The notes below the pieces were generated by a model that saw only the letters and a program-made list of their open reading frames with translations, was not told the DNA's origin and ran no database searches. From Pseudoleptotrichia goodfellowii (GTDB lineage: Bacteria > Fusobacteriota > Fusobacteriia > Fusobacteriales > Leptotrichiaceae): a DNA stretch of 64,000 nucleotides. The translations under genes and the position numbers were made by a program. The stretch's first letter is position 1. Each line of letters begins with the position of its first letter. Below, piece by piece: positions 1-64,000 of this stretch. The DNA lies in assembly GCF_007990505.1 (NCBI RefSeq), contig NZ_AP019822.1, positions 992,001 through 1,056,000 of the forward strand, written 5' to 3'.

Positions 1-635
1 AAAAAAGTGTTAGGGAAAACCGAAAATTTGTCATCAGGATATTTTATGGCAACAAACTGATGACCTGAATAAATTTCTATATACCAAAGCTCATTTTTGT
101 CGGCAATTACCAAAGTATTTCCTTCAGCAGCACCTTGTGTTTTAATAATTTGTGCCAAGTGCATAACACCTTCTCTTGCAGTTTTTACATAAGGTAATAC
201 AACTGAAGTGAGAGCCGATTCTGCAAGACCGTTTTCAACATAAGGATCTATTTTCTGTATTTTTTCATTAGCTTTAGCAGATACTGTAGCATCAACTATA
301 ACTCCGTATTCATTGAAGCCTGCTTCGTCAAATATTCCGTCTTTTGGAGTAACATCAGGAAGGGCAGTATATTTGAAACTTTCTGCCGGTAATTTATAGA
401 TAAATCCGTTACTTTCATCTTTAAATACATCTCCTGATTTATTTTTCTTTCTTTCGTGAACTACGAATGTTTTATTATGGTCAGGTTCCAAATCCTCATT
501 TCTTCCGAATATAAAGCTACCGTCAGTTGTCAGATTTTTACCGACGATAATTCCTGTACATGCAAAAATGTAAACTGAAATTTGTGTCATTAAGACAATT
601 AAAATAAGAAAAAATAATGTTTTTTTAGTTTTCAT
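1..635 (-). CDS. C69-family dipeptidase, 3' end outside the window
   Basis: The frame is open from an ATG at 635 to base 1 (211 codons) and continues off the left edge. A hydrophobic signal segment (residues 5-24) is followed by Ala-Cys, with Cys26 opening the ACTGIIVGKN stretch. In peptidase family C69 (Ntn-hydrolase dipeptidases such as PepD) this Cys becomes the N-terminal nucleophile after processing. GRNEDL and the late YSGHQFVAIKYPDD stretch are also typical. An in-frame ATG lies at 653, but the AGGAG site sits between the two, so 635 is the better start. The protein is probably exported, cleaving dipeptides released from larger peptides. The head-to-head neighbour is the cobalamin-riboswitch operon. 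Confidence 0.85.
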   Translation of the reverse strand, partial: MKTKKTLFFLILIVLMTQISVYIFACTGIIVGKNLTTDGSFIFGRNEDLEPDHNKTFVVHERKKNKSGDVFKDESNGFIYKLPAESFKYTALPDVTPKDGIFDEAGFNEYGVIVDATVSAKANEKIQKIDPYVENGLAESALTSVVLPYVKTAREGVMHLAQIIKTQGAAEGNTLVIADKNELWYIEIYSGHQFVAIKYPDDKFSVFPNTF

Positions 636-836
636 CTTTTCATCTCCTGTCATTTATTTGATATTATTTTTCTAATTAAAGTATAATTTGAAAAAAAAAT
701 TAGTAAGGAAAATTTTCCTTTATTTTTTTGTATATCCGATAATTTTGTGAAAAACTTTTAAATTTTGTCTATTTTTTCAAGATTTTGTTTCATCTGTATT
801 TCCTTTTTTATTTGAGCTTAATATATGTTCAAACTA

Positions 837-865
837 TTGAAAAAAGAAAAAATAATGATATAATT
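837..865 (+). promoter_or_regulatory. Promoter of the nik operon
   Basis: A -35 box TTGAAA (837-842) and a perfect -10 box TATAAT (860-865) are separated by 17 bp. Transcription would begin near 872, just upstream of the riboswitch. Confidence 0.6.
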
Positions 866-904
866 CCCTAAATTAAAATTATTATTTTGCAATAAATAAA
901 AATT

Positions 905-1060
905 AAGCTTGATATTATTATGACTGATTTGAAAAAATCGAGAGGTAGAGAAGCAGGTGGAATTCCTGGACTGTCCCGCAACCGTGAAAAAATATTTTAT
1001 TTTAAGTCGGATAACTATCCATAATAAATTTTCATTAAATTGACTGCGGTAGACGGTTAA
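905..1060 (+). promoter_or_regulatory. Cobalamin (B12) riboswitch
   Basis: The core GCAGGTGGAATTCCTGGACT followed by GTCCCGCAACCGTGA (954-986) matches the conserved cobalamin riboswitch core. AAGTCGGATAACTATCC (1004-1020) resembles the B12-box strand. An outer helix closes it: ATTATTATG (914-922) pairs with CATAATAA (1020-1027). It lies 5' of nikA and is followed by a terminator. ACGGTT (1053-1058) could pair with AACCGT (1101-1106) in the terminator, a plausible antiterminator. High cobalamin would therefore be expected to stop transcription of the transporter. The class is read from sequence; no covariance model was run. Confidence 0.85.
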
Positions 1061-1098
1061 ATGGAATTTCAAAAGCTCTTAAGTTATAAGTGTTTTTT

Positions 1099-1136
1099 AG
1101 AACCGTTTGTTTATTCTGTCAAACAGTTCTTTTTTT
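1099..1136 (+). terminator. Riboswitch expression-platform terminator
   Basis: AGAACCGTTTG (1099-1109) pairs with CAAACAGTTCT (1120-1130) apart from one internal mismatch, and a T-run follows directly. It lies about 65 bases before the nikA start, where a transcription-attenuating riboswitch keeps its terminator. Confidence 0.8.
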
Positions 1137-1202
1137 ATGAAAAAGTATAATTTTTAAGGAAGTAAAATAATAAAAAATAAAAACAAAAAGGAGAAAAACT
1201 TA

Positions 1203-2833
1203 ATGAAAAAATTTTTGAAACAGATCGGTATTTTACTGATGACGGAAATAATCTTAGGTTGTCAATCAAAGCCTAACAGCGATTCCAAAGAAGGACAGAA
1301 AGCAAATAAAGAAAATAAAGTTACACTTGCGTTTAATCAGGATCCTGTAGGAAATCTGAATCCGCATGAATATTTGCCGAGTCAGTTTATCACTCAGGAT
1401 ATGGTGTATGACGGACTGGTTTCATACGGAGAAAACGGAGAAATTAAGCCTATGTTGGCAGAATCATGGACAATTTCCGAAGACGGAAAAACTTATACTT
1501 TTAAATTAAGACCTAATGTTAAGTTTTCAGACGGTTCGGCTTTTGATGCCAAAAATGTTGTAAAAAACTTTGATACAATTTTTTCTAAAGAAAATAAATC
1601 TAAGCATTCATGGTTTGCATTTACTAATCATTTAAAATCATACAGAGCGGTAGATGATCTGACTTTTGAAATAGTGTTGGACACACCTTATACTGCGACT
1701 TTATATGATTTAGCAATGATAAGACCTATTCGTTTCCTTGGAGATGCAGGATTTCCTGAAGGCGGAGATACTATGAAAGGTATAAAAGCTCCTATAGGAA
1801 CAGGTGCATGGGTATTGAAAGAACATAAAAACAATGAATATGCAGTTTTCGTGAGAAATGAATATTACTGGGGAGAAAAACCTGCAGCTTCGGAAATAAT
1901 TATAAAAAATATTCCTGACAGTGAAACATTGGCATTGCAATTTGAATCGGGAGATATTGATTTGATTTACGGAAACGGACTTATCAGTCTTGACAGATTC
2001 AATTCTTACAGACAGGATAACGGAAAATACACTACTGCTACATCAAACCCTATGTCTACAAGAATGTTGCTTATGAATACAACAAGCTCTATATTGGGAG
2101 ATCTTAATGTAAGAAAAGCGTTAAATCACGCAGTGGATAAAGAAAGTATTGCAAAAAATATATTTGACGGTATAGAAAAACCTGCAGATACTATTTTTGC
2201 TCCTAATGTTCCTCATACAAATGTAAAATTGGAAAAATATGGATATGATTTAGCAAAAGCTGAAGCAATGCTGGATAAAGCAGGATGGAAAAAAGGAGCT
2301 GACGGTATCAGAGAGAAAAACGGTAAAAAATGGTACTTTCATTCCCTTATATTTCTTCAAAAGTTACTGATAAAAGTATAGGAGAGTATATTCAGGGAGA
2401 ATGGAAAAAAATCGGTATACAGGTTGAATTAAAAGCTATGGAAGAAAAAGCTTACTGGCAAAATGCGACTGCAAAAAATTACGATATAATGTCCGATTTC
2501 TCTTGGGGAGCACCTTGGGATCCTCATGCGTTCCTGACTGCAATGGCTGATAATTCGGCAAGTAATACAAATCCTGATTACGCAGCACAATTAGGATTAC
2601 CGATGAAAGCACAATTGGATAAAACAATAAAAGCGTTGCTGGTAGAGCCTAACGAACAAAAATTAAATGAAATGTATACATATGTATTGACTACTTTACA
2701 TGAACAGGCAGTATACATTCCTATAAGTTATCAGGCTATGTTGAGTGTTTACAGAACAGGAGAACTTGAAGGAGTTAAATTTATGCCTGAGGAAAACAGA
2801 ATTCCTGCATGGTCAGTGAAAAAGGTAAAATAA
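1203..2833 (+). pseudogene. nikA: NikA: nickel/cobalt ABC transporter substrate-binding lipoprotein, one frameshift
   Basis: This is the metal-binding lipoprotein of a NikABCDE (nickel/peptide family) importer. A signal peptide ends in the lipobox ILGC (Cys20). Stretches such as MKGIKAPIGTG, FVRNEYYWGEKP, SGDIDLIYGN and WGAPWDPHAFL match NikA rather than generic oligopeptide binders. The frame breaks at an A6 run (2325-2330). The first frame ends at 2381, while the second (from about 2330) carries the C-terminal third. One extra A would give a continuous protein of about 543 residues, the normal NikA length. The start has AAGGAG at 1188-1193. Control by a B12 riboswitch suggests cobalt as cargo. 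Whether the break is real, slippage-corrected or a base-call error cannot be settled here. Confidence 0.85.
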
Positions 2834-2861
2834 TCTTATTGTAAAATAAAAGGACGATTTT

Positions 2862-3793
2862 ATGATAAAAAAATAATATCATTATTTTCAATTTTTGCGG
2901 TAATTTCTCTGATAACGTTTTTTCTTGTGAAATTATCGCCGGGAGATCCCGTTGAAAATTATCTGAGAGCTTCTCACGTGAGTATAACTGCAGAAACACT
3001 GGCATCTACGAGAAAAGCATTAGGTCTTGATAAACCCGTCCCGGTTCAGTATATGAACTGGGTGGGAAATCTGTTGAAAGGTGATTTCGGAGTATCTTAT
3101 TCAAAAAAAGTTCCCGTTATCGACTTGGTAAGCGAAGCAATAGTTCCGACTTTTCAGTTGGGATTATTTTCGTTTTTGATATTGCTTTTGACAGCTCCGA
3201 TATTGGGTATTATAAGTGCGGTAAATAAAAACAGTTTTATCGATTATATTGTACAGGCATTATCATATACAGGAGTATCGGTTCCGACATTTTGGCTCGG
3301 ATATATATTGATTATAATATTTGCAGTTTCATTGAAAATCCTTCCTGTTTCGGGAAGAGGAGGACTCGAAAATCTTATATTGCCGTGTATAACCCTTGTA
3401 ACACCGCTAGTAGCACAAACAACATTTTTAATAAGAAAAAGTATACTCGAACAAATGGAAAAACCTCATGTGGAAAATGCAGTTATTAGGGGAGTTTCAA
3501 GAAAAAAAGTAATTATAAATCATTTGCTCAGAAATGCGGCAATTCCTATTGTAACGGTTTTAAGCTCGAATATCATGTTTTTGTTGACAGGAAGTGTATT
3601 AATCGAGGAAATTTTTTCATGGCCCGGGATAGGAAAATTGTTTGCAACGGCAGTAAGAACCGGAGATTTTCCGCTTATTCAAATAATGCTGCTTTTCTTC
3701 GGAGTAATGTCGGTAATTGTAAACGAGATTACTCAAATTATGATAAAATATATAGATCCGAAATTAAGATTAAAAGAAAAAACGGGAATGTAA
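2862..3793 (+). pseudogene. nikB: NikB: nickel/cobalt ABC permease, frameshift near the start
   Basis: This is an inner-membrane permease of the DppB/NikB type. The ATG at 2862 has AGGA upstream, but the frame closes after four codons (MIKK-stop). An A7 run at 2867-2873 would restore it if it were A8, giving MIKKIISLFSIFAV and a normal first membrane segment, for about 310 residues in total. Without this repair the longest frame starts at 2927 and lacks transmembrane helix 1. The periplasmic part (SPGDPV, LGLDKPVPVQY), several hydrophobic segments and the EAA loop (ENAVIRGVSRKKVI) are typical. It lies 28 bp after nikA and 9 bp before nikC. This is the second homopolymer break in one operon. 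Confidence 0.8.
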
Positions 3794-3802
3794 AGGAGTA
3801 TT

Positions 3803-4615
3803 ATGAAAAAAAGTAAATTATTTTATTTTTCGTGCACATTATTGGTAATATTGATTTTTATAGCAATTTTTGCTCCGCTGATAGCACCTTATGATCCTTT
3901 ATATACCGATATTTCTCAGAAGTTGCAGCTTCCGAGTAAAATTCATATTTTAGGAACGGATCACATGGGAAGGGATGTTTTTTCAAGGTTGGTTTACGGA
4001 ACAAGACTTTCGCTCACAATATCAGGAATTATAACAGTTTTGACTTTGTGTGTAAGTTTTCCTGTAGGAATCGCAGCAGGCTGGTTCGGTGGTGCGTGGG
4101 ATAAATTGTTTTTGTGGTTTATCAATGTATTAATGGCATTTCCGAGTTTTCTTCTTTCGATGGCACTTGTAGGGATTTTGGGTCAGGGAGTAGGAAATAT
4201 TATAATTGCTGTAACAGTAATTGAATGGATTTACTATGCGAGAATTTTGAGAAATATGGTTTTGAGCATTAAGCAGCAGGAATATGTTCAGGCGGCACGT
4301 GCTATAGGAGCACCGTCTTTCTATATAATAAGAAAGCATATTTTGCCTTTTGTTTTCAAGCCTATTTTGATAGCTGCTCTGATGAATATCAGAAATATCA
4401 TTTTGATGATTTCGAGATTTTCTTTTTTAGGAATAGGAGTACAGCCCAATATTGCCGAATGGGGAATGATGTTAAACGATGCAAAACCTTATTTCAGAAG
4501 AATACCGGGACTCGTACTGTATCCGGGAATGGCTATATTTATTACGGTTCTTGCTTTTAATCTGTTAGGCGAAACTTTTGACGGAAAAGGAATAAAAAAA
4601 TTATGGAAAGATTAA
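3803..4615 (+). CDS. nikC: NikC: nickel/cobalt ABC transporter permease
   Basis: This 270-residue permease partners NikB. An N-terminal membrane segment (residues 7-29) is followed by APYDPLYTD and the family stretch LGTDHMGRDVFSRLVYGTR. Further helices follow, with the ATPase-coupling EAA loop VQAARAIGAPSFYIIRKHI in the middle. The length is normal for the DppC/NikC family. AAAGGAG precedes the ATG, and the 3' end overlaps nikD by 13 bp, indicating translational coupling. Metal rather than peptide transport is inferred from NikA and the riboswitch. Confidence 0.88.
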   Translation: MKKSKLFYFSCTLLVILIFIAIFAPLIAPYDPLYTDISQKLQLPSKIHILGTDHMGRDVFSRLVYGTRLSLTISGIITVLTLCVSFPVGIAAGWFGGAWDKLFLWFINVLMAFPSFLLSMALVGILGQGVGNIIIAVTVIEWIYYARILRNMVLSIKQQEYVQAARAIGAPSFYIIRKHILPFVFKPILIAALMNIRNIILMISRFSFLGIGVQPNIAEWGMMLNDAKPYFRRIPGLVLYPGMAIFITVLAFNLLGETFDGKGIKKLWKD

Positions 4616-5394
4616 TTATAAATTCTTTAAAAACTGAAATTGATAAAACCGAAATTTTAAAAGGGATTTCATTTAAGCTGAATAAAGGGGAAACGCTTAT
4701 TATTATCGGAGAAAGCGGTTCGGGAAAAACTATGCTTTCGAGACTTTTAATAGGAATGAAACCTGAAAATGCGATTATTAGAGGAAATATATATTTTGAT
4801 GATAAAGATCTGCTTTCAATGATAGAAAAAGAAAGAAGTAATTACAGAGGAAAAAGAATTGCTTATATCGCACAGAATCCCATGGCTATATTTAATGATT
4901 TTCAGAGTATTGAATCTCATGCAGTAGAGCTTTTTCAAAGTCAGCTGAATTTTTCAAAAAAAGAATGTCAAGAGAAAATGATTTCAGGAATGAAAGAGTT
5001 GAATCTTCCCAATTCGGAAGAAATAATGAAAAAATATTCTTTTCAGTTAAGCGGAGGAATGCTTCAAAGAGTAATGTTTGCAATGATGATGCAACTGCAG
5101 CCCGAACTTTTAATAGCTGATGAGCCTACTTCTGCTCTTGACTATTACAATAGTGAAAAAGTAGCTGAAATGCTTAAAAAATTTCAGTCAAAGAATACAG
5201 CACTTATAGTTATTACTCACGATTATGATCTTGCGGAAAAATTAGGCGGAAAAGTAATGATTATGAGAAACGGAGAAATAGTGGAAGAAGGAATTACTTC
5301 CGAAATGCTTAAAAATCCTGAAAGTAATTACGGTAAAGAACTGTTACTAAGAAAAACTCACACGAGATATAAAAAAAGAAGTGATAATGTATGA
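4603..5394 (+). CDS. nikD: NikD: nickel/cobalt ABC transporter ATP-binding protein
   Basis: This 263-residue ATPase has Walker A GESGSGKT (residues 36-43), a Q-loop in YIAQNPMAIF, signature LSGGM, Walker [13 protein letters not shown] and switch histidine ITHDYD. It pairs with the next ATPase to power import through NikBC. The start overlaps the end of nikC and the end overlaps nikE (ATGA). It belongs to the oligopeptide/nickel subfamily; metal specificity comes from operon context, not from the ATPase. Confidence 0.88.
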   Translation: MERLIINSLKTEIDKTEILKGISFKLNKGETLIIIGESGSGKTMLSRLLIGMKPENAIIRGNIYFDDKDLLSMIEKERSNYRGKRIAYIAQNPMAIFNDFQSIESHAVELFQSQLNFSKKECQEKMISGMKELNLPNSEEIMKKYSFQLSGGMLQRVMFAMMMQLQPELLIADEPTSALDYYNSEKVAEMLKKFQSKNTALIVITHDYDLAEKLGGKVMIMRNGEIVEEGITSEMLKNPESNYGKELLLRKTHTRYKKRSDNV

Positions 5395-6164
5395 CAAAAT
5401 TAATGATAAATAATGTAAATAAATATTATAATAAAAAATTGATTTTATCCAATATCAATTTATCAGTTTCCGAAAGGGAATGTGTAGGAATAATGGGAGA
5501 AAGCGGTTCGGGAAAAAGTACTCTCGCCAAGCTTATTGTGGGATTGGAGCCTTTAGACGAGGGAGATATGATTCTCGACGGAATATCATATAAATCACTT
5601 TCCAAAAAAGAAATGAAGAAAATATACAGAAAAGTTCAAATGGTGTTTCAAAATGCTTTAGGTGCTGTAAATCCGAGATTTACAATAGAGGAAATATTGC
5701 TTGAGCCTTTGAGAATACATTATAAAAAAACGCTTTCATACGAAGAAATAAAAAAGCGTGCAACGGATTTGCTCGAAAAAGTAGGACTTCGTGCCGAATT
5801 TTTGTCACGTAAAGCTACTGAATTAAGCGGCGGTCAGCTGCAAAGAGTTTGCATTGCCAGAGCGTTGATACTGGAGCCTGAAATTATCGTGTTTGACGAG
5901 TCGGTCAGCGGACTTAATCCTGTTGTTCAGCAACAAATACTCGAATTACTTGCAGAGTTGAGAGAAACGATGAATTTGACGTATGTATTTATTTCTCATG
6001 ATTTTGAAGCATGTTATTATTTGTGTGATAAAGTTGTCATAATGGAAAGCGGAGAAATAAAAGATGTTATTTCCGATTTGGATTCTCCGATTGTAATAAA
6101 TAATGAACGCGTGAAAAAAATAGTGGGAAAATCTTTAAATCATATTGAATACATTGAGAAATAA
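5391..6164 (+). CDS. nikE: NikE: nickel/cobalt ABC transporter ATP-binding protein
   Basis: This is the second ATPase of the importer, 257 residues. It shows Walker A GESGSGKST, MVFQNALGAVNPR at the Q-loop, signature LSGGQLQR, Walker B IIVFDESVSGLNP and HD switch (SHDFEA). The Walker B aspartate is followed by ESVSGLNP where DEPTSALD is usual, a common variation in NikE/DppF proteins. It is the last gene of the operon and is followed by a strong hairpin terminator. Confidence 0.88.
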   Translation: MTKLMINNVNKYYNKKLILSNINLSVSERECVGIMGESGSGKSTLAKLIVGLEPLDEGDMILDGISYKSLSKKEMKKIYRKVQMVFQNALGAVNPRFTIEEILLEPLRIHYKKTLSYEEIKKRATDLLEKVGLRAEFLSRKATELSGGQLQRVCIARALILEPEIIVFDESVSGLNPVVQQQILELLAELRETMNLTYVFISHDFEACYYLCDKVVIMESGEIKDVISDLDSPIVINNERVKKIVGKSLNHIEYIEK

Positions 6165-6215
6165 TTTAATCAAAAAACTCCCGTTAAAAATTTTAAAGAG
6201 AGTTATCAGTTATTA

Positions 6216-6262
6216 CCCGTATTTTTCAGTCCTTTACGAATTTTGAAAATACGGGAATTTTA
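6216..6262 (+). terminator. Terminator at the end of nik operon
   Basis: CCCGTATTTT (6216-6225) pairs perfectly with AAAATACGGG (6246-6255), followed by AATTTTATTT. It lies between the convergent nikE and GNAT genes and may serve both strands. Confidence 0.7.
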
Positions 6263-6802
6263 TTTATATCTTACAAATTTGACTTTCCTGCTTATATATT
6301 TTCCGAATTCTTTTTTATAAACAGAATGATATTCGTCAAAAATAATATCCGAATTATAAGTCATAATCTCCATTTCTGTACCGAAAAAGTTTATAATAAA
6401 AGGCATTTCCTTCATTCCGTTTTTTAAATAGAAATTTTTTCTTTTTTTCCGTTCTTCTATGTTGGGAGCATCGGTGTCGGTATTTTCTATTTCGAGAAAC
6501 AGTTTTTTGTCGGCATAACGCTCTTTTAAAAGTTGGAGAGCTTTTGAGCCTATCCCTCCTCCTCTTTGTGTACTCGAAACTGCAAAATATGCGAGTAAAA
6601 CAAGATCGTTGTGTATAGCTGCGATAGCAAGTCCTGCAAACTCTCCTGTACTGTTTTTTATTGAAAGGATTTCCGTTGTTCCTCTCCATTGCTTTAACAG
6701 TATAAAAGGAAAAGGCTTTCTTTCATTTTTAGGAAAGGCTTTTAAGTAAAGTTTGTATATATTCATTAAATGTTTCGGTTTTTTTGTTTTTATCAGTTTC
6801 AT
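6260..6802 (-). CDS. GNAT-family N-acetyltransferase
   Basis: This 180-residue protein has a GNAT-like layout: a central strand with LVLLAYFAVSSTQRGGGIGSK, where RGGGIG is the acetyl-CoA pyrophosphate loop (Q/RxxGxG/A). A helix and FYLKNGMKEM, the usual C-terminal motif, follow. The frame opens five codons earlier with TTG, but GAAAGGA lies just ahead of the ATG at 6802, so that start is preferred. The substrate is unknown. It is monocistronic and convergent with the nik operon. Confidence 0.75.
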   Translation of the reverse strand: MKLIKTKKPKHLMNIYKLYLKAFPKNERKPFPFILLKQWRGTTEILSIKNSTGEFAGLAIAAIHNDLVLLAYFAVSSTQRGGGIGSKALQLLKERYADKKLFLEIENTDTDAPNIEERKKRKNFYLKNGMKEMPFIINFFGTEMEIMTYNSDIIFDEYHSVYKKEFGKYISRKVKFVRYK

Positions 6803-6920
6803 GGAAAGTCCTTTCAAAATATTTTTTATTGCTTTATTTATTAAATTTATTTATAATAAATTATAACATTTTGAATTATTTAATTCAATTATAAAAATAT
6901 CCGCAAAAAGAGGTGTAGAA

Positions 6921-8123
6921 ATGAATTCAAAAGAAATAAACGATTTTATAAAGCAAAATACGGAAAAAATATACGATGAAATAGTGAAAATAAGAAGAAA
7001 AATACATATGAATCCCGAGTTGGGAGATGAAGAATTTGAAACAGGTAAGACAATAAAAGATTTTTTGAAAGAAAACGGAATCGAATATGAAGAAGTTATA
7101 AATACGGGAGTCGTGGCTACAATATATAACGGAGAGGGAAAAACTGTGGCGACAAGAGCTGATATTGATGCACTTCCGATTTTTGAAGAAAATGATGTGG
7201 AATACAAATCAAAAATAGACGGAAAAATGCACGCTTGCGGTCATGACGGACATACTTCCGTACAGTTGGGAGTTGCAAAGATACTTGCAGATAATAAAGA
7301 TAAATGGAAAGGAACAGTTAGATTTTTCTTTCAGCCGGCAGAAGAAACAAACGGGGGTGCCGATCGGATGATAAAAGCGGGAGCATTGAAATTTAAAAGA
7401 GATGAAAACAGGAAAATAGATGCATTTTTTGCTCTGCATATGGCTCCTGAAATCGAAACGGGAAAAATAGGAATAAAATATGGCAAGGCTCATGCGACTT
7501 CGGCAATGTTCCGATTAACGATAAACGGAGTTTCGGCTCATGCGGCTCAGCCTCAAAAGGGAGTAGATGCCATATTGATAGGGGCTAAAGTTCTGGAATT
7601 TCTACAGTCGATAGTAAGCAGAAGAATAGATCCGAGAGAAGAAGCGGTGATTACAGTGGGCTCTTTTAAAGGAGGAGAAGCGGAAAATGTCGTTTGCGAT
7701 AAAGTCGATATGCTCGGAACGATAAGGACAATGTCTAAGGAAATAAGAACATTTATAATCGAAACAATAAAAAAAGATTTGTCTAAGTTTGTAGAAAGTC
7801 TGGGTGGGAAAGCCGATATTAGAATAAGAGAAGGCTACGCTCCTGTTATTAATAATGAGGAAATTACAAAAAAAGTCGAGCAGAATATAGTCGATTTATA
7901 CGGAAAAGACAGCCTTGAAATTATAAAAGAAGCAAGAATGGATGTAGAGGATGTAAGTTATTTTTTAAATGAAATAAACGGATGTTTTTTCAGATTAGGT
8001 ACGAGAAATGAAGAAAAAGGCTTGATTTATGACCTGCATCATCCGAAATTCAATATAGACGAGGAAAGTCTTAAAATAGGAATAGGATTGCAGCTGAAGA
8101 ATATATTGGAATTTTTAAAATAA
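6921..8123 (+). CDS. M20-family amidohydrolase (peptidase M20D type)
   Basis: This 400-residue metal-dependent amidohydrolase resembles hippurate/IAA-amino-acid/AbgB hydrolases. RRKIHMNPELG near the N-terminus, ADIDALP, MHACGHDGHTS (metal ligands), FQPAEE (catalytic Glu) and the later HAAQPQKGVDA dimerisation-domain stretch are all present. These enzymes remove an acyl group from an N-acyl amino acid or cleave a short amide; the substrate is not deducible here. Its ATG follows AAAGAGGTG. It is upstream of an orphan reading frame and an rRNA methyltransferase. Confidence 0.85.
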   Translation: MNSKEINDFIKQNTEKIYDEIVKIRRKIHMNPELGDEEFETGKTIKDFLKENGIEYEEVINTGVVATIYNGEGKTVATRADIDALPIFEENDVEYKSKIDGKMHACGHDGHTSVQLGVAKILADNKDKWKGTVRFFFQPAEETNGGADRMIKAGALKFKRDENRKIDAFFALHMAPEIETGKIGIKYGKAHATSAMFRLTINGVSAHAAQPQKGVDAILIGAKVLEFLQSIVSRRIDPREEAVITVGSFKGGEAENVVCDKVDMLGTIRTMSKEIRTFIIETIKKDLSKFVESLGGKADIRIREGYAPVINNEEITKKVEQNIVDLYGKDSLEIIKEARMDVEDVSYFLNEINGCFFRLGTRNEEKGLIYDLHHPKFNIDEESLKIGIGLQLKNILEFLK

Positions 8124-8263
8124 AAAAGATTAAAGAAAGTAGGAATTATTATTCTAAATTTGATGAGGAAAAATATTATGAAAATGAATTATTTAAATAT
8201 AATACTGAAAGCATATCGGAAAGAATAGCTATATGGGATGAAGTTGAATATTCGATAGATACT

Positions 8264-8575
8264 TTGGATAGTTCTTACAGAGGTACAAATGCAAGAGACA
8301 ATGCTTTTATTGTAATCTGGTATGAAAAAAGCGGGATAAGCGTTCCTTTTATGCAATGCACATCTGAATATCCTAAGCAGTCATTTTTCAGGAAAATTTT
8401 CGGATTGTCGGAAGAATTAAGAATAGACAGTTATAATGTTGAAATAGGAACAGGAGAAAAAATATATAGAAAAGTTGTAAATACTAAAGAAGAAATAAAG
8501 AATCTTTTTAAAAATTTTTACGAAACAGGAAATATTCCTGATATTTCAGATTGGGAAGATACAGGTATTCTTTAG
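8264..8575 (+). CDS. Hypothetical protein, 5' end unclear
   Basis: I do not recognise this protein. The frame is open from 8075 to the stop at 8575, but the only usual start codon in it is TTG at 8264, which lacks a ribosome site. Sense-looking, charged sequence (DEEKYYENELFKYN, IAIWDEVEY) is encoded upstream of 8264. The gene therefore probably once started earlier and is now truncated, or a frameshift hides its start. The C-terminal part is acidic (DISDWEDTGIL). It lies between the amidohydrolase and the methyltransferase. A truncated remnant or an immunity-type small protein are both possible. Confidence 0.4.
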   Translation: MDSSYRGTNARDNAFIVIWYEKSGISVPFMQCTSEYPKQSFFRKIFGLSEELRIDSYNVEIGTGEKIYRKVVNTKEEIKNLFKNFYETGNIPDISDWEDTGIL

Positions 8576-8600
8576 AAAACTATAATTATAAGAGGTAGAA

Positions 8601-10001
8601 ATGGATATAAGTGAAAAAAAATATAAAACAGGACAGAAACTTGAAATAGAAATAGAAAAAATAGTATTCGGTGGAGAAGGATTGGGACGGATAGACGGAT
8701 TTACCATATTTGTTCCGATGAGTGTTCCCGGCGATGTTTTGGAAATTGAAATAATCTCGGTAAAAAAATCTTATGCTAGAGGACTCATCACAAAGATAAT
8801 AAAACCGGGAAAAAACAGAATAGATGACATTTCAAAAGTCAGTTTTGAGGATTTTGACGGTTGTGATTTCGGGATGCTCAAATATGAAAAACAACTGGAA
8901 TATAAAAATGAAATGCTGAAAGAGGTTTTAGAGAAAATCGGCGAAATAAATATTGAAAATATTGAGCTTGAAAGTATTATCGGAAGTGATATAAAGACCA
9001 ATTACAGAAACAAAACTGCAGAGCCTGTTTTTAAAAAAGACGGAAAAATTATGACAGGATTTTATTCAAAAAAATCTCATGATACATTTTCGGCAAGTGA
9101 AAGCCTTTTAAAATCAAAAATTGCCGAAGATATAATAAATAAATTTTTGAAAGAGATAAACAGCTTTTCAGGTACCAAAAATGAATTTAAAGTTTATAAT
9201 GAAATAACAAATACAGGATTTCTTAAGCATGTGATTGTAAGAAATAATGAAAAAAATGAAGTTATGCTTATAATTACTGTAAGCAAAAAGTCTCAATATA
9301 AACAGCTTGTAAAGGTTTTGGAAAAGTTATATGAAGAAAATGAGTCGCTGAAATCTGTTTATATATCGGTAAAAAAAGAAGCAAATAATGTTATTTTAGG
9401 AGAAGAAACAAGGCATTTATTAGGAAATGAGTATTTGGAAGAAGAGATTGAAGAAATCAGATTTAAGATTTATCCCGATTCGTTTTTCCAGATAAATAAA
9501 TCTCAGGCAATAAAACTTTATGACAAAGCTATAGAATTTTTGGGAGAAAGTGTACATAAAACTGTAATTGACGCATTTTCGGGAACAGGTACAATAGCGA
9601 TGGCTTTATCGTCTAAAGTCAAAAAAGCGATAGGGATAGAAAGCGTGGAAAGTTCTGTAATTGCTGCAAATCAGACTGCCGAAGAAAATAATATAAAAAA
9701 TGTTGAATTTATTAAAGGAAAAGTTGAGAGAGTATTACCTGATGTGCTTAAAAAAGAAGGAAACAGTGTCGAAGCGATAATTTTCGATCCGCCGAGAAGA
9801 GGAATAGATGAGAAAGCCTTAAAAAGTTCAGCTAAAAATAAAATACCGAAAATAGTCTATATTTCGTGTAATCCTTCGACCTTTGCGAGAGACTGCAAGC
9901 TTTTGATGGAAAACGGGTACACACTGAAAAAAGTGTCGGCTGTGGATATGTTCCCGCAAGTAAATCACATTGAGATTGTGGGGTTGTTGGAAAGAAAATA
10001 G
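8601..10001 (+). CDS. rlmD: 23S rRNA (uracil-5)-methyltransferase, RlmD/RlmCD family
   Basis: This 466-residue SAM-dependent RNA methyltransferase of the TrmA/RumA family has an N-terminal TRAM domain (GQKLEIEIEKIVFGGEGLGR). It also has the SAM site IDAFSGTGTIA, FDPPRRGID and the catalytic-cysteine region VYISCNPSTFARD. It would methylate a uridine of 23S rRNA to m5U. Many members carry a 4Fe-4S cluster in the central domain; here that region reads DFDGCDFGMLKYEKQ with a single Cys, so the cluster appears lost. AGAGGT precedes the ATG. The exact target uridine (1939, 747 or both) cannot be read from sequence. Confidence 0.85.
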   Translation: MDISEKKYKTGQKLEIEIEKIVFGGEGLGRIDGFTIFVPMSVPGDVLEIEIISVKKSYARGLITKIIKPGKNRIDDISKVSFEDFDGCDFGMLKYEKQLEYKNEMLKEVLEKIGEINIENIELESIIGSDIKTNYRNKTAEPVFKKDGKIMTGFYSKKSHDTFSASESLLKSKIAEDIINKFLKEINSFSGTKNEFKVYNEITNTGFLKHVIVRNNEKNEVMLIITVSKKSQYKQLVKVLEKLYEENESLKSVYISVKKEANNVILGEETRHLLGNEYLEEEIEEIRFKIYPDSFFQINKSQAIKLYDKAIEFLGESVHKTVIDAFSGTGTIAMALSSKVKKAIGIESVESSVIAANQTAEENNIKNVEFIKGKVERVLPDVLKKEGNSVEAIIFDPPRRGIDEKALKSSAKNKIPKIVYISCNPSTFARDCKLLMENGYTLKKVSAVDMFPQVNHIEIVGLLERK

Positions 10002-10049
10002 AAAATGTACTAAAAATAAAGGTGTGTATTGATTTTTTGAACTTTTTTG

Positions 10050-10077
10050 TTGATTTTTGAAATAATTATGATATAAT
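10050..10077 (+). promoter_or_regulatory. Promoter of the small-gene pair
   Basis: TTGATT (10050-10055) and TATAAT (10072-10077) are 16 bp apart, just ahead of the gene starting at 10108. Confidence 0.55.
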
Positions 10078-10107
10078 GTTAACATAAAATTAGTTAGGAG
10101 GTCTATT

Positions 10108-10338
10108 ATGGATATTTTATATAGAAAACATATGAATTTGTATGGAAGTTCATTTTTAAAAGAATATACAAGAGTTTCAAAATTAACAGAAGAATTAAAT
10201 AAAAAAATAGGGCTTCCTATTTATAAAGTTACTATTGATGTTTTAAATTCAGAATTAAAGGTTGAAAATCGTTTTTCAGGAAAGAAAAAAATGAAATTCA
10301 GTCATTCCATGAAAGGTAATTTGAATTATGTCAGATAA
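10108..10338 (+). CDS. Small hypothetical protein, 76 aa
   Basis: I do not recognise this 76-residue basic protein. AGGAGG lies eight bases before the ATG and a good promoter lies upstream, so the gene is probably real. It has no membrane segment; the middle (KLTEELNKKIGLPIYKVTID) looks like a helix followed by a strand. Its stop overlaps the start of the next gene by 11 bp, so the two are translationally coupled. The arrangement of a small basic protein plus a small membrane protein in its own transcription unit recalls two-gene accessory modules, but nothing shows a toxin or antitoxin. Confidence 0.55.
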   Translation: MDILYRKHMNLYGSSFLKEYTRVSKLTEELNKKIGLPIYKVTIDVLNSELKVENRFSGKKKMKFSHSMKGNLNYVR

Positions 10339-10783
10339 TGAAAATCAATTGGAAAATATAAAGATTGAAAATAAAGAGACTGAAATGGTGGAAAGATTGA
10401 GAGATGTTCCAAAAATATTGTCTCAACTAAACGGGACTGTAGAAAGAGAGTTTTCCGGACCTCTTCCGTTAGAAGTATTACAAAATTTATCTCAAGAAAA
10501 TAAAGATAAATTGGTAAATAATTTTATAAATCAGGAAACAAAAGAACATGAAGCAAATATGAAAGTATTAGAGTTAATCGGTGATAAAAACAATAAAGAC
10601 TTTAGTTTAAAAAGATTAAGTTTAATAATAGGAATTCCGGGATTCCTTATTTTAACAGGGATATGTTTATTTTCGGGAAATAAAGATGTTTTACTTGAAA
10701 TTTTGAAAATAACATTTGCATTTTTAGGAGGAACAGGATTCGGATATTATATAAAAAGAGATAAAGATTCAGAAAGAAGTTAA
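10328..10783 (+). CDS. DUF2335-like small membrane protein
   Basis: This 151-residue protein has a charged N-terminal half and two C-terminal membrane segments (roughly residues 99-116 and 124-140), ending in a basic tail. The stretch EREFSGPLPLEVLQN followed by an H-containing acidic helix (ETKEHEANMKVLEL) resembles the DUF2335 family of predicted membrane proteins, which carry FSGPLP and paired helices. This assignment is by eye. It overlaps the preceding 76-aa gene and is followed by a terminator, so the pair forms a separate bicistronic unit of unknown role. Confidence 0.55.
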   Translation: MSDNENQLENIKIENKETEMVERLRDVPKILSQLNGTVEREFSGPLPLEVLQNLSQENKDKLVNNFINQETKEHEANMKVLELIGDKNNKDFSLKRLSLIIGIPGFLILTGICLFSGNKDVLLEILKITFAFLGGTGFGYYIKRDKDSERS

Positions 10784-10795
10784 AAAGTTTGATAT

Positions 10796-10827
10796 AATCA
10801 CATTCATTAAGTTGATTGTGATTTTTT
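10796..10827 (+). terminator. Terminator of the small-gene pair
   Basis: AATCACA (10796-10802) pairs with TGTGATT (10817-10823), followed directly by a T-run. It begins 12 bp after the stop codon at 10783. Confidence 0.7.
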
Positions 10828-10867
10828 ATAATAAATTAAATCCATATTTTCAAAGTCGATAAAGAAG

Positions 10868-10902
10868 GAGTATGAGGGAGTGATAGCCCCCTCATTACTC
10901 CA
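10868..10902 (-). repeat. 3'-end hairpin repeat, copy 1
   Basis: On the minus strand it reads GGAGTAATGAGGG, a loop, then CCCTCATACTCC. The long inverted repeat overlaps the end of the YiiX-like gene (stop near 10895). Related hairpins with a CCTCAT-ACTCC 3' flank follow genes at 14906, 43241 and 62454. It lacks a strong T-run, so it is not a textbook terminator. Confidence 0.6.
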
Positions 10903-11461
10903 ATATCACATTTTCCAGCAGCGGTGACCTCATAATGTCAAAAGGCATTACCCAACCACCGTTATTTGAATCCAAATCGACATTTCTTCCGACTTTTTTT
11001 CCCGCTTTTTTAAATACGAGATAAACGAACTGTGAACAATAAAGCCTTTTATCAAAGTTTTTGTGGAAAGTCAAACCGTAAGGTTTATTTACAGTTTTAT
11101 TTATTTCTTCAAATAAAGCATTTTTATAATCATCATCTATTCCTTTTAATCTGAATACAGAAATTTGTCTATCAATCTTTTGCCACACAAATAAAGGGCT
11201 TTCGCTGTAGCCGGCAGAATAAGAAGGAAATTCGACTATTTTCTTTTCTTCGTTTAAAACTGCCACATGTCCCCACATTGAACGGATGGTGTTTCTTTTG
11301 GATAAAATAAGTATATCTCCGGGCTGCAGCTGATCCGATTTAGCGATTACTTCTTTTGCAGAGTACCATTTGTATGCCGGATCGATAGATTTACAGGAGA
11401 TCAGAAATAAAACAGGTATTAAAAGTAAGACAATTTTTTTAATAATTCGGTTAAGATTCAT
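10895..11461 (-). CDS. YiiX/YebB-like permuted papain-fold lipoprotein
   Basis: This 188-residue lipoprotein has a signal peptide and lipobox LISC (Cys23). The mature part has QPGDILIL, then MWGHVAVLN (His65), and late YCSQFVYLVF (Cys142). That order of His before Cys is the circularly permuted NlpC/P60 (YiiX/YaeF) papain-like fold. Such enzymes are thought to act as amidases or hydrolases on lipids or peptides in the envelope; the substrate is unknown. AAAGGAAC precedes the ATG. It is monocistronic and divergent from the U32 gene, and its stop codon lies within a repeated hairpin. Confidence 0.75.
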   Translation of the reverse strand: MNLNRIIKKIVLLLIPVLFLISCKSIDPAYKWYSAKEVIAKSDQLQPGDILILSKRNTIRSMWGHVAVLNEEKKIVEFPSYSAGYSESPLFVWQKIDRQISVFRLKGIDDDYKNALFEEINKTVNKPYGLTFHKNFDKRLYCSQFVYLVFKKAGKKVGRNVDLDSNNGGWVMPFDIMRSPLLENVILE

Positions 11462-11538
11462 ATAGATTCAGTTCCTTTCGCTGTTTGATATTCATATTAT
11501 ATAAAAAAGAAATGAAATAGTCCAGTTAAAAATTTTAG

Positions 11539-11567
11539 TTGCCAAAAATTACTAAAGTTTGTATAAT
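11539..11567 (+). promoter_or_regulatory. Promoter of the U32 gene
   Basis: TTGCCA (11539-11544) and TATAAT (11562-11567) are 17 bp apart, 40 bp before the start codon. Confidence 0.6.
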
Positions 11568-11606
11568 TATATACAAATATAAAGTATAGAACGGAGAGAA
11601 AATATA

Positions 11607-13781
11607 ATGAATATAGTCGCACCGGCAGGTAACTATGAAAAATTGGAAGCGGCAATAAAAGCGGGAGCAAATGAAGTTTATTTCGGGCTTAAAGGATTCG
11701 GGGCCAGAAGAAACAATGAAAATCTGAGTATAAAAGAAATTCTTGACGGAATAGATTATGCCCATTCGAGAGGGATAAGAACACTGATAGCATTAAATAC
11801 TGTTATGAAAGATGTAGAAATAGATGCAGCATACAAATACATAAGTAAAATTTATGAACACGGACTTGATGCGGTAATAGTGCAGGATTTGGGATTTATG
11901 AGTTTTCTGAAAGAAAATTTTCCGAAACTTGCTTTACACGGAAGTACTCAAATGACAGTGGCAAATCATGTAGAAGCAAATAAACTTAAGGAATTGGGGC
12001 TGAGTCGTGTAGTTCTCGCAAGAGAGATGTCTTTTGAAGAAATAAAAAGTATAAGGGAAAAAACTGATATAGAGCTTGAAATATTTGTATCGGGATCGCT
12101 TTGTATCTCTTATTCGGGAAACTGTTATATAAGCAGCTTTATCGGAGGGAGAAGCGGAAATAGAGGACTTTGTGCTTATTCGTGCAGAAAAAAGTTTGAA
12201 GATGAAGAAGGCAATAAAGCGTATTTTCTGAGTCCTAACGATCAGTTATTGCAAACAGAAGAAATAAACAAGCTGAAAGATATAGGAATAAATGCAATAA
12301 AAGTTGAAGGACGTAAAAAATCAAGCGAATATGTGTACGAAACAGTAAGCTATTATGATAATATACTGAAAGGAAAGCCTAGACCTACTGAAAGCTACAA
12401 GCTGTTTAACAGAGGTTATTCTAAAGGTTATTTTTACTTGGATAATAAACTTATGAATTTTAAATATTCTTCAAATTTCGGGTATTTTTTAGGGGCAAGA
12501 ATAGAAAACAGCAATAATTTCAGGATTGATGACGAGCTTATATTAGGGGACGGCATTCAATTTGTAGACAGTGATTTTGAAAAAATTTCAGGAGAATATG
12601 TAAATAAACTTATTGTAAACGGGAAAAAAGTTCAAAAAGCCGACAAAGATGATATTGTTTCTGTAGGAAAACTGCCTGACAAAACAAAGTATATTTATAA
12701 AAATTATTCCAAAGAAATCAATGACAGAATAATACATAATATAAAAGTGTCCAAAAGATTTGCTTCCATAGATGGAGAACTGTTTGCGGAAAAAGGACAG
12801 GAAATTATGTTGAAATTTTCTATTTACAATCTTAAAGATGAAAAAATAGAAGTTTTAAAAAAAGGAAATGTTATAGAACAGGACGCTAAAAAAGAAATTA
12901 CAAAAGAGCAGATAGCTGAAAAGTTGGGAGAACTGGGAGATACAACGTTTGAACTGAACAGTTTGAAAATAAATTATGACGGAAAATCTTTCATACCTTT
13001 CAGTGAACTGAAATCATTAAAAAGAGAATGTGTGTCGGAGCTTCAGGAAAAACTTGTAAACTCTTACAGGAAAAAGCTTGAGGAAAAAAAGGTAAAGACT
13101 TTTAAAGGAAAATGCAATACCGAACCCATTTTTTCGGCTCTTGTTTCCAATGAAGAGCAGGAAAAAGCCTGTCGTGAGGCGGGAATAGAAAAAATCTATC
13201 ATAAGCAGTATGACGTCGCCAAAGAAAAAAATCTTCATAAAACCGATAAAATAAAAACAGACTCAAATTTAGCTTCAAACCTTTATCAAGTAGCCATGGG
13301 AGAAAAGAATAATATAAATGGACAATCTTCGGACTGGAATTTAAACGTGTTTAATAATTATACTCTGGATTTATTTTCACAATTTCCCAATTTGGAAACA
13401 GTGTTTTTATCGCCTGAGTTGAATTATAAGCAGCTGAAAATGATAAAATCGGATAAAGTCAAAATAGGAATGATAATATACGGATATTTAAAGGGAATGT
13501 ATATTGAGCATAAGATATTTGATAAAGAGTACAAGGAATTACAGGGAGAATTTTATGATAAGTATAAAATATTGAAAAATGACCTGGATAACATAGAATT
13601 GTACTTGGATAAGCCTATGAATCTTATTCCGAAACTTGATCAAATAAAAGAATTTAATTTTGATGAATTAAGATTGGACTTTACTTTTGAAACAGCTGAA
13701 GAAGTAAAGAAAATTATAAAAAGTCTGCAGACTAAAAAGGGGAATTACAATCCTTATTCATTTGAACGCGGAGTATTTTAA
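11607..13781 (+). CDS. U32 family peptidase-like protein (RlhA/TrhP type RNA hydroxylation)
   Basis: This 724-residue protein starts with the U32 signature IVAPAGNYEKLEAAIKAGA followed by EVYFGLKGFGARR. It continues with ALHGSTQMTV, a SGSLCISYSGNCYIS segment and CAYSCRKKF, cysteine-rich stretches conserved in the family. The long form with a large C-terminal extension (DUF3656-like) is the architecture of RlhA, which hydroxylates a cytidine of 23S rRNA. The shorter TrhP proteins act on tRNA. Older annotation calls these collagenases. Assignment as an RNA-modification protein is from family knowledge; RlhA versus TrhP is not resolved. Confidence 0.75.
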   Translation: MNIVAPAGNYEKLEAAIKAGANEVYFGLKGFGARRNNENLSIKEILDGIDYAHSRGIRTLIALNTVMKDVEIDAAYKYISKIYEHGLDAVIVQDLGFMSFLKENFPKLALHGSTQMTVANHVEANKLKELGLSRVVLAREMSFEEIKSIREKTDIELEIFVSGSLCISYSGNCYISSFIGGRSGNRGLCAYSCRKKFEDEEGNKAYFLSPNDQLLQTEEINKLKDIGINAIKVEGRKKSSEYVYETVSYYDNILKGKPRPTESYKLFNRGYSKGYFYLDNKLMNFKYSSNFGYFLGARIENSNNFRIDDELILGDGIQFVDSDFEKISGEYVNKLIVNGKKVQKADKDDIVSVGKLPDKTKYIYKNYSKEINDRIIHNIKVSKRFASIDGELFAEKGQEIMLKFSIYNLKDEKIEVLKKGNVIEQDAKKEITKEQIAEKLGELGDTTFELNSLKINYDGKSFIPFSELKSLKRECVSELQEKLVNSYRKKLEEKKVKTFKGKCNTEPIFSALVSNEEQEKACREAGIEKIYHKQYDVAKEKNLHKTDKIKTDSNLASNLYQVAMGEKNNINGQSSDWNLNVFNNYTLDLFSQFPNLETVFLSPELNYKQLKMIKSDKVKIGMIIYGYLKGMYIEHKIFDKEYKELQGEFYDKYKILKNDLDNIELYLDKPMNLIPKLDQIKEFNFDELRLDFTFETAEEVKKIIKSLQTKKGNYNPYSFERGVF

Positions 13782-13817
13782 TTCTTTGAAAAATTTATAA
13801 AAATGAAAAGAGGGTTT

Positions 13818-14906
13818 ATGGAAATTATAAAGAACAGGAATTATATTGAGAAAATGTATATGCTTTTGGGCGGAGCCATTTTTACTCACTATGTTCTGGT
13901 AATAGTACTTTGTATACTGCTGTTGAAAGATATTTTTGTTACAGGAGAATACAAGAAAATATTAAAAGATAAATCTCTTGTTATAGTAGAAGCGGTTTTG
14001 GGGCTTTCCATAATAACTTCCTTATTTTATAAAAATTATTACGGGTTGATCGCCATACCGATGTTGCTGTGTATTATGGTAGGAAGATACTATACAAGAA
14101 TTGTAAGCGATGATTTTAAAAATTATAATCTTGAATTAATGGCAAAATTTTCAGGAACAGCATTTTTTATTTCTTTGATTGAATGTCTTATTACAAAAGA
14201 CAGAGCAGGATATTTTTCCTATTTGAATCCTAACTATTTGGGAAATATAATGGTGATGGCTGCTGTTGTAAATCTCTATTTGGCTCTTAAAAAGAGAACA
14301 AAACTTAACTTTTTAATATTTATACTTAATTTTATGACTATTGTAATGTCAGGTTCAAGGTCGGCCCTTGCTGCAGCAATAATAGGAATATTTGTTCTGC
14401 TTTATTATTTTCTTGAAAAAAAAGCCTTTTTTATCTGTGTTTTGTTTTTAATCAGTTATATTGCGGGAGTTTATTGCGATTTTCTTCCGTTTTTGAGGGA
14501 AGACAGTATTTCAAAATATTACGGTTTGAGAAAAGATATATTGAAAATGGCGTTGCGGGCCTTTAAGAGTAATATACTGTTCGGACACGGGAATTTTTAT
14601 TATTTCAAATATACGAAGTTTTATCCTCATTCACATAATGCCGTAACCGAACTGCTTATAAGCTACGGATTAATCGGAACGGTAGCACTTATGACGGTAT
14701 GGTTAAAATATATATATGATATTTTTAAAGACGATAAGAGTAATGTTTTGAAAATATCCATACTTTTAGGCGTTGTAGCTCATAATCTTACTGATTTTCC
14801 CATATTTTGGATACAGACGGTACTGTTATTTATAATGATACTTTCCTGTTGGGAAAATAAAGATGAAGTGAAAAAGTTGAGATTTCACAGTCGGAATATA
14901 AAATAG
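13818..14906 (+). CDS. O-antigen ligase-like (Wzy_C) membrane protein
   Basis: This protein of about 362 residues has roughly ten hydrophobic segments. A large loop contains GHGNFYYFKYTKFYPHSHNA, the H-x-H-N pattern typical of Wzy/WaaL O-antigen ligases and polymerases. NYLGNIMVMAAVVN and SGSRSALAAA are also typical of this fold. It would join or polymerise sugars on lipid carriers in the envelope, in keeping with lpxK elsewhere in the window. An ATG occurs at 13803, but AGAGGG sits just before the ATG at 13818, which is preferred. It follows the U32 gene by 36 bp. The 3' side begins a repeat-rich gap. Confidence 0.75.
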   Translation: MEIIKNRNYIEKMYMLLGGAIFTHYVLVIVLCILLLKDIFVTGEYKKILKDKSLVIVEAVLGLSIITSLFYKNYYGLIAIPMLLCIMVGRYYTRIVSDDFKNYNLELMAKFSGTAFFISLIECLITKDRAGYFSYLNPNYLGNIMVMAAVVNLYLALKKRTKLNFLIFILNFMTIVMSGSRSALAAAIIGIFVLLYYFLEKKAFFICVLFLISYIAGVYCDFLPFLREDSISKYYGLRKDILKMALRAFKSNILFGHGNFYYFKYTKFYPHSHNAVTELLISYGLIGTVALMTVWLKYIYDIFKDDKSNVLKISILLGVVAHNLTDFPIFWIQTVLLFIMILSCWENKDEVKKLRFHSRNIK

Positions 14907-14908
14907 TC

Positions 14909-15060
14909 ATGAGGACTAGCTGTCCTCATAATTCTTGCTAACGATTTCAGATTTTAGATGCTCAAAAATGCTCGTTCGCTAAGTTTATGAGGACTAGCTG
15001 TCCTCATACTCCTGCTGACAACCCCAAATTTTACATACTTAAAAATGCCCGTTCGCTATG
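14909..15060 (+). repeat. 78-bp tandem duplication carrying the 3'-end hairpin (copies 2 and 3)
   Basis: Two units (14909-14986 and 14987-15060 or so) share TGAGGACTAGCTGTCCTCAT, a perfect 7-bp stem, at their 5' ends. At their 3' ends both have a related segment reading about AAAAATGC(C/T)CGTTCGCTA. The first unit starts three bases after the stop codon at 14906. The second unit's 3' half merges into the palindromic element at 15019-15127. Confidence 0.75.
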
Positions 15061-15127
15061 AAAACAAAAAGGATGTTTTCATAACGCTCACTAACACATT
15101 TTTTACATTGTAAAATTTGAAGGTTGG
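15019..15127 (-). repeat. Palindromic intergenic element, copy A
   Basis: The reverse complement of this segment matches 20500-20608 almost base for base. Shared words include AAAATGTGTTAGTGA, GTTATGAAAA, TTTTCATAG(T/C)GAACGGGCA and GTATGTAAAATTTG. Each copy is itself an imperfect inverted repeat with ends near CCAAC and GTTGG. With no coding potential, it looks like a short MITE-like or terminator-like repeat. Confidence 0.75.
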
Positions 15128-15149
15128 AGGGTAAAAATATAAAGATAAA

Positions 15150-15215
15150 AAAATAGCTATTATTCCAAAGAATAATAGCCTGGTAAGACTTCCGTAGAAA
15201 CTTACCTCGCTCACT
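15150..15215 (+). ncRNA. Candidate structured RNA upstream of the Abi_2/AbiF-like gene
   Basis: Two consecutive perfect hairpins are visible: GCTATTATTC (15156-15165) with GAATAATAGC (15170-15179), loop CAAA; and GGTAAG (15182-15187) with CTTACC (15201-15206). They end about 60 bp before the HEPN gene. There is no T-run after either, so they are not simple terminators. Structured RNAs upstream of AbiF-family genes have been described; membership of that class is inferred from position only. Confidence 0.45.
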
Positions 15216-15269
15216 ATAAAATTATTATACTATATTTTTTTATAAAATGCAATAAAAAAGGGGAGAAAT

Positions 15270-16227
15270 ATGAGTGAAAAAGTATCAAAAACATACGAAG
15301 AACAGTTAAATATTTTGAAAAGTAGAAATTTGAAAATATTGAATGAAAGAAAAGCAAAAAAATTTTATCAATAGAAAGTTACTATGCTTTAATAAATGGA
15401 TATAAAGATATATTTTTAGAAAGTTTTAAATCGGAAATTTATCAAGAGAATGTGTATTTCGAAAATATATTTATGTTATTTAATTTTGATAGAGAATTGA
15501 GGATGATTTTATTAAAATATATTCTAATTGTAGAAAGAACAATTAAAACAAAAATATCATATCATTTTTCAATGAAATATGATGATAAATACTTGAATGC
15601 TAATAACTTTGATTATAATAATAGAAGAAAAAGTTTGCAAATACTAAGATTAATTTATAATATGTCTAAAGTGAAAAGAATATATTCTGAAGTTAATTCT
15701 TCTATATACCATTATCAGAAAATACATGATAAAATTCCTTTGTGGGTATTGGTAGAAAAGTTAAATTTCGGTATTATATCTCATTTTTTCTATTGCTTGA
15801 TTTAAAGGATCAAAATGCAATAGTAAAAGAAATATTTGAAGACTATAAAGAAGAATATAATTATAATAAAAAGTCAATCCTTAATCCTGCGGAAACATCG
15901 GAAATTTTATTTTTTATTTGTAATTTCAGAAATAAATGTGCTCATGATGAAAGAATATATCAGCACAAACATAAATTTACATCGGGTAAATCTCCAAATC
16001 CTTTTATTTTCAAAGATAAAAATATAAAATTCAATAATGATGTTTTTGCTTTAATTGTATCGTTGAAAATATTTTTAATAAAAGAAAATTATATTGAAAT
16101 GATTAATAAAATAAATGAATTAATAAGTAAATTGCCTGCATTATTACCTAATCATTATAAAAAAATATTAAATAAAATGGGTTTTTCTAATGATTGGGAG
16201 AATATTATGTTAGAAATTATTAAATAG
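15270..16227 (+). pseudogene. Abi_2/AbiF-like HEPN defence protein, two frameshifts
   Basis: GGGGAGAAAT precedes the ATG at 15270. Reading across two breaks gives one Abi_2-family protein of about 319 residues. The N-terminal frame ends at 15374; adding one A to the A7 run 15356-15362 continues it as KKILSIESYYALINGYKDIF. The second frame ends at 15805; adding one T to the T6 run 15784-15789 continues it as SHFFLLLDLKDQN. The C-terminal part has RNKCAHDERIY (about 15928-15960), the R-N-x-x-x-H catalytic motif of HEPN ribonucleases. AbiD/AbiF proteins abort phage infection. The base composition is more A/T-rich than neighbours. Either the gene is dead or the runs are miscalled or slippery. Confidence 0.75.
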
Positions 16228-16256
16228 AAAATTAGATATAAAAAGAATTAAGATAA

Positions 16257-16297
16257 TAAAAAGAGGCTTGGAATAAAATTCTTTGCCTCTTTTAATT
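16257..16297. terminator. Bidirectional terminator between abi and DUF4870 genes
   Basis: AAAAAGAGGC (16257-16266) pairs with GCCTCTTTT (16284-16293) across an internal GGAAT/ATTC stem, with A-rich and T-rich flanks on both sides. Confidence 0.7.
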
Positions 16298-16304
16298 TAT
16301 AGTC

Positions 16305-16667
16305 TTAATCTACAAATAATAATTCACTGACTTTTTTAATATAAGGAATTTCAAATTCCTGTCCTAAAAATGATTTTATTATAGCGATAATTTGAACAAT
16401 CGAAAGTACAAATGTAATAATTACAAATGCTGCATTTCCTATAAAAATAAATACATTTAAAAAAACAGATACAAACAACAACATACCTAAAGCAAGTGTC
16501 TGTTTAGCATAAGTTCTTACAAACTGATTTTTAGTTTCTAAAATCAGTGCAAGAAGTGATATTAAAAATCCCAACCCCGGTAAAAAGAAACTCAGATTTA
16601 TAAGAGCTGCCGCTGCATTTGCTCTCAACCCTCCTATTGAAGCCTGTTCTTTAATATTTGAACTCAT
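16305..16667 (-). CDS. DUF4870-like small membrane protein
   Basis: This 120-residue protein has three to four hydrophobic segments: LINLSFFLPGLGFLISLLAL, ALGMLLFVSVFLNVFIF and AFVIITFVLSIVQIIAI. KNQFVRTYAKQTLALG, a polar link with a conserved-looking H/A-K-Q pattern, lies between. This topology and link match DUF4870/Tic20-like proteins, whose function is unknown. AAGGAGG lies ahead of the ATG. Single gene, convergent with the Abi gene and divergent from holA. Confidence 0.6.
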   Translation of the reverse strand: MSSNIKEQASIGGLRANAAAALINLSFFLPGLGFLISLLALILETKNQFVRTYAKQTLALGMLLFVSVFLNVFIFIGNAAFVIITFVLSIVQIIAIIKSFLGQEFEIPYIKKVSELLFVD

Positions 16668-16798
16668 AAATACCTCCTTGTAACAATGTTTATTATTTAC
16701 TCAAAGATTTTAACATAAAAAAATTGAAAAATCAAATTGAAATTAGCGGCTAAAAAGGTTATACTAAGATATAAAATTAAAAAGTCGGAAGGAAATCA

Positions 16799-17782
16799 AT
16801 GATTTATTTTATAGGCGGAACGAAACATAGAGAATTTAGGTATTTTGATTTACTTGAAAAAATAAGGAAAGAAAATCCGGGAATTTCGGAAAGCTTTTTT
16901 GATGTAGACATTAAGGAAGAAGAGAAATTTTTGGAAAAAGTCAGTTTTAATTCTATTTTTTCAACAGAAGAATTAATCGTATTAAGACGGGCAGAAAAAT
17001 TGAAGGACTTGGAAAAAACCTTAGACTACATTGCAAATCTTGATATAGTCGGAAAAGAAATAATAATAGATTATTTTAAAGAAGACGGAAAAACAGGAGT
17101 AAAACTTTCAAAAAAGTTGGAAGAATTAAAGAAAAACGGGAAATTGGAAGTTTATTTATTTCCTAAAGAAGATGATGGAGAGATAAAGAAGTATATTAAA
17201 AAGGAACTGGGAATTTCCGAGAAAGATACGGCAATGCTCTTGGAAATGATTGGAAACGATCCTTTTAAAGTGAAAAACGAAGTCGAGAAAATAAAAATAT
17301 ATTTAAACGGCGACTCTTTTAATATGCAGGAAATGAAAAAGATAGTGTCTGTCGAGAAAGAATACAGAATTTACGAAACAGTCGATAAAATATTGAATAA
17401 CAAAGCAGCAGAAGTAATAGATTATCTCGAAAAAACTAAGGAGTACATGGGTGTACTTTATTCGCTGTATGGAGAACTGGAAGTTATGTATAAACTAAGC
17501 TGTTTAAGGAGTTCCGGTATGAAATTCAGCAGTAATTATGCGGTATTTAAAAATGAATTTGAAGGAATAAAGGAGATTTTTAAAACGAATAATAGACTTC
17601 CCAATCCTTATGTGATATTTATGAAATTTCCGAAATTAAAAAATTATACGGCAAAAAATCTGAGAAGGCTTGTTTTCAGATGCTGGGAAGTTGAAAAGGA
17701 TATAAAAACCGGGAAAATAGAAATGGAATCGGGTATAGAAACTTTAATAATGGAAACAGCCGATTTATACGTGAAAAAATAA
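16799..17782 (+). CDS. holA: DNA polymerase III subunit delta (HolA)
   Basis: This 327-residue clamp-loader subunit opens the beta sliding clamp during replication. The N-terminus MIYFIGGTKHREFRYFDLLEKI and the mid-region ELGISEKDTAMLLEMIGNDPFKVKNEVEKI match HolA helical patterns. The C-terminal part (NLRRLVFRCWEVEKDIKTGKI) matches the collar domain with its usual late D-K-x-G. The length is right for the family. The neighbour rpsT is the classic holA partner in many bacteria, which supports the call. GGAAGGAAATCA precedes the ATG. Confidence 0.85.
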   Translation: MIYFIGGTKHREFRYFDLLEKIRKENPGISESFFDVDIKEEEKFLEKVSFNSIFSTEELIVLRRAEKLKDLEKTLDYIANLDIVGKEIIIDYFKEDGKTGVKLSKKLEELKKNGKLEVYLFPKEDDGEIKKYIKKELGISEKDTAMLLEMIGNDPFKVKNEVEKIKIYLNGDSFNMQEMKKIVSVEKEYRIYETVDKILNNKAAEVIDYLEKTKEYMGVLYSLYGELEVMYKLSCLRSSGMKFSSNYAVFKNEFEGIKEIFKTNNRLPNPYVIFMKFPKLKNYTAKNLRRLVFRCWEVEKDIKTGKIEMESGIETLIMETADLYVKK

Positions 17783-17858
17783 AAACTCTGTAAATCAGAA
17801 AAATTAGGTATTAAAAGGGAGTTTAAGAAAAGTTTTTTTGCAAATAACATTAAATCAC

Positions 17859-17887
17859 TTGATTTTTATTGTAAAAAATGGTAATAT
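17859..17887 (+). promoter_or_regulatory. Promoter of rpsT
   Basis: TTGATT (17859-17864) and TAATAT (17882-17887) are 17 bp apart. The leader to the rpsT start is about 75 bases. Confidence 0.5.
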
Positions 17888-17970
17888 ACTTTGGTAATTT
17901 TGCATATACTAAGTTATAGAGCAATATTCATAAATATAATAGAAAGAATGATATTTGGAAGGAGGAAAGA

Positions 17971-18237
17971 ATGGCACATTCAAAATCATCTAAAAAAAGA
18001 ATTTTCATCGGTGAAAGAAATGCAAGCAGAAATCAGGCTATAAAAAGCAGAGTTAAAACATTCGTAAAAAAAGTTCTTTCAGCTGTTGAGGCTAAAAATG
18101 TCGACGAAGCTAAAACAGCATTACAGGTTGCTTATAAAGAATTAGATAAAGCTGTAACTAAAGGAGTTCTTAAGAAAAATACAGCATCGAGAAAAAAATC
18201 AAGACTTGCATTAAAAGTTAATTCATTGGCAAGCTAA
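17971..18237 (+). CDS. rpsT: 30S ribosomal protein S20
   Basis: This 88-residue, very basic helical protein has the S20 pattern: HSKSSKKRI at the start, RNQAIKSRVKTFVKKV, a central YKELDKAVTKGVLKKNTASRKKSRL and a small-residue C-terminus. It binds 16S rRNA early in 30S assembly. GGAAGGAGG lies just before the ATG, as expected for high expression. Monocistronic, with its own promoter and terminator. Confidence 0.95.
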   Translation: MAHSKSSKKRIFIGERNASRNQAIKSRVKTFVKKVLSAVEAKNVDEAKTALQVAYKELDKAVTKGVLKKNTASRKKSRLALKVNSLAS

Positions 18238-18277
18238 TTGTCATTGGTTAATTTTAAAAAAATTTTTTTAAAATTAT

Positions 18278-18309
18278 AAAGGCATAATCAGAGTGATTGT
18301 GCCTTTTTG
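18278..18309 (+). terminator. rpsT terminator
   Basis: GGCATAATCA (18281-18290), loop GAG, then TGATTGTGCC (18294-18303), followed by TTTTTGTTT. The stem has one G-T pair. Confidence 0.8.
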
Positions 18310-18345
18310 TTTGCAAAAAGTAAGATATAATGCTATAATAATTTT

Positions 18346-18410
18346 ATAAAAATGAAACGGTACATATTAAGGTGACAAAAGAACAACTCTATAGTAGTTG
18401 TTTTTTTGTT
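18346..18410 (+). ncRNA. Candidate short RNA of toxin-like locus 1
   Basis: A promoter (TTGCAA 18311-18316, 17 bp, TATAAT 18334-18339) leads into a short stretch that ends at hairpin AACAACT/AGTTGTT (18382-18402) with seven Ts. Its segment 18352-18368 is complementary to 18477-18493, which covers the start codon of the small peptide downstream (16 Watson-Crick pairs and one G-U). It may act as an RNA antitoxin or as a folded leader that hides the start. Confidence 0.45.
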
Positions 18411-18479
18411 TTTATGATATATATTCGCTATCTCCGACTGAAGTATCTCACCAATACTAAGTCAGTTAGGAGGTGAAAT

Positions 18480-18551
18480 ATGTACTGTTTCATAATAAAA
18501 ATACTATTTTTTGTAGTATTGTTTTTATTAATTCAAAATAATGCTATGTAA
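18480..18551 (+). CDS. Small hydrophobic peptide, type I toxin-like (locus 1)
   Basis: A 23-residue frame, MYCFIIKILFFVV then LFLLIQNNAM, starts at an ATG six bases after a perfect GGAGG. It is almost entirely one membrane segment with a lysine, the form of type I toxins such as Fst, Ibs or Ldr. TCACC (18448-18452) can pair with GGTGA at the ribosome site, and the whole start region pairs with the short RNA upstream. Its core LFFVVLFLLIQ closely resembles LFFVLVIFLLTQ in the second locus near 30782. A strong terminator follows. Function is inferred. Confidence 0.5.
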   Translation: MYCFIIKILFFVVLFLLIQNNAM

Positions 18552-18562
18552 TAGTATTTTTT

Positions 18563-18595
18563 CCTTGCTATGTTTTTTGGGATAGCAAGGTTTTT
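18563..18595 (+). terminator. Terminator of toxin-like locus 1
   Basis: CCTTGCTAT (18563-18571) pairs perfectly with ATAGCAAGG (18582-18590), followed by five Ts. Confidence 0.8.
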
Positions 18596-18722
18596 ATGAC
18601 AAATCATAATGAAAATTGTTTTTTTGAAGAAAATGATTTGAAAGAATTAGATTTAGATTGGGAAAAATAGAAGATAATTTAATTAAATATAAAAAAGAAA
18701 TAGTAGCAGGTAAGGTAAAATA
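18596..18722 (+). pseudogene. Possible small gene remnant
   Basis: A 24-codon frame from ATG 18596 ends at TAG 18670. One extra A in the run before it would extend the protein as DWEKIEDNLIKYKKEIVAGKVK to a stop near 18722. There is no ribosome site. The remaining sequence to 18880 is A/T-rich with no clear gene. Low confidence. Confidence 0.2.
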
Positions 18723-18879
18723 GGAATTAATGAAAATATTAACAGTAAAAATAATACATAAAAGAATTTAATTCTATGATAGAATTTTAATTCATAAAAA
18801 GTAAAAAGAAAATAAAAAAGTTCTTGAAAGAATAGATGACTATACTATAACAGAATATAAATAATTTTTGAAAAATCAG

Positions 18880-18905
18880 GAGGGCAAAACAGCAAGCCCT
18901 CTTTT
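18880..18905. terminator. Terminator downstream of the MATE gene
   Basis: GAGGGC (18880-18885) pairs with GCCCTC (18896-18901). On the plus strand Ts follow; on the minus strand it sits about 20 bp past the MATE stop codon. Confidence 0.6.
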
Positions 18906-18926
18906 CCTTATTTATCAATTCTAATC

Positions 18927-20303
18927 TTATTTAAGTTTCTTCTTTTGGATCTTTGCAGGATTTATATTCCAGTCAAGTTTTTTTACAAGGCAGAAAAACA
19001 GTATTGCTGCAAGGGTATTTGAGAAAAGATTTCCCCAAAATACGGCATACACGCCCAAAAATTTTTGTGTAAAAAGTATAAACAGATATCTGAAAAACCA
19101 TATTCTCAATATAGCCATAAAAAGCGGCACTTTTGTTCTTCCTAAAGCGATGAAAACACCCTGACAGACTGAAAATACACCGAATCCTATTACTGAATAT
19201 GTATAAATATTTAAAGCATGATTGGCAATATCGAGAACTTCTTTATTACGTGTGAAAAGCACGGTTATTTTTCCCGCCAAAGGAACTATCATACCTATTG
19301 TCAAAAGAGCAATCACAACACTGGTAATCCAGCCGTAAGTAAAAATTTTTTTTGCTTTTTTAATTTCTCCGATTCCCATATTCATGCTGATCATTGTAGT
19401 AACTGTAGTTCCTATAGCCGATGGGAGAATAAAACAGATAGAATTAATATTTGAAGCGATTCCCTGTGCATTCAGAGAAATGGCATCGTATTTGTCAACT
19501 TCTTTATTAATAAGTACAAATCCCGTTTGAATGAGCATATAACTGAGCATTGATGGAAATCCGATTTTAAAAAGTCTGGCAACAATGGGAAGATTTAGAT
19601 GATATTTTTTCAAATCAAGTTTCATATCGGTATTTTTTATAAACAGGTCATGATACATCCATACAGAAATAATAATATACGAGAAAAGACTTGCCATTAC
19701 AGCACCGACGATTTTCATTTCAAAAAAATATAAAAATACAGTATTAAATATAATTTTTAAAAATAACAGTATAAAAACTCTTATAAAAGTTACTTCGGGT
19801 CGCCCTACCGCATTTTTGGCGGAATTGTATATTGCCGTCATAAATACGAGAGGCATAACTAAAGAATAAAGAGAAATATAAACAAATACTTCGTGTTTTA
19901 TCTCCGAAGTAATATTTGCAGAAACAAGATATCCTGCTCCTATACACACCGGAATAAGGATAAGTCCTATAACAAATCCGAAAACAAAAACTTGAAGAGT
20001 AACTTCCTTTACGGCTTTTATAACTCCCCGACCGTAGAGTTGTCCTATCATTGCCATTGCAGCGGCACCGAGCCCTTGTGACAATGCAATCATAATATTT
20101 AAAACAGGTTGGCTGAAAGTAACTGCACTTGCAGTAACGACTCCTGCAATATTATTTAGAAACAGACCGTCCGACAAGGGAATAAATGCCTGTATCGCAC
20201 CTACAAGAAGGGTAGGGACCGATAAAAAAAGAAGTGTATTTAAAATATTTCCATTCAAAATCATTTTTCGCCGTTCTTCTGCGGTTTGAGCTTTAAATAT
20301 CAT
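18927..20303 (-). CDS. MATE family efflux transporter
   Basis: This 458-residue inner-membrane protein has about twelve hydrophobic segments. The first half carries LLFLSVPTLLVGAIQAFIPLSDGLFLNN and ALSQGLGAAAMAMIGQLYGRG, the MATE N-lobe pattern. A similar second lobe follows (SAIGTTVTTMISMNMGIG). MATE proteins export cationic drugs or metabolites in exchange for Na+ or H+; the substrate is unknown. AAAGAGGAT precedes the ATG. Monocistronic, facing away from the lysine operon. Confidence 0.88.
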   Translation of the reverse strand: MIFKAQTAEERRKMILNGNILNTLLFLSVPTLLVGAIQAFIPLSDGLFLNNIAGVVTASAVTFSQPVLNIMIALSQGLGAAAMAMIGQLYGRGVIKAVKEVTLQVFVFGFVIGLILIPVCIGAGYLVSANITSEIKHEVFVYISLYSLVMPLVFMTAIYNSAKNAVGRPEVTFIRVFILLFLKIIFNTVFLYFFEMKIVGAVMASLFSYIIISVWMYHDLFIKNTDMKLDLKKYHLNLPIVARLFKIGFPSMLSYMLIQTGFVLINKEVDKYDAISLNAQGIASNINSICFILPSAIGTTVTTMISMNMGIGEIKKAKKIFTYGWITSVVIALLTIGMIVPLAGKITVLFTRNKEVLDIANHALNIYTYSVIGFGVFSVCQGVFIALGRTKVPLFMAILRIWFFRYLFILFTQKFLGVYAVFWGNLFSNTLAAILFFCLVKKLDWNINPAKIQKKKLK

Positions 20304-20489
20304 ATGTATCCTCTTTTCTTCGCTAAAATAATAATTTATTTTTATTATAACACTTTAACAATAAAAAAAGTAGTGGGAAAAATTTAATTATTTATAAAAT
20401 TTGACAAATTAAAATCAATATGATAGTAAAAAAGTTAAGAAAGAACTTCAAGTATTCAGAAAAATATTCAGGGATTAGAAATATTAAAA

Positions 20490-20622
20490 ATAAAAACCCC
20501 AACTTTCAGATTTTACAACGAAAAAAATGTGTTAGTGAATGTTATGAAAATATCTTTTTTATTTTCATAGTGAACGGGCATTTTTGAGTATGTAAAATTT
20601 GAAGTTGGAAAAGGGGTTTTAG
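20490..20622 (+). repeat. Palindromic intergenic element, copy B
   Basis: This is the inverted-orientation relative of copy A at 15019-15127. Outer arms AAAACCCC and GGGGTTTT, then CCAACTT and AAGTTGG, then TTTTACA and TGTAAAA pair from the outside in; a central GTTATGAAAAT/ATTTTCATAG hairpin closes it. It lies between the MATE gene and the lysine promoter in an otherwise empty stretch. Confidence 0.75.
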
Positions 20623-20655
20623 GGGAATTTTTCCCTGAAAATTTAAAATTTCATC

Positions 20656-20684
20656 TTTACAAATTTATAAAAAACATGTATAAT
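20656..20684 (+). promoter_or_regulatory. Promoter of the lysine operon
   Basis: TTTACA (20656-20661) and TATAAT (20679-20684) are spaced 17 bp apart, placing the transcription start at the beginning of the lysine riboswitch. Confidence 0.7.
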
Positions 20685-20689
20685 ACACA

Positions 20690-20865
20690 AAGATAGAGGT
20701 GCAATTATTAAGAGTAAATTTATGGAGAACAGTCAATTTGGTGAAGTAAATTGAAAGGAATAATTGCCGAAGGACAAAGATTGACTGACTTTGTTACTGG
20801 GGCTACGGAAAATATCCGTAGAACTGTCATTATCTTAATGATAATGGTGAGCTGTCAGATATAAA
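20690..20865 (+). promoter_or_regulatory. Lysine riboswitch (L box)
   Basis: GATAGAGGTGCAATTATTAA (20692-20711), then AGAGTAAATTTATGGAGA, AGGAATAATTGCCGAAGGA (20756-20774), ACTGGGGCTACGG and GAACTGTCATTATC...GGTGAGCTGTCAGAT match the conserved L-box core in order. It precedes lysA and is followed by a terminator, so lysine should switch transcription off. Confidence 0.92.
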
Positions 20866-20900
20866 TCGTAATTTTTTAATTATTAAAATAAATGTTTTAT

Positions 20901-20928
20901 ATGCTGATTTCTCTATCAGTATTTTTTT
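20901..20928 (+). terminator. Expression-platform terminator of the lysine riboswitch
   Basis: ATGCTGAT (20901-20908) pairs with ATCAGTAT (20915-20922), with six Ts after. The upstream ATG at 20893 lies inside this region and is not a gene start. Confidence 0.8.
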
Positions 20929-20960
20929 ATATAAAAACAAAAAATCTGAGGAGGTATATC

Positions 20961-22268
20961 ATGAAATTATTCGGAACATCAAAAATCAATGAAAATGGGA
21001 ATTTGTCCATAGGAGGAGTGGACACGACAGAACTTGTAAAAGACTTTAAAACGCCGCTTTATGTAATGGATCAGGAACTGATAGAAACGACTATTGATAA
21101 AATGAAAAAAGCATTTGTTTCTTCGAGATTTGATACACATATTGCTTATGCGGGGAAAGCGTTTTTTACAACAGGTATGGCGAAAATTATCGAAGCAAAA
21201 GACCTGGAACTGGATGTAGTGTCGGGCGGAGAGCTTTATACTGCTTATAAAGCAGGATTTCCTATGAATAAAGTGCATATGCACGGAAATAATAAATCAT
21301 ACGAAGAACTTGAAATGGCAATAGATTTAGAGATAAAACAGATTGTAATAGATAATGAAGACGAAATCGGAAAAATCGAAAAAATATGCAAAGAAAAAAA
21401 CAAAAAACAGGCAGTATTATTAAGAATAGACCCGGGAATAGAGGCTCATACTCATCATTACATAAAAACATCGGGATTGACTTCAAAATTCGGGATTTCT
21501 CTTTTTCAAAAAGATCTGCTTGATATAATAAAAAGAATTAATGACAGTGAATATCTTGAATTTAGAGGATTTCATACACATATAGGTTCGCAGATATTTC
21601 AGTCGATATTTTTTATATTTGCTTTGGAAGAAATATTCAAATATCTGGATAAACTGAAAAAAGAACTGGGGATTGTAGTACATACGGTAAATATGGGAGG
21701 TGGCTTCGGAGTCTATTATAAAGAAGGAGACGATCCTGTGCCTGTGGAAGAAGTACTGAAAGAAATAATAACTTATACAGAAGCAATGGAAATAAAATAT
21801 AAAATAGGATTTAAAGAACTTTGTATCGAGCCGGGAAGAAGCATTGTCGGAAATGCCGGGACGACACTTTATGAAGTGGGAGGAATAAAGAAAACTGTCG
21901 GCGGAAAGACTTATGTTTTTGTAAATGGAGGAATGGCAGATAATATAAGACCTGCACTTTATCAGGCAGAATATGAAGCAGGAATTATAAACAAACTGGA
22001 TAAAGAAGCGACAAGTGAAGTAACTGTTGCGGGAAAATTCTGCGAGTCAGGAGATATACTTATAGAAAAAACAAAAATTCAGGAAGCACATGTAGGCGAT
22101 ATACTTGCGATGACTACCACGGGAGCTTACTGTTATACTATGTCGAGTAATTATAACAGATTTACAAAGCCTGCCGTTGTATTTGTAAAAGACGGAAAAG
22201 CCAAGTTGGCTGTAAAAAGAGAAACTTTTGAAGATCTGATAAGAAATGATGAAATTTTTGAACTGTAA
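20961..22268 (+). CDS. lysA: Diaminopimelate decarboxylase
   Basis: This 435-residue PLP enzyme converts meso-diaminopimelate to lysine, the last step of the pathway. The PLP lysine is in IAYAGKAFF (Lys66), followed by ELDVVSGGELYTA. The glycine-rich phosphate site is VNMGGGFGVYY, and EPGRSIVGNAG and KFCESGDIL complete the active site. The frame is open from 20892, but AGGAGG at 20950 points to the ATG at 20961. First gene of the lysine riboswitch operon; free lysine should reduce its transcription. Confidence 0.93.
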   Translation: MKLFGTSKINENGNLSIGGVDTTELVKDFKTPLYVMDQELIETTIDKMKKAFVSSRFDTHIAYAGKAFFTTGMAKIIEAKDLELDVVSGGELYTAYKAGFPMNKVHMHGNNKSYEELEMAIDLEIKQIVIDNEDEIGKIEKICKEKNKKQAVLLRIDPGIEAHTHHYIKTSGLTSKFGISLFQKDLLDIIKRINDSEYLEFRGFHTHIGSQIFQSIFFIFALEEIFKYLDKLKKELGIVVHTVNMGGGFGVYYKEGDDPVPVEEVLKEIITYTEAMEIKYKIGFKELCIEPGRSIVGNAGTTLYEVGGIKKTVGGKTYVFVNGGMADNIRPALYQAEYEAGIINKLDKEATSEVTVAGKFCESGDILIEKTKIQEAHVGDILAMTTTGAYCYTMSSNYNRFTKPAVVFVKDGKAKLAVKRETFEDLIRNDEIFEL

Positions 22269-22339
22269 TTTTTGTTAAATAAATGTTATAATATTACAAT
22301 AGACAAAAAACAGATTAACTTCGGAAAGTAGGAATTGTA

Positions 22340-23542
22340 GTGATTATTGTACATAAATACGGCGGAAGTTCGGTAGCTACGACCGAAAAAATAATGAATA
22401 TAGCAAAATATTTAGGAAAAGTAAAAGACGAGAAAAATGATGTAGTAGTGGTAGTTTCTGCAATGGGAAAAACAACCGACACACTTATAAAACTGGCTCA
22501 TGAAATAACGGGAGATCCCGATAAAAGAGAAATGGACAGACTGATGTCTACGGGAGAACAGCAGACAATAGCTCTTTTGAGTATAGCGTTGCAGTCGTTG
22601 GGATATGATGCTATCTCTTTGACAGGGCGGCAGGCAGGAATCAGGACTTCAGGACATCACACGAAAAACAGAATAGAATCAATAGACGAAAAAAAGATAA
22701 AGAAACATCTGGAAGAAGGAAAGATTGTTATTATTGCAGGATTTCAGGGAGTAAATGAAAACGGAGATGTAGCTACGCTCGGGCGGGGAGGCTCGGATAC
22801 TTCGGCAGTGGCATTAGCTGCGGCTCTAAACGGGAAATGTGAAATATATACAGACGTTGACGGTGTGTATTCCGTAGATCCGAGAATTTATCCCGAAGCG
22901 AAAAAGATTTCGTATATTTCTTATGACGAAATGATGGAACTCGCATTTCTCGGAGCGGGAGTAATGGAGACGAGAGCAGTGGAACTTGGTAAAAAATACG
23001 GTGTGGAAATATATGTAGGAAAGTCTTTGGGAGAAAAAAACGGTACTGTAATAACTGCAAAGGAGAAAATAATGGAAGAGAAAGTAATAACAGGCATATC
23101 GGTAAATGAAGATATATTAATGGTAAATATCGAGGAAATTCCTACTTATGCGAAAAATGTGTACGCAATATTGGAACAGGCGGTAAAATTCGGAGTAAAT
23201 ATAGGGGTAATAAGTCAGAATGATGTGTCGAGCGAACATGGAAGTTTCGCATTTACATGTCCTCAAAGCGATAAGGCTTCTCTTGAGAAAATAAGTGAGA
23301 TTTTAAAAGAAAAATTTGAAAGAATTTCTGTTATTATAAATCCTTATGTAACAAAGGTATCCATTGTGGGTATAGGGCTTATAAGCAATATAGGAATAGC
23401 TGCGAGGGTATTTAAAGTCCTTGCAGATAACAATATAAGTTTTCACCAAGTAGCAACTTCGGAAATAAGTATAGGACTTATAGTGGACGAGGTAATGGGA
23501 AAAAAAGTTGCAGAATTACTTGCGAAGGAATTTAATGTTTAA
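22340..23542 (+). CDS. lysC: Aspartate kinase
   Basis: This 400-residue kinase phosphorylates aspartate, the entry to the lysine/threonine/methionine branch. The N-terminus HKYGGSSVA, MSTGEQQTIALL, GFQGVNENGDVATLGRGGSD and TDVDGVYSVDPR form the catalytic kinase domain. Two ACT domains at the C-terminus (from about residue 260) would bind the feedback amino acid. It begins with GTG after GTAGGAATT. It is 71 bp downstream of lysA. The riboswitch suggests this isoform serves lysine or DAP. Confidence 0.92.
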   Translation: MIIVHKYGGSSVATTEKIMNIAKYLGKVKDEKNDVVVVVSAMGKTTDTLIKLAHEITGDPDKREMDRLMSTGEQQTIALLSIALQSLGYDAISLTGRQAGIRTSGHHTKNRIESIDEKKIKKHLEEGKIVIIAGFQGVNENGDVATLGRGGSDTSAVALAAALNGKCEIYTDVDGVYSVDPRIYPEAKKISYISYDEMMELAFLGAGVMETRAVELGKKYGVEIYVGKSLGEKNGTVITAKEKIMEEKVITGISVNEDILMVNIEEIPTYAKNVYAILEQAVKFGVNIGVISQNDVSSEHGSFAFTCPQSDKASLEKISEILKEKFERISVIINPYVTKVSIVGIGLISNIGIAARVFKVLADNNISFHQVATSEISIGLIVDEVMGKKVAELLAKEFNV

Positions 23543-23589
23543 ATTAATAATATAAAATATTAAAATTTTACCCGAAGGAGGAATTAAGT

Positions 23590-24435
23590 ATGTTGAAATT
23601 TGAAAAGTATCAAGGGGCGGGAAATGATTTTATTATTGTAAATGAAAAAGATCTTATAGAAAAAGGTATACCTGATTACAATCAGTTTGCGAGTGAAGTG
23701 TGCTGCAGACATTTCGGAATAGGAGCCGACGGACTTTTAATATTGAAATATGTAGCAAATATGCCTTTTATGTTCTATTATAATTCCGACGGGAGTCAGG
23801 CACCTATGTGTGGAAACGGAATAAGATGTTTTGCTCTTTATCTGAAAAATAATAATGTGGAACAGGAAGACATTTTTACAGTGAAAACTCTTTCGGGAGA
23901 TTTGAAAATCGAAACTAAAACCGAAAATGAAACTTTTTTTGCCAAAGTAAATATGGGAGAGCCTGTATTTGACGTTAAAAAACTCATAAATATTGAAAAA
24001 GAGAGATTTATGAGGGAAAAAATAGTCATAGATGAAAAAGAAATAGAAATTTCGTATATTTTTATGGGAACAGATCATTCTGTAATATTTGTAAATGACT
24101 TTTCTGATTATGATATAGATGATTTAGGTTCTAAAATAGAAAATTATACTGAAATTTTTCCAAAAAAAGTAAATGTGAATTTTGTAAAAGTACACGACAG
24201 ATCGAATATTGAAGTTATTACTTGGGAAAGAGGAGCAGGAAGAACTCTTGCCTGCGGAACAGGAGCTACAGCTTCTGCAGTTCTTGCGAGAATATACGGA
24301 TATGTGGAAGACAGAATAAACGTGACTGTTCCCGGAGGAAAACTTGTTATAGATTATGCAGGTTACGGAAGTGAAGCCTATATGACGGGAACAAGTGAAA
24401 AGATAGCTGAAGGTCATTATATTTTTAAAAGATAA
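23590..24435 (+). CDS. dapF: Diaminopimelate epimerase
   Basis: This 281-residue PLP-independent racemase converts LL- to meso-diaminopimelate for lysine and peptidoglycan. The two catalytic cysteines are visible: Cys74 in MCGNGIRC and Cys222 in ACGTGATAS. FEKYQGAGNDFI and GIGADGLL are family hallmarks. AAGGAGG lies before the ATG. It sits between lysC and dapA, with an 19-bp gap to dapA. Confidence 0.93.
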   Translation: MLKFEKYQGAGNDFIIVNEKDLIEKGIPDYNQFASEVCCRHFGIGADGLLILKYVANMPFMFYYNSDGSQAPMCGNGIRCFALYLKNNNVEQEDIFTVKTLSGDLKIETKTENETFFAKVNMGEPVFDVKKLINIEKERFMREKIVIDEKEIEISYIFMGTDHSVIFVNDFSDYDIDDLGSKIENYTEIFPKKVNVNFVKVHDRSNIEVITWERGAGRTLACGTGATASAVLARIYGYVEDRINVTVPGGKLVIDYAGYGSEAYMTGTSEKIAEGHYIFKR

Positions 24436-24454
24436 ATAGAGAAGGATGGTAGTT

Positions 24455-25339
24455 ATGAAATTTGAAGGATCTTACGTGGCATTGATAACTCCGTTTAAAG
24501 AAAACGGAGAAGTTGATGAAGAAAAAATAAGGGAACTTGTAAATTATCATATTGAAAACGGTACAGCAGGAATAGTACCTTGCGGAACTACTGGAGAAGC
24601 CCCTACACTGACTTTTTCTGAGCATGAAAAGGTAATAAAAATAGTAGTCGAAGAAGTAAAAGGAAGAATAAAAGTAATAGCGGGAGCGGGATCCAACAAT
24701 ACAGACAGAGCGGTAGAACTTACAAAATATGCTAAAGAACTTGGAGCAGATGCAGCATTAAGCACTTGTCCTTATTATAACAAACCGACACAGAGAGGAC
24801 TTTACGAACATTATAAAAAAATTGCTGAAGAAGCAAAGTTTCCTGTTATGCTTTATAATGTGCCGGGAAGAACGGGAATTAACATTGAAGCGGAAACTGT
24901 GGCAAGATTGGCTGAAATTCCTGAAATAGTTGCAATTAAAGAAGCTACAGGAAGTTTGGAACAGATGATAAAAATACAGGATTTGTGCGGTAACAGAATA
25001 GAAATTCTTTCGGGAGAAGATCATTTGATACTTCCGATGTTGTCTATAGGAGCAAAAGGAGTAGTTTCAGTAGTTGCAAATATTATGCCTAAAGAAATGA
25101 GTGATTTGATAGCTTCGTTTTTAAATAAAGAGTATGAGAAAGCATTCGAGCTGCATACAAAACTTTATGAAGTCAGCAGAAATATGTTTATAGAGGGAAA
25201 TCCTGTTACGGTAAAAGCCGCTATGAATATTTTGGGGCAAATCGGCAATGATTCTGTAAGACTTCCGTTAGTTTCGGCAGAGCATAAAACAAAAGACAGA
25301 TTGACGAAGTTTTTCAAGGAAAGAGGAATTATTAAGTAA
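24455..25339 (+). CDS. dapA: 4-hydroxy-tetrahydrodipicolinate synthase
   Basis: This 294-residue class I aldolase condenses pyruvate with aspartate semialdehyde. The Schiff-base lysine is Lys162 (VAIKEATG) and Tyr134 is in MLYNVPGRTG. The N-terminus FEGSYVALITPF and PCGTTGEAPTL are typical. An ATG occurs nine bases earlier (24446), but it overlaps the AGAAGGA ribosome site, so 24455 is preferred. It is often inhibited by lysine. Confidence 0.92.
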   Translation: MKFEGSYVALITPFKENGEVDEEKIRELVNYHIENGTAGIVPCGTTGEAPTLTFSEHEKVIKIVVEEVKGRIKVIAGAGSNNTDRAVELTKYAKELGADAALSTCPYYNKPTQRGLYEHYKKIAEEAKFPVMLYNVPGRTGINIEAETVARLAEIPEIVAIKEATGSLEQMIKIQDLCGNRIEILSGEDHLILPMLSIGAKGVVSVVANIMPKEMSDLIASFLNKEYEKAFELHTKLYEVSRNMFIEGNPVTVKAAMNILGQIGNDSVRLPLVSAEHKTKDRLTKFFKERGIIK

Positions 25340-25415
25340 AAATACAAATTTTCGGTTAATAAACAATGGATATAAAATTTCAAATATAAAATATTTATGA
25401 GGAGGAAATAAAAAT

Positions 25416-26414
25416 ATGAAAAAATACAATGTAGCGGTTGTGGGTGCGACAGGACTGGTAGGACAAACATTTTTAAAGGTTTTGAAAGAAAGAAAATTCC
25501 CGATAGAAAATCTTTATCTTTATGCCTCGGCAAGATCGGCAGGGAAAAAAGTCGATTTTGACGGGAAAGAGTACACTGTAATAGAGTTGAAAGACGAAAA
25601 TATAAAAGATGATATTGATATAGCTTTATTTTCTGCAGGGGGAAGCATTTCCAAAGAATATGCTCCGAAATTCAGAGATAAAGGTGCAATAGTTGTAGAT
25701 AACAGCAGTGCATGGAGAATGGATAAAGATATACCTCTTGTTGTACCTGAGGCAAATCCTGAAGCATTGGACGGGCAAAACGGAATAATAGCCAATCCTA
25801 ACTGTTCTACGATACAGGTAATGCCTGTGTTAAAGGTATTAGCAGATAAATACGGACTTAAAAGAGTAGTATATTCTACTTATCAGGCAGTGGCAGGTTC
25901 CGGACAGAAAGGAATAGACGACTTGGAAGCAAACCTGAAAGGAGAGTCTTCAAAAAATTATCCTTATCAGATAGCGTTCAATTTGTTGCCTCATATTGAT
26001 GTATTTTTAGACAACGGATATACAAAAGAAGAAATGAAAATGGTAGAGGAAACAAGAAAAATATTGGGATTGCCTGATTTGAAAATAACGGCTACATGTG
26101 TAAGAGTGCCTGTAAGAATGGGGCATGCCGTATCGGTAAACGTGGAGTTGGAAAAACCTTTTGATTTGAAAGATGTATTTAAGGCTTTTGAGGAAAAAGA
26201 AGGAGTTATTGTAAAAGACGACGTTTCAAAAAATGTTTATCCTATGCCTATAGATGCTGCAGATACTGATGAAGTATACGTGGGAAGAATAAGAAGAGAT
26301 GAATCTGTAGAAAACGGATTGAATTTATGGGTAGTTGCCGACAATATAAGAAAAGGTGCAGCTACGAATACTATTCAGATAGCAGAAACATTAATAAAAA
26401 AAGGAGTTATATAA
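25416..26414 (+). CDS. asd: Aspartate-semialdehyde dehydrogenase
   Basis: This 332-residue enzyme reduces aspartyl phosphate to aspartate semialdehyde with NADPH. The Rossmann motif VVGATGLVGQTFLKVL is at the N-terminus, the catalytic Cys130 is in IANPNCSTIQ, and a late RVPVRMGHAVSV carries the active-site residues. GAGGAGG precedes the ATG. The transporter gene begins directly at its stop codon. dapB and the acylation/deacylation steps of the pathway are not in this window. Confidence 0.93.
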   Translation: MKKYNVAVVGATGLVGQTFLKVLKERKFPIENLYLYASARSAGKKVDFDGKEYTVIELKDENIKDDIDIALFSAGGSISKEYAPKFRDKGAIVVDNSSAWRMDKDIPLVVPEANPEALDGQNGIIANPNCSTIQVMPVLKVLADKYGLKRVVYSTYQAVAGSGQKGIDDLEANLKGESSKNYPYQIAFNLLPHIDVFLDNGYTKEEMKMVEETRKILGLPDLKITATCVRVPVRMGHAVSVNVELEKPFDLKDVFKAFEEKEGVIVKDDVSKNVYPMPIDAADTDEVYVGRIRRDESVENGLNLWVVADNIRKGAATNTIQIAETLIKKGVI

Positions 26415-27986
26415 TTGAAATTGAATTTGTTAAAAAATAAAATAGTTTTATTATTATGTTTTTTGAGCTTGTTTGTTTTCGGATATGCTGAAAACGGTGA
26501 GCTAAGAGTAGGGATGGAGTGCGGATATGCTCCTTTTAACTGGGTTCAGAATAATGATAAAAACGGGGCTGTAAAAATCGACAGCGGATATTGCGGCGGT
26601 TATGATGTTGAAATAGCAAAATTAATAGCAAAAGGGTTGGATAAAAAGCTGGTTGTAGTAAAAAGTGAGTGGGATGCACTGCTCGGACCTGCATTGACAT
26701 CAGGAAATGTAGACATAGTTATAGCAGGAATGTCGCCCACTGCTGAAAGAAAACAGAGTCTTTCTTTTACAAAGCCTTATTATGAATCGGATCTTGTAGT
26801 TGTAGTAAAAAAGGACGGTAAATATGCCAATGCAAAGTCGATTAATGACTTTGCCGGAGCAAGAATAACGGGGCAGCTGAGTACACTTCACTACAATGTT
26901 ATAGACCAGATGAAAGGTGTAAAAAAGCAGCAGGCAATGGAAAATTTTCCTGCAATGATAGTGGCACTTGATTCAGGGAAAATAGACGGATATGTTTCCG
27001 AAAAGCCGGGAGCAATGGCAGCACAAATGTCAAATCCTGAGCTGGTTTTTGTGAGTTTTGATAAAGAAAACGGATTTAAGTATGAAAATTCCGAAGTCGA
27101 TGTAGCGGTAGGAGTGAAAAAAGGCGATGAAAAGCTGGTCGGAGAAATAAATAAAATTTTGGACAATATTTCACCTGAGCAGAGAAAACAGCTTATGGAA
27201 AAAGCTATAAGCAATCAGCCTGAGATGAAGAAGAGAGATTTTACAGGATGGGTACTGTTTTTTCTTAAAAATAACAAAAAGGCTTTCCTAATAGGTACAG
27301 CTACTACGTTGGGGATTTCTCTTACAGGAACTGTTGTAGGATTTATAATAGGATTGGGAGTAATGCTCGTAAAAAATATCAATACTGACGAAAGAACATC
27401 TGCTATAAAGAAAATAGGACTAAAGATAATAAATACAATTTTTTCAATATATATAGCTGTATTTAGAGGGACACCGATGATAGTTCAGTCAATGATAATA
27501 TTCTACGGTTCGTCTCAAGTCTTAAACTGGAATCTGTCTCCTTTAGGAGCGGCATTATTCATAGTTTCCATTAATACGGGAGCATATATGTGTGAAATTA
27601 TACGTGGAGGAATAGATTCCATCGATAAGGGTCAGTTTGAAGCTGCACAGGCAATAGGAATGACGCATTTTCAAATGATGAAAAATATAATTTTCCCGCA
27701 GGTATTCAGAATTATATTGCCATCCATAGGGAACGAATTTATTATAAATATAAAAGATACGTCTGTACTTAGTGTAATAAGTGTTACTGAACTGTTCTTT
27801 GTATCAAAATCAGTAGCAGGAACATACTCGAAATATTATGAAGTATTTATTATTACATGTGTAATATATTTCTTCCTGACATTTACTTTATCGGCACTTT
27901 TAAAATATGTCGAGAAAAAAATGGACGGACCTCAAAATTTTGAAGTTTTAGAGGAAGCAAGTGTGAATACAGGAGGAGAGAAATAG
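26415..27986 (+). CDS. Amino-acid ABC transporter, substrate-binding and permease domains fused
   Basis: This 523-residue fusion has a signal peptide (residues 1-25), then a type II periplasmic binding domain ([41 protein letters not shown]). A GlnP-like permease with several membrane helices follows, with EAA-type loop [17 protein letters not shown]. It starts with TTG after AGGAG, one base past the asd stop. Position in the lysine riboswitch operon suggests lysine or a related basic amino acid as cargo. This is inferred; the binding pocket was not modelled. Confidence 0.87.
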
Positions 27987-28732
27987 TGGAAAACGGAAAT
28001 AAAGTAATAGAAATAAAAAATATAAGAAAAGATTTCGGAAACAGAACAGTTTTAAAAGATATAAATTTTGACGTTTACGAAAAAGAAGTTGTAAGTATAA
28101 TAGGAGCTTCGGGAAGCGGTAAATCTACACTTTTAAGATGTATAAATTTACTTGAAACACCCACAGGCGGAGAAATTCTCTTTCACGGAAAAGATGTTGT
28201 TTCGGGCAATATTCCTCTAATAACATTAAGAGAAAAAGTTGGAATGGTTTTTCAGCAGTTTAATCTGTTTAATAATTTGAGTGTGCTTGACAACTGTGTT
28301 ATAGGGCAGACGAAAGTTCTTAAAAAATCCCGTGAAGAAGCTGAAAAAACTGCAAAAGAATTACTTGCAAAAGTCGGAATGGAAAGATTTATTCATGCAA
28401 AGCCCAATCAAATATCCGGAGGACAGAAACAGAGAGTTGCTATAGCAAGAGCATTGGCAATGGAACCTGAAGTCCTTTTGTTTGATGAGCCTACATCGGC
28501 TCTTGATCCGGAAATGGTCGGAGAAGTTTTGAAAGTAATGAAAGACCTTGCGAAAAGTGGACTTACTATGATTGTCGTAACACATGAAATGGATTTTGCT
28601 CATGATGTTTCAAGTCGTGTAGTATTTATGGATCAGGGAGTTATAGTAGAAAGTGATAAACCTGAAATAATCTTTGATAATCCTAAACATGATAGAACAA
28701 AAGAATTTTTATCAAGAATGTTAAATAAATAG
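27986..28732 (+). CDS. Amino-acid ABC transporter ATP-binding protein
   Basis: This 248-residue polar amino-acid ATPase (GlnQ/ArtP type) has Walker [27 protein letters not shown] at the Q-loop, ISGGQKQR signature, [13 protein letters not shown] Walker B and [12 protein letters not shown]. The GTG start overlaps the TAG stop of the fused permease, so translation is coupled. It completes a two-protein importer with the preceding gene and ends the lysine operon. Confidence 0.9.
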
Positions 28733-28734
28733 TA

Positions 28735-28763
28735 TTGATATTATTGAAAAAATAATGTAAAAT
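28735..28763 (+). promoter_or_regulatory. Promoter of the SurA-N-like gene
   Basis: TTGATA (28735-28740) and TAAAAT (28758-28763) are 17 bp apart, directly after the ABC operon. Confidence 0.55.
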
Positions 28764-28802
28764 ATATGTAAAAAATTAAATAATAAATTCAAAGGAGAAA
28801 AA

Positions 28803-29573
28803 ATGAAAAAATTAAAATTAACTGATGAAGAAAAAGAATTATTGAAAGGCAATGAAGAAGGATTAAAGCAGGCTTTTATTAATAAAGCGGCTCTTGCAAC
28901 TGCTGAAAAATATGAATTTTCGGATTCTGAAAAAGAAGAGATCGATTACTTTTACAATAATGAAAAAACAAAATATTTTGTAGCAAAACAAATCGAAGAA
29001 AAAATATCTGTAGATGCAGATGAAGTTGTAAAAATCTACAACGAAAACAAAGCACAGTTTGATGCACAAAATGTTCCTTTTACTCAGGCAAGAGATATTA
29101 TACAAAGAGATTTGTTGAACCAACAGGTTGCAACTCTTGAAAATGAAGAGTTCAATAAAATAATTGAAGAAATGGGAGAATCCGTGTCAATAGCTAAAAA
29201 AGAAATTATCTTCTCTCAAGGAAATCCTGATGTTATAAGAAATATCGTATTAAACAAAGTTGTGGAAGAAAAAGCAAAAGGTACAGACTTTGAGAAAAAA
29301 GAAAAAGATGCTCTTAAAATAATTAAAGACAATGTTTTAGCTAATTTTTATGTTGATTTGGAAATAAGAAAAAAAGTTCAGGTAACTCATGAAGAAATCG
29401 TAGGAATTTATGAATCTGAAAAAGGAAAATTAGGAAATGTAACTCCTAACGATGCTTATAATCAAATAGCAAACGGATTGTTAAATAACAGAGCAGTTGA
29501 AGAAAGACAAAATGTTATAAACAAATTAATCGAAGAATATAAAATAGACGATTTAGTAAAAGAAAATTTATAA
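28803..29573 (+). CDS. Cytoplasmic SurA-N-like helical protein, duplicated domain
   Basis: This 256-residue, highly charged helical protein has no signal peptide and no catalytic PPIase domain. Two similar blocks are visible: VDADEVVKIYNENKAQF with a following QARDIIQRDLLNQQ, and VTHEEIVGIYESEKGKL with a following AYNQIANGLLNNR. This [EE-xx-YxxEK-x-F, then helix with xxxLLNxR] pattern is the chaperone module of SurA/PrsA/trigger-factor-like proteins. A role as a holdase-type chaperone is possible but unproven. It has its own promoter and AAAGGAG, and precedes rplM-rpsI. Confidence 0.55.
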   Translation: MKKLKLTDEEKELLKGNEEGLKQAFINKAALATAEKYEFSDSEKEEIDYFYNNEKTKYFVAKQIEEKISVDADEVVKIYNENKAQFDAQNVPFTQARDIIQRDLLNQQVATLENEEFNKIIEEMGESVSIAKKEIIFSQGNPDVIRNIVLNKVVEEKAKGTDFEKKEKDALKIIKDNVLANFYVDLEIRKKVQVTHEEIVGIYESEKGKLGNVTPNDAYNQIANGLLNNRAVEERQNVINKLIEEYKIDDLVKENL

Positions 29574-29591
29574 AATATAAAGATTTTTTAC

Positions 29592-29620
29592 TTGACAATT
29601 AAAAATAAATAATATATAAT
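29592..29620 (+). promoter_or_regulatory. Promoter of rplM-rpsI
   Basis: Perfect consensus boxes TTGACA (29592-29597) and TATAAT (29615-29620) with 17 bp between them, fitting a highly expressed ribosomal operon. Confidence 0.85.
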
Positions 29621-29629
29621 CTTTTAATG

Positions 29630-29675
29630 TAATTAATCCTTTCCCACAAAGGACCGTTATCCAAAAAGATAAAAA
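29630..29675 (+). promoter_or_regulatory. Candidate L13 leader
   Basis: Two small hairpins precede rplM: TCCTTT/AAAGGA (29637-29652) and TTATC/GATAA (29657-29671). Ribosomal L13 leaders in low-GC bacteria form such structures and allow autoregulation; membership is inferred. Confidence 0.4.
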
Positions 29676-29690
29676 TCAGGAGGATAAAAA

Positions 29691-30125
29691 GTGAATAAAT
29701 ACACTGTAATGCAAAAAAAAGAAGAAGTAACAAGAAACTGGTATGAAATCGATGCCGAAGGAAAAATTTTAGGAAAATTGGCAACTGAAATTGCCGTAAA
29801 ATTAATGGGTAAACATAAACCGAGTTATACACCTCACGTTGACGGAGGAGACTATGTTATAGTAACAAATGCAACAAAATTTGCTGTAACAGGTACAAAA
29901 ATGCTGAACAAAAAATATTACAGACATAGTGGATATCCGGGAGGATTGAAAGTAAGAAGTTTGGAAGAAATGTTAGAGAAAAAACCTACTGAAGTTATAA
30001 GAAAAGCAGTTGAAAGAATGTTGCCTAAAAATAAATTAGGTAGCCAAATGATCGGAAGATTAAAAATTTACACAGGAACAGAGCACAATCACGAAGCTCA
30101 AAAACCTGAGAAGATAGAGTTATAG
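29691..30125 (+). CDS. rplM: 50S ribosomal protein L13
   Basis: This 144-residue protein matches L13: RNWYEIDAEGKILGKLATEIA near the N-terminus, GDYVIVTNA, KKYYRHSGYPGGLK, and AVERMLPKNKLGSQMI. It binds 23S rRNA domain VI during 50S assembly. A GTG start follows AGGAGG. It contains an A8 run that is in frame, which is relevant to the frameshift pattern elsewhere. It forms the standard rplM-rpsI pair. Confidence 0.96.
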   Translation: MNKYTVMQKKEEVTRNWYEIDAEGKILGKLATEIAVKLMGKHKPSYTPHVDGGDYVIVTNATKFAVTGTKMLNKKYYRHSGYPGGLKVRSLEEMLEKKPTEVIRKAVERMLPKNKLGSQMIGRLKIYTGTEHNHEAQKPEKIEL

Positions 30126-30137
30126 GAGGTAATTTAG

Positions 30138-30536
30138 GTGGCAGAAAAAATTCAATATTTAGGAACAGGTAGAAGAAAAACTTCAGTAGCAAGAGTAAGA
30201 TTAATTCCGGGAACTTCAGGAATAGAAATCAACGGAAAAGATATGAGAGAGTATTTCGGTGGAAGAGAATTATTAGCTAAAATAGTAGAACAACCTTTAG
30301 AATTGACTGAAACTTTAAATAAATACGGAGTAAAAGTTAATGTAAACGGCGGAGGAAATACAGGTCAGGCAGGAGCTATAAGACACGGTGTTTCAAGAGC
30401 ATTGGTAGTAGCTGATGAAGAGTTAAGAGGAGCTTTAAAAGAAGCAGGATTCTTAACAAGAGATTCAAGAATGGTTGAAAGAAAAAAATACGGGAAAAAG
30501 AAAGCAAGAAGAAGCCCTCAATTCTCAAAAAGATAA
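30138..30536 (+). CDS. rpsI: 30S ribosomal protein S9
   Basis: This 132-residue S9 has [33 protein letters not shown] and the basic C-terminal tail ending in SKR that reaches the P-site tRNA. It starts with GTG 12 bp after rplM with GGAGG ahead of it. A terminator follows. Confidence 0.96.
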
Positions 30537-30554
30537 TTTTGATAATTTTAGAAG

Positions 30555-30588
30555 CCTTGATAATATTGATTTTCAAGGTTTTTCTTTT
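30555..30588 (+). terminator. rplM-rpsI terminator
   Basis: CCTTGA (30555-30560) pairs with TCAAGG (30573-30578), followed by TTTTTCTTTTT. Confidence 0.75.
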
Positions 30589-30607
30589 TATAAATAGTTT
30601 AAATTTA

Positions 30608-30635
30608 TTGACATTTTTTCAAAAAATGTTATAAT
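30608..30635 (+). promoter_or_regulatory. Promoter of toxin-like locus 2
   Basis: TTGACA (30608-30613) and TATAAT (30630-30635), both perfect, with a 16-bp spacer. Confidence 0.75.
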
Positions 30636-30640
30636 ATATT

Positions 30641-30724
30641 TACCTATAGGGCAAATCTCGAAGGGTAACTTAGATATTAGTAAAAAATGACGACAAATTA
30701 GACTGGAAAAATCCGGTCTTTTTT
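30641..30724 (+). ncRNA. Candidate short RNA of toxin-like locus 2
   Basis: The transcript expected from the strong promoter ends at AGACTGG/CCGGTCT (30700-30719) plus six Ts. TTAGATATTAGTA (30670-30682) is complementary to 30758-30770 just before the ribosome site of the downstream peptide frame (one G-U). TGACGA (30688-30693) pairs with TCGTCA (30748-30753). The layout parallels locus 1. Confidence 0.45.
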
Positions 30725-30781
30725 GTTATAATAAATTTTAAGCGGGTTCGTCACCCGTACTAATATTTAAGGAGGTGTACT

Positions 30782-30841
30782 ATTCGTACCTTATTTTTTG
30801 TATTGGTAATATTTTTATTAACACAAAAAATTTTGTACTGA
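30782..30841 (+). CDS. Small hydrophobic peptide, type I toxin-like (locus 2), ATT start or decayed
   Basis: A 19-codon frame reads (I)RTLFFVLVIFLLTQ then KILY. It begins with ATT exactly six bases after a perfect GGAGG, the same spacing as the ATG of the peptide at 18480. Both share LFF-V-FLL-Q. The start codon may therefore have mutated, silencing the peptide, or ATT may be used inefficiently. Hairpin GCGGGT/ACCCG lies just upstream. Two hairpins follow: TACCCT/AGGGTA and a true terminator. Confidence 0.35.
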   Translation: MRTLFFVLVIFLLTQKILY

Positions 30842-30872
30842 TTAATACCCTGAATTCTTTAGGGTAGAAATT

Positions 30873-30898
30873 ATCACGTTAAAAAATCGTGATTTTTT
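30873..30898 (+). terminator. Terminator of toxin-like locus 2
   Basis: ATCACG (30873-30878) pairs with CGTGAT (30888-30893), followed by TTTTTT. Confidence 0.8.
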
Positions 30899-31024
30899 AT
30901 TTTAAAATTAAAATTTTTCAGTTTATTTTAAGGTTCTTTTGGTAATATATTGTTATAAGATTATCTTGAAAGAAAAAATTCAGAAAAAATAAGATAATTT
31001 GAGAAAATGAGGAGGAATTCAATT

Positions 31025-32155
31025 ATGAAAAAAATTTTTACAGCCCTGTTTCTTATTTTAGCGGCATTTTCTTTTGGAGAAAACGTTGTAAGAAAAATAA
31101 GTGTTACAGGTAATTCTGAAAGGGAAGTTTTACCCGATACGGCAAAAATTTCTTTTAAAATACAAATGAAAAATCAGAATTTGAACACGGCAACAAAAGA
31201 ACTTAAGGAAAAAATAGAAAAATTCAAATCGGGGCTAAGAGCTAAAAAGATAGAATTATCGAATTTTGAAACTGTTTCTTTTTACAGTAATAAAACTAAG
31301 GATTATAATGATTATTATGATGATTATAGGTATGTAGAAGATGAACAGGCGGTATATGATGTTAAAGGTAAAACAAAAACTGACAAAGATAAGAAGCCGG
31401 CTTCTTATACTATACAAATGCAGGTTATTGTAAAAAATACTACTTTTGATAAGATTTCAAAGTTAATAGAATTTTCAGGAAATGATGCTGTGAAAAATAT
31501 CAAAAAATATGAAAAAGACAGTGCTTCTTATTATTTTGTTCTAAATGAAACGGATATAAATTTGAATAATGCTTTGAGCAAGACTTTGAGCAAATTTAAT
31601 TCTGTAAAATCCAAGTTACAGTCATCGGGAATTTCTGCGAATGATATTGTATTCAGTAATTATAAAGTGATTGAAAATCAAAATGTACAAGGAAAAAATG
31701 AAAAAGATGTTTTTGTTGTTACTGAAGAATTCACGATTTCTACAAAAAATTTAAAAAATCTGAATGATATTATTTCTCTTGCAGATGATAATTCTATAAA
31801 TGTTAGCGGTTCTATATATTTTGATATTTCCGATAAGGACAGGATAGCTTCGGAAATGTATAACGAAGCATTTAATCAGGCTAAATCTAAAGCTGTGAGC
31901 ATATTAAAATCAAGTAATATGATGTTGAGTTCTCCGCTTGTAGTGAGTGAGGATATAGCGTTTCAGCAAAAGATGATAGATCGTATAGATCAGGATTGGG
32001 CAATAGCAGCTGAAGCACCTGAAACTTATAGATTGAAAGAAATGGGATATGTTAATAATGCGGCGATAGCAAAGAGAAGTTTACCGAAAGTGGATTATAC
32101 TCCGAAACCGATTAAATTAAGTCAGAATATATCAGTTTTATACGAAATAAAATAA
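31025..32155 (+). CDS. SIMPL-domain (DUF541) exported protein
   Basis: This protein of about 376 residues has a signal peptide (MKKIFTALFLILAAFSFG). The SIMPL pattern VRKISVTGNSEREVLPDTAKI follows, with alternating strands to the end. SIMPL proteins are periplasmic or envelope proteins of unknown biochemical role, sometimes tied to stress resistance. An ATG at 31007 overlaps the GAGGAGG site, so 31025 is preferred. A paralogue follows 23 bp downstream; the two are probably cotranscribed. Confidence 0.8.
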   Translation: MKKIFTALFLILAAFSFGENVVRKISVTGNSEREVLPDTAKISFKIQMKNQNLNTATKELKEKIEKFKSGLRAKKIELSNFETVSFYSNKTKDYNDYYDDYRYVEDEQAVYDVKGKTKTDKDKKPASYTIQMQVIVKNTTFDKISKLIEFSGNDAVKNIKKYEKDSASYYFVLNETDINLNNALSKTLSKFNSVKSKLQSSGISANDIVFSNYKVIENQNVQGKNEKDVFVVTEEFTISTKNLKNLNDIISLADDNSINVSGSIYFDISDKDRIASEMYNEAFNQAKSKAVSILKSSNMMLSSPLVVSEDIAFQQKMIDRIDQDWAIAAEAPETYRLKEMGYVNNAAIAKRSLPKVDYTPKPIKLSQNISVLYEIK

Positions 32156-32178
32156 ATTTGTGAAAGAGGTTGAAATAA

Positions 32179-33228
32179 ATGAAAAAAATTATAACTTTGT
32201 TATTTGCAGTATGTTCGATTTTTTCTTTCGGAGATAATGCTTCGGAAAAAAGAATACAGGTTAGAGGTACTGCTACAAGAGAAATTGCTCCGGATTCAGC
32301 AAAAATACATTTTGAGATTATCACAAAAAATGAAAATCTTGAAAAAGCAAGCAGAGAAAATGCCGATATATTGGCTAAATATAAGAATTTATTGAAAAAA
32401 ACAAATACAAAATATGAAAAGATAGAATCGACGAATTATTCCACTTATAAAAATTATAATTGGGAAAGTATAAAAGTAAATGAAGGAAAAAAAGAATTCA
32501 GAACAGTATTGACTGTAGAAGTAAGTCCTTTTGATATAAATTTACTGAAAAATTTTATGACGGTTTTAGTTCAAAAAGGAGTTTATAATATAATAAGAAA
32601 TGACAACGGCAGTTATTCTTTTAATGTAATATCTCAAAATACCGACAATAAAACATCTTATCAAAATGCAGTAAATGATTTTAACGATATTCAGAAAAAA
32701 CTTGCTGCAAACGGTTTTAACAGTAATAATATTAAAATATCAGGATATGATAATAATGAAGTGAATATGGAAAGTAATAAGGATGTAAAAAAAGAAGTTT
32801 ATACAGTAAGCCATTCCATTGAAGTAAGTACAAGAGATATGAAAAAACTCGGAAATATAATAAATCTGGCTCATTCTCTTGAAATAGCTTCTACAGGAAT
32901 TATAGAATATGACATTGATAACAAGCAGAAAATGGAAGATCAATTATATGAGCAGGCTTATAAGGAAGCACTTAAAAAGGCGGAAAATATACTTAATAAA
33001 ACTGAACTTAAATTAAGAAAACCTGTAACAATAACAGATAATTCAAACGGTGTAATAAGACCTTTTTATTCTTATTTCAATAGAAATTATGTTGATGATC
33101 ATAATTTGGATATATTAAAAGAAAGTGATGCTAAAATTATAGAAAAGTCGGAACATAATGCAATAATTATAAATCCACAGAAATCTTCGTTTTCAAAAAC
33201 TGTATACATAGAGTTTGAAATGAATTAA
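32179..33228 (+). CDS. SIMPL-domain (DUF541) exported protein, paralogue
   Basis: This 349-residue protein has a signal peptide (MKKIITLLFAVCSIFSFG). KRIQVRGTATREIAPDSAKIHFEI matches the same N-terminal SIMPL block as the preceding protein. Both share a late block of similar form (DQLYEQAYKEALKKAENIL here, MYNEAFNQAKSKAVSIL there). It is a tandem duplicate with diverged middle. GAAAGAGG precedes the ATG. A bidirectional terminator follows. Confidence 0.8.
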   Translation: MKKIITLLFAVCSIFSFGDNASEKRIQVRGTATREIAPDSAKIHFEIITKNENLEKASRENADILAKYKNLLKKTNTKYEKIESTNYSTYKNYNWESIKVNEGKKEFRTVLTVEVSPFDINLLKNFMTVLVQKGVYNIIRNDNGSYSFNVISQNTDNKTSYQNAVNDFNDIQKKLAANGFNSNNIKISGYDNNEVNMESNKDVKKEVYTVSHSIEVSTRDMKKLGNIINLAHSLEIASTGIIEYDIDNKQKMEDQLYEQAYKEALKKAENILNKTELKLRKPVTITDNSNGVIRPFYSYFNRNYVDDHNLDILKESDAKIIEKSEHNAIIINPQKSSFSKTVYIEFEMN

Positions 33229-33243
33229 TAAAAAATAATAAAT

Positions 33244-33293
33244 AAAACAGGGCTATCGAAAATTGAAATAATTTTTAGATAACCCTGTTTTTT
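33244..33293. terminator. Bidirectional terminator after the SIMPL genes
   Basis: AAAACAGGG-C-TATC (33244-33257) pairs with GATA-A-CCCTGTTTT (33278-33291), with A and T runs on either side. Confidence 0.75.
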
Positions 33294-33320
33294 AGAAGAT
33301 TAAAGAGAATATGATTAACA

Positions 33321-33383
33321 TTAATCATAATTCTTCCGGGAAAACCCGAAATTTAAAAAAATTCTTTTCTCAGGTTCTTCCAT
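33321..33383 (-). CDS. Possible 20-aa peptide with ribosome site and promoter
   Basis: A frame MEEPEKRIFLN then FGFSRKNYD starts at 33383 with GGAGGG six bases ahead, and a -10 TATAAT lies at 33427-33432 (minus strand). An internal TTCGGG/CCCGGAA hairpin overlaps its 3' half. The upstream 25 bp are nearly identical to those upstream of the PepSY gene near 34436. It may be a peptide, a leader or a small RNA. Confidence 0.3.
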   Translation of the reverse strand: MEEPEKRIFLNFGFSRKNYD

Positions 33384-33540
33384 GCAATCCCTCCTTTACG
33401 GATAGATTTAGGTTGTTAGCATGTATATTATACCTCATAAATATTAAAAAAAAATGAGAGTTTGAAATTTTTTATAAAGAAATAGAGGATTTAATGTAAA
33501 TGACACAAAAAAATTGAGTAAAATAGGGAATTAGATTAGT

Positions 33541-33686
33541 AATAAAATAAAAATCGGCATTATTAATTATCTGTTTTTTATTTTCTATAATATCATAAAT
33601 ATTAGAAGATTAGGGTATTTTTATATTTAGATATTGTAAGAAGATAAAAAACTTCCAATTGTAATACCGATTTTTTATTTATTTTA
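33541..33686. repeat. Long imperfect palindrome of about 146 bp
   Basis: From the outside in, AAATAAAAATCGG pairs with CCGATTTTTTATTT, ATTA with TAAT, AATT with AATT, GTTTTTTATTTTC with GAAGATAAAAAAC, and TATAATATCATAAATATTA with a related AT-rich strand. The loop is about 17 bases near 33605-33620. No frame of note lies within. It may be a MITE-like element or a structured RNA. Confidence 0.6.
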
Positions 33687-33704
33687 AAAAATTAAAAACA
33701 CATT

Positions 33705-33733
33705 CAAAAGCTGATTTTTATAACTTTTCAGCT
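33705..33733 (-). terminator. Terminator of the PepSY gene
   Basis: AGCTGA and TCAGCT (33709-33714, 33728-33733) pair; on the minus strand the stem ends in TTTTG. Confidence 0.55.
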
Positions 33734-33745
33734 AAAATTTTTAAA

Positions 33746-34357
33746 TTAAAGAGAAGTAAATTCACTCTCTTCAGATTTTAAAATTTTTCCTTTTAAAGCA
33801 TCAATAATAAATTTATATTCTTTACCGCTACGAATAACTCTTACTTTATATACAGGAAGATTATTTTCTTTTTCGCTTTTAATTTCATATATGTCAGAAT
33901 CCTTTATCTCAGGCATTTTTTCAAGAATAATATCTCTGACTTTATCGTTTCCTATATAATCTTTATTTGAGAGAAGATAATCTCTACTTCTCAAGGAATA
34001 ATTCAAAACTTTTCCTTCTTTAGAACCTATAATATAACTGTAGTCGTTATAATCGGAATGAAGAGCTATTTTATAAACGAGCTCTTTATCTTTCTGTTCC
34101 ATAAGAATTTTAGTTATATCGCCGGTTTCTTTATCCAATCCTGCATGTTTCAATGCTATTTCTTCGGCTTTTACAAAAGTCACGAAAGGATTTTCTCCGA
34201 CAACTTTTTTATATTTTATTTTTGTAGTTTGAGGTTCTCTTTTTTTTGCAGCAGTTTTGGTTTTACTTACTGTTTTTTTCTTTGCAGTAGCAGCTGTTAA
34301 AACAGTTCCCAATATGATGATACTTAGTAACATCGTGATTAACATTTTATTTTTCAT
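33746..34357 (-). CDS. Exported PepSY-domain protein
   Basis: This 203-residue protein has a signal peptide (about residues 1-24) and a Lys/Thr-rich linker to residue 50. Two PepSY-like repeats follow: FVKAEEIALKHAGLD...YKIALHSDYNDYSYIIGSKEGKVLNY and VRDIILEKMPEIKDSDIYEI...YKVRVIRSGKEYKFIIDALKGKIL. PepSY domains often inhibit or modulate extracytoplasmic proteases, though other roles exist. AAAGGAG precedes the ATG. Monocistronic with its own promoter and terminator. Confidence 0.75.
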   Translation of the reverse strand: MKNKMLITMLLSIIILGTVLTAATAKKKTVSKTKTAAKKREPQTTKIKYKKVVGENPFVTFVKAEEIALKHAGLDKETGDITKILMEQKDKELVYKIALHSDYNDYSYIIGSKEGKVLNYSLRSRDYLLSNKDYIGNDKVRDIILEKMPEIKDSDIYEIKSEKENNLPVYKVRVIRSGKEYKFIIDALKGKILKSEESEFTSL

Positions 34358-34551
34358 TACTTCTCCTTTAAAAATAGTTACACAATCTTTATTAAAAATA
34401 CGGATATTCTTAATTTAAGTTTGAATTTATTATATCATATAAATATTAAAAAAAAATGAGAAAATTAACTTGGTTTAAGATTGATTATTTTAAAATAAAT
34501 GTATCTGTTCGTTTTCAGAGAAAAGTTGTCAGATTTCAAAACTTTTTATTT

Positions 34552-35778
34552 TTAAATATCGCTATCATCATTTTGTTTTGCTTTTCTAATTATTTTTATA
34601 ATATTATTTGATAAATAGATTTTAATAACAGATTTTTTCTTTGAGTAATATTTTATATATAATTCTATTTCATTATTGGAAAGTTCAAATATTTCCTGAT
34701 CTTCTAAAAAACTGACATTTCTTAAATTTGTAAGTCCTGTGGTATATTCCGGGATATCAATTTTAGGATAATATGTTTTTATAAGGTTTATATTTTGTAC
34801 AAGAATATTGTATAATTTAGTAGGGGATTTTACAAATTCATTTATGCTGATATAGAGTTTCAATTTATTTGTTGCCAAATCAAGTAAAAGAGCTCTCTTC
34901 AATTTTCTTTCAAAATTTTCGGAAGAATCATTTTTTAGGTATTCTATATTATCATAAACATATTTATGTCCCCGTTTAATTGAATATAAAAGCAAAAGAT
35001 TATATATTTTTTCATGATTCTCGATTTTATCTTTAATAGTTTCAATCATTTTATAAATGGTATCATCATATAAAATAGGAATTTGTTTAGATTTTCTTAT
35101 TTTAAAATTAATGGAAACAATTTTATTACTTGCCTTTGTACCTGATTTAATTTTTTTATATTCTATATTAAAATCAGTAAAAGTGTTAATATCAAAAACT
35201 GCTTTTTTTAAAATATGTTTTTCAAAGTCAAAAAATCTTTTATACTTATCATCAGAATTCAAATATCTTTTTAAAGAGCTCAGCGGTAAGTTAAATTCTT
35301 TTTTATTATCCGACATTTTTATTATACTATTGTAGAGATTAAATGAAAAAGTGTCTTCCATAAAAATAAATTTTTCAATTTCCAAAAGAGAAAATATATT
35401 TTTTTGATTGGAAAAACAATATTTAAATTCTTCAGTGAAAAAAATTTGGCAGAAATTCATACTTAAAATAAAAGAAGAAATTAAAGAAAAAGAACCTGAG
35501 TATTTTCCGGATTTTGTCGGTATTTCAAAAATAATACGTTTTTCAGCTAAAATCTTTAGAAAATTTTCAAATTCATCAATAGAAGATAATTGAAGAGTAA
35601 GAATCATTTCATTAATTTCAATTTCTAATTTATTTAGCGATTTTGAATTGGAAATAATTTTAAAAAAAAGTAATTTTAAAAATAATCTTTCCTTTTTTGA
35701 CATTTTTTTGGAAAAATTAAGATTAATATCATTTTTTACAGTATTTATAATGTTTTGAGAAAAATAGATGTCTTTCAC
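34552..35778 (-). CDS. Rep_3-like replication-initiator-family protein, copy 1 (possible regulator)
   Basis: This 408-residue protein carries the winged-helix core of plasmid Rep_3/RepB initiators: FSFNLYNSIIKMS, LPLSSLKRYLNSDDKYKRFFDFEKHILKKAVFDIN and FNIEYKKIKSGTK. The C-terminal half (KIYNLLLLYSIKRGHKYVYDN, RALLLDLATNKLKLYIS) is shared with the paralogue at 39115. A GTG start lies eight bases after AGGAGG. It is divergent from a PTS operon, and the gap has two CGAAAA-N-TTTTCG palindromes, one adjoining its ribosome site. No iterons or partition genes are near, so a role as an autoregulated transcription factor is more likely than replication. This is inference. Confidence 0.6.
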   Translation of the reverse strand: MKDIYFSQNIINTVKNDINLNFSKKMSKKERLFLKLLFFKIISNSKSLNKLEIEINEMILTLQLSSIDEFENFLKILAEKRIIFEIPTKSGKYSGSFSLISSFILSMNFCQIFFTEEFKYCFSNQKNIFSLLEIEKFIFMEDTFSFNLYNSIIKMSDNKKEFNLPLSSLKRYLNSDDKYKRFFDFEKHILKKAVFDINTFTDFNIEYKKIKSGTKASNKIVSINFKIRKSKQIPILYDDTIYKMIETIKDKIENHEKIYNLLLLYSIKRGHKYVYDNIEYLKNDSSENFERKLKRALLLDLATNKLKLYISINEFVKSPTKLYNILVQNINLIKTYYPKIDIPEYTTGLTNLRNVSFLEDQEIFELSNNEIELYIKYYSKKKSVIKIYLSNNIIKIIRKAKQNDDSDI

Positions 35779-35795
35779 AAAAATACCCTCCTAAA

Positions 35796-35825
35796 AAGCG
35801 AAAAAAATTATTAAGATTTTCGCTT
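35796..35825. promoter_or_regulatory. Operator-like palindrome 1a (Rep-like module 1)
   Basis: AAGCGAAAA (35796-35804) and TTTTCGCTT (35817-35825) are perfect inverted repeats, placed just upstream of the ribosome site of the Rep-like gene. Confidence 0.65.
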
Positions 35826-35870
35826 ATTAATTATATTAAATTTTAATCTTTATTAATTTTAAGAATTGAC

Positions 35871-35896
35871 ACGAAAAAAAACATATATTATTTCGT
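35871..35896. promoter_or_regulatory. Operator-like palindrome 1b (Rep-like module 1)
   Basis: ACGAAA (35871-35876) and TTTCGT (35891-35896), with the same half-site and spacing as 1a and centred about 73 bp from it. It is followed by TCTTTTTAGAATTATA and AATAAAGAAAAAAATCAAGG, conserved at module 2. Confidence 0.65.
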
Positions 35897-35990
35897 CTTT
35901 TTAGAATTATATCTTAAATAAAGAAAAAAATCAAGGATAAGAAGAATAATATTTATAAATTACAAAAGAAAATAATTAAAATATTTCTTT

Positions 35991-36019
35991 TTGACAAAGT
36001 AAAATTTTTGAGGTATAAA
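35991..36019 (+). promoter_or_regulatory. Promoter of the alpha-glucoside PTS operon
   Basis: TTGACA (35991-35996) and TATAAA (36014-36019) with a 17-bp spacer. Module 2 has the same boxes and spacing. Confidence 0.75.
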
Positions 36020-36070
36020 AGCTATACAAAGCAAGAAAAAATAAAAAATATTTTAGGAGGTATCTGTAAT

Positions 36071-38987
<2,917 letters not shown>

Positions 38988-39019
38988 AATTAGATAAAAA
39001 GTTTTAAATTATTTTTACT

Positions 39020-39072
39020 AAAAAATCCCTATATTCGATATTTTTTAATTTCGAGTGTAGAGGATTTTTTTA
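39020..39072 (+). terminator. Terminator after malH
   Basis: AAAAAATCC-CTATATTCGA pairs with TCGAGTGTAGA-GGATTTTTT, with internal mismatches, and the arm ends in a T-run. Confidence 0.65.
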
Positions 39073-39079
39073 TATAATG

Positions 39080-39110
39080 GGAGTTATGAGTATGTCATTA
39101 CCCCTTTATT
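39080..39110 (-). repeat. 3'-end hairpin repeat, degenerate copy
   Basis: On the minus strand, right after the stop of the second Rep-like gene, the sequence reads GGGGTAATGACATACTCATAA then CTCCC. The ATGA/TCAT core and CTCC flank resemble the family but the GGG/CCC arms are missing. Confidence 0.35.
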
Positions 39111-39114
39111 AATA

Positions 39115-40335
39115 CTAACTTCTCAGTCTCGGCTTATTTTTTTCAAGTTTTTTGATTATGTTATCAGGTAAATATATTTTGATTAAAGAAGGCTTATTAA
39201 TATAGTATTCGACATAAATTTCGATATCTTCGTTTACAAATTCAAAAATATTGCCGTCTTTAAAATAACTGATAGAGTTAATATTTTTTAATTCTGAAGT
39301 TTGCAGCAATTTTTCGATTTTAGGAAAATACCTTTTAATGTCATTTATATTCCGACTGAGAATGGAAAATAATACTATGGAAGAGTCTACAGATTTATTT
39401 ATACTGATGTATAATTTAAGACTGTTTGAAGCTAAATCCAGTAATAGAGCTTTTCTTAATTTTTTATCAAAATTTTCAGAGGAGGTATGCTTCAGATATT
39501 TTATATTTTCGTAAACATATTTATAGCCTCTTTTTGCGATATATAGTAAAAATAACTGATAAATTTTTTCAGGATTTTTAATGCGATCTTTTACAAGTTC
39601 CATCATTTTGTAAACAGTATTATCCTGGGAAGTATTCATATGTTTTGATTTTTCAACAAAAAAAGCAATAGAAGTAATTTTATTTGTTAATTTTGTTCCT
39701 TCTTTTATTTTTTTATATGAAATATTGAAAGTTGTGAATATATTTATATCGGAAACCGCTTTTTTTAAAATATATTTCTCAAAATCAAAAAATCTGCTGT
39801 ATTTATTATCTGAGTTCAAATACATTTTCAAAGATGAGATAGGAAAAATAATTTCTTTACTGTTTTCAAAATTTTTTAATATATTTGAATACAGACTGAA
39901 AGAAAAAGATTCGGACATAAAAATAAATTTTTCAATTTCCAAAAGTGAAAAAAAATTTTTCTTATTTGAAAAACAGGACTTAAATTCTTCGGTAAAAAAC
40001 AGAAGGATAGAATCGGTGTTGAAAATAAAAGAAGAAATAATTCCGAATGAACCTTCGTATTTTTCGGATGAAGAAGAAACTGAAAAAAATATCCGCTTTT
40101 CGGATAAATTTTTAGTAAATAAAGAGTAATCATCAATAGAAGAAAGTTCAGGATTATTTCCAAGTTCTTCAAGTGATATTTTCATATTTTCCAAAAGAGA
40201 AAAGTCTGAAATAATTTTAAAAAAAATTGATTTCAGGAAGGTTTTTTCATTTTTTGTTATTTTTTTGGAAAATTCGAGTTTAATATTCTTTTGTCCAATA
40301 TTTGTGTATATTTCTGAAAAATATATTTCATTCAT
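39115..40335 (-). CDS. Rep_3-like replication-initiator-family protein, copy 2 (possible regulator)
   Basis: This 406-residue paralogue of the protein at 34552 is co-linear over its whole length. Matching blocks include NEKTFLKSIFFKIISDFSLL, FSFSLYSNILKN, LPISSLKMYLNSDNKYSRFFDFEKYILKKAVSDIN-like core, KIYQLFLLYIAKRGYKYVYEN and KALLLDLASNSLKLYIS. It has the winged-helix core of Rep_3 initiators. GGAGG lies nine bases before the ATG. It is again divergent from a PTS operon with the same pair of palindromes in the gap. The repeated pairing of gene, operator and PTS operon argues for regulation; replication function cannot be excluded. Confidence 0.6.
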   Translation of the reverse strand: MNEIYFSEIYTNIGQKNIKLEFSKKITKNEKTFLKSIFFKIISDFSLLENMKISLEELGNNPELSSIDDYSLFTKNLSEKRIFFSVSSSSEKYEGSFGIISSFIFNTDSILLFFTEEFKSCFSNKKNFFSLLEIEKFIFMSESFSFSLYSNILKNFENSKEIIFPISSLKMYLNSDNKYSRFFDFEKYILKKAVSDINIFTTFNISYKKIKEGTKLTNKITSIAFFVEKSKHMNTSQDNTVYKMMELVKDRIKNPEKIYQLFLLYIAKRGYKYVYENIKYLKHTSSENFDKKLRKALLLDLASNSLKLYISINKSVDSSIVLFSILSRNINDIKRYFPKIEKLLQTSELKNINSISYFKDGNIFEFVNEDIEIYVEYYINKPSLIKIYLPDNIIKKLEKNKPRLRS

Positions 40336-40354
40336 TTAGCAATCCTCCAAATTT

Positions 40355-40381
40355 AACGAAAATATTTTTATAGTTTTCGTT
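40355..40381. promoter_or_regulatory. Operator-like palindrome 2a (Rep-like module 2)
   Basis: AACGAAAA (40355-40362) and TTTTCGTT (40374-40381) are a perfect inverted repeat close to the ribosome site of the Rep-like gene, the counterpart of palindrome 1a. Confidence 0.65.
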
Positions 40382-40427
40382 ATATGATTATGTATATTTT
40401 AACTAATTTTAGATTAAAATAAACTAC

Positions 40428-40452
40428 ACGAAAAAAGATTAAATTTTTTCGT
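40428..40452. promoter_or_regulatory. Operator-like palindrome 2b (Rep-like module 2)
   Basis: ACGAAAAAA (40428-40436) and TTTTTTCGT (40444-40452), centred about 72 bp from 2a. The downstream CTTTTTTAAATTATA and AATAAAGAAAAAAATCAAGG match module 1. Confidence 0.65.
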
Positions 40453-40544
40453 CTTTTTTAAATTATACTAATAATAAAGAAAAAAATCAAGGGAATAAAA
40501 ATAATAGTTATGAAATAATAAATTGAAAATTAAAAAAAATTTTT

Positions 40545-40573
40545 TTGACAAAATATAAATCATAGGGTATAAA
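40545..40573 (+). promoter_or_regulatory. Promoter of the second PTS operon
   Basis: TTGACA (40545-40550), 17 bp, TATAAA (40568-40573), as in module 1. Confidence 0.75.
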
Positions 40574-40633
40574 AATAATATAAAAAATGCAGAAAATTTG
40601 AAAATGAAAATAACAGAAATGGAGATGAAAATA

Positions 40634-41530
40634 ATGTCGAAAAGATTACTTAACTGCTTTGCAAGCGATTTTAAAAAAATGACGAAAGAAGAGTTAATAA
40701 ATGCTATTAAAGCAAGCGAAGGAAGAACAGTATTATCGGAAAATGTTGCCGACAGAAGAACAGTTACAGGAGATGTAACAAACAGTGAGTTGGCAAGGGC
40801 ATTCGGTGCAGATTTGATTTTATTAAACGGATTGGATGTATATAATCCTGTTATTGCATCATTACCTGAAAGCGATGAACCTATAAAATTATTGAAAAAA
40901 CTTACAGGAAGACCTGTAGGACTGAATTTGGAGCCTGTGGATTTGAATGCCGATATGTTGGAAAATCTTGAGATTATTCCCGAAGGAAGAATGTGTTCGG
41001 AAAAAACATTGAAAAAAGCTTCTGAAATGGGATTTGATTTCGTGTGTCTGACAGGAAATCCCGGAACCGGAGTTACAAATAAAGAAACTGTAAACGGAAT
41101 AAAACTGGCTAAAAAATACTTTGACGGTATGATAATAGCAGGAAAAATGCACGGTGCAGGAGTAAATGAGCGTATAGTAAATTTAGATGTAATAAAACAG
41201 TTTTTGGAAAGCGGAGCGGATGTTATTATGCTCCCTGCGGTAGGAACTATACCCGGATTTACTCATGATGAAATGATAGAAGCCGTAAAATATATAAAAG
41301 AAAACGGAGGGCTTGTAATGTCTGCAATAGGTACAAGTCAGGAAAGCTCCACAAGAGAAACAATAAGAGAAATAGCAATATTGAATAAAATTGCAGGAGT
41401 AGATATTCAACATATAGGAGATGCAGGTTATGCAGGAGTTGCTCCTTATGAAAATATAATGGAGCTGTCTATAGCAATAAGAGGTGTAAGACACACAATA
41501 AGAATGATAGCAGCTTCAAATGACAGATAA
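40634..41530 (+). CDS. TIM-barrel-like protein of PTS operons (DUF7916-like)
   Basis: This protein of about 298 residues begins MSKRLLNCFASDFKKM. It carries barrel-like strand ends: LGADLILLNG-type FGADLILLNGLDVYNP, GFDFVCLTGNPGTGVTN, GADVIMLPAVGTIPGFT, GLVMSAIGTSQES and DIQHIGDAGYAGVAPYENI. That series suggests a (beta/alpha)8 barrel acting on a phosphosugar or a related metabolite. Similar proteins sit beside lactose/cellobiose-type PTS genes and are sometimes called hydrolases without proof. GGAG points to the ATG at 40634, although earlier ATGs exist from 40598. The function is unknown. Confidence 0.6.
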   Translation: MSKRLLNCFASDFKKMTKEELINAIKASEGRTVLSENVADRRTVTGDVTNSELARAFGADLILLNGLDVYNPVIASLPESDEPIKLLKKLTGRPVGLNLEPVDLNADMLENLEIIPEGRMCSEKTLKKASEMGFDFVCLTGNPGTGVTNKETVNGIKLAKKYFDGMIIAGKMHGAGVNERIVNLDVIKQFLESGADVIMLPAVGTIPGFTHDEMIEAVKYIKENGGLVMSAIGTSQESSTRETIREIAILNKIAGVDIQHIGDAGYAGVAPYENIMELSIAIRGVRHTIRMIAASNDR

Positions 41531-41568
41531 TACAGATAATAAAAATACACAATTTATAGGAGGATTTT

Positions 41569-41895
41569 ATGAAAAAATTTTATTTGTTCTGTGCAGCAGG
41601 AATGTCAACAAGTCTGGTTGCAAAGAAAATGCAGGATGTAGCGGACAGTCATAAACTTCCGATTGAAGTTAAGGCTTTTCCTGATCATAAATTAGATATC
41701 ATTGTTGAGGAACTTCATCCTGATGTTATTTTATTAGGACCGCAGGTGAAATTTAAGTATGAAGAAACAAGAGAAAAATATGAACCTAAGGGAATACCTG
41801 TAACAGTTATAGATTTAAATGATTATGGTAATGTTGATGGCGAACGTATTTTGAAAAGAGCAATAAAAATTTTAAAAGAGAAGGAGAGTAAATAA
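41569..41895 (+). CDS. PTS lactose/cellobiose-family IIB component
   Basis: This 108-residue cytoplasmic phospho-carrier has the phosphorylated cysteine at position 8 (LFCAAGMSTSLVAKKM). DVILLGPQVKFKYEETRE and GIPVTVIDLNDYG complete the family pattern. It passes phosphate to sugar bound by the IIC next to it. TAGGAGG precedes the ATG, and the IIC begins two bases past the stop. No matching IIA is in this window. Confidence 0.9.
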   Translation: MKKFYLFCAAGMSTSLVAKKMQDVADSHKLPIEVKAFPDHKLDIIVEELHPDVILLGPQVKFKYEETREKYEPKGIPVTVIDLNDYGNVDGERILKRAIKILKEKESK

Positions 41896-41897
41896 CT

Positions 41898-43241
41898 ATG
41901 TTTGAAAAGTTGGAAAAAGTTTTAGGCCCTGTGGCCGTTAAATTAAGCAGTAACAAAGTATTGACTGCAATTAGGGACGGGTTTTTGGTAGGTACACCTT
42001 TACTTATAGTAGCTTCAATATTTCTTGTAATCGGAAATTTCCCTGTTCCCGGATATTCTGAATTTTTAGCAGGATTTTTTGGAAAAGGATGGGAAAATTA
42101 TCTTGATGCTATAATTAACGCAACATTTGGAGTAGTGGCATTAATAGGAGTTATAGGAATCGGATATTACTACGGTAAAGCAAAAGGAATAGAAGGAATA
42201 GCAGGAGCGGCAGCAGCACTTGTAGCTTTTCTTATTTTAAGTCCTCAATCTCATGAATATGTAGATGCCAATGGGAAAGCTTTCGGAGGATTTGCATTCA
42301 AAAATTTAGGCTCGGCAGGTTTATTTGTCGCAATGATTACAGCTCTTGTATCTGTATCAATATTTGCAGCAATTAAAAATAAAGGTTGGACTATAAAACT
42401 TCCTGAAGGAGTTCCACCTGCAGTGTCAAATTCATTTGCGGCATTGATACCGAGTATGTTTGTTATGATTTTCTTCTTTATAATAAGACTTATTTTCAAT
42501 TTTACAGAATACAAATATGCTCATGATTTTGTTTATAAAATATTGCAAACACCGCTAATGGGATTCGGTAGAAGTATTATTTTTGAACCTGTTTATCAGT
42601 TCCTGTCAACATTATTCTGGTTCTTCGGAATAAACGGACCGGCAGTTACAAATACTGTATTTGGACCTATACACTTGGCTTTGACTACTGAAAATCTTGC
42701 AGCATTTACTGCACATCAACCTTTACCGAATATATTTACAGGACCTTTCGGTGATTTCTTCGGTAACTTCGGTGGTGGAGGAAGTACACTTTCTCTTGTA
42801 TTATTGATGATATTCGCAGGAAAATCAGAACGTATGAAAAAATTAGGTAAATTATCTATAGTACCGGGAATATTCGGAATAAATGAAATGGTTATATTCG
42901 GATTACCTGTTGTTTTAAACCCTATTATTTTGATTCCGTTCTTATTAGTACCTTTAGTAAATATAGGATTATCAACAGCGGCAACATTGGCGGGAATTAT
43001 TCCTCGTACAACAGGAGCTTCATTACCTTGGACAACACCGTTATTCTTTTCGGGATGGTTGTCTACAGGAAGTATAATTGCAGGATTGTTCCAAATATTG
43101 TTGGTAGCTATAGGATGTGCAATATACTATCCGTTCTTCAGAGTTTTGGATGAACAGTATTTGAAAGATGAAACAAAACCTGTTGAAGAAAATAATGATG
43201 ATTTGGATGATATTTCGTTAGACGATATATCGTTTGATTAA
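41898..43241 (+). CDS. PTS lactose/cellobiose-family IIC component
   Basis: This 447-residue membrane permease of the Lac/Cel type has about ten hydrophobic segments. LGPVAVKLSSNKVLTAIRDGF at the N-terminus, FWFFGINGPAVTNTVFGPIH, GGGGSTLSLVLLMIFAGKS, PGIFGINEMVIFGLPVVLNP and an acidic C-terminal tail are typical. The family imports beta-linked disaccharides such as cellobiose, lactose or chitobiose; cargo is unknown. The downstream glycosylasparaginase hints at GlcNAc-containing cargo. Confidence 0.88.
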   Translation: MFEKLEKVLGPVAVKLSSNKVLTAIRDGFLVGTPLLIVASIFLVIGNFPVPGYSEFLAGFFGKGWENYLDAIINATFGVVALIGVIGIGYYYGKAKGIEGIAGAAAALVAFLILSPQSHEYVDANGKAFGGFAFKNLGSAGLFVAMITALVSVSIFAAIKNKGWTIKLPEGVPPAVSNSFAALIPSMFVMIFFFIIRLIFNFTEYKYAHDFVYKILQTPLMGFGRSIIFEPVYQFLSTLFWFFGINGPAVTNTVFGPIHLALTTENLAAFTAHQPLPNIFTGPFGDFFGNFGGGGSTLSLVLLMIFAGKSERMKKLGKLSIVPGIFGINEMVIFGLPVVLNPIILIPFLLVPLVNIGLSTAATLAGIIPRTTGASLPWTTPLFFSGWLSTGSIIAGLFQILLVAIGCAIYYPFFRVLDEQYLKDETKPVEENNDDLDDISLDDISFD

Positions 43242-43259
43242 TATACTTAATATAATCTG

Positions 43260-43326
43260 ATGAGGGCTCATTGCAGCCCTCTCATTCCTCATAAATGTAG
43301 ATTTTCTTTGCAGTAATGAGGGAAAT
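43260..43326 (+). repeat. 3'-end hairpin repeat after the PTS IIC gene
   Basis: ATGAGGGCT...AGCCCTCTCATTCCTCAT begins 18 bp after the IIC stop. A second ATGAGGG at 43316 can pair with the same CCCTC arm, giving alternative folds. Genes of the same orientation continue downstream. Confidence 0.6.
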
Positions 43327-43356
43327 TTAATATAAGTTACAGGGAAGGACAAAAAA

Positions 43357-43875
43357 ATGAGAATTATATTATTTTTCGATCAGATACAGTCGGGAACAGG
43401 CGGTAAAGAAGGGTCAAATGTAGAACTTGCCGTGGAAAAAGGCGGGATAGGTTCTTATCTTATGTTTGAAGAATATATAAAAGAAATAGGCGGAACAGTA
43501 ATAGCAACAACTTATTGCAGTGATAATTATTTTAGAGATAATGAAGAAACAGTTTTATCCAAAATGGAAGGACTTATAAATAAAGTGAAAGCCGATATAC
43601 TTTTATGCGGTCCGTGTTTTAATTATCACGGTTATGCTGAGATGTCGGCTATTTTAGCGGATTATATTCAGAAAAAAACCGAGTGTAAGCCGATTGTAGT
43701 GTGTTCTGAAGAAAATGACGACGTTATTCAAAAATATAAAAATGATATAATAATGGTAAAAATGCCTAAAAAAGGTGGAACAGGACTTAGAGAGTCACTC
43801 AAAAATATGGCGAAAGTTATAAAGAAAGTTCATAATAGTGAGAAATTGACGACTGAAGATAACATATATCAGTGA
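43357..43875 (+). CDS. GrdB-related putative oxidoreductase, short form
   Basis: This 172-residue protein resembles the N-terminal part of glycine reductase subunit B (GrdB). FFDQIQSGTGGKEGSN corresponds to the INQFFGGIGGEE block, ATTYCSDNYFRDNEE to the CGDNYF block, and LLCGPCFNYHGYAEM to the AGPAFNAGRYG block. Full GrdB proteins are near 430 residues with a selenocysteine; this one is much shorter, with Cys in the conserved spot (CGPCFN). No TGA-encoded residue is needed. No other reductase subunit is nearby, so its partner and reaction are unknown. It follows the PTS genes and precedes two amide-cleaving enzymes. Confidence 0.65.
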   Translation: MRIILFFDQIQSGTGGKEGSNVELAVEKGGIGSYLMFEEYIKEIGGTVIATTYCSDNYFRDNEETVLSKMEGLINKVKADILLCGPCFNYHGYAEMSAILADYIQKKTECKPIVVCSEENDDVIQKYKNDIIMVKMPKKGGTGLRESLKNMAKVIKKVHNSEKLTTEDNIYQ

Positions 43876-43971
43876 TTTCAGCATATAGTTATTTTATATC
43901 TATAGAGTAAGAACGAGAATTTTTATAAACAATCAGCATATTAAGAAATGCGGAAAGAGGTGAAAATATTT

Positions 43972-44928
43972 ATGTGGGGAATAATCGCTACATGGACTAT
44001 GGCAAAAGACGGTTTGGAAGAAGGGAAAAAAATACTCGAAAATAAAGGTGAAGCAGGAGAAGCGATAGAAAAAGCGATAAGGAGTGTTGAAGATTTTCCT
44101 TATTATAAGTCGGTAGGATACGGCGGATTGCCTAATGAAGAAATGGAAGTGGAACTGGATGCGGCATATATGGACGGTACAACTCTTGATTTCGGTGCTG
44201 TATGTGCTATAAAAGATTTTGCAAATCCTATATCCGTAGCAAAAAGACTTAGCAAACTGAATGAAAACAATGTTTTGGTAGGAGCAGGAGCGGAAGCCTA
44301 TGCACATAAAGAAGGTTTTGAAAGAAAAAATATGCTTACAGACAGAGCCAAAATTCACTATAAAAACAGAAAAAAAGATATTATAAACTTGGAATTAAAG
44401 CCTTATTCAGGACACGATACTGTGGGAATGGTCTGTCTGGACTGTTCGGGAAATGTGGTTTCGGGAACATCTACAAGCGGACTGTTTATGAAAAAAAAGG
44501 GACGTGTGGGAGATTCACCTATTATAGGTTCGGGACTTTATGCCGACAGTGAAATAGGAGGAGCAAGTGCTACAGGACTTGGAGAGGATATAATGAAAGG
44601 GATTATTTCCTATGAGATAGTAAAATTAATGGAAACAGGACTTAGTCCTCAAAAAGCCTGTGAAGAAGCTGTTTTCAATTTTGAAGAGAAAATGATAAAA
44701 AGAAGAGGAAAATTGGGGGATATTTCGGTTATTGCCATGAACAATAAAGGGGAATGGGGAGTTGCTACAAATATTGATAATTTTTCTTTTGTGGTTGCAA
44801 ATGAAAATGAGGATATTTGTATTTACCGTGCTAAAAGAAAAGGAAAAGAAACGATATACGAGCCTGCAACAAAGGAATGGGTAGACGATTATGTAAAGGA
44901 AAGAATGAAACCTTTGGAGGAAAAATAA
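43972..44928 (+). CDS. Glycosylasparaginase-family amidase (N4-GlcNAc-L-asparaginase)
   Basis: This 318-residue Ntn-hydrolase cleaves itself before the catalytic Thr150 in SGHDTVGMVCLD. RVGDSPIIGSGLYAD, GGASATGLGEDIMK and GTSTSGLFMKKKGR match the human aspartylglucosaminidase active site closely. The enzyme splits GlcNAc-Asn (the core linkage of N-glycans) into aspartate and the amino sugar. An ATG lies upstream at 43948, but AGAGGTG points to 43972. No signal peptide, so the substrate must be taken up. Context with a PTS and a dipeptidase suggests glyco-asparagine use. Confidence 0.82.
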   Translation: MWGIIATWTMAKDGLEEGKKILENKGEAGEAIEKAIRSVEDFPYYKSVGYGGLPNEEMEVELDAAYMDGTTLDFGAVCAIKDFANPISVAKRLSKLNENNVLVGAGAEAYAHKEGFERKNMLTDRAKIHYKNRKKDIINLELKPYSGHDTVGMVCLDCSGNVVSGTSTSGLFMKKKGRVGDSPIIGSGLYADSEIGGASATGLGEDIMKGIISYEIVKLMETGLSPQKACEEAVFNFEEKMIKRRGKLGDISVIAMNNKGEWGVATNIDNFSFVVANENEDICIYRAKRKGKETIYEPATKEWVDDYVKERMKPLEEK

Positions 44929-44929
44929 A

Positions 44930-46072
44930 ATGAGTACGGAAAAAAAAGAAGAAATTATAAACAAAGTTAAAAATATACAGAAAGATTTGATAAATTCAAT
45001 CAGAGAGTTGGTAGCTGTTTACAGTATTGAAGGAACTTCTTCGGAAAGTGCACCGTTCGGGGAAGGTCCTCTTGAAGCACTTCATAAAGTTTTAGATATA
45101 GCTCAAAAAATGGGATTTCATATTGAAAATATTGATAATAAAATAGGATATGCACAGTACGGAGAAAGTGAAAATGATGAATATATAGGAATTTTCGGAC
45201 ACGTAGATGTCGTACCTTTGGGAGAAGGCTGGAAACACGAACCGCTAAAAGGAGAAATCGAAAATAACCGTATTTACGGACGAGGAGTTTTGGATAATAA
45301 AGGTCCGATTTTAGCAAATTTATTTGCACTGTATATATTGAAAAAATGCGGTGTAACTTTTGATGTTCCTGTAAGAATTGTATTCGGAACAAATGAAGAA
45401 ACAGGATTTAAGTGTGTAAAACATTATATGACAAAAGAGAAACCTCCTGTTTTCGGTTGGACACCTGATTGTAAATGGCCTGTGGTATATGGTGAAAGAG
45501 GCAGACTGAAAGTAAGAGTTTCTGCAGAAAATAAATATATTGAAGAACTTTATAATTTTGTCAATGACTATATTCTGTCTGCACCGAATAACGGAGTAAA
45601 ATTGGGTATCAATTTTAAAGATGAAGACTTCGGTGAAATGATAATGAGAGGGTATAAATTGGGAGTTTCCGAAAATCAAAATTATTTTGAATGGGCAATG
45701 AGCTATCCTGCAATTTGTACAAAAGATGAATTAATAAAGCTGATAAAAGAGAAATTATCCGATAATCTGAAAATAGAAGAAATTGCCAACTGGAATCCTA
45801 TATTGTATGATAAGACTTCAAAATATGTAAAGACATTGCAGAAAGTCTATAATGATGTAACAGGATTCGATTCAAAGCCTGTTACTACAACAGGCGGAAC
45901 ATACGCAAAAATTATTCCGAATATTATTGCTTACGGACCGAGTTTTCCAGGGCAAAAAGATATCGCACATCTGCCCGACGAATGGATGGATTTGGATGAT
46001 TTGGAAAAGATTACCGAAATATACGCATTGGCATTGTATGAAATAAGTAAACTTAAAAATAAAAAAGAGTGA
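44930..46072 (+). CDS. M20-family dipeptidase (Sapep/PepV type)
   Basis: This 380-residue zinc dipeptidase has FGHVDVVPLGEGW, IYGRGVLDNKGPILAN, IVFGTNEETGFKCVKHY (Glu pair) and VTTTGGTYAKI. It is shorter than PepV (about 470 residues); the central lid domain looks reduced. It would cleave dipeptides in the cytoplasm. TTTGGAGG precedes the ATG and it begins one base past the asparaginase stop. In this operon it could release glycosyl-asparagine from a dipeptide, which is inference. Confidence 0.82.
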   Translation: MSTEKKEEIINKVKNIQKDLINSIRELVAVYSIEGTSSESAPFGEGPLEALHKVLDIAQKMGFHIENIDNKIGYAQYGESENDEYIGIFGHVDVVPLGEGWKHEPLKGEIENNRIYGRGVLDNKGPILANLFALYILKKCGVTFDVPVRIVFGTNEETGFKCVKHYMTKEKPPVFGWTPDCKWPVVYGERGRLKVRVSAENKYIEELYNFVNDYILSAPNNGVKLGINFKDEDFGEMIMRGYKLGVSENQNYFEWAMSYPAICTKDELIKLIKEKLSDNLKIEEIANWNPILYDKTSKYVKTLQKVYNDVTGFDSKPVTTTGGTYAKIIPNIIAYGPSFPGQKDIAHLPDEWMDLDDLEKITEIYALALYEISKLKNKKE

Positions 46073-46259
46073 TTTGAAAAGTAATATAAGTTCAATTCTA
46101 TTTTCTTGAAAATATGGTTTATATAAAAAAAGAAAAAATATATTTTGATAATATTATTTTATATTATAGGTATATTTGCTTGAATTTATAAGGTTTATAT
46201 GGTAAAACTTACTTGAGTTGAAGGTTAAACAGAAATTTAGAAGAAAGGAGGAAGCAAAT

Positions 46260-46736
46260 GTGAAACAGAAATTTTTAGTATCGGTAATTTTAATTTTATG
46301 TTTCGGATTATCATTTGCAAATATGAAAATGAATATGAAAGACAATATGATGATTGATAGTGAATATATTCAGAAAAAAAGTTCTTATAATTTTAAAGAA
46401 ACTGTTGAAAATGTAAAAAAAAGAATAATTGAAAAAGGCGGAACAATATTTTATATTTCGGATCATAAAAAAAATGCTGACGAAGTTCATTTGGAATTAA
46501 GACCTGCAACAGTTATTATTTTTGGAAATCCTTCTGTGGGAACATTCCTTATGCAGGAAAATCAAAAATCAGCTTTTGAATTACCTTTAAGAATATTAAT
46601 TTATGAAAATGAGAAAGGCGAAGCTGAAGTAATTTATTATAATGTAAAATTATGGGAAAAGAAATTCGGAATAAAAAATAAAAAAATCTTAGCTAATATA
46701 GCAAATTTATATGATTATATCGTACCTTCAAAATAA
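46260..46736 (+). CDS. Exported DUF302-like protein with Met-rich segment
   Basis: This protein of about 158 residues starts with GTG after GAAAGGAGG (an upstream in-frame ATG at 46218 lacks a site). A signal peptide (MKQKFLVSVILILCFGLSFA) is followed by NMKMNMKDNMM, a Met-rich stretch, then a DUF302-like fold: YNFKETVENVKKRIIEKGG, then HLELRPATVIIFGNPSVGTFLMQ and LPLRILIYENEKG. DUF302 proteins have an unknown, possibly redox- or metal-related role. The next gene has a similar Met/Asp/Lys segment. Confidence 0.7.
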   Translation: MKQKFLVSVILILCFGLSFANMKMNMKDNMMIDSEYIQKKSSYNFKETVENVKKRIIEKGGTIFYISDHKKNADEVHLELRPATVIIFGNPSVGTFLMQENQKSAFELPLRILIYENEKGEAEVIYYNVKLWEKKFGIKNKKILANIANLYDYIVPSK

Positions 46737-46797
46737 ATTTAATAAACCGTTTTACAAAACCTGAAAAACAAAAACCATTAAACCGAGGAGACAGACT

Positions 46798-47409
46798 ATG
46801 AAAAAAATACAGATAAAACTTATAACAATTTTGAGTTTATTTACTTTAGCGATTTTAGGATGTGCAAAAGAAAGTACCGCAAAGACAATGAAAGATAATA
46901 TGAAATCGGATATGATGAAAGACAGTATGATGACGAAAAAAACTCTGGTAGTTTATTATTCATTGACAGGAACAACAGAAAAAGTGGCCGAAATGATAAA
47001 AGAAAAATTAGGAGCCGATATTTTAAAAATCGAGCCTGAAAAAGAATACGATACATCTTCAGTTTCTAAACTGGAAGCATTAGTAAAAAAACAAATGGCA
47101 AATAAAGAAAAAGTTGCGATAAAAAAAATAAACAAAGATATTTCAGAGTATGATACTATAATAATAGGAACGCCTGCATGGTTTTCAGAAGTAGCTTTAC
47201 CTGTACAGACATATTTATCCGAACAGAATTTGTCTGATAAAAAAGTTGCAGTATTTACAACTTATGGAGGAACATACGGGAATTTACTGATAAATTTTGA
47301 AAAAAATATAAAAGCCAAAGAAGTTAAAAAAGGAATAGCATTCAGCGGAAAACAGGTAAAAGAGGGAATTGATAAAGAGCTTAATGCCTGGATTGAAACT
47401 TTAAAATAG
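46798..47409 (+). CDS. Flavodoxin-fold lipoprotein with Met-rich linker
   Basis: This 203-residue protein begins with a lipoprotein signal, lipobox LAILGC (Cys22). A Met-rich linker (MKDNMKSDMMKDSMM) leads to a flavodoxin domain: LVVYYSLTGTTEKVAEMI is the FMN-phosphate loop, and YDTIIIGTPAWFSEVALPV and FTTYGGTYGN are flavin-edge loops. It would carry FMN electrons outside the inner membrane, an unusual place. Its redox partner is unknown. GAGGAGA precedes the ATG. It is 61 bp after the DUF302 gene and probably cotranscribed with it. Confidence 0.8.
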   Translation: MKKIQIKLITILSLFTLAILGCAKESTAKTMKDNMKSDMMKDSMMTKKTLVVYYSLTGTTEKVAEMIKEKLGADILKIEPEKEYDTSSVSKLEALVKKQMANKEKVAIKKINKDISEYDTIIIGTPAWFSEVALPVQTYLSEQNLSDKKVAVFTTYGGTYGNLLINFEKNIKAKEVKKGIAFSGKQVKEGIDKELNAWIETLK

Positions 47410-47432
47410 ATAATAAAATTATAATTATAAAT

Positions 47433-47484
47433 AAAAAGGAGTTGTTGAAATTGGAATTTTCCATACTTTAACAGCTCCTTTTAA
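47433..47484. terminator. Bidirectional terminator after the flavodoxin gene
   Basis: AAAAGGAGTTGTT (47435-47447) pairs with AACAGCTCCTTTT (47470-47482), apart from one or two mismatches, and the arms end in A and T runs on both strands. Confidence 0.75.
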
Positions 47485-47493
47485 AGTTATTGT

Positions 47494-48075
47494 TTAGATT
47501 TCTCTCTCAAAATCGTGTTTTATAAGTTCTATAAGGGTAAATTTTCCGTTTTCATATTCATATTTAAAAATAGAACAGTTGGGAATTCCTGAGAAAGGGA
47601 AATCAGGGGCATGTTTAAGCATAAATGTATAACAGGCTCCGCCGTGACTGACTGCAAGAACTGTTTCGTGATTTTCTCTTTCCATAATTTCTGTTAATGT
47701 TTCAGTCATTCTTTGTTCTACCTGTTTTCCGGATTCGCCTTTATATTTTACAAAAAACTCGCTGTAACTTTCCCGAGGCGGATTCAAGTCTTCACTTTCT
47801 CCTTCAAACAAACCGAAATTCCATTCTTTAATTCCTTTAAGTCTTTCATAGGGCATTTTAAAATCAGTAACAATCTCCAGTGTGTCGCTTGCCCGTTCCT
47901 GTGTAGATGAGTAAGCATGATCAAATTTTACTTCATTTGATTTAAAGTACAGTCCTGCAATTTCAGCCTGTTTTTTACCTTCTTCTGTTAAAGGAGAGTC
48001 GCACGCTCCCTGAATTTTCTTTCTGAAATTAAAAAGTGTCTGTCCGTGTCTCATCAAGTATAATGTCTTTTTCAT
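47494..48075 (-). CDS. Histidine phosphatase (phosphoglycerate-mutase-like)
   Basis: This 193-residue protein starts LYLMRHGQTLFNFRKKIQG, the phospho-histidine loop RHG. A second catalytic region (AVSHGGACYTF) carries the second His. LTEEGKKQAEIAG and YSSTQERASDT (second Arg) are typical. It removes phosphates from a small molecule; sugar phosphate or alpha-ribazole phosphate are both possible. AAGGAGG precedes the ATG. It lies 21 bp after the AraC gene on the same strand and is probably cotranscribed. Confidence 0.82.
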   Translation of the reverse strand: MKKTLYLMRHGQTLFNFRKKIQGACDSPLTEEGKKQAEIAGLYFKSNEVKFDHAYSSTQERASDTLEIVTDFKMPYERLKGIKEWNFGLFEGESEDLNPPRESYSEFFVKYKGESGKQVEQRMTETLTEIMERENHETVLAVSHGGACYTFMLKHAPDFPFSGIPNCSIFKYEYENGKFTLIELIKHDFEREI

Positions 48076-48096
48076 ATATCCTCCTTGAGCTTATTT

Positions 48097-48974
48097 TTAT
48101 TCGTTTGATAAAATATTTAATTTACAAAAATGTTTATAGTAATTTCGGTATTTAGTAGGAGAAATTTTGAAGTTGTGTTTAAAGGCTTTGGCAAAATAAT
48201 TTCCGCATGAAAATCTTACTTTTTCTGAGATTTCTTCAATAGTCATATTTGAGTTCAATAATAATGAAGTAGCTTTTTTAAGCCTGACTTTTATAAGATA
48301 CTGTCCCGGGGATATTCCCGCTTCAGCTTTAAATTTCCTCGTCAAATGATATTTCGATAAATTTACGTGATTGGAAAGATCTTCTATTGCCAAAGGTTTT
48401 GCATAGTTTTTATTAATATAGCTTTTTATACTTTCGACAGTAGGAGAATCTATTTTTTTATTAACTTTTGTAAATTCATTTAAAAGTTCAAAAAGAAGAT
48501 TGTACGCATATTTTGAACATTCAAAAATATTGTAGATTTCGTTACTTTTCGCAGCATAAAATAATTCCCAAAGTAATGAAATACTTTTGGAATCAGGAGA
48601 AAATTTTAAAATTTCGGAACCTGCATTTTTAACGATTTGTTTACGGAAATTTTCTGCTTCTGCGGAAAATTCCAGATATAAGACTTCCCATGAAGCATTC
48701 TTGGGAAGATAGTACACGTGTTTTCCGGGTACTTTTACAAAAAATGCCTCATTTTTACCTATTCTGTAAATTTTATTATCTATCTTTATTTCTCCGTAAC
48801 CGTTTATAGTGTATTGGAGTAAACAGTAATTGCCATCCTGTGGTCTTTTCATATTGTCCCAGTAATAATCGGAATTTGTAATTTTTGCCGATCGATACTG
48901 TTTATTGTTACAATGGGAAAAGGCTTTTTGAAACCGAAAATATTAAGGATCCATTCTTTGTCTTTTTTGAGCAT
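48097..48974 (-). pseudogene. AraC-family sugar-operon regulator, N-terminal frameshift
   Basis: The C-terminal half has two helix-turn-helix units (LAIEDLSNHVNLSKYHLTRKFKAEAG..., then MTIEEISEKVRFSCGNYFAKAFK), and the N-terminal half a cupin arm for sugar binding. The longest frame starts at 48852 (MKRPQDGNY), which lacks a ribosome site and cuts the cupin. A second frame with GGGG ahead of ATG 48974 encodes MLKKDKEWILN then IFGFKKPFPIVTINSIDRQK. One extra base in the T5 run at 48882-48886 (A5 on the coding strand) joins it to ITNSDYYWDNMKRPQDG. The full protein is about 292 residues, normal for MsmR-type regulators. It is divergent from the sugar ABC operon and likely controls it. Confidence 0.75.
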
Positions 48975-49086
48975 TTTTTTACCCCTATATTATTTTTTTA
49001 CTCTTTTTTTATTGTAAAATCAAGTTATTATATATTATACAATAGATTTCTTATGAAAACAAATAAAAAATTCGGAGGTAATGGTA

Positions 49087-50322
49087 ATGAGAAAAATTTT
49101 TATTTTAATGGCATGTTTATTGTTAATATTAAGTTGCGGAGGAAAAGAAAATAAAGACGGCAGTAAAAGCGGAGGAGAAAAAGAACTGACTTATCTGATT
49201 TGGGATAAAGGCCAGGAAGCGGGAATGAAAGCTATTATAGATGAGTTTGAAAAAGAAAATCCGGGAGTAAAAATAAAATTACAGATAGTCGGATGGGAAG
49301 AATACTGGACAAAACTTGAAACATCGGCTACAGGAGGAACATTGCCGGATATATTCTGGATGCATTCGGAAAGATTTTACGATTATGCTTCAAACGGTAT
49401 GTTAATGGAAGTAGATAAAAATATAGATGAGGGATTTAAACATTTTCCTCAGGATTTGGTAAAACTGTATCAGTTTAACGGAAAACAATACGCAGTACCG
49501 AAAGATTTCGACACCATAGGAGTATTTTATAATAAAGAATTATTTGATAAAGCGGGAGTGCCTTATCCTGACGGAAATTGGGACTGGGCACAATATCTGG
49601 AAACGGCTAAGAAATTAACTAAAGACGGTATTTACGGACTAAGTGCACCTTTGAATTTTCAGGAAGGTTTTTGGAATGAAGTATATCAAAATGAGGGTTA
49701 TATAATAAAAGACGATAAATCAGGTTATAATAATCCTGCAACACAGGAAGCCATCCAATGGTGGGTAGACTTGAGTTTGAAAGAAAAAGTTTCCCCTTTG
49801 CAAAAAGAATTTGACGAAGTGGAATATGTTCAAATGTTTACTTCGGGAAAAGTAGCCATGGCTCAGTTAGGTTCATGGAATTTGCCGAGAATAGAAGAAG
49901 ATAAAGAATTTGCTAAAAAAGTAGGCGTTACATATTTACCTAGAGGGAAAAAACAGGCAACTATATATAACGGTCTTGGATATTCAGTTTCTGCAAAAAC
50001 AAAATATCCTGAAGAAGCTAAAAAATTCCTTCAATTTTTAGCAACAGAAAAAGCGAATTTATTACAGGCTAAATATGTTTCGGCTATACCTGCATACGAA
50101 GGAACACAGCAGGCGTGGGTAGATCATAATAAAGATATGGATTTGAAAATATTTATAGATCAGTTGAAATACGGTGTAGTTTATCCGTCTGCAAGTAACG
50201 GAGGAAAATGGAGAGATTTGGGAAATCAGATATTTGCACCTGTATTTGCCGGAAAAGTTGATGTAAAAACTGCGACTGAAGAATATGCAAAAAAAATGAA
50301 TGAAATGATAGAAGCAAAATAG
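49087..50322 (+). CDS. Sugar ABC transporter substrate-binding lipoprotein
   Basis: This 411-residue family 1 solute-binding protein has lipobox LILSC (Cys18). LTYLIWDKGQEAGMKAIIDEFEKENPG, LETSATGGTLPDIFWMHSE, and AKDFDT-type YAVPKDFDTIGVFYNKELFDKAGV place it with MsmE/UgpB-like sugar binders. ATG 49081 sits only two bases after GGAGG; ATG 49087 is better. With the two permeases and the alpha-galactosidase it probably binds raffinose- or melibiose-type sugars. No ATPase gene is in this operon, so a shared MsmK/MalK-type ATPase elsewhere is expected. Confidence 0.87.
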   Translation: MRKIFILMACLLLILSCGGKENKDGSKSGGEKELTYLIWDKGQEAGMKAIIDEFEKENPGVKIKLQIVGWEEYWTKLETSATGGTLPDIFWMHSERFYDYASNGMLMEVDKNIDEGFKHFPQDLVKLYQFNGKQYAVPKDFDTIGVFYNKELFDKAGVPYPDGNWDWAQYLETAKKLTKDGIYGLSAPLNFQEGFWNEVYQNEGYIIKDDKSGYNNPATQEAIQWWVDLSLKEKVSPLQKEFDEVEYVQMFTSGKVAMAQLGSWNLPRIEEDKEFAKKVGVTYLPRGKKQATIYNGLGYSVSAKTKYPEEAKKFLQFLATEKANLLQAKYVSAIPAYEGTQQAWVDHNKDMDLKIFIDQLKYGVVYPSASNGGKWRDLGNQIFAPVFAGKVDVKTATEEYAKKMNEMIEAK

Positions 50323-50345
50323 ATAATTTGAAATGAGGCGAAAAT

Positions 50346-51257
50346 ATGAATAACATAAAATCAAATTATATGAAAAACAAAAAAACGGAAAATATGGTTT
50401 GGGGCTATTTTATGATAACCCCGACAATGTTGGGACTCTTTATACTTAATATACTGCCTATATTTCAAACTTTATATTTAAGTTTTACAAAGTCGGGAGC
50501 ATTCGGTAAAGTTACATTTATAGGATTAAAAAATTATGTGAATTTATTTCAGGATAAACTTGTTATGCAGTCTTTTATAAATACTTTTATTTATACAATT
50601 TTGACAGTTCCTGCAGGAGTATTTTTATCTTTGATTACAGCTGTGCTGCTTAATGCCAAAATCAGAGGAAAGACAATATACAGAACGTTGTTTTTTCTTC
50701 CTGTTGTATCTGTTCCTGCAGCAGTGGCTCTTGTTTGGAAATGGATATTTAACTCGAAATTCGGAATTATAAATACAATATTAACAGCTGTAGGATTGAA
50801 GGGAGTAGACTGGCTTACAGATTCCAAGTCTGCAATGATATCTATAGTGATAGTAGGAATATGGAGCATGGTAGGTTATAATATGATAGTTATACTTGCG
50901 GGACTGCAGGAAATTGCCCAGACTTATTATGAAGCAGCTGAGATTGACGGTGCAGGTCCTGTAAAAAAATTTTTTTCAATAATATTGCCTTTGATAACTC
51001 CTACATTGTTTTTTATTATAATTACGACTTTTATAGGATGTCTTCAGGTTTTTGATGTTATTTATATGATGATAGGAAGGGCAAATGTAGTATTACCTAA
51101 AGTTCAGTCTGTAGTTGTACTTTTCTATAATTATTCTTTTGAAAGAAATATGAAAGGATACGGTTCGGCAATTATAATGATGCTGTTCCTTGTAATACTT
51201 CTTATAACTTATATTCAGTTAAAATTACAGAAGAAATGGGTCAATTATATGTCATAA
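50346..51257 (+). CDS. Sugar ABC transporter permease (MalF/MsmF-like)
   Basis: This 303-residue permease has six membrane helices. The N-terminus (NMVWGYFMITPTMLGLFILNILPIF) and EAA loop YYEAAEIDGAGPVKKFFSIILP are typical of the sugar family. It starts 23 bp after the binding protein with GAGGCG ahead of the ATG. It pairs with the next permease. Confidence 0.88.
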   Translation: MNNIKSNYMKNKKTENMVWGYFMITPTMLGLFILNILPIFQTLYLSFTKSGAFGKVTFIGLKNYVNLFQDKLVMQSFINTFIYTILTVPAGVFLSLITAVLLNAKIRGKTIYRTLFFLPVVSVPAAVALVWKWIFNSKFGIINTILTAVGLKGVDWLTDSKSAMISIVIVGIWSMVGYNMIVILAGLQEIAQTYYEAAEIDGAGPVKKFFSIILPLITPTLFFIIITTFIGCLQVFDVIYMMIGRANVVLPKVQSVVVLFYNYSFERNMKGYGSAIIMMLFLVILLITYIQLKLQKKWVNYMS

Positions 51258-51293
51258 AGCTAAAAAATACAACTGAAAAGAACGGAGAATGAT

Positions 51294-52124
51294 ATGAAAA
51301 AATACGGATATAAAGACAAAAACAAAATAATAGTACATATTTTATTAATAATAGGAGCATTGTTTATGACAGGTCCTTTTGTATGGACTATGCTGACATC
51401 TTTTAAAACATTGCCTGAATCTATAAGTGTTCCGCCTACGATATTTCCTAAAAACTATAATTTCGATAATTATAAAAAAGCAGTTCAGATGTTGCCGTTT
51501 TTTAATTTTTACTTTAACACAATGGCAGTGATCATTATAAGAGTTATTGTATCTACATTTTTTGCGGCAATGGCGGCATATGCTTTTGCAAGATTAAAAT
51601 TTCCGGGAAGAGATGTTCTGTTTATGCTTGTTTTATTACAGATGATGGTACCTTCTCAAATATTTGTAATACCTCAATATTTGATAGCCCATAAATTGGG
51701 AATATTGAACAGTATTTCCGCATTGGTACTTCCGGGGATTGTAACTGCATTCGGAACATTTTTATTGAGACAGTTTTTTATGGGGCTGCCTGTAGAATTG
51801 GAAGAAGCTGCTATTATTGACGGAGCAAACCAATGGCAAATATTTACTCAGGTTATGCTTCCTCTAGCTAGATCGGGAATGATTTCGTTAAGTATATTTA
51901 CTGCTTTATTTGCATGGAAAGAACTAATGTGGCCTTTGATTGTAAATACCGATCTGGATAAAATGCCTCTTTCGGCAGGCTTGGCACAGTTAATAGGACA
52001 GTTTAACACAAATTATCCTGTATTGATGGCAGGATCAGTATTTGCTATAATACCGATGGTAGTAATATTTATGATTTTCCAAAAACAGTTTATAAGCGGT
52101 GTGGCACTTAATGGAGGAAAATAA
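51294..52124 (+). CDS. Sugar ABC transporter permease (MalG/MsmG-like)
   Basis: This 276-residue permease has six helices. The family stretch GPFVWTMLTSFKTLPES, the PPTIFPKNYNFDNYKKA segment, and EAA loop LEEAAIIDGANQWQIFTQVMLPLA are evident. GAACGGAG precedes the ATG. The gene lies 36 bp after its partner and 45 bp before the alpha-galactosidase. Confidence 0.88.
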   Translation: MKKYGYKDKNKIIVHILLIIGALFMTGPFVWTMLTSFKTLPESISVPPTIFPKNYNFDNYKKAVQMLPFFNFYFNTMAVIIIRVIVSTFFAAMAAYAFARLKFPGRDVLFMLVLLQMMVPSQIFVIPQYLIAHKLGILNSISALVLPGIVTAFGTFLLRQFFMGLPVELEEAAIIDGANQWQIFTQVMLPLARSGMISLSIFTALFAWKELMWPLIVNTDLDKMPLSAGLAQLIGQFNTNYPVLMAGSVFAIIPMVVIFMIFQKQFISGVALNGGK

Positions 52125-52169
52125 GAATTGATAATAATATACTGAAAATAAAAAAGGAGATTTCAAAAA

Positions 52170-54382
52170 ATGATAAAATACAGTGAAAAAAGCCGGGAAT
52201 TTTATCTCGGTAATGAGCATATAAGTTATATAATCGGAATACTCCAAAACGGTCATTTGGGACAATATTATTTCGGGAAAAAAGTCCGATACAGGGAAGA
52301 TTTTTCACATTTGTTTGAAAAAATCGGTGGAGAACCTGCGATTACTCCTTCTACGGACGGAAAAGGATTTTCTCTTGATATGATAAAACAGGAGTATCCG
52401 AGTTACGGTACAGGAGATTACAGAGAGCCTGCATTTGCTGTTTTGCAGGAAAACGGCAGCAGAATAGTCGACTTTAAATATAAAAGTCATTCAATTAAAA
52501 ATGAAAAGAAAAAGTTGACGGGATTGCCTGCTGTTTATGCAAATGAAGATGATAAAGTCGAAACATTGGAAATTATTCTTGAAGATGAAGTAATTGATGC
52601 AGAACTGATATTAAGTTATTCAATTTTTGAAAAATATTCTGCAATAATGAGAAATGTAAAAATCATAAATAAAGGAAATCAAAAACTGAATATAGAAAAA
52701 ATAATGAGTGCATCTCTGGATTTGCCCGATTCGGAATATATACTCACACAACTTAGCGGTGCATGGGGAAGAGAAAGATATGTAACAGAACGGGAAATAA
52801 AAAGAGGAATAACTGTAATAGACAGTAAAAGAGGGACAAGCAGTGCTTTAAACAATCCTTTTATAAGCCTGAAAAGAAAAAATACTACAGAAACTTCGGG
52901 AGAAATAATAGGACTTAATCTTATATACAGTGGAAACTTTTCGACGACAGTAGAAGTAGATCAGTATGATGTTACAAGAGTAAATATAGGAATAAATCAT
53001 TTTGACTTTAACTGGCTTTTGGAACCGGGTCAAGAATTTCAGTCGCCTGAAGCGGTTCTTGTATACTCCGATGAGGGGATAAACGGAATGAGCCTTACTT
53101 TCCATAATTTATATAAAAATAATTTGATAAGAGGAAAATATAAAAATAAAGCAAAACCTGTATTATTGAATAACTGGGAAGGTACGTATTTTAATTTTAA
53201 CGAGGAAAAGATACTAAAAATAGCTGAAGATGCGAAAAAACTCGGAGTGGAATTATTTGTTCTGGATGACGGATGGTTCGGAACGAGAAATGATGATTTT
53301 CAAGGACTTGGAGATTGGGAGCCGAATTTGGAAAAACTTCCTCACGGGATAAAAGGTTTGGCAGAAAAAGTAAATCAAATGGGAATGAAATTCGGATTAT
53401 GGTTCGAGCCTGAAATGGTAAATAAAAACAGCGATTTATACAGAAAACATCCCGACTGGATAATATCGACTCCCGACAGATTTGAAACGCCGGGAAGACA
53501 TCAGCACACTCTGGATCTGTCGAGAAAAGAAGTGGCAGATTATGTGTATGAATCTGTTGCACGAAATCTGAGAGAATCAAACATAGAATATGTGAAATGG
53601 GATATGAACAGATGTATGACGGAAATATATTCCAAAGGAAGATGTGCATGCAGACAGAAAGAAACGGCTCACAGATATATTTTAGGACTTTATTCGGTAC
53701 TTGAAAAAATAACACAGGAATTTCCTGATGTACTTTTTGAATCCTGTGCAAGCGGAGGAAACAGATATGATCCCGGAATGCTTTATTATATGCCGCAAAC
53801 TTGGACAAGTGATAATACCGATGCTGTAGACAGACTGAAAATACAATACGGAACATCTATGGTATATCCTGTACCTTCACCCATGTTTCCATAACTCCGA
53901 ATCATCAGACTTCAAGAAATACGAGCCTTGATATAAGAGGAAACGTAGCGATGTTCGGTACATTCGGATATGAAATGGATCCGAAAGATTTGAGCGAAGA
54001 AGAAAAAGAGAAAGTAAAAGAACAGATAGAAGAATTTAAAAATTATAGAGAGCTTATAGCTGAGGGAGATTTTTACAGGATAAAATCACCTTTTGAAAGT
54101 AATGATACAGTTTGGATGATGGTAAGCAAGGATAAAAAAGAAGCATTAGTAGGATATTACAGAAAATCGGTCGAAGTGAACGAAGGATTTAAAAGAGTAA
54201 GGCTGACAGGATTAAATGAAAATCTTGATTATACAGTAAATAAGAAAAATAAAGGCACCCTCAATAAAGTCGGAGGAGATGAGCTTATGAATGTCGGACT
54301 ATTTATAGGAGAAGCAAATACAGAGCATAGAGATATGCAGGGAGATTACTATACTGAACTGTATTATTTGAAAGCCGAGTAA
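52170..54382 (+). pseudogene. Alpha-galactosidase, GH36, one frameshift
   Basis: This GH36 enzyme removes alpha-1,6-galactose from raffinose-family sugars. LDDGWFGTRNDD, the nucleophile in YVKWDMNR (Asp478), and the acid/base in WTSDNTDAVDRLKIQYGTSM (Asp548) are intact. The frame ends at 53894 just after YPVPS. The rest (HVSITPNHQTSRNTSLDIRG, from 53882, to 54382) is in the next frame. One base added to the CCC at 53880-53882 restores SPHVS; a larger loss of the common SMGAHVS spacing is also possible. The full length is about 737 residues. The stop removes the C-terminal beta domain. Confidence 0.85.
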
Positions 54383-54424
54383 TTATTATATTTTTTAAGT
54401 AACCTGTTTTATAAAATATTTTTG

Positions 54425-54473
54425 CCCAAATTGAACTTATGGATAAATTGAGTTCGGTTCGGGTGTTTTAGTG
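54425..54473 (+). terminator. Terminator of the alpha-galactosidase operon
   Basis: CCCAAATTGAACT (54425-54437) pairs with AGTTCGGTTCGGG (54451-54463) with wobble pairs, followed by TGTTTTAG. Confidence 0.6.
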
Positions 54474-54524
54474 AAGGGATATTTTACAGGAATCCCGATA
54501 TATAAAAGAAATAACTTCATAATA

Positions 54525-54553
54525 TTGATTTTTAAGGGTTTTAATGGTAAAAT
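54525..54553 (+). promoter_or_regulatory. Promoter of the 54665 gene
   Basis: TTGATT (54525-54530) and TAAAAT (54548-54553) are 17 bp apart. Apart from this and the terminator nothing else was seen in 54383-54664. Confidence 0.5.
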
Positions 54554-54664
54554 ATATCTTAAATAAATGTTTGTTTTCTGCTGACCGGAATTTACAGTGC
54601 AGAGAACTCTGAAAAGTTATTTTAAAAAATCAGGTATAAAGTAATATATTACAAGGAGGGCATA

Positions 54665-55162
54665 ATGTTAAAAAAATTAGCATTTTTCCTATTGTTTTTA
54701 ATAGGAATAATATCATTTTCATTGGAAAGTAAGGATTTTAATACACCGCAGGCTGTAATTTACAATACAAATAAAAAAATGCCTGCAAATTTTAGATTTG
54801 AAATGGAAGAGGATAATTGGGAAGACACCAATTACATTATTCATGTTATTAAAGACGGAGATAAATATAAAGTGGCATATAGCTATCTGAAAGCAAACTC
54901 TCCGAGTTACTATGATAAAGACGGTTATCCGAGACTGGATTTTGTAACGAAAGAATTTGATAAAGTTTATTTTACTTATTTTTCGGCTCAGCCCGGCACT
55001 TATGTTAAAGAGGGGAAAAAAATAGAAAGAATGACTTATGAAACATTGACTGCCGAACAGTTGGAAGAATTTTTAAAAGAAAGAAACGCTAAAAAAGTCG
55101 ATGATAATATACAAAAAAGAATAAAAGAGCATCTTTTATGGCTGGATAGTGCTGCAAATTAA
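54665..55162 (+). CDS. Exported hypothetical protein, 165 aa
   Basis: I do not recognise this protein. A signal peptide (KKLAFFLLFLIGIISFSLE) leads to a mature part rich in aromatic and acidic residues, with predicted strands (YIIHVIKDGDKYKVAYSYL) and a C-terminal helix (TAEQLEEFLKERNAKKVDD). CAAGGAGG precedes the ATG. It is followed 18 bp later by a TMEM175-like channel, so the two may be cotranscribed. Confidence 0.6.
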   Translation: MLKKLAFFLLFLIGIISFSLESKDFNTPQAVIYNTNKKMPANFRFEMEEDNWEDTNYIIHVIKDGDKYKVAYSYLKANSPSYYDKDGYPRLDFVTKEFDKVYFTYFSAQPGTYVKEGKKIERMTYETLTAEQLEEFLKERNAKKVDDNIQKRIKEHLLWLDSAAN

Positions 55163-55180
55163 AAGATAAAGGAGAAATTA

Positions 55181-55756
55181 GTGAACAAGGAACGTTTAAC
55201 GGCATTTACAGATGCGGTACTTGCTATTATTATGACAATACTTGTATTGGAGCTGGAAAAACCTTCGGAGCCTACTTTAAGAGCTATATGGGAATTAAGA
55301 ACAAGCTATTTTTCTTATACGCTTTCTTTTTTCTGGCTCGGAACAATGTGGGTAAATCTGCATAATGAATGGCATAAAGTAGAAAAAATTTCCAAAAGTG
55401 TAGTATGGTGGAGTGTAATTTTATTGTTCTTTTCATCATGGTTTCCTTACACGACAAGTTTTGTAAATTCATATTTTTACAGCAGCACAGCTCAGGTATT
55501 TTACGGCATTATAGTTCTTGCGGTTACTTATGTAAATATAGAATTGAGTAAAGCGTTGGAAAAAGCGAATGAAAATAATAAAAAATTAAAAGAAAAAACA
55601 GTAAAAAGAAGAAATTGGTTGCATATAGATATATTAATAAAAATTGCAGGACTTATAATTTCTATATTTGTTTATCCTCCTGCAATGATGTTAAGCGTAC
55701 TTGTAACTTCAATTTTGGTGCTCACGGTATTTACCCATGAAAGAAATAAAAAATAA
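55181..55756 (+). CDS. TMEM175-family (DUF1211) potassium channel-like protein
   Basis: This 191-residue protein starts with GTG after AAAGGAG. RLTAFTDAVLAIIMTILVLEL is the RxxxFxD signature of bacterial TMEM175 channels, followed by SFFWLGTMWVNLHNEWH and several further hydrophobic segments, about six in all. Bacterial TMEM175 proteins form tetrameric K+ channels. Whether this one conducts K+ is inferred from the family. Confidence 0.82.
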   Translation: MNKERLTAFTDAVLAIIMTILVLELEKPSEPTLRAIWELRTSYFSYTLSFFWLGTMWVNLHNEWHKVEKISKSVVWWSVILLFFSSWFPYTTSFVNSYFYSSTAQVFYGIIVLAVTYVNIELSKALEKANENNKKLKEKTVKRRNWLHIDILIKIAGLIISIFVYPPAMMLSVLVTSILVLTVFTHERNKK

Positions 55757-55770
55757 GGAGATTTTAAATA

Positions 55771-56586
55771 ATGAAAAAAAATTATATTATTTTAACGGTA
55801 TTATTATTTTTAATGGCTGTAATTTCTTACGGACAGGATGTATATGCAGATTACAGAATACATTTTAATAAGATTTATATTACAAATTATGTACAGACTG
55901 AAAGCGATAATTTAAAACTGAAAAGAGTCAGCGACTCAACATATGAAATATCCAATTCCGGAAATTTCAGAATACATGATACAGGGGGAAGACTGCTAGA
56001 TGTAACATTGAAAGGCGGGATTATCGACGGGCAGTATAACGAGTATTACAGTAACGGAAATATGTTTACAACAGGAAAGTACGGTGACGGGAAAAAAGAA
56101 GGATTATGGAAAATCTATACTGAAAGCGGACTCCTTTGGAAAAGTTATGAATACAAAAATAATGAATTAAACGGTAAATATATATTATATTACACAAGTA
56201 CAGGCGGAAAAGAAACAGTCGGAAATTATAAAAATGATAAACTTGACGGAGCGTGGAATGAATATTATTCTAACGGAAACAAAAGAAAAAGCGGAGATTA
56301 TCAGGACGGTAAAAAGAATGGAGTATTTACCGAATGGTTTTCAAACGGAATTAAAAAATCCGTGATAAACTATGCCGACGATGAAATAAACGGTAAAATG
56401 AATGTTTATTATGAGAACGGAACATTATTTTATGAAGCGGATATAGTTGGAAGAGAAGGCAATGTAAAAGGTTACTATCAAAGCGGAAATGTAAGTTTTG
56501 AAGGGAAAGTATCCGATAATAAAAGACGCGGAACATGGAATTTTTATGATAATGCCGGAAATCTATCAAATAAAGTGGAATATTAA
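55771..56586 (+). CDS. Exported MORN-repeat protein, YwqK-like
   Basis: This 271-residue protein has a signal peptide (residues 1-22), followed by at least six MORN-like repeats of about 22 residues. Examples are YYSNGNMFTTGKYGDGKKEGLW, YYTSTGGKETVGNYKNDKLDG and WFSNGIKKSVINYADDEINGK. These beta-hairpins form an elongated rod. YwqK proteins are annotated as antitoxin-like from genomic context, but no toxin is next to this one. A structural or binding role on the cell envelope is equally possible. AAGGAG precedes the ATG. Confidence 0.75.
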   Translation: MKKNYIILTVLLFLMAVISYGQDVYADYRIHFNKIYITNYVQTESDNLKLKRVSDSTYEISNSGNFRIHDTGGRLLDVTLKGGIIDGQYNEYYSNGNMFTTGKYGDGKKEGLWKIYTESGLLWKSYEYKNNELNGKYILYYTSTGGKETVGNYKNDKLDGAWNEYYSNGNKRKSGDYQDGKKNGVFTEWFSNGIKKSVINYADDEINGKMNVYYENGTLFYEADIVGREGNVKGYYQSGNVSFEGKVSDNKRRGTWNFYDNAGNLSNKVEY

Positions 56587-56610
56587 TTTATAATCGGAAA
56601 CGGAGGAAAT

Positions 56611-57522
56611 ATGTCCTTTTCGGCAACATTGAAAAGAGAACTTTTTAATAAAGAAATAGAAAATAAAGAAGAAATTTACGCAGAGCTTTTCGGGATTTTT
56701 ATTTCCAAAGATATTATAAGCGAAAAAGGAGTAAATTTCAGCACCGAGAATGTTTCCCTTGCAAAAAGAGTTTATTCAAACTTAAAGGCGATTACTGAAA
56801 TGGATATTTACTTGAAATATTCCATGAGTAACAGACTTGGAGCACATAAAATATATGAAGTAAAAATCATTGTTACTAAGAATAATAAAAAAGAATATGA
56901 TAAATTATTGAAAAAATTGTTTTCACATAAAAACTTTTCGGAAGAAAAAACTGAGCATCAACTGGCAGGAATAATAAGGGGATTTTTCATAAGTTGCGGT
57001 TATGTGAAATCTCCCGAAAAAGGTTATGCTCTGGATTTTTTTATAGATACTGAAGATTCGGCTACTTTTTTATATTATTTGTTTAAACAGATGGGGAAAA
57101 AAGTTTCCCATACCGACAAAAAGTCCAAAAGTCTGGTTTACTTAAGAAATTCCGAAGATATACTTGATATTATTTTTCTCATCGGCGGAGTTACTTCGTT
57201 TTTTGAATTTGAAGAAGTAACTATTAATAAAGAAATAAGAAATAAAATAAATAGAAACATGAATTGGGAAATTGCCAATGAAACTAAAAAGCTTTCAACT
57301 TCGGAAAAACAGATAAAAATGATAAAATATATTGACAGTGAAATGGGATTGGCGGAGTTGTCGGGTATTTTAAGGGAAACTGCTGAAATAAGACTGGAAA
57401 ATGAAGAAATGTCTTTGCAGGAACTGGCAGATTTGCTTGAAGTTTCCAAGTCGGGAATAAGAAACAGATTTCGCAGAATCGAGGAAATTTACAACAGTTT
57501 AAGAGAGAGCAACGGGGATTAA
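56611..57522 (+). CDS. whiA: DNA-binding protein WhiA
   Basis: This 303-residue protein starts MSFSATLKRELFNKE, the usual WhiA opening. The N-terminal part has a LAGLIDADG-like endonuclease fold without catalytic aspartates (AGIIRGFFISCGYVKSPEKGYALDF). The C-terminal helix-turn-helix (LENEEMSLQELADLLEVSKSGIRNRFRRI) binds DNA. WhiA influences cell division and chromosome segregation in Gram-positive bacteria; in a diderm of this group the role is less known. It is followed by lpxK with 26 bp between them. Confidence 0.88.
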   Translation: MSFSATLKRELFNKEIENKEEIYAELFGIFISKDIISEKGVNFSTENVSLAKRVYSNLKAITEMDIYLKYSMSNRLGAHKIYEVKIIVTKNNKKEYDKLLKKLFSHKNFSEEKTEHQLAGIIRGFFISCGYVKSPEKGYALDFFIDTEDSATFLYYLFKQMGKKVSHTDKKSKSLVYLRNSEDILDIIFLIGGVTSFFEFEEVTINKEIRNKINRNMNWEIANETKKLSTSEKQIKMIKYIDSEMGLAELSGILRETAEIRLENEEMSLQELADLLEVSKSGIRNRFRRIEEIYNSLRESNGD

Positions 57523-57548
57523 TTCAGTATTTGGAGGAAGTATTCAAA

Positions 57549-58505
57549 ATGAAATTTTTATCTTTATTATACGGATTTGCAGTTTTTATAAGGAATAAAC
57601 TGTATGACCTGAAATTGTTGAAAACAAGAGAAGTAGAAAATGTAGAAATTATTTGCGTAGGGAATATAGTAGCAGGAGGTTCGGGAAAAACTCCTGCAGT
57701 TCAGTATTTTGTGAGAAAATATTTGAGTGAAGGTAAAAAAGTCGGTGTTTTAAGCAGAGGATACAAGGGCAAAAGAGCTGTGGACACTATGCTTGTCAGA
57801 AATGAAAAAGAGATAGTTGCAAAGCCTTCGGAATCGGGAGATGAAGCGTACCTTCATGCTTTAAACCTTCAAGTGCCTGTAGTTGTTTCTAAAGACAGAT
57901 ACGAAGGAGCTGTTTATTTGAGGAATAAATGCAGTGTCGATTTTATAATAATGGACGACGGATTTCAGCATAGAAAGCTGAAAAAAGATAAAAACATAGT
58001 TCTGATAGATGCGACAAATCCTTTCGGAGGAGATGAATATTTGCCGAAAGGAAGATTACGGGAATCGATAAATGAACTGAAAAGAGCCGATGAAATTATA
58101 ATTACGAAAAGTAACTATGTGAAAAATGATGTTGTGAAAATGATAAAAGACAGAATAAAAAAATATAATAAGCCGATTTCTGTTGCTGTATTTAAAGAAA
58201 ATCATTTTTATAATGTAAAAGGCGAAATTTTTGAGTCGGATATAATTAAAAATAAAAATGTGCTTATATTTTCTTCAATAGCCAATCCTAAAACTTTTTA
58301 TGACACTGTGAAAAAAGTCGGGCCTGAAAAAATTGATGAAATAAAATTTGCCGATCATCATTCTTACAATGAAGAGGAAATAGAGGAAATATCTGTTGAA
58401 AGCAAAAATTATGATTATGTGATAACTACTGAAAAAGATATTGTAAAAATAAATCGTGATATAGAAAATTTGCTTGTTTTAAAAATGGAGTTTGAAATTA
58501 TTTGA
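57549..58505 (+). CDS. lpxK: Tetraacyldisaccharide 4'-kinase
   Basis: This 318-residue membrane-anchored kinase makes lipid IVA in the lipid A pathway, so the organism has an LPS outer membrane. The P-loop VGNIVAGGSGKTPAV, VLSRGYKGK, SGDEAYLHA, MDDGFQHRKLKKD (catalytic region) and GRLRES are all present. The frame is open from TTG 57531, but GGAGG at 57533 points to the ATG at 57549. It is probably cotranscribed with whiA. Confidence 0.9.
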   Translation: MKFLSLLYGFAVFIRNKLYDLKLLKTREVENVEIICVGNIVAGGSGKTPAVQYFVRKYLSEGKKVGVLSRGYKGKRAVDTMLVRNEKEIVAKPSESGDEAYLHALNLQVPVVVSKDRYEGAVYLRNKCSVDFIIMDDGFQHRKLKKDKNIVLIDATNPFGGDEYLPKGRLRESINELKRADEIIITKSNYVKNDVVKMIKDRIKKYNKPISVAVFKENHFYNVKGEIFESDIIKNKNVLIFSSIANPKTFYDTVKKVGPEKIDEIKFADHHSYNEEEIEEISVESKNYDYVITTEKDIVKINRDIENLLVLKMEFEII

Positions 58506-58557
58506 AAAAAATAGTATAATTTTTAATTAAAGGCAAAATTCGGGAGGAAGTATACTG

Positions 58558-59325
58558 TTGGAAAAAAGTAAAGAGCAAAAACAGAGTTTGTGTCATATAA
58601 AAACATTTTCAGAGTTTGTAGATCAGCATAAAAACTGTTTTGAAAAAAGAAAGTATTTTGTAATAAATGAAAAATATGAAATAACAAAAAGAGAGCCTTC
58701 TTTTCTTTTGGAATTGGGATATATCTATTTTCAGACAAAAGATAAAACAATAGAAAATGTTGTAGAAGAAGAGTTTTTATATACATATAAAGAGAAAAAC
58801 AAAAGAATAGACAGACTTTCAAAGTATGAAAAAAACAGGCTGAAAGAAAGTTTCAGGCGTTCTCTTGTGAATAAAGACTCGATACATTCAGTTAAACTCG
58901 GAAATGAGTTGCTTCACAGAAATAAAGAAGAATTTCTGGAAATAATGTATAAAATTTCTTTAATTTCAAGTGACTGCAATAAACTTATAAAAACTTTTTT
59001 TGTAGAGTTTTTACTTGATGAAGTCGGAGATTTTAATAAAAACAGGGAACAGACAGATGAAATTGTGAGAAACATAATAAATTATTTTGTGAAATCGGAA
59101 AATGAATATATAAACTATTCGTGTAAAAACAGCATTGAATATTTTATTAATAATAAAACAGATTTACTTTATAAAAAGATTTATAATGAAAATTATGATA
59201 AGATTGTGAAAAAATATAATATTCAAAGTATTTCAAAATTGGAACTCGAAATAAATGAAAAAGATTATGATAAATTATCGGAAAGCAAAAAAATATTATA
59301 TAATTATTTAAAAAATAAAAAATAG
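58558..59325 (+). CDS. Hypothetical helical protein, 255 aa
   Basis: I do not recognise this protein. It starts with TTG eight bases after GGGAGGAAG. It has no signal peptide or membrane segment and is rich in charged residues, with coiled-coil-like helices ([40 protein letters not shown]). There is only one Cys-containing stretch of interest ([11 protein letters not shown]). It lies between lpxK and serS in the same direction with short gaps. Confidence 0.55.
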
Positions 59326-59342
59326 AAAAGGAGAGAAAAAGT

Positions 59343-60614
59343 ATGTTGGAGATGAGATATATAAGAGAAAATGCCGAAAAAGTAAGAGAATATCTGAAAA
59401 ACAGAAAAAGTGACTTTGATTTGGACGGTTTATTGGCTCTTGATGAAGAAAGAAGAAATGTTTTACAGGAAGTCGAAATGCTTAAAAAAGAGAGAAATGA
59501 ATCAAGTACTCTTATAGGAAAATATAAAAAAGAAGGAAAAGATGCTGCGGAGTTACTGGACAGAATGCAGGAAGTGAGCGGGAAAATAAAAGAGCTTGAT
59601 AAAAAACTTGCTGAAATAGATGAAAAACAGGTAAAACTTACTTTTACTATACCTAATAAACTTCACGAAACAACTCCTGTAGGAGAAAGTGAAGATGACA
59701 ATGTAGAAATAAGAAAATGGGGAGAACCTAAAAAGTTTGATTTTACTCCGAAATCTCATGATGAATTAGGTGTAAATCTCGAAATTTTAGATTTTGAAAG
59801 AGGTTCAAAATTGGCAGGGTCAAGATTTACAGTATATAAAGGGCAGGCTGCAAGACTGGAAAGAGCATTAATCAACTTTATGCTTGATACTCATACGACA
59901 GAACACGGTTTTGAAGAAATAATGACACCTCAAATGGCAAAAAGAGAAATAATGACAGGAACAGGTCAATTGCCTAAATTTGAAGATGATATGTATAAAA
60001 TCGAAGAAGAAGATTTGTTTTTAATACCTACAGCAGAAGTTACATTGACAAATCTTCATAACGGAGAAATCCTGTCCGAAGAAGAACTTCCTAAATATTA
60101 CTGCGGATTTACTGCATGTTTCAGAAAAGAAGCAGGCTCGGGAGGAAAAGATTTAAAAGGAATTATAAGACAGCATCAGTTTAATAAAGTGGAAATGGTA
60201 AAAATAGTGCATCCTGAAAGTTCTTACGAAGAATTGGAAAAAATGGTTTCCAACGCAGAAAGAATATTGCAGAAACTGGAATTACCTTACAGAGTAATAG
60301 CATTATGCAGCGGAGACATAGGATTCAGTGCGTCAAAAACTTATGATATAGAAGTTTGGGTGCCAAGTCAGGATAAATACAGAGAAATTTCTTCGTGTTC
60401 CAATACTGAAGATTTTCAGGCGAGAAGAGCGATGATAAAATACAGATCGAAAGAAAACGGAAAAAGCTATTTTGTTCACACATTAAATGGATCGGGATTA
60501 GCTGTGGGAAGAACATTACTTGCTATAATGGAAAACTATCAACAGGAAGACGGAAGTATAAAAGTTCCTGAAGCCTTAGTTCCTTATATGGGAGGATTGA
60601 CCGTTATAAAGTAA
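59343..60614 (+). CDS. serS: Seryl-tRNA synthetase
   Basis: This 423-residue class II synthetase charges tRNA-Ser. The N-terminal coiled coil (residues 30-105) grips the tRNA long arm. Motif 2 is in [17 protein letters not shown], and motif 3 in [33 protein letters not shown] and [13 protein letters not shown] are family hallmarks. GGAGAGA precedes the ATG. No T-box was seen upstream. Confidence 0.95.
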
Positions 60615-60641
60615 TATCCATGGCTATGGATAGGAGATAAA

Positions 60642-61349
60642 ATGAAGAAAATTTTTAAATTTTTATTTTTTCTCGTTGTTTTGGGATGTGCAGCGATTTA
60701 TCTTGAATTTTCAGGATATTTCTATCATAACGATATTTTTGCCAAGTTATACAAAATACAGGGAATAGATATATCTCATCATCAGGAAAAAATAAATTGG
60801 AAAAAAGTGAGTAAAAAGTATAAGTTTGTAATAATGAAAGCGACAGAAGGTAAAGATTTTCTCGATACGGATTTTTCATATAACTGGAATAATGCGAGAT
60901 TAAACGGTTTTACTGTGGGAGCGTATCATTTTTTCTCTATGCTCAGCAGCGGAAATGCACAGGCTGATTATTATATAAGTAAAGTGCCTGATTATGACAA
61001 GGCTTTGCCGCCGATAATCGATTTGGAAATACCGACAAAATATCCTAAAAAAAGGGTTTTGCTCGAGTTGCGTAATCTGATAGAGAAATTAGAAGAGCAT
61101 TATAAGAAAAGAGTGATAATATATGTTACATACTATACTTATAAAGCCTATATTCAGGGAGAATTTCCTGAAAATAAACTGTGGATAAGAGATATAAAGT
61201 TTGTACCTCAACTGGCTGAAGATGATAGATGGGTAATGTGGCAGTTTTCCAACAGAGGAAGAGTGGAAGGTATTCCGGGATTTACAGATAAAAACGTTCT
61301 TCGGGGAAATTCTGTCGAACAGCTGATAGAGGAAAGCAGGATAAAATAA
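60642..61349 (+). CDS. GH25 family lysozyme, membrane-anchored or exported
   Basis: This 235-residue protein has an N-terminal membrane segment (residues 5-22) and a GH25 domain. GIDISHHQ (Asp43), FVIMKATEGKDFLD, GAYHFF and the DxE motif in IIDLEIP (Asp127, Glu129) match. It cleaves the muramic acid-GlcNAc bond of peptidoglycan and could help in wall remodelling. GGAGAT precedes the ATG, 27 bp after serS. The anchor is read from hydrophobicity; cleavage is possible. Confidence 0.85.
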   Translation: MKKIFKFLFFLVVLGCAAIYLEFSGYFYHNDIFAKLYKIQGIDISHHQEKINWKKVSKKYKFVIMKATEGKDFLDTDFSYNWNNARLNGFTVGAYHFFSMLSSGNAQADYYISKVPDYDKALPPIIDLEIPTKYPKKRVLLELRNLIEKLEEHYKKRVIIYVTYYTYKAYIQGEFPENKLWIRDIKFVPQLAEDDRWVMWQFSNRGRVEGIPGFTDKNVLRGNSVEQLIEESRIK

Positions 61350-61388
61350 CTTTTTGAGAAATAAGTGAAAATAATAAGTAAAAATAAA

Positions 61389-61417
61389 TTGATTTTTATG
61401 TAAAAATCTGATAGTAT
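61389..61417 (+). promoter_or_regulatory. Promoter of fbaA
   Basis: TTGATT (61389-61394) and TAGTAT (61412-61417) are 17 bp apart. The leader is about 45 bases. Confidence 0.45.
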
Positions 61418-61467
61418 GTATTTAAGCTAATAAACAGATAATATTATATATTTTAGGAGGCTGTAAA

Positions 61468-62454
61468 ATGAAATATCATTTTAAAGATTTAGGATTAAGC
61501 AACACAAAAGAAATGTTTGCAAAAGCAAACAAAGAAGGGTACTCAGTTCCGGCTTTTAACTTTAATAATTTGGAACAGTTACAAGGAATTATTGAAGCAT
61601 GCGTTGAAATGGGGTCGCCGGTAATACTTCAAGTATCCACCGGGGCAAGAAGTTACATAGGAAAAGAAATGTTACCTTGGTTGGCAAAAGCAGCTACAGC
61701 TTATGTTGAAGCTTCAGGGTCGGACATACCTGTGGCATTACATTTGGATCATGGACCAAATTTTGAAGAAGCTAAAGATTGTATAGAATACGGATTCTCT
61801 TCAGTAATGATAGATGCTTCTCATCATCCTTACGATGAAAACGTAAAAGAATCTAAAGAAGTTGCAGACTTTGCTCACAAACATGATGTAACTGTAGAAG
61901 CTGAATTAGGTGTGTTGGCAGGAGTTGAAGACGATGTAGTAGCTGATAAACACATTTATACACAACCTGATGAAGTTGAAGATTTCGTTAAAAAAACAGG
62001 TGTGGATTCATTGGCAATCGCAATAGGAACTTCTCACGGGGCTCACAAATTCAAACCGGGAGATAAACCTCAAATCAGATTGGACATCTTGAAAGAAATC
62101 GAACAAAGAATACCTGGATTCCCTATAGTATTACACGGGTCTTCATCAGTTCCTAAAAAATTTGTTGATATGATTAACAAATTCGGAGGACAAATTGCCG
62201 ATGCAATCGGTATACCTGATGAACAATTAAGAGAAGCTTCAAAATCTGCTGTTTCCAAAATAAATGTTGATACTGACGGAAGATTGGCATTTACTGCAGG
62301 AATCAGAGAAGTTTTGGCAACTAAACCGGGAGAATTTGATCCTAGAAAATATGTAGGTCCTGCTAAAAACTATATGAAAGATTATTATAAAGAAAAAATA
62401 GTATCAGTATTCGGATCTGAAGGAGCTTACAAAAAAGGAACTCCAAGAAAATAA
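61468..62454 (+). CDS. fba: Class II fructose-1,6-bisphosphate aldolase
   Basis: This 328-residue zinc aldolase of glycolysis has the metal ligands in HLDHGPNFEEAKDCIEYG and later VLHGSSSVPK. YSVPAFNFNNLEQLQGIIEA, SVMIDASHHPYDENV and AIAIGTSHGAHKF are typical. TAGGAGG precedes the ATG and codon use looks highly expressed. A 3'-end hairpin repeat follows directly. Confidence 0.94.
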   Translation: MKYHFKDLGLSNTKEMFAKANKEGYSVPAFNFNNLEQLQGIIEACVEMGSPVILQVSTGARSYIGKEMLPWLAKAATAYVEASGSDIPVALHLDHGPNFEEAKDCIEYGFSSVMIDASHHPYDENVKESKEVADFAHKHDVTVEAELGVLAGVEDDVVADKHIYTQPDEVEDFVKKTGVDSLAIAIGTSHGAHKFKPGDKPQIRLDILKEIEQRIPGFPIVLHGSSSVPKKFVDMINKFGGQIADAIGIPDEQLREASKSAVSKINVDTDGRLAFTAGIREVLATKPGEFDPRKYVGPAKNYMKDYYKEKIVSVFGSEGAYKKGTPRK

Positions 62455-62468
62455 GAAATTATATGGAT

Positions 62469-62545
62469 ATGAGGGCTCATTGTCGCCCTCATACTTCCGC
62501 TACCCGCGGTTTTACGCAACTGCGTCGACTTCGAAAAGGCGGGGG
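62469..62545 (+). repeat. 3'-end hairpin repeat after fba, with GC-rich tail
   Basis: ATGAGGGC (62469-62476) pairs perfectly with GCCCTCAT (62485-62492), 14 bp after the stop, followed by ACTTCCGCT. From 62495 to 62545 the sequence is unusually GC-rich for the window, with CCCGC/GCGGG and ACGCA/TGCGT arms. Confidence 0.65.
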
Positions 62546-62584
62546 TAAATTTTTAAAACCGATAACGGTATTAAAAAAAGAACC

Positions 62585-62625
62585 ATGATAAAGGTGAAAA
62601 TTTTTTTTTTCATCTTTTTTATTTG
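62585..62625 (+). terminator. Terminator-like hairpin before pyrG
   Basis: GATAAAGGTGAAAA (62588-62601) pairs with TTTTCATCTTTTTT around 62607-62620. It lies 40 bp ahead of pyrG and could end fba transcription or attenuate pyrG. Confidence 0.45.
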
Positions 62626-62663
62626 TGGATTTTCATATAGAAATTTTGATTATAGGAGGAAAA

Positions 62664-64000
62664 ATGAGAGTAAAAATCGACAAGACAAAGTTTATCTTTG
62701 TTACGGGCGGAGTTGTTTCTTCGCTTGGAAAAGGAATTGTGGCTTCTTCATTGGGAAGACTTCTGAAAGAAAGAGGGTATAAAGTTACGATTCAAAAATT
62801 TGACCCGTATATCAATGTAGATCCGGGAACAATGAGCCCTTATCAGCACGGAGAAGTTTTTGTAACTGAAGACGGTGCGGAAACGGACTTAGACTTGGGA
62901 CATTACGAGAGATTTATAAATGAAGATCTGACGAAGTATAATAATCTTACAACAGGGAAAATAATGTCTAAAATAATTTCCAAAGAGAGAAAAGGTGAAT
63001 TTTTAGGCGGAACGGTTCAAACAGTTCCTCATGTTACAGACGAAATAAAATATAATATTATAAAAGCAGCCGAAGAAAGCGAATCTGATATAGTTATTAC
63101 TGAAATAGGGGGAACTATAGGAGATATAGAAAGTGATCCTTTTATAGAAGCGATAAGACAGCTCAAAAGAGAAGTAGGAAGAGAAAATATAGCTTATATC
63201 CATGTTACTTTGCTTCCTTATTTAAAAGCCGCAGGAGAACTAAAAACAAAACCTACGCAGCACAGTGTAAAAATGCTTCAGGGATTGGGAATTTCGCCTG
63301 ATGTAATTATAGTGAGAAGTGAACATCCTGTAGATCAGAATATTAAGAAAAAAATATCCATATTCTGTGATATAGATGAAGAAGCGGTAATAGAATCATT
63401 GGATGCCGATACACTTTACGAAATACCTTTGACAATGGAAAGATTGGGACTTGCCGATGTTATATGCAGACATTTCAAAATTGAAAATAAAAAACCTGCT
63501 TTGATTGAGTGGAGCAAAATGGTTGAAAAATTTAAAAATCCGAAAAAACTTGTAAAAGTTGCAGTTGTGGGAAAATATGTGGAATTGAAAGATGCCTACA
63601 TAAGTATCAATGAAGCAATAGAGCATGCAGGATTTAATTTGGATACGAAAGTGGAAATAGACTATCTTAAAGCGGGAAATTTTGATATAGAAAAACTTTC
63701 AAGCTATGACGGAATACTTGTTCCGGGAGGTTTCGGAGATAGAGGAATAGAAGGAAAAATAGATGCTGTAAGATATGCGAGAGAAAATAAAATTCCGTTT
63801 TTCGGGATTTGTTTGGGAATGCAAATGGCATGTGTGGAATTTGCGAGAAATGTGTTAGGACATAAAAATGCTACTTCCACAGAATTTGACAGAGATACCG
63901 AATATCCGATTATAAGCCTTATGGAAGAACAGGAAGGGCTTGAATATTTGGGCGGAACAATGAGGTTGGGAGCATATCCGTGTATTTTAAAAGATGAGAG
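62664..64000 (+). CDS. pyrG: CTP synthase, 3' end outside the window
   Basis: The frame is open from ATG 62664 (after TAGGAGGAA) to the right edge, 445 codons. The synthase domain begins [17 protein letters not shown], with [27 protein letters not shown] and LDLGHYERF binding UTP, ATP and Mg2+. The glutaminase domain starts near residue 290 and shows the catalytic Cys in [18 protein letters not shown]. The enzyme aminates UTP to CTP with glutamine. About 90 C-terminal residues are expected beyond the edge. Confidence 0.95.

What the first reader, a model, noticed from the sequence alone, without database searches (positions are those of the whole stretch)
46260..47409. Adjacent exported DUF302 and flavodoxin proteins share a Met-rich segment
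Right after their signal sequences both proteins carry MK-D-N-M-type repeats (NMKMNMKDNMM and MKDNMKSDMMKDSMM). Such Met clusters can bind copper(I) or take part in methionine oxidation. An exported flavodoxin is unusual in itself. The pair may be an envelope redox or metal-handling unit.
Basis: partly seen in the sequence, partly recalled or inferred. Interest (0 to 1): 0.5.

Follow-up and report, generated by a model that had tools for sequence, protein, structure and literature searches.

The report
Methionine-rich tails on exported redox proteins
Two neighbouring exported proteins of a Leptotrichia-like bacterium carry the same kind of floppy methionine-rich tail as the cell's exported methionine-repair enzyme, which suggests that the tails soak up oxidants and are then repaired, rather than that they hold copper.

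Summary
The DUF302 protein (46260-46736) and the flavodoxin lipoprotein (46798-47409) each carry a hydrophilic Met/Lys/Asp/Asn segment right after the signal sequence. In 600 kb of the same genome sampled elsewhere, 76 of 76 exported-like ORFs have at most 2 Met in the 30 residues after the signal; these two have 5 and 6. One more such protein (6 Met) was found: the exported fused methionine sulfoxide reductase MsrAB, about 1 Mb away in an msrAB-ccdA-trx-two-component locus. Its tag is kept in both other held species of the genus.

In one sister species the gene pair is syntenic, the flavodoxin is duplicated, and the DUF302 tag sits at the C-terminus. A tagged exported MsrAB also occurs in one species of another fusobacterial family. 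Outside the genus, 0 of 79 DUF302 relatives and 0 of 7 exported flavodoxins have the tag.

Best reading (inferred): MrpX/MXKDX-like sacrificial methionine tails, oxidised by HOCl or peroxide and re-reduced by the tagged MsrAB. Copper binding is not excluded but has no support from context. Neutral low-complexity drift is the main rival. What DUF302 and the exported flavodoxin do remains open. New variant of a known kind.

The parts
46260..46736 (+). DUF302 gene, exported protein of 158 aa (GTG start)
   Evidence: PF03625 4.6e-17; model mean pLDDT 88.5, best folds 7tj1 Z 19.1, 1q9u 17.7, 1j3m 15.2
46260..46319 (+). signal sequence of the DUF302 protein, residues 1-20 (by eye)
   Evidence: sequence; helix 4-23 in the model
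46320..46352 (+). Met-rich segment NMKMNMKDNMM of the DUF302 protein
   Evidence: pLDDT 51 for residues 21-30, below 50 at 27-30; weak 12-nt tandem repeat at 46320-46350, score 41
46461..46640 (+). DUF302 domain, residues 68-127
46737..46797 (+). 61-bp gap between the two genes; co-transcription is inferred
46798..47409 (+). exported flavodoxin (lipoprotein) gene, 203 aa
   Evidence: PF12682 8.8e-18; best solved relative 4ici 3.8e-33
46798..46863 (+). signal sequence and lipobox LGC, residues 1-22 (by eye)
   Evidence: sequence
46888..46932 (+). Met-rich segment MKDNMKSDMMKDSMM of the flavodoxin
   Evidence: residues 12-45 below pLDDT 50 in a weak single-sequence model
46960..46977 (+). SLTGTT loop, residues 55-60, in the place of the flavodoxin FMN-phosphate loop (role recalled)
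   Evidence: S55, G58 and T60 invariant in 10 of 10 rows of A3
47436..47480 (+). possible terminator, AAGGAGTTGTT...AACAGCTCCTT, by eye; loop too long for the scan, which found none in 46000-47600

Best explanation
The segments are disordered, sacrificial methionine tails on exported proteins. In the envelope their methionines react first with HOCl, peroxide or similar oxidants and become methionine sulfoxide. The exported MsrAB, itself tagged and fed electrons by its co-encoded CcdA and thioredoxin, reduces them back. The tails thus work like the free MXKDX/MrpX scavenger peptide of Proteobacteria, but fused to folded redox proteins, so the buffer sits on the proteins it shields. Shown: the segments, their rarity, the tag on MsrAB in three of three species, the synteny with one congener, and the move of the tag within DUF302. 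Inferred: that the tails are oxidised, that MsrAB reduces them, that this protects the cell, and that the pair is co-expressed. The partner reactions of DUF302 and of the flavodoxin are unknown.
For: (1) Rarity: 76 of 76 other exported-like ORFs in 600 kb have at most 2 Met in the 30 residues after the signal, against 5, 6 and 6 for DUF302, flavodoxin and MsrAB. (2) The third tagged protein is the enzyme that reduces Met sulfoxide: PMSR 3.4e-56 plus SelR 1.2e-48, followed by DsbD_TM, redoxin, response regulator and histidine kinase, the same five kinds of gene as the F. nucleatum msrAB locus, which is needed for peroxide tolerance (PMC9239216, passages). (3) MsrAB linkers in the genus hold 18 Met in 125 residues over 3 species, against 14 in 308 over 11 other Leptotrichiaceae linkers. 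(4) Recurrence: 5 of 52 MsrA N-termini from 51 of 52 loci read have at least 4 Met in 20 residues: the three of this genus, G032 and G071; the second, untagged MsrAB of G071 has only 16 residues before its MsrA motif and no signal. (5) Tails move while staying: N-terminal in the window's DUF302, C-terminal in G002; and the G002 PEBP-family protein has a leader DNA akin to the DUF302 leader (score 91, best of 100 shuffles 36) plus a Met-rich tail. (6) No ordered motif: no helical Met face in 9 of 9 tails; low pLDDT. (7) Precedent: Met-rich MXKDX proteins BcrX/MrpX are reported to scavenge hypochlorite with a periplasmic Msr (PMC8315932; PMC4623255; passages).
Against: No oxidation or protection data. 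msrAB is 1 Mb away and no shared regulatory motif was found (only four A/T-only 10-mers in all six upstream regions). The N-terminal DUF302 tail is missing in G001 and G002 (G001's C-terminus lies off its contig). The untagged MsrAB enzymes of most relatives presumably work. The tails are short (5-6 Met). The NCBIfam library gave no match for either tail at E <= 10, so kinship with the MXKDX family is by look only. Tag profile A5 missed MsrAB in its own genome. Two weak DNA repeats in the DUF302 tail fit slippage.
Confidence: 0.5

Rival explanations
1. Neutral or nearly neutral low-complexity expansion: after-signal linkers in an A+T-rich genome grow by slippage of ATGAAAGAT-like units and have no function.
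For: M, K, D, N all have A/T-rich codons; a 12-nt tandem repeat scores 41 in the DUF302 tail; the tail is lost or moved between congeners; linkers are free to vary.
Against: 76 of 76 other exported-like ORFs of the same genome do not do this; related A+T-rich genera have K/N-rich linkers with 0-2 Met in 10 of 11 MsrAB cases and 0-1 Met in 7 of 7 flavodoxin cases; the MsrAB tail TKNMNKKDGxMM is kept in three of three species.
Confidence: 0.22
2. Cu(I)/Ag(I)-binding tails: the methionine clusters hold copper in the envelope, as Met sites of CusF, CopA or CueO do, and the pair is a metal-handling unit.
For: Met clusters bind Cu(I) in CueO and CusF (PMC9302797, passages); the spacing MxxxM and MM occurs in both tails.
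Against: The neighbours identified (peptidase, histidine phosphatase, AraC regulator; msrAB-ccdA-trx-kinase) are not copper genes; the tails have no His or Cys; a tag on MsrAB is better explained by oxidation. I did not search the genome for copper genes. Copper and Met oxidation are linked in E. coli, so both may hold.
Confidence: 0.12
3. Docking or switch tails: the Met segments bring flavodoxin, DUF302 and MsrAB together, or switch their activity when oxidised.
For: Same kind of tail on enzyme and candidate substrates in one compartment; opposite charges are mixed in each tail.
Against: No common order of residues and no helical Met face in 9 of 9 tails; the tail can sit at either end of DUF302.
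Confidence: 0.12

Closest known systems
MrpX of Azospira suillum / BcrX of Brucella (Met-rich MXKDX repeat peptides; PMC8315932 and PMC4623255, passages; Melnyk 2015 not held)
   Same: exported, hydrophilic, Met/Lys/Asp-rich; part of a Met sulfoxide cycle in the envelope
   Different: here the repeats are short tails on folded proteins, mostly 4-residue spacing, and the reductase is a thioredoxin-type MsrAB, not MsrPQ; not gene neighbours
Fusobacterium nucleatum msrAB-modRS locus (PMC9239216, passages)
   Same: fused MsrAB, CcdA-like, Trx-like, response regulator and histidine kinase
   Different: gene order differs; the genus here adds a Met-rich tail to MsrAB. The F. nucleatum strain of the paper was not itself compared
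DUF302 family PF03625 (solved: 7tj1, 1q9u, 1j3m)
   Same: domain and fold
   Different: Met tail absent from 79 of 79 non-genus relatives read
Flavodoxin_4 PF12682 (solved: 4ici, 4j8p, 3klb)
   Same: sequence family and phosphate loop
   Different: exported lipoprotein with a Met tail; exported but untagged relatives exist in the family
Met-rich copper sites (CusF, CueO; PMC9302797, passages)
   Same: clustered methionines in an envelope protein
   Different: no copper-gene context, no His/Cys, no order to the Met spacing

Membership tests
DUF302 (PF03625) | match over Pfam's cut-off | tested here: met
   62.1 bits against 23
DUF302 (PF03625) | DUF302 fold | tested here: met
   7tj1 Z 19.1, rmsd 1.6 over 127; 1q9u Z 17.7
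Flavodoxin (Flavodoxin_4, PF12682) | match over Pfam's cut-off | tested here: met
   64.7 bits against 24
Flavodoxin (Flavodoxin_4, PF12682) | binds FMN and carries electrons | not testable with these tools
   S/T-rich loop kept; no structure model good enough
MXKDX / MrpX scavenger peptides | recognised by a curated family model | tested here: inconclusive
   0 NCBIfam families at E <= 10 for each tail; I did not confirm that the library holds an MXKDX model, and 27-28 residues are short
MXKDX / MrpX scavenger peptides | stand-alone small exported peptide | tested here: not met
   tails are fused to DUF302, flavodoxin and MsrAB
MXKDX / MrpX scavenger peptides | operon with msrP/msrQ and an ECF sigma factor | tested here: not met
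   none beside the pair or msrAB
MXKDX / MrpX scavenger peptides | Met oxidised by HOCl and recycled | not testable with these tools
   needs bench work
Fused exported MsrAB of the F. nucleatum kind (L108, outside the window) | MsrA + MsrB domains with CcdA, Trx and a two-component pair | tested here: met
Cu(I)-binding Met-rich proteins | binds Cu(I); copper-gene context or regulation | not tested
   only the neighbours were read; no copper-gene search of the genome

The most novel reading that the evidence does not exclude
A portable antioxidant tail: in this genus short Met/Lys/Asp tails have been added to, moved within and carried between exported proteins (DUF302, flavodoxin, PEBP-family), and to the repair enzyme MsrAB itself, so that the reductase and its clients share one kind of sacrificial, refillable methionine buffer in the envelope; similar tails were gained separately by exported MsrAB elsewhere in Fusobacteriota.
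Probability: 0.35. Interest if true: 0.65.

Novelty: new variant of a known kind. Interest (0 to 1): 0.47.

Why it matters
If true, sacrificial methionine buffering need not be a separate peptide: it can be a movable tail, and the reductase can carry its own. That would explain how anaerobic mouth bacteria shield envelope redox proteins from host oxidants, give a sequence mark for likely MsrAB clients, and give DUF302, a domain without a known function, its first functional lead in an envelope redox setting.

Tried and rejected
Copper unit: no support from neighbours, not excluded. Conserved pair across phyla: rejected; among 80 DUF302 loci with up to 6 kb flanks, 2 have a weak flavodoxin hit (24% and 22% identity), 0 an MsrAB hit, 1 a thioredoxin hit. 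Met-face helix: rejected, lowest count 943 of 5000 shuffles among 9 tails. Shared promoter motif between the pair and msrAB: nothing but four A/T-only 10-mers. Genome-wide tag search by profile: A1 finds the three known tags in the own genome and, in 98 Fusobacteriota at E <= 1, only this genus plus one weak hit in G044 at 0.46 whose protein has no tag near its N-terminus, but it is built from these tags and misses the G071 linker, the G002 DUF302 C-terminus and the G002 PEBP; A5 finds two of three in the own genome. So further tagged proteins in the unsampled 70% of the genome cannot be excluded. Function of DUF302 from fold: besides DUF302 structures themselves no match stands out. Flavodoxin model from a single sequence: mean pLDDT 63, not used for a fold search. 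Papers: 10 searches; six exported-flavodoxin phrases gave 1 paper (listing only), MsrAB + methionine-rich + linker gave 1 (passages, about the MsrA-MsrB linker, not a tail), methionine-rich + Msr + flavodoxin gave 3 (listing), DUF302 gave 27, 25 listed (listing). None of the listed titles and abstract starts describes this; that is not proof of absence. PMC7464077 gave only a reference-list passage.

Full report
Check. The window is G000:C1:992001-1056000 of a 2.29 Mb, single-contig genome. The genus of three held species lies in a family of Fusobacteriota; the sister G001 contig is the MAG 'Leptotrichiaceae bacterium S30M_Sa_2'. That the window's species is Leptotrichia (Pseudoleptotrichia) goodfellowii is my guess from recall, tested by no call.

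Not chance, but not unique by density alone. Met makes up 2.2% of residues in 292 ORFs; 9 of them reach 5 Met in 25 residues, and several of those are hydrophobic stretches. When hydrophobic residues are limited, 4 of 292 ORFs remain: DUF302, flavodoxin, MsrAB and a Gly-Met C-terminus (probably the GroEL tail, from recall). Two samples without the window and the msrAB locus (396 and 204 ORFs, 600 kb) add none but that same C-terminus. Among exported-like ORFs in those samples, 76 of 76 have 0-2 Met in the 30 residues after the signal, against 6, 6 and 5 for flavodoxin, MsrAB and DUF302.

The link to methionine repair. The exported MsrAB lies at G000:C1:2043223-2044341 (L108 7224-8342). After its signal it reads TKNMNKKDGMMMDDKKMTNND. 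It is followed by CcdA (DsbD_TM), a redoxin, a response regulator and a histidine kinase. F. nucleatum has the same five kinds of gene, which respond to and protect from peroxide (PMC9239216, passages). The tag is kept in G001 and G002. In 11 other Leptotrichiaceae MsrAB linkers Met is 14 of 308 residues, against 18 of 125 in this genus; one of the eleven (G032) has 4 in 29. Across the phylum I read 52 loci of fused MsrAB and found 52 MsrA N-termini in 51 of them (one locus holds two, one gave none; some are cytosolic forms). Five have at least 4 Met in 20 residues: own, G001, G002, G032 and G071. G071, of another family, has an exported thioredoxin-MsrAB fusion with a long tail in its linker; its congener G070 has 1 Met in 20 there.

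Conservation of the pair. In G002 the order peptidase - DUF302 - flavodoxin - flavodoxin - histidine phosphatase - AraC is kept; DUF302 is 61% and the flavodoxins 75% and 75% identical. Both flavodoxins keep a Met-rich segment (4 and 5 Met); the second lacks a lipobox. The G002 DUF302 has no N-terminal tail but ends NNMNNMKMNDMKKDNMKNMNKK. G001's contig stops inside DUF302, whose N-terminus has 1 Met. A DUF302 homologue was found in 5 of 60 relatives and the domain in 9 of 98 Fusobacteriota; a flavodoxin homologue in 25 of 60. In 80 DUF302 loci of named genomes none has a hydrophilic Met window (one of the 80 is G001). In the exported flavodoxins of alignment A3, 7 of 7 from outside the genus have 0-1 Met in the linker. 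So the tails are a trait of this genus, not of the families.

Movable tails. The PEBP-family protein of G002 starts with a leader whose DNA resembles the DUF302 leaders, ribosome site included (score 91 to the window's, 83 to G002's own, best of 100 shuffles 36 and 32), followed by a Met-rich tail; the PEBP proteins of G011 and G017 have other leaders without it. The tail was probably carried over with the leader, or arose in a copy; this is inference.

Mechanism. The tails have no fixed order, no helical Met face (9 of 9) and low model confidence in DUF302 (pLDDT 51 for residues 21-30). That fits an oxidant sink better than a binding site. Met-rich MXKDX peptides BcrX and MrpX are reported to scavenge hypochlorite with a periplasmic Msr system (PMC8315932; PMC4623255; passages). 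I propose the same chemistry on fused tails, with MsrAB as the recycler. Only the sequence facts are shown. Against it: no experimental data, no common regulation seen, loss of the N-terminal tail in two DUF302 homologues, short tails, and signs of slippage.

DUF302 and flavodoxin. The DUF302 model is the known DUF302 fold and points to no function. The flavodoxin keeps the phosphate loop; where an exported flavodoxin gets FMN and electrons is unknown. I therefore commit only to the role of the tails.

Verdict. Real and rarer than it looked. Best filed as a new variant of a known kind (sacrificial Met-rich scavengers), with neutral drift as the chief rival.

Noticed in passing
window 52170-54382 (+): The alpha-galactosidase-like ORF (name from recall) is split: against the single 739-aa ORF of G002, residues 1-570 match one frame and 565-739 another, with the break near 53855-53879. 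Real or a sequencing error cannot be told.
   Followed up: partly
L003 / L056 7691-8924: Tandem duplication of the exported flavodoxin in G002; the second copy has no lipobox and so is probably soluble in the periplasm.
   Followed up: partly
L007 982-1602 (-), same as L067 5803-6423: Exported PEBP-family protein of G002 with a DUF302-like leader at DNA level and a Met-rich tail; a case of leader capture.
   Followed up: partly
L249 5877-7418 (-): G071 thioredoxin-MsrAB fusion with a long Met-rich linker, apparently gained separately.
   Followed up: partly
L058 12024-13769 (-): In G011 an exported flavodoxin lipoprotein sits beside an aldo/keto reductase with a lipobox-like leader (PF00248 1e-50): another exported redox pair, without Met tails.
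   Followed up: no
L164 259-1803: In G066 a DUF302 domain is fused to the C-terminus of a beta-lactamase-like (serine hydrolase-like, by eye) protein of 514 aa.
   Followed up: no
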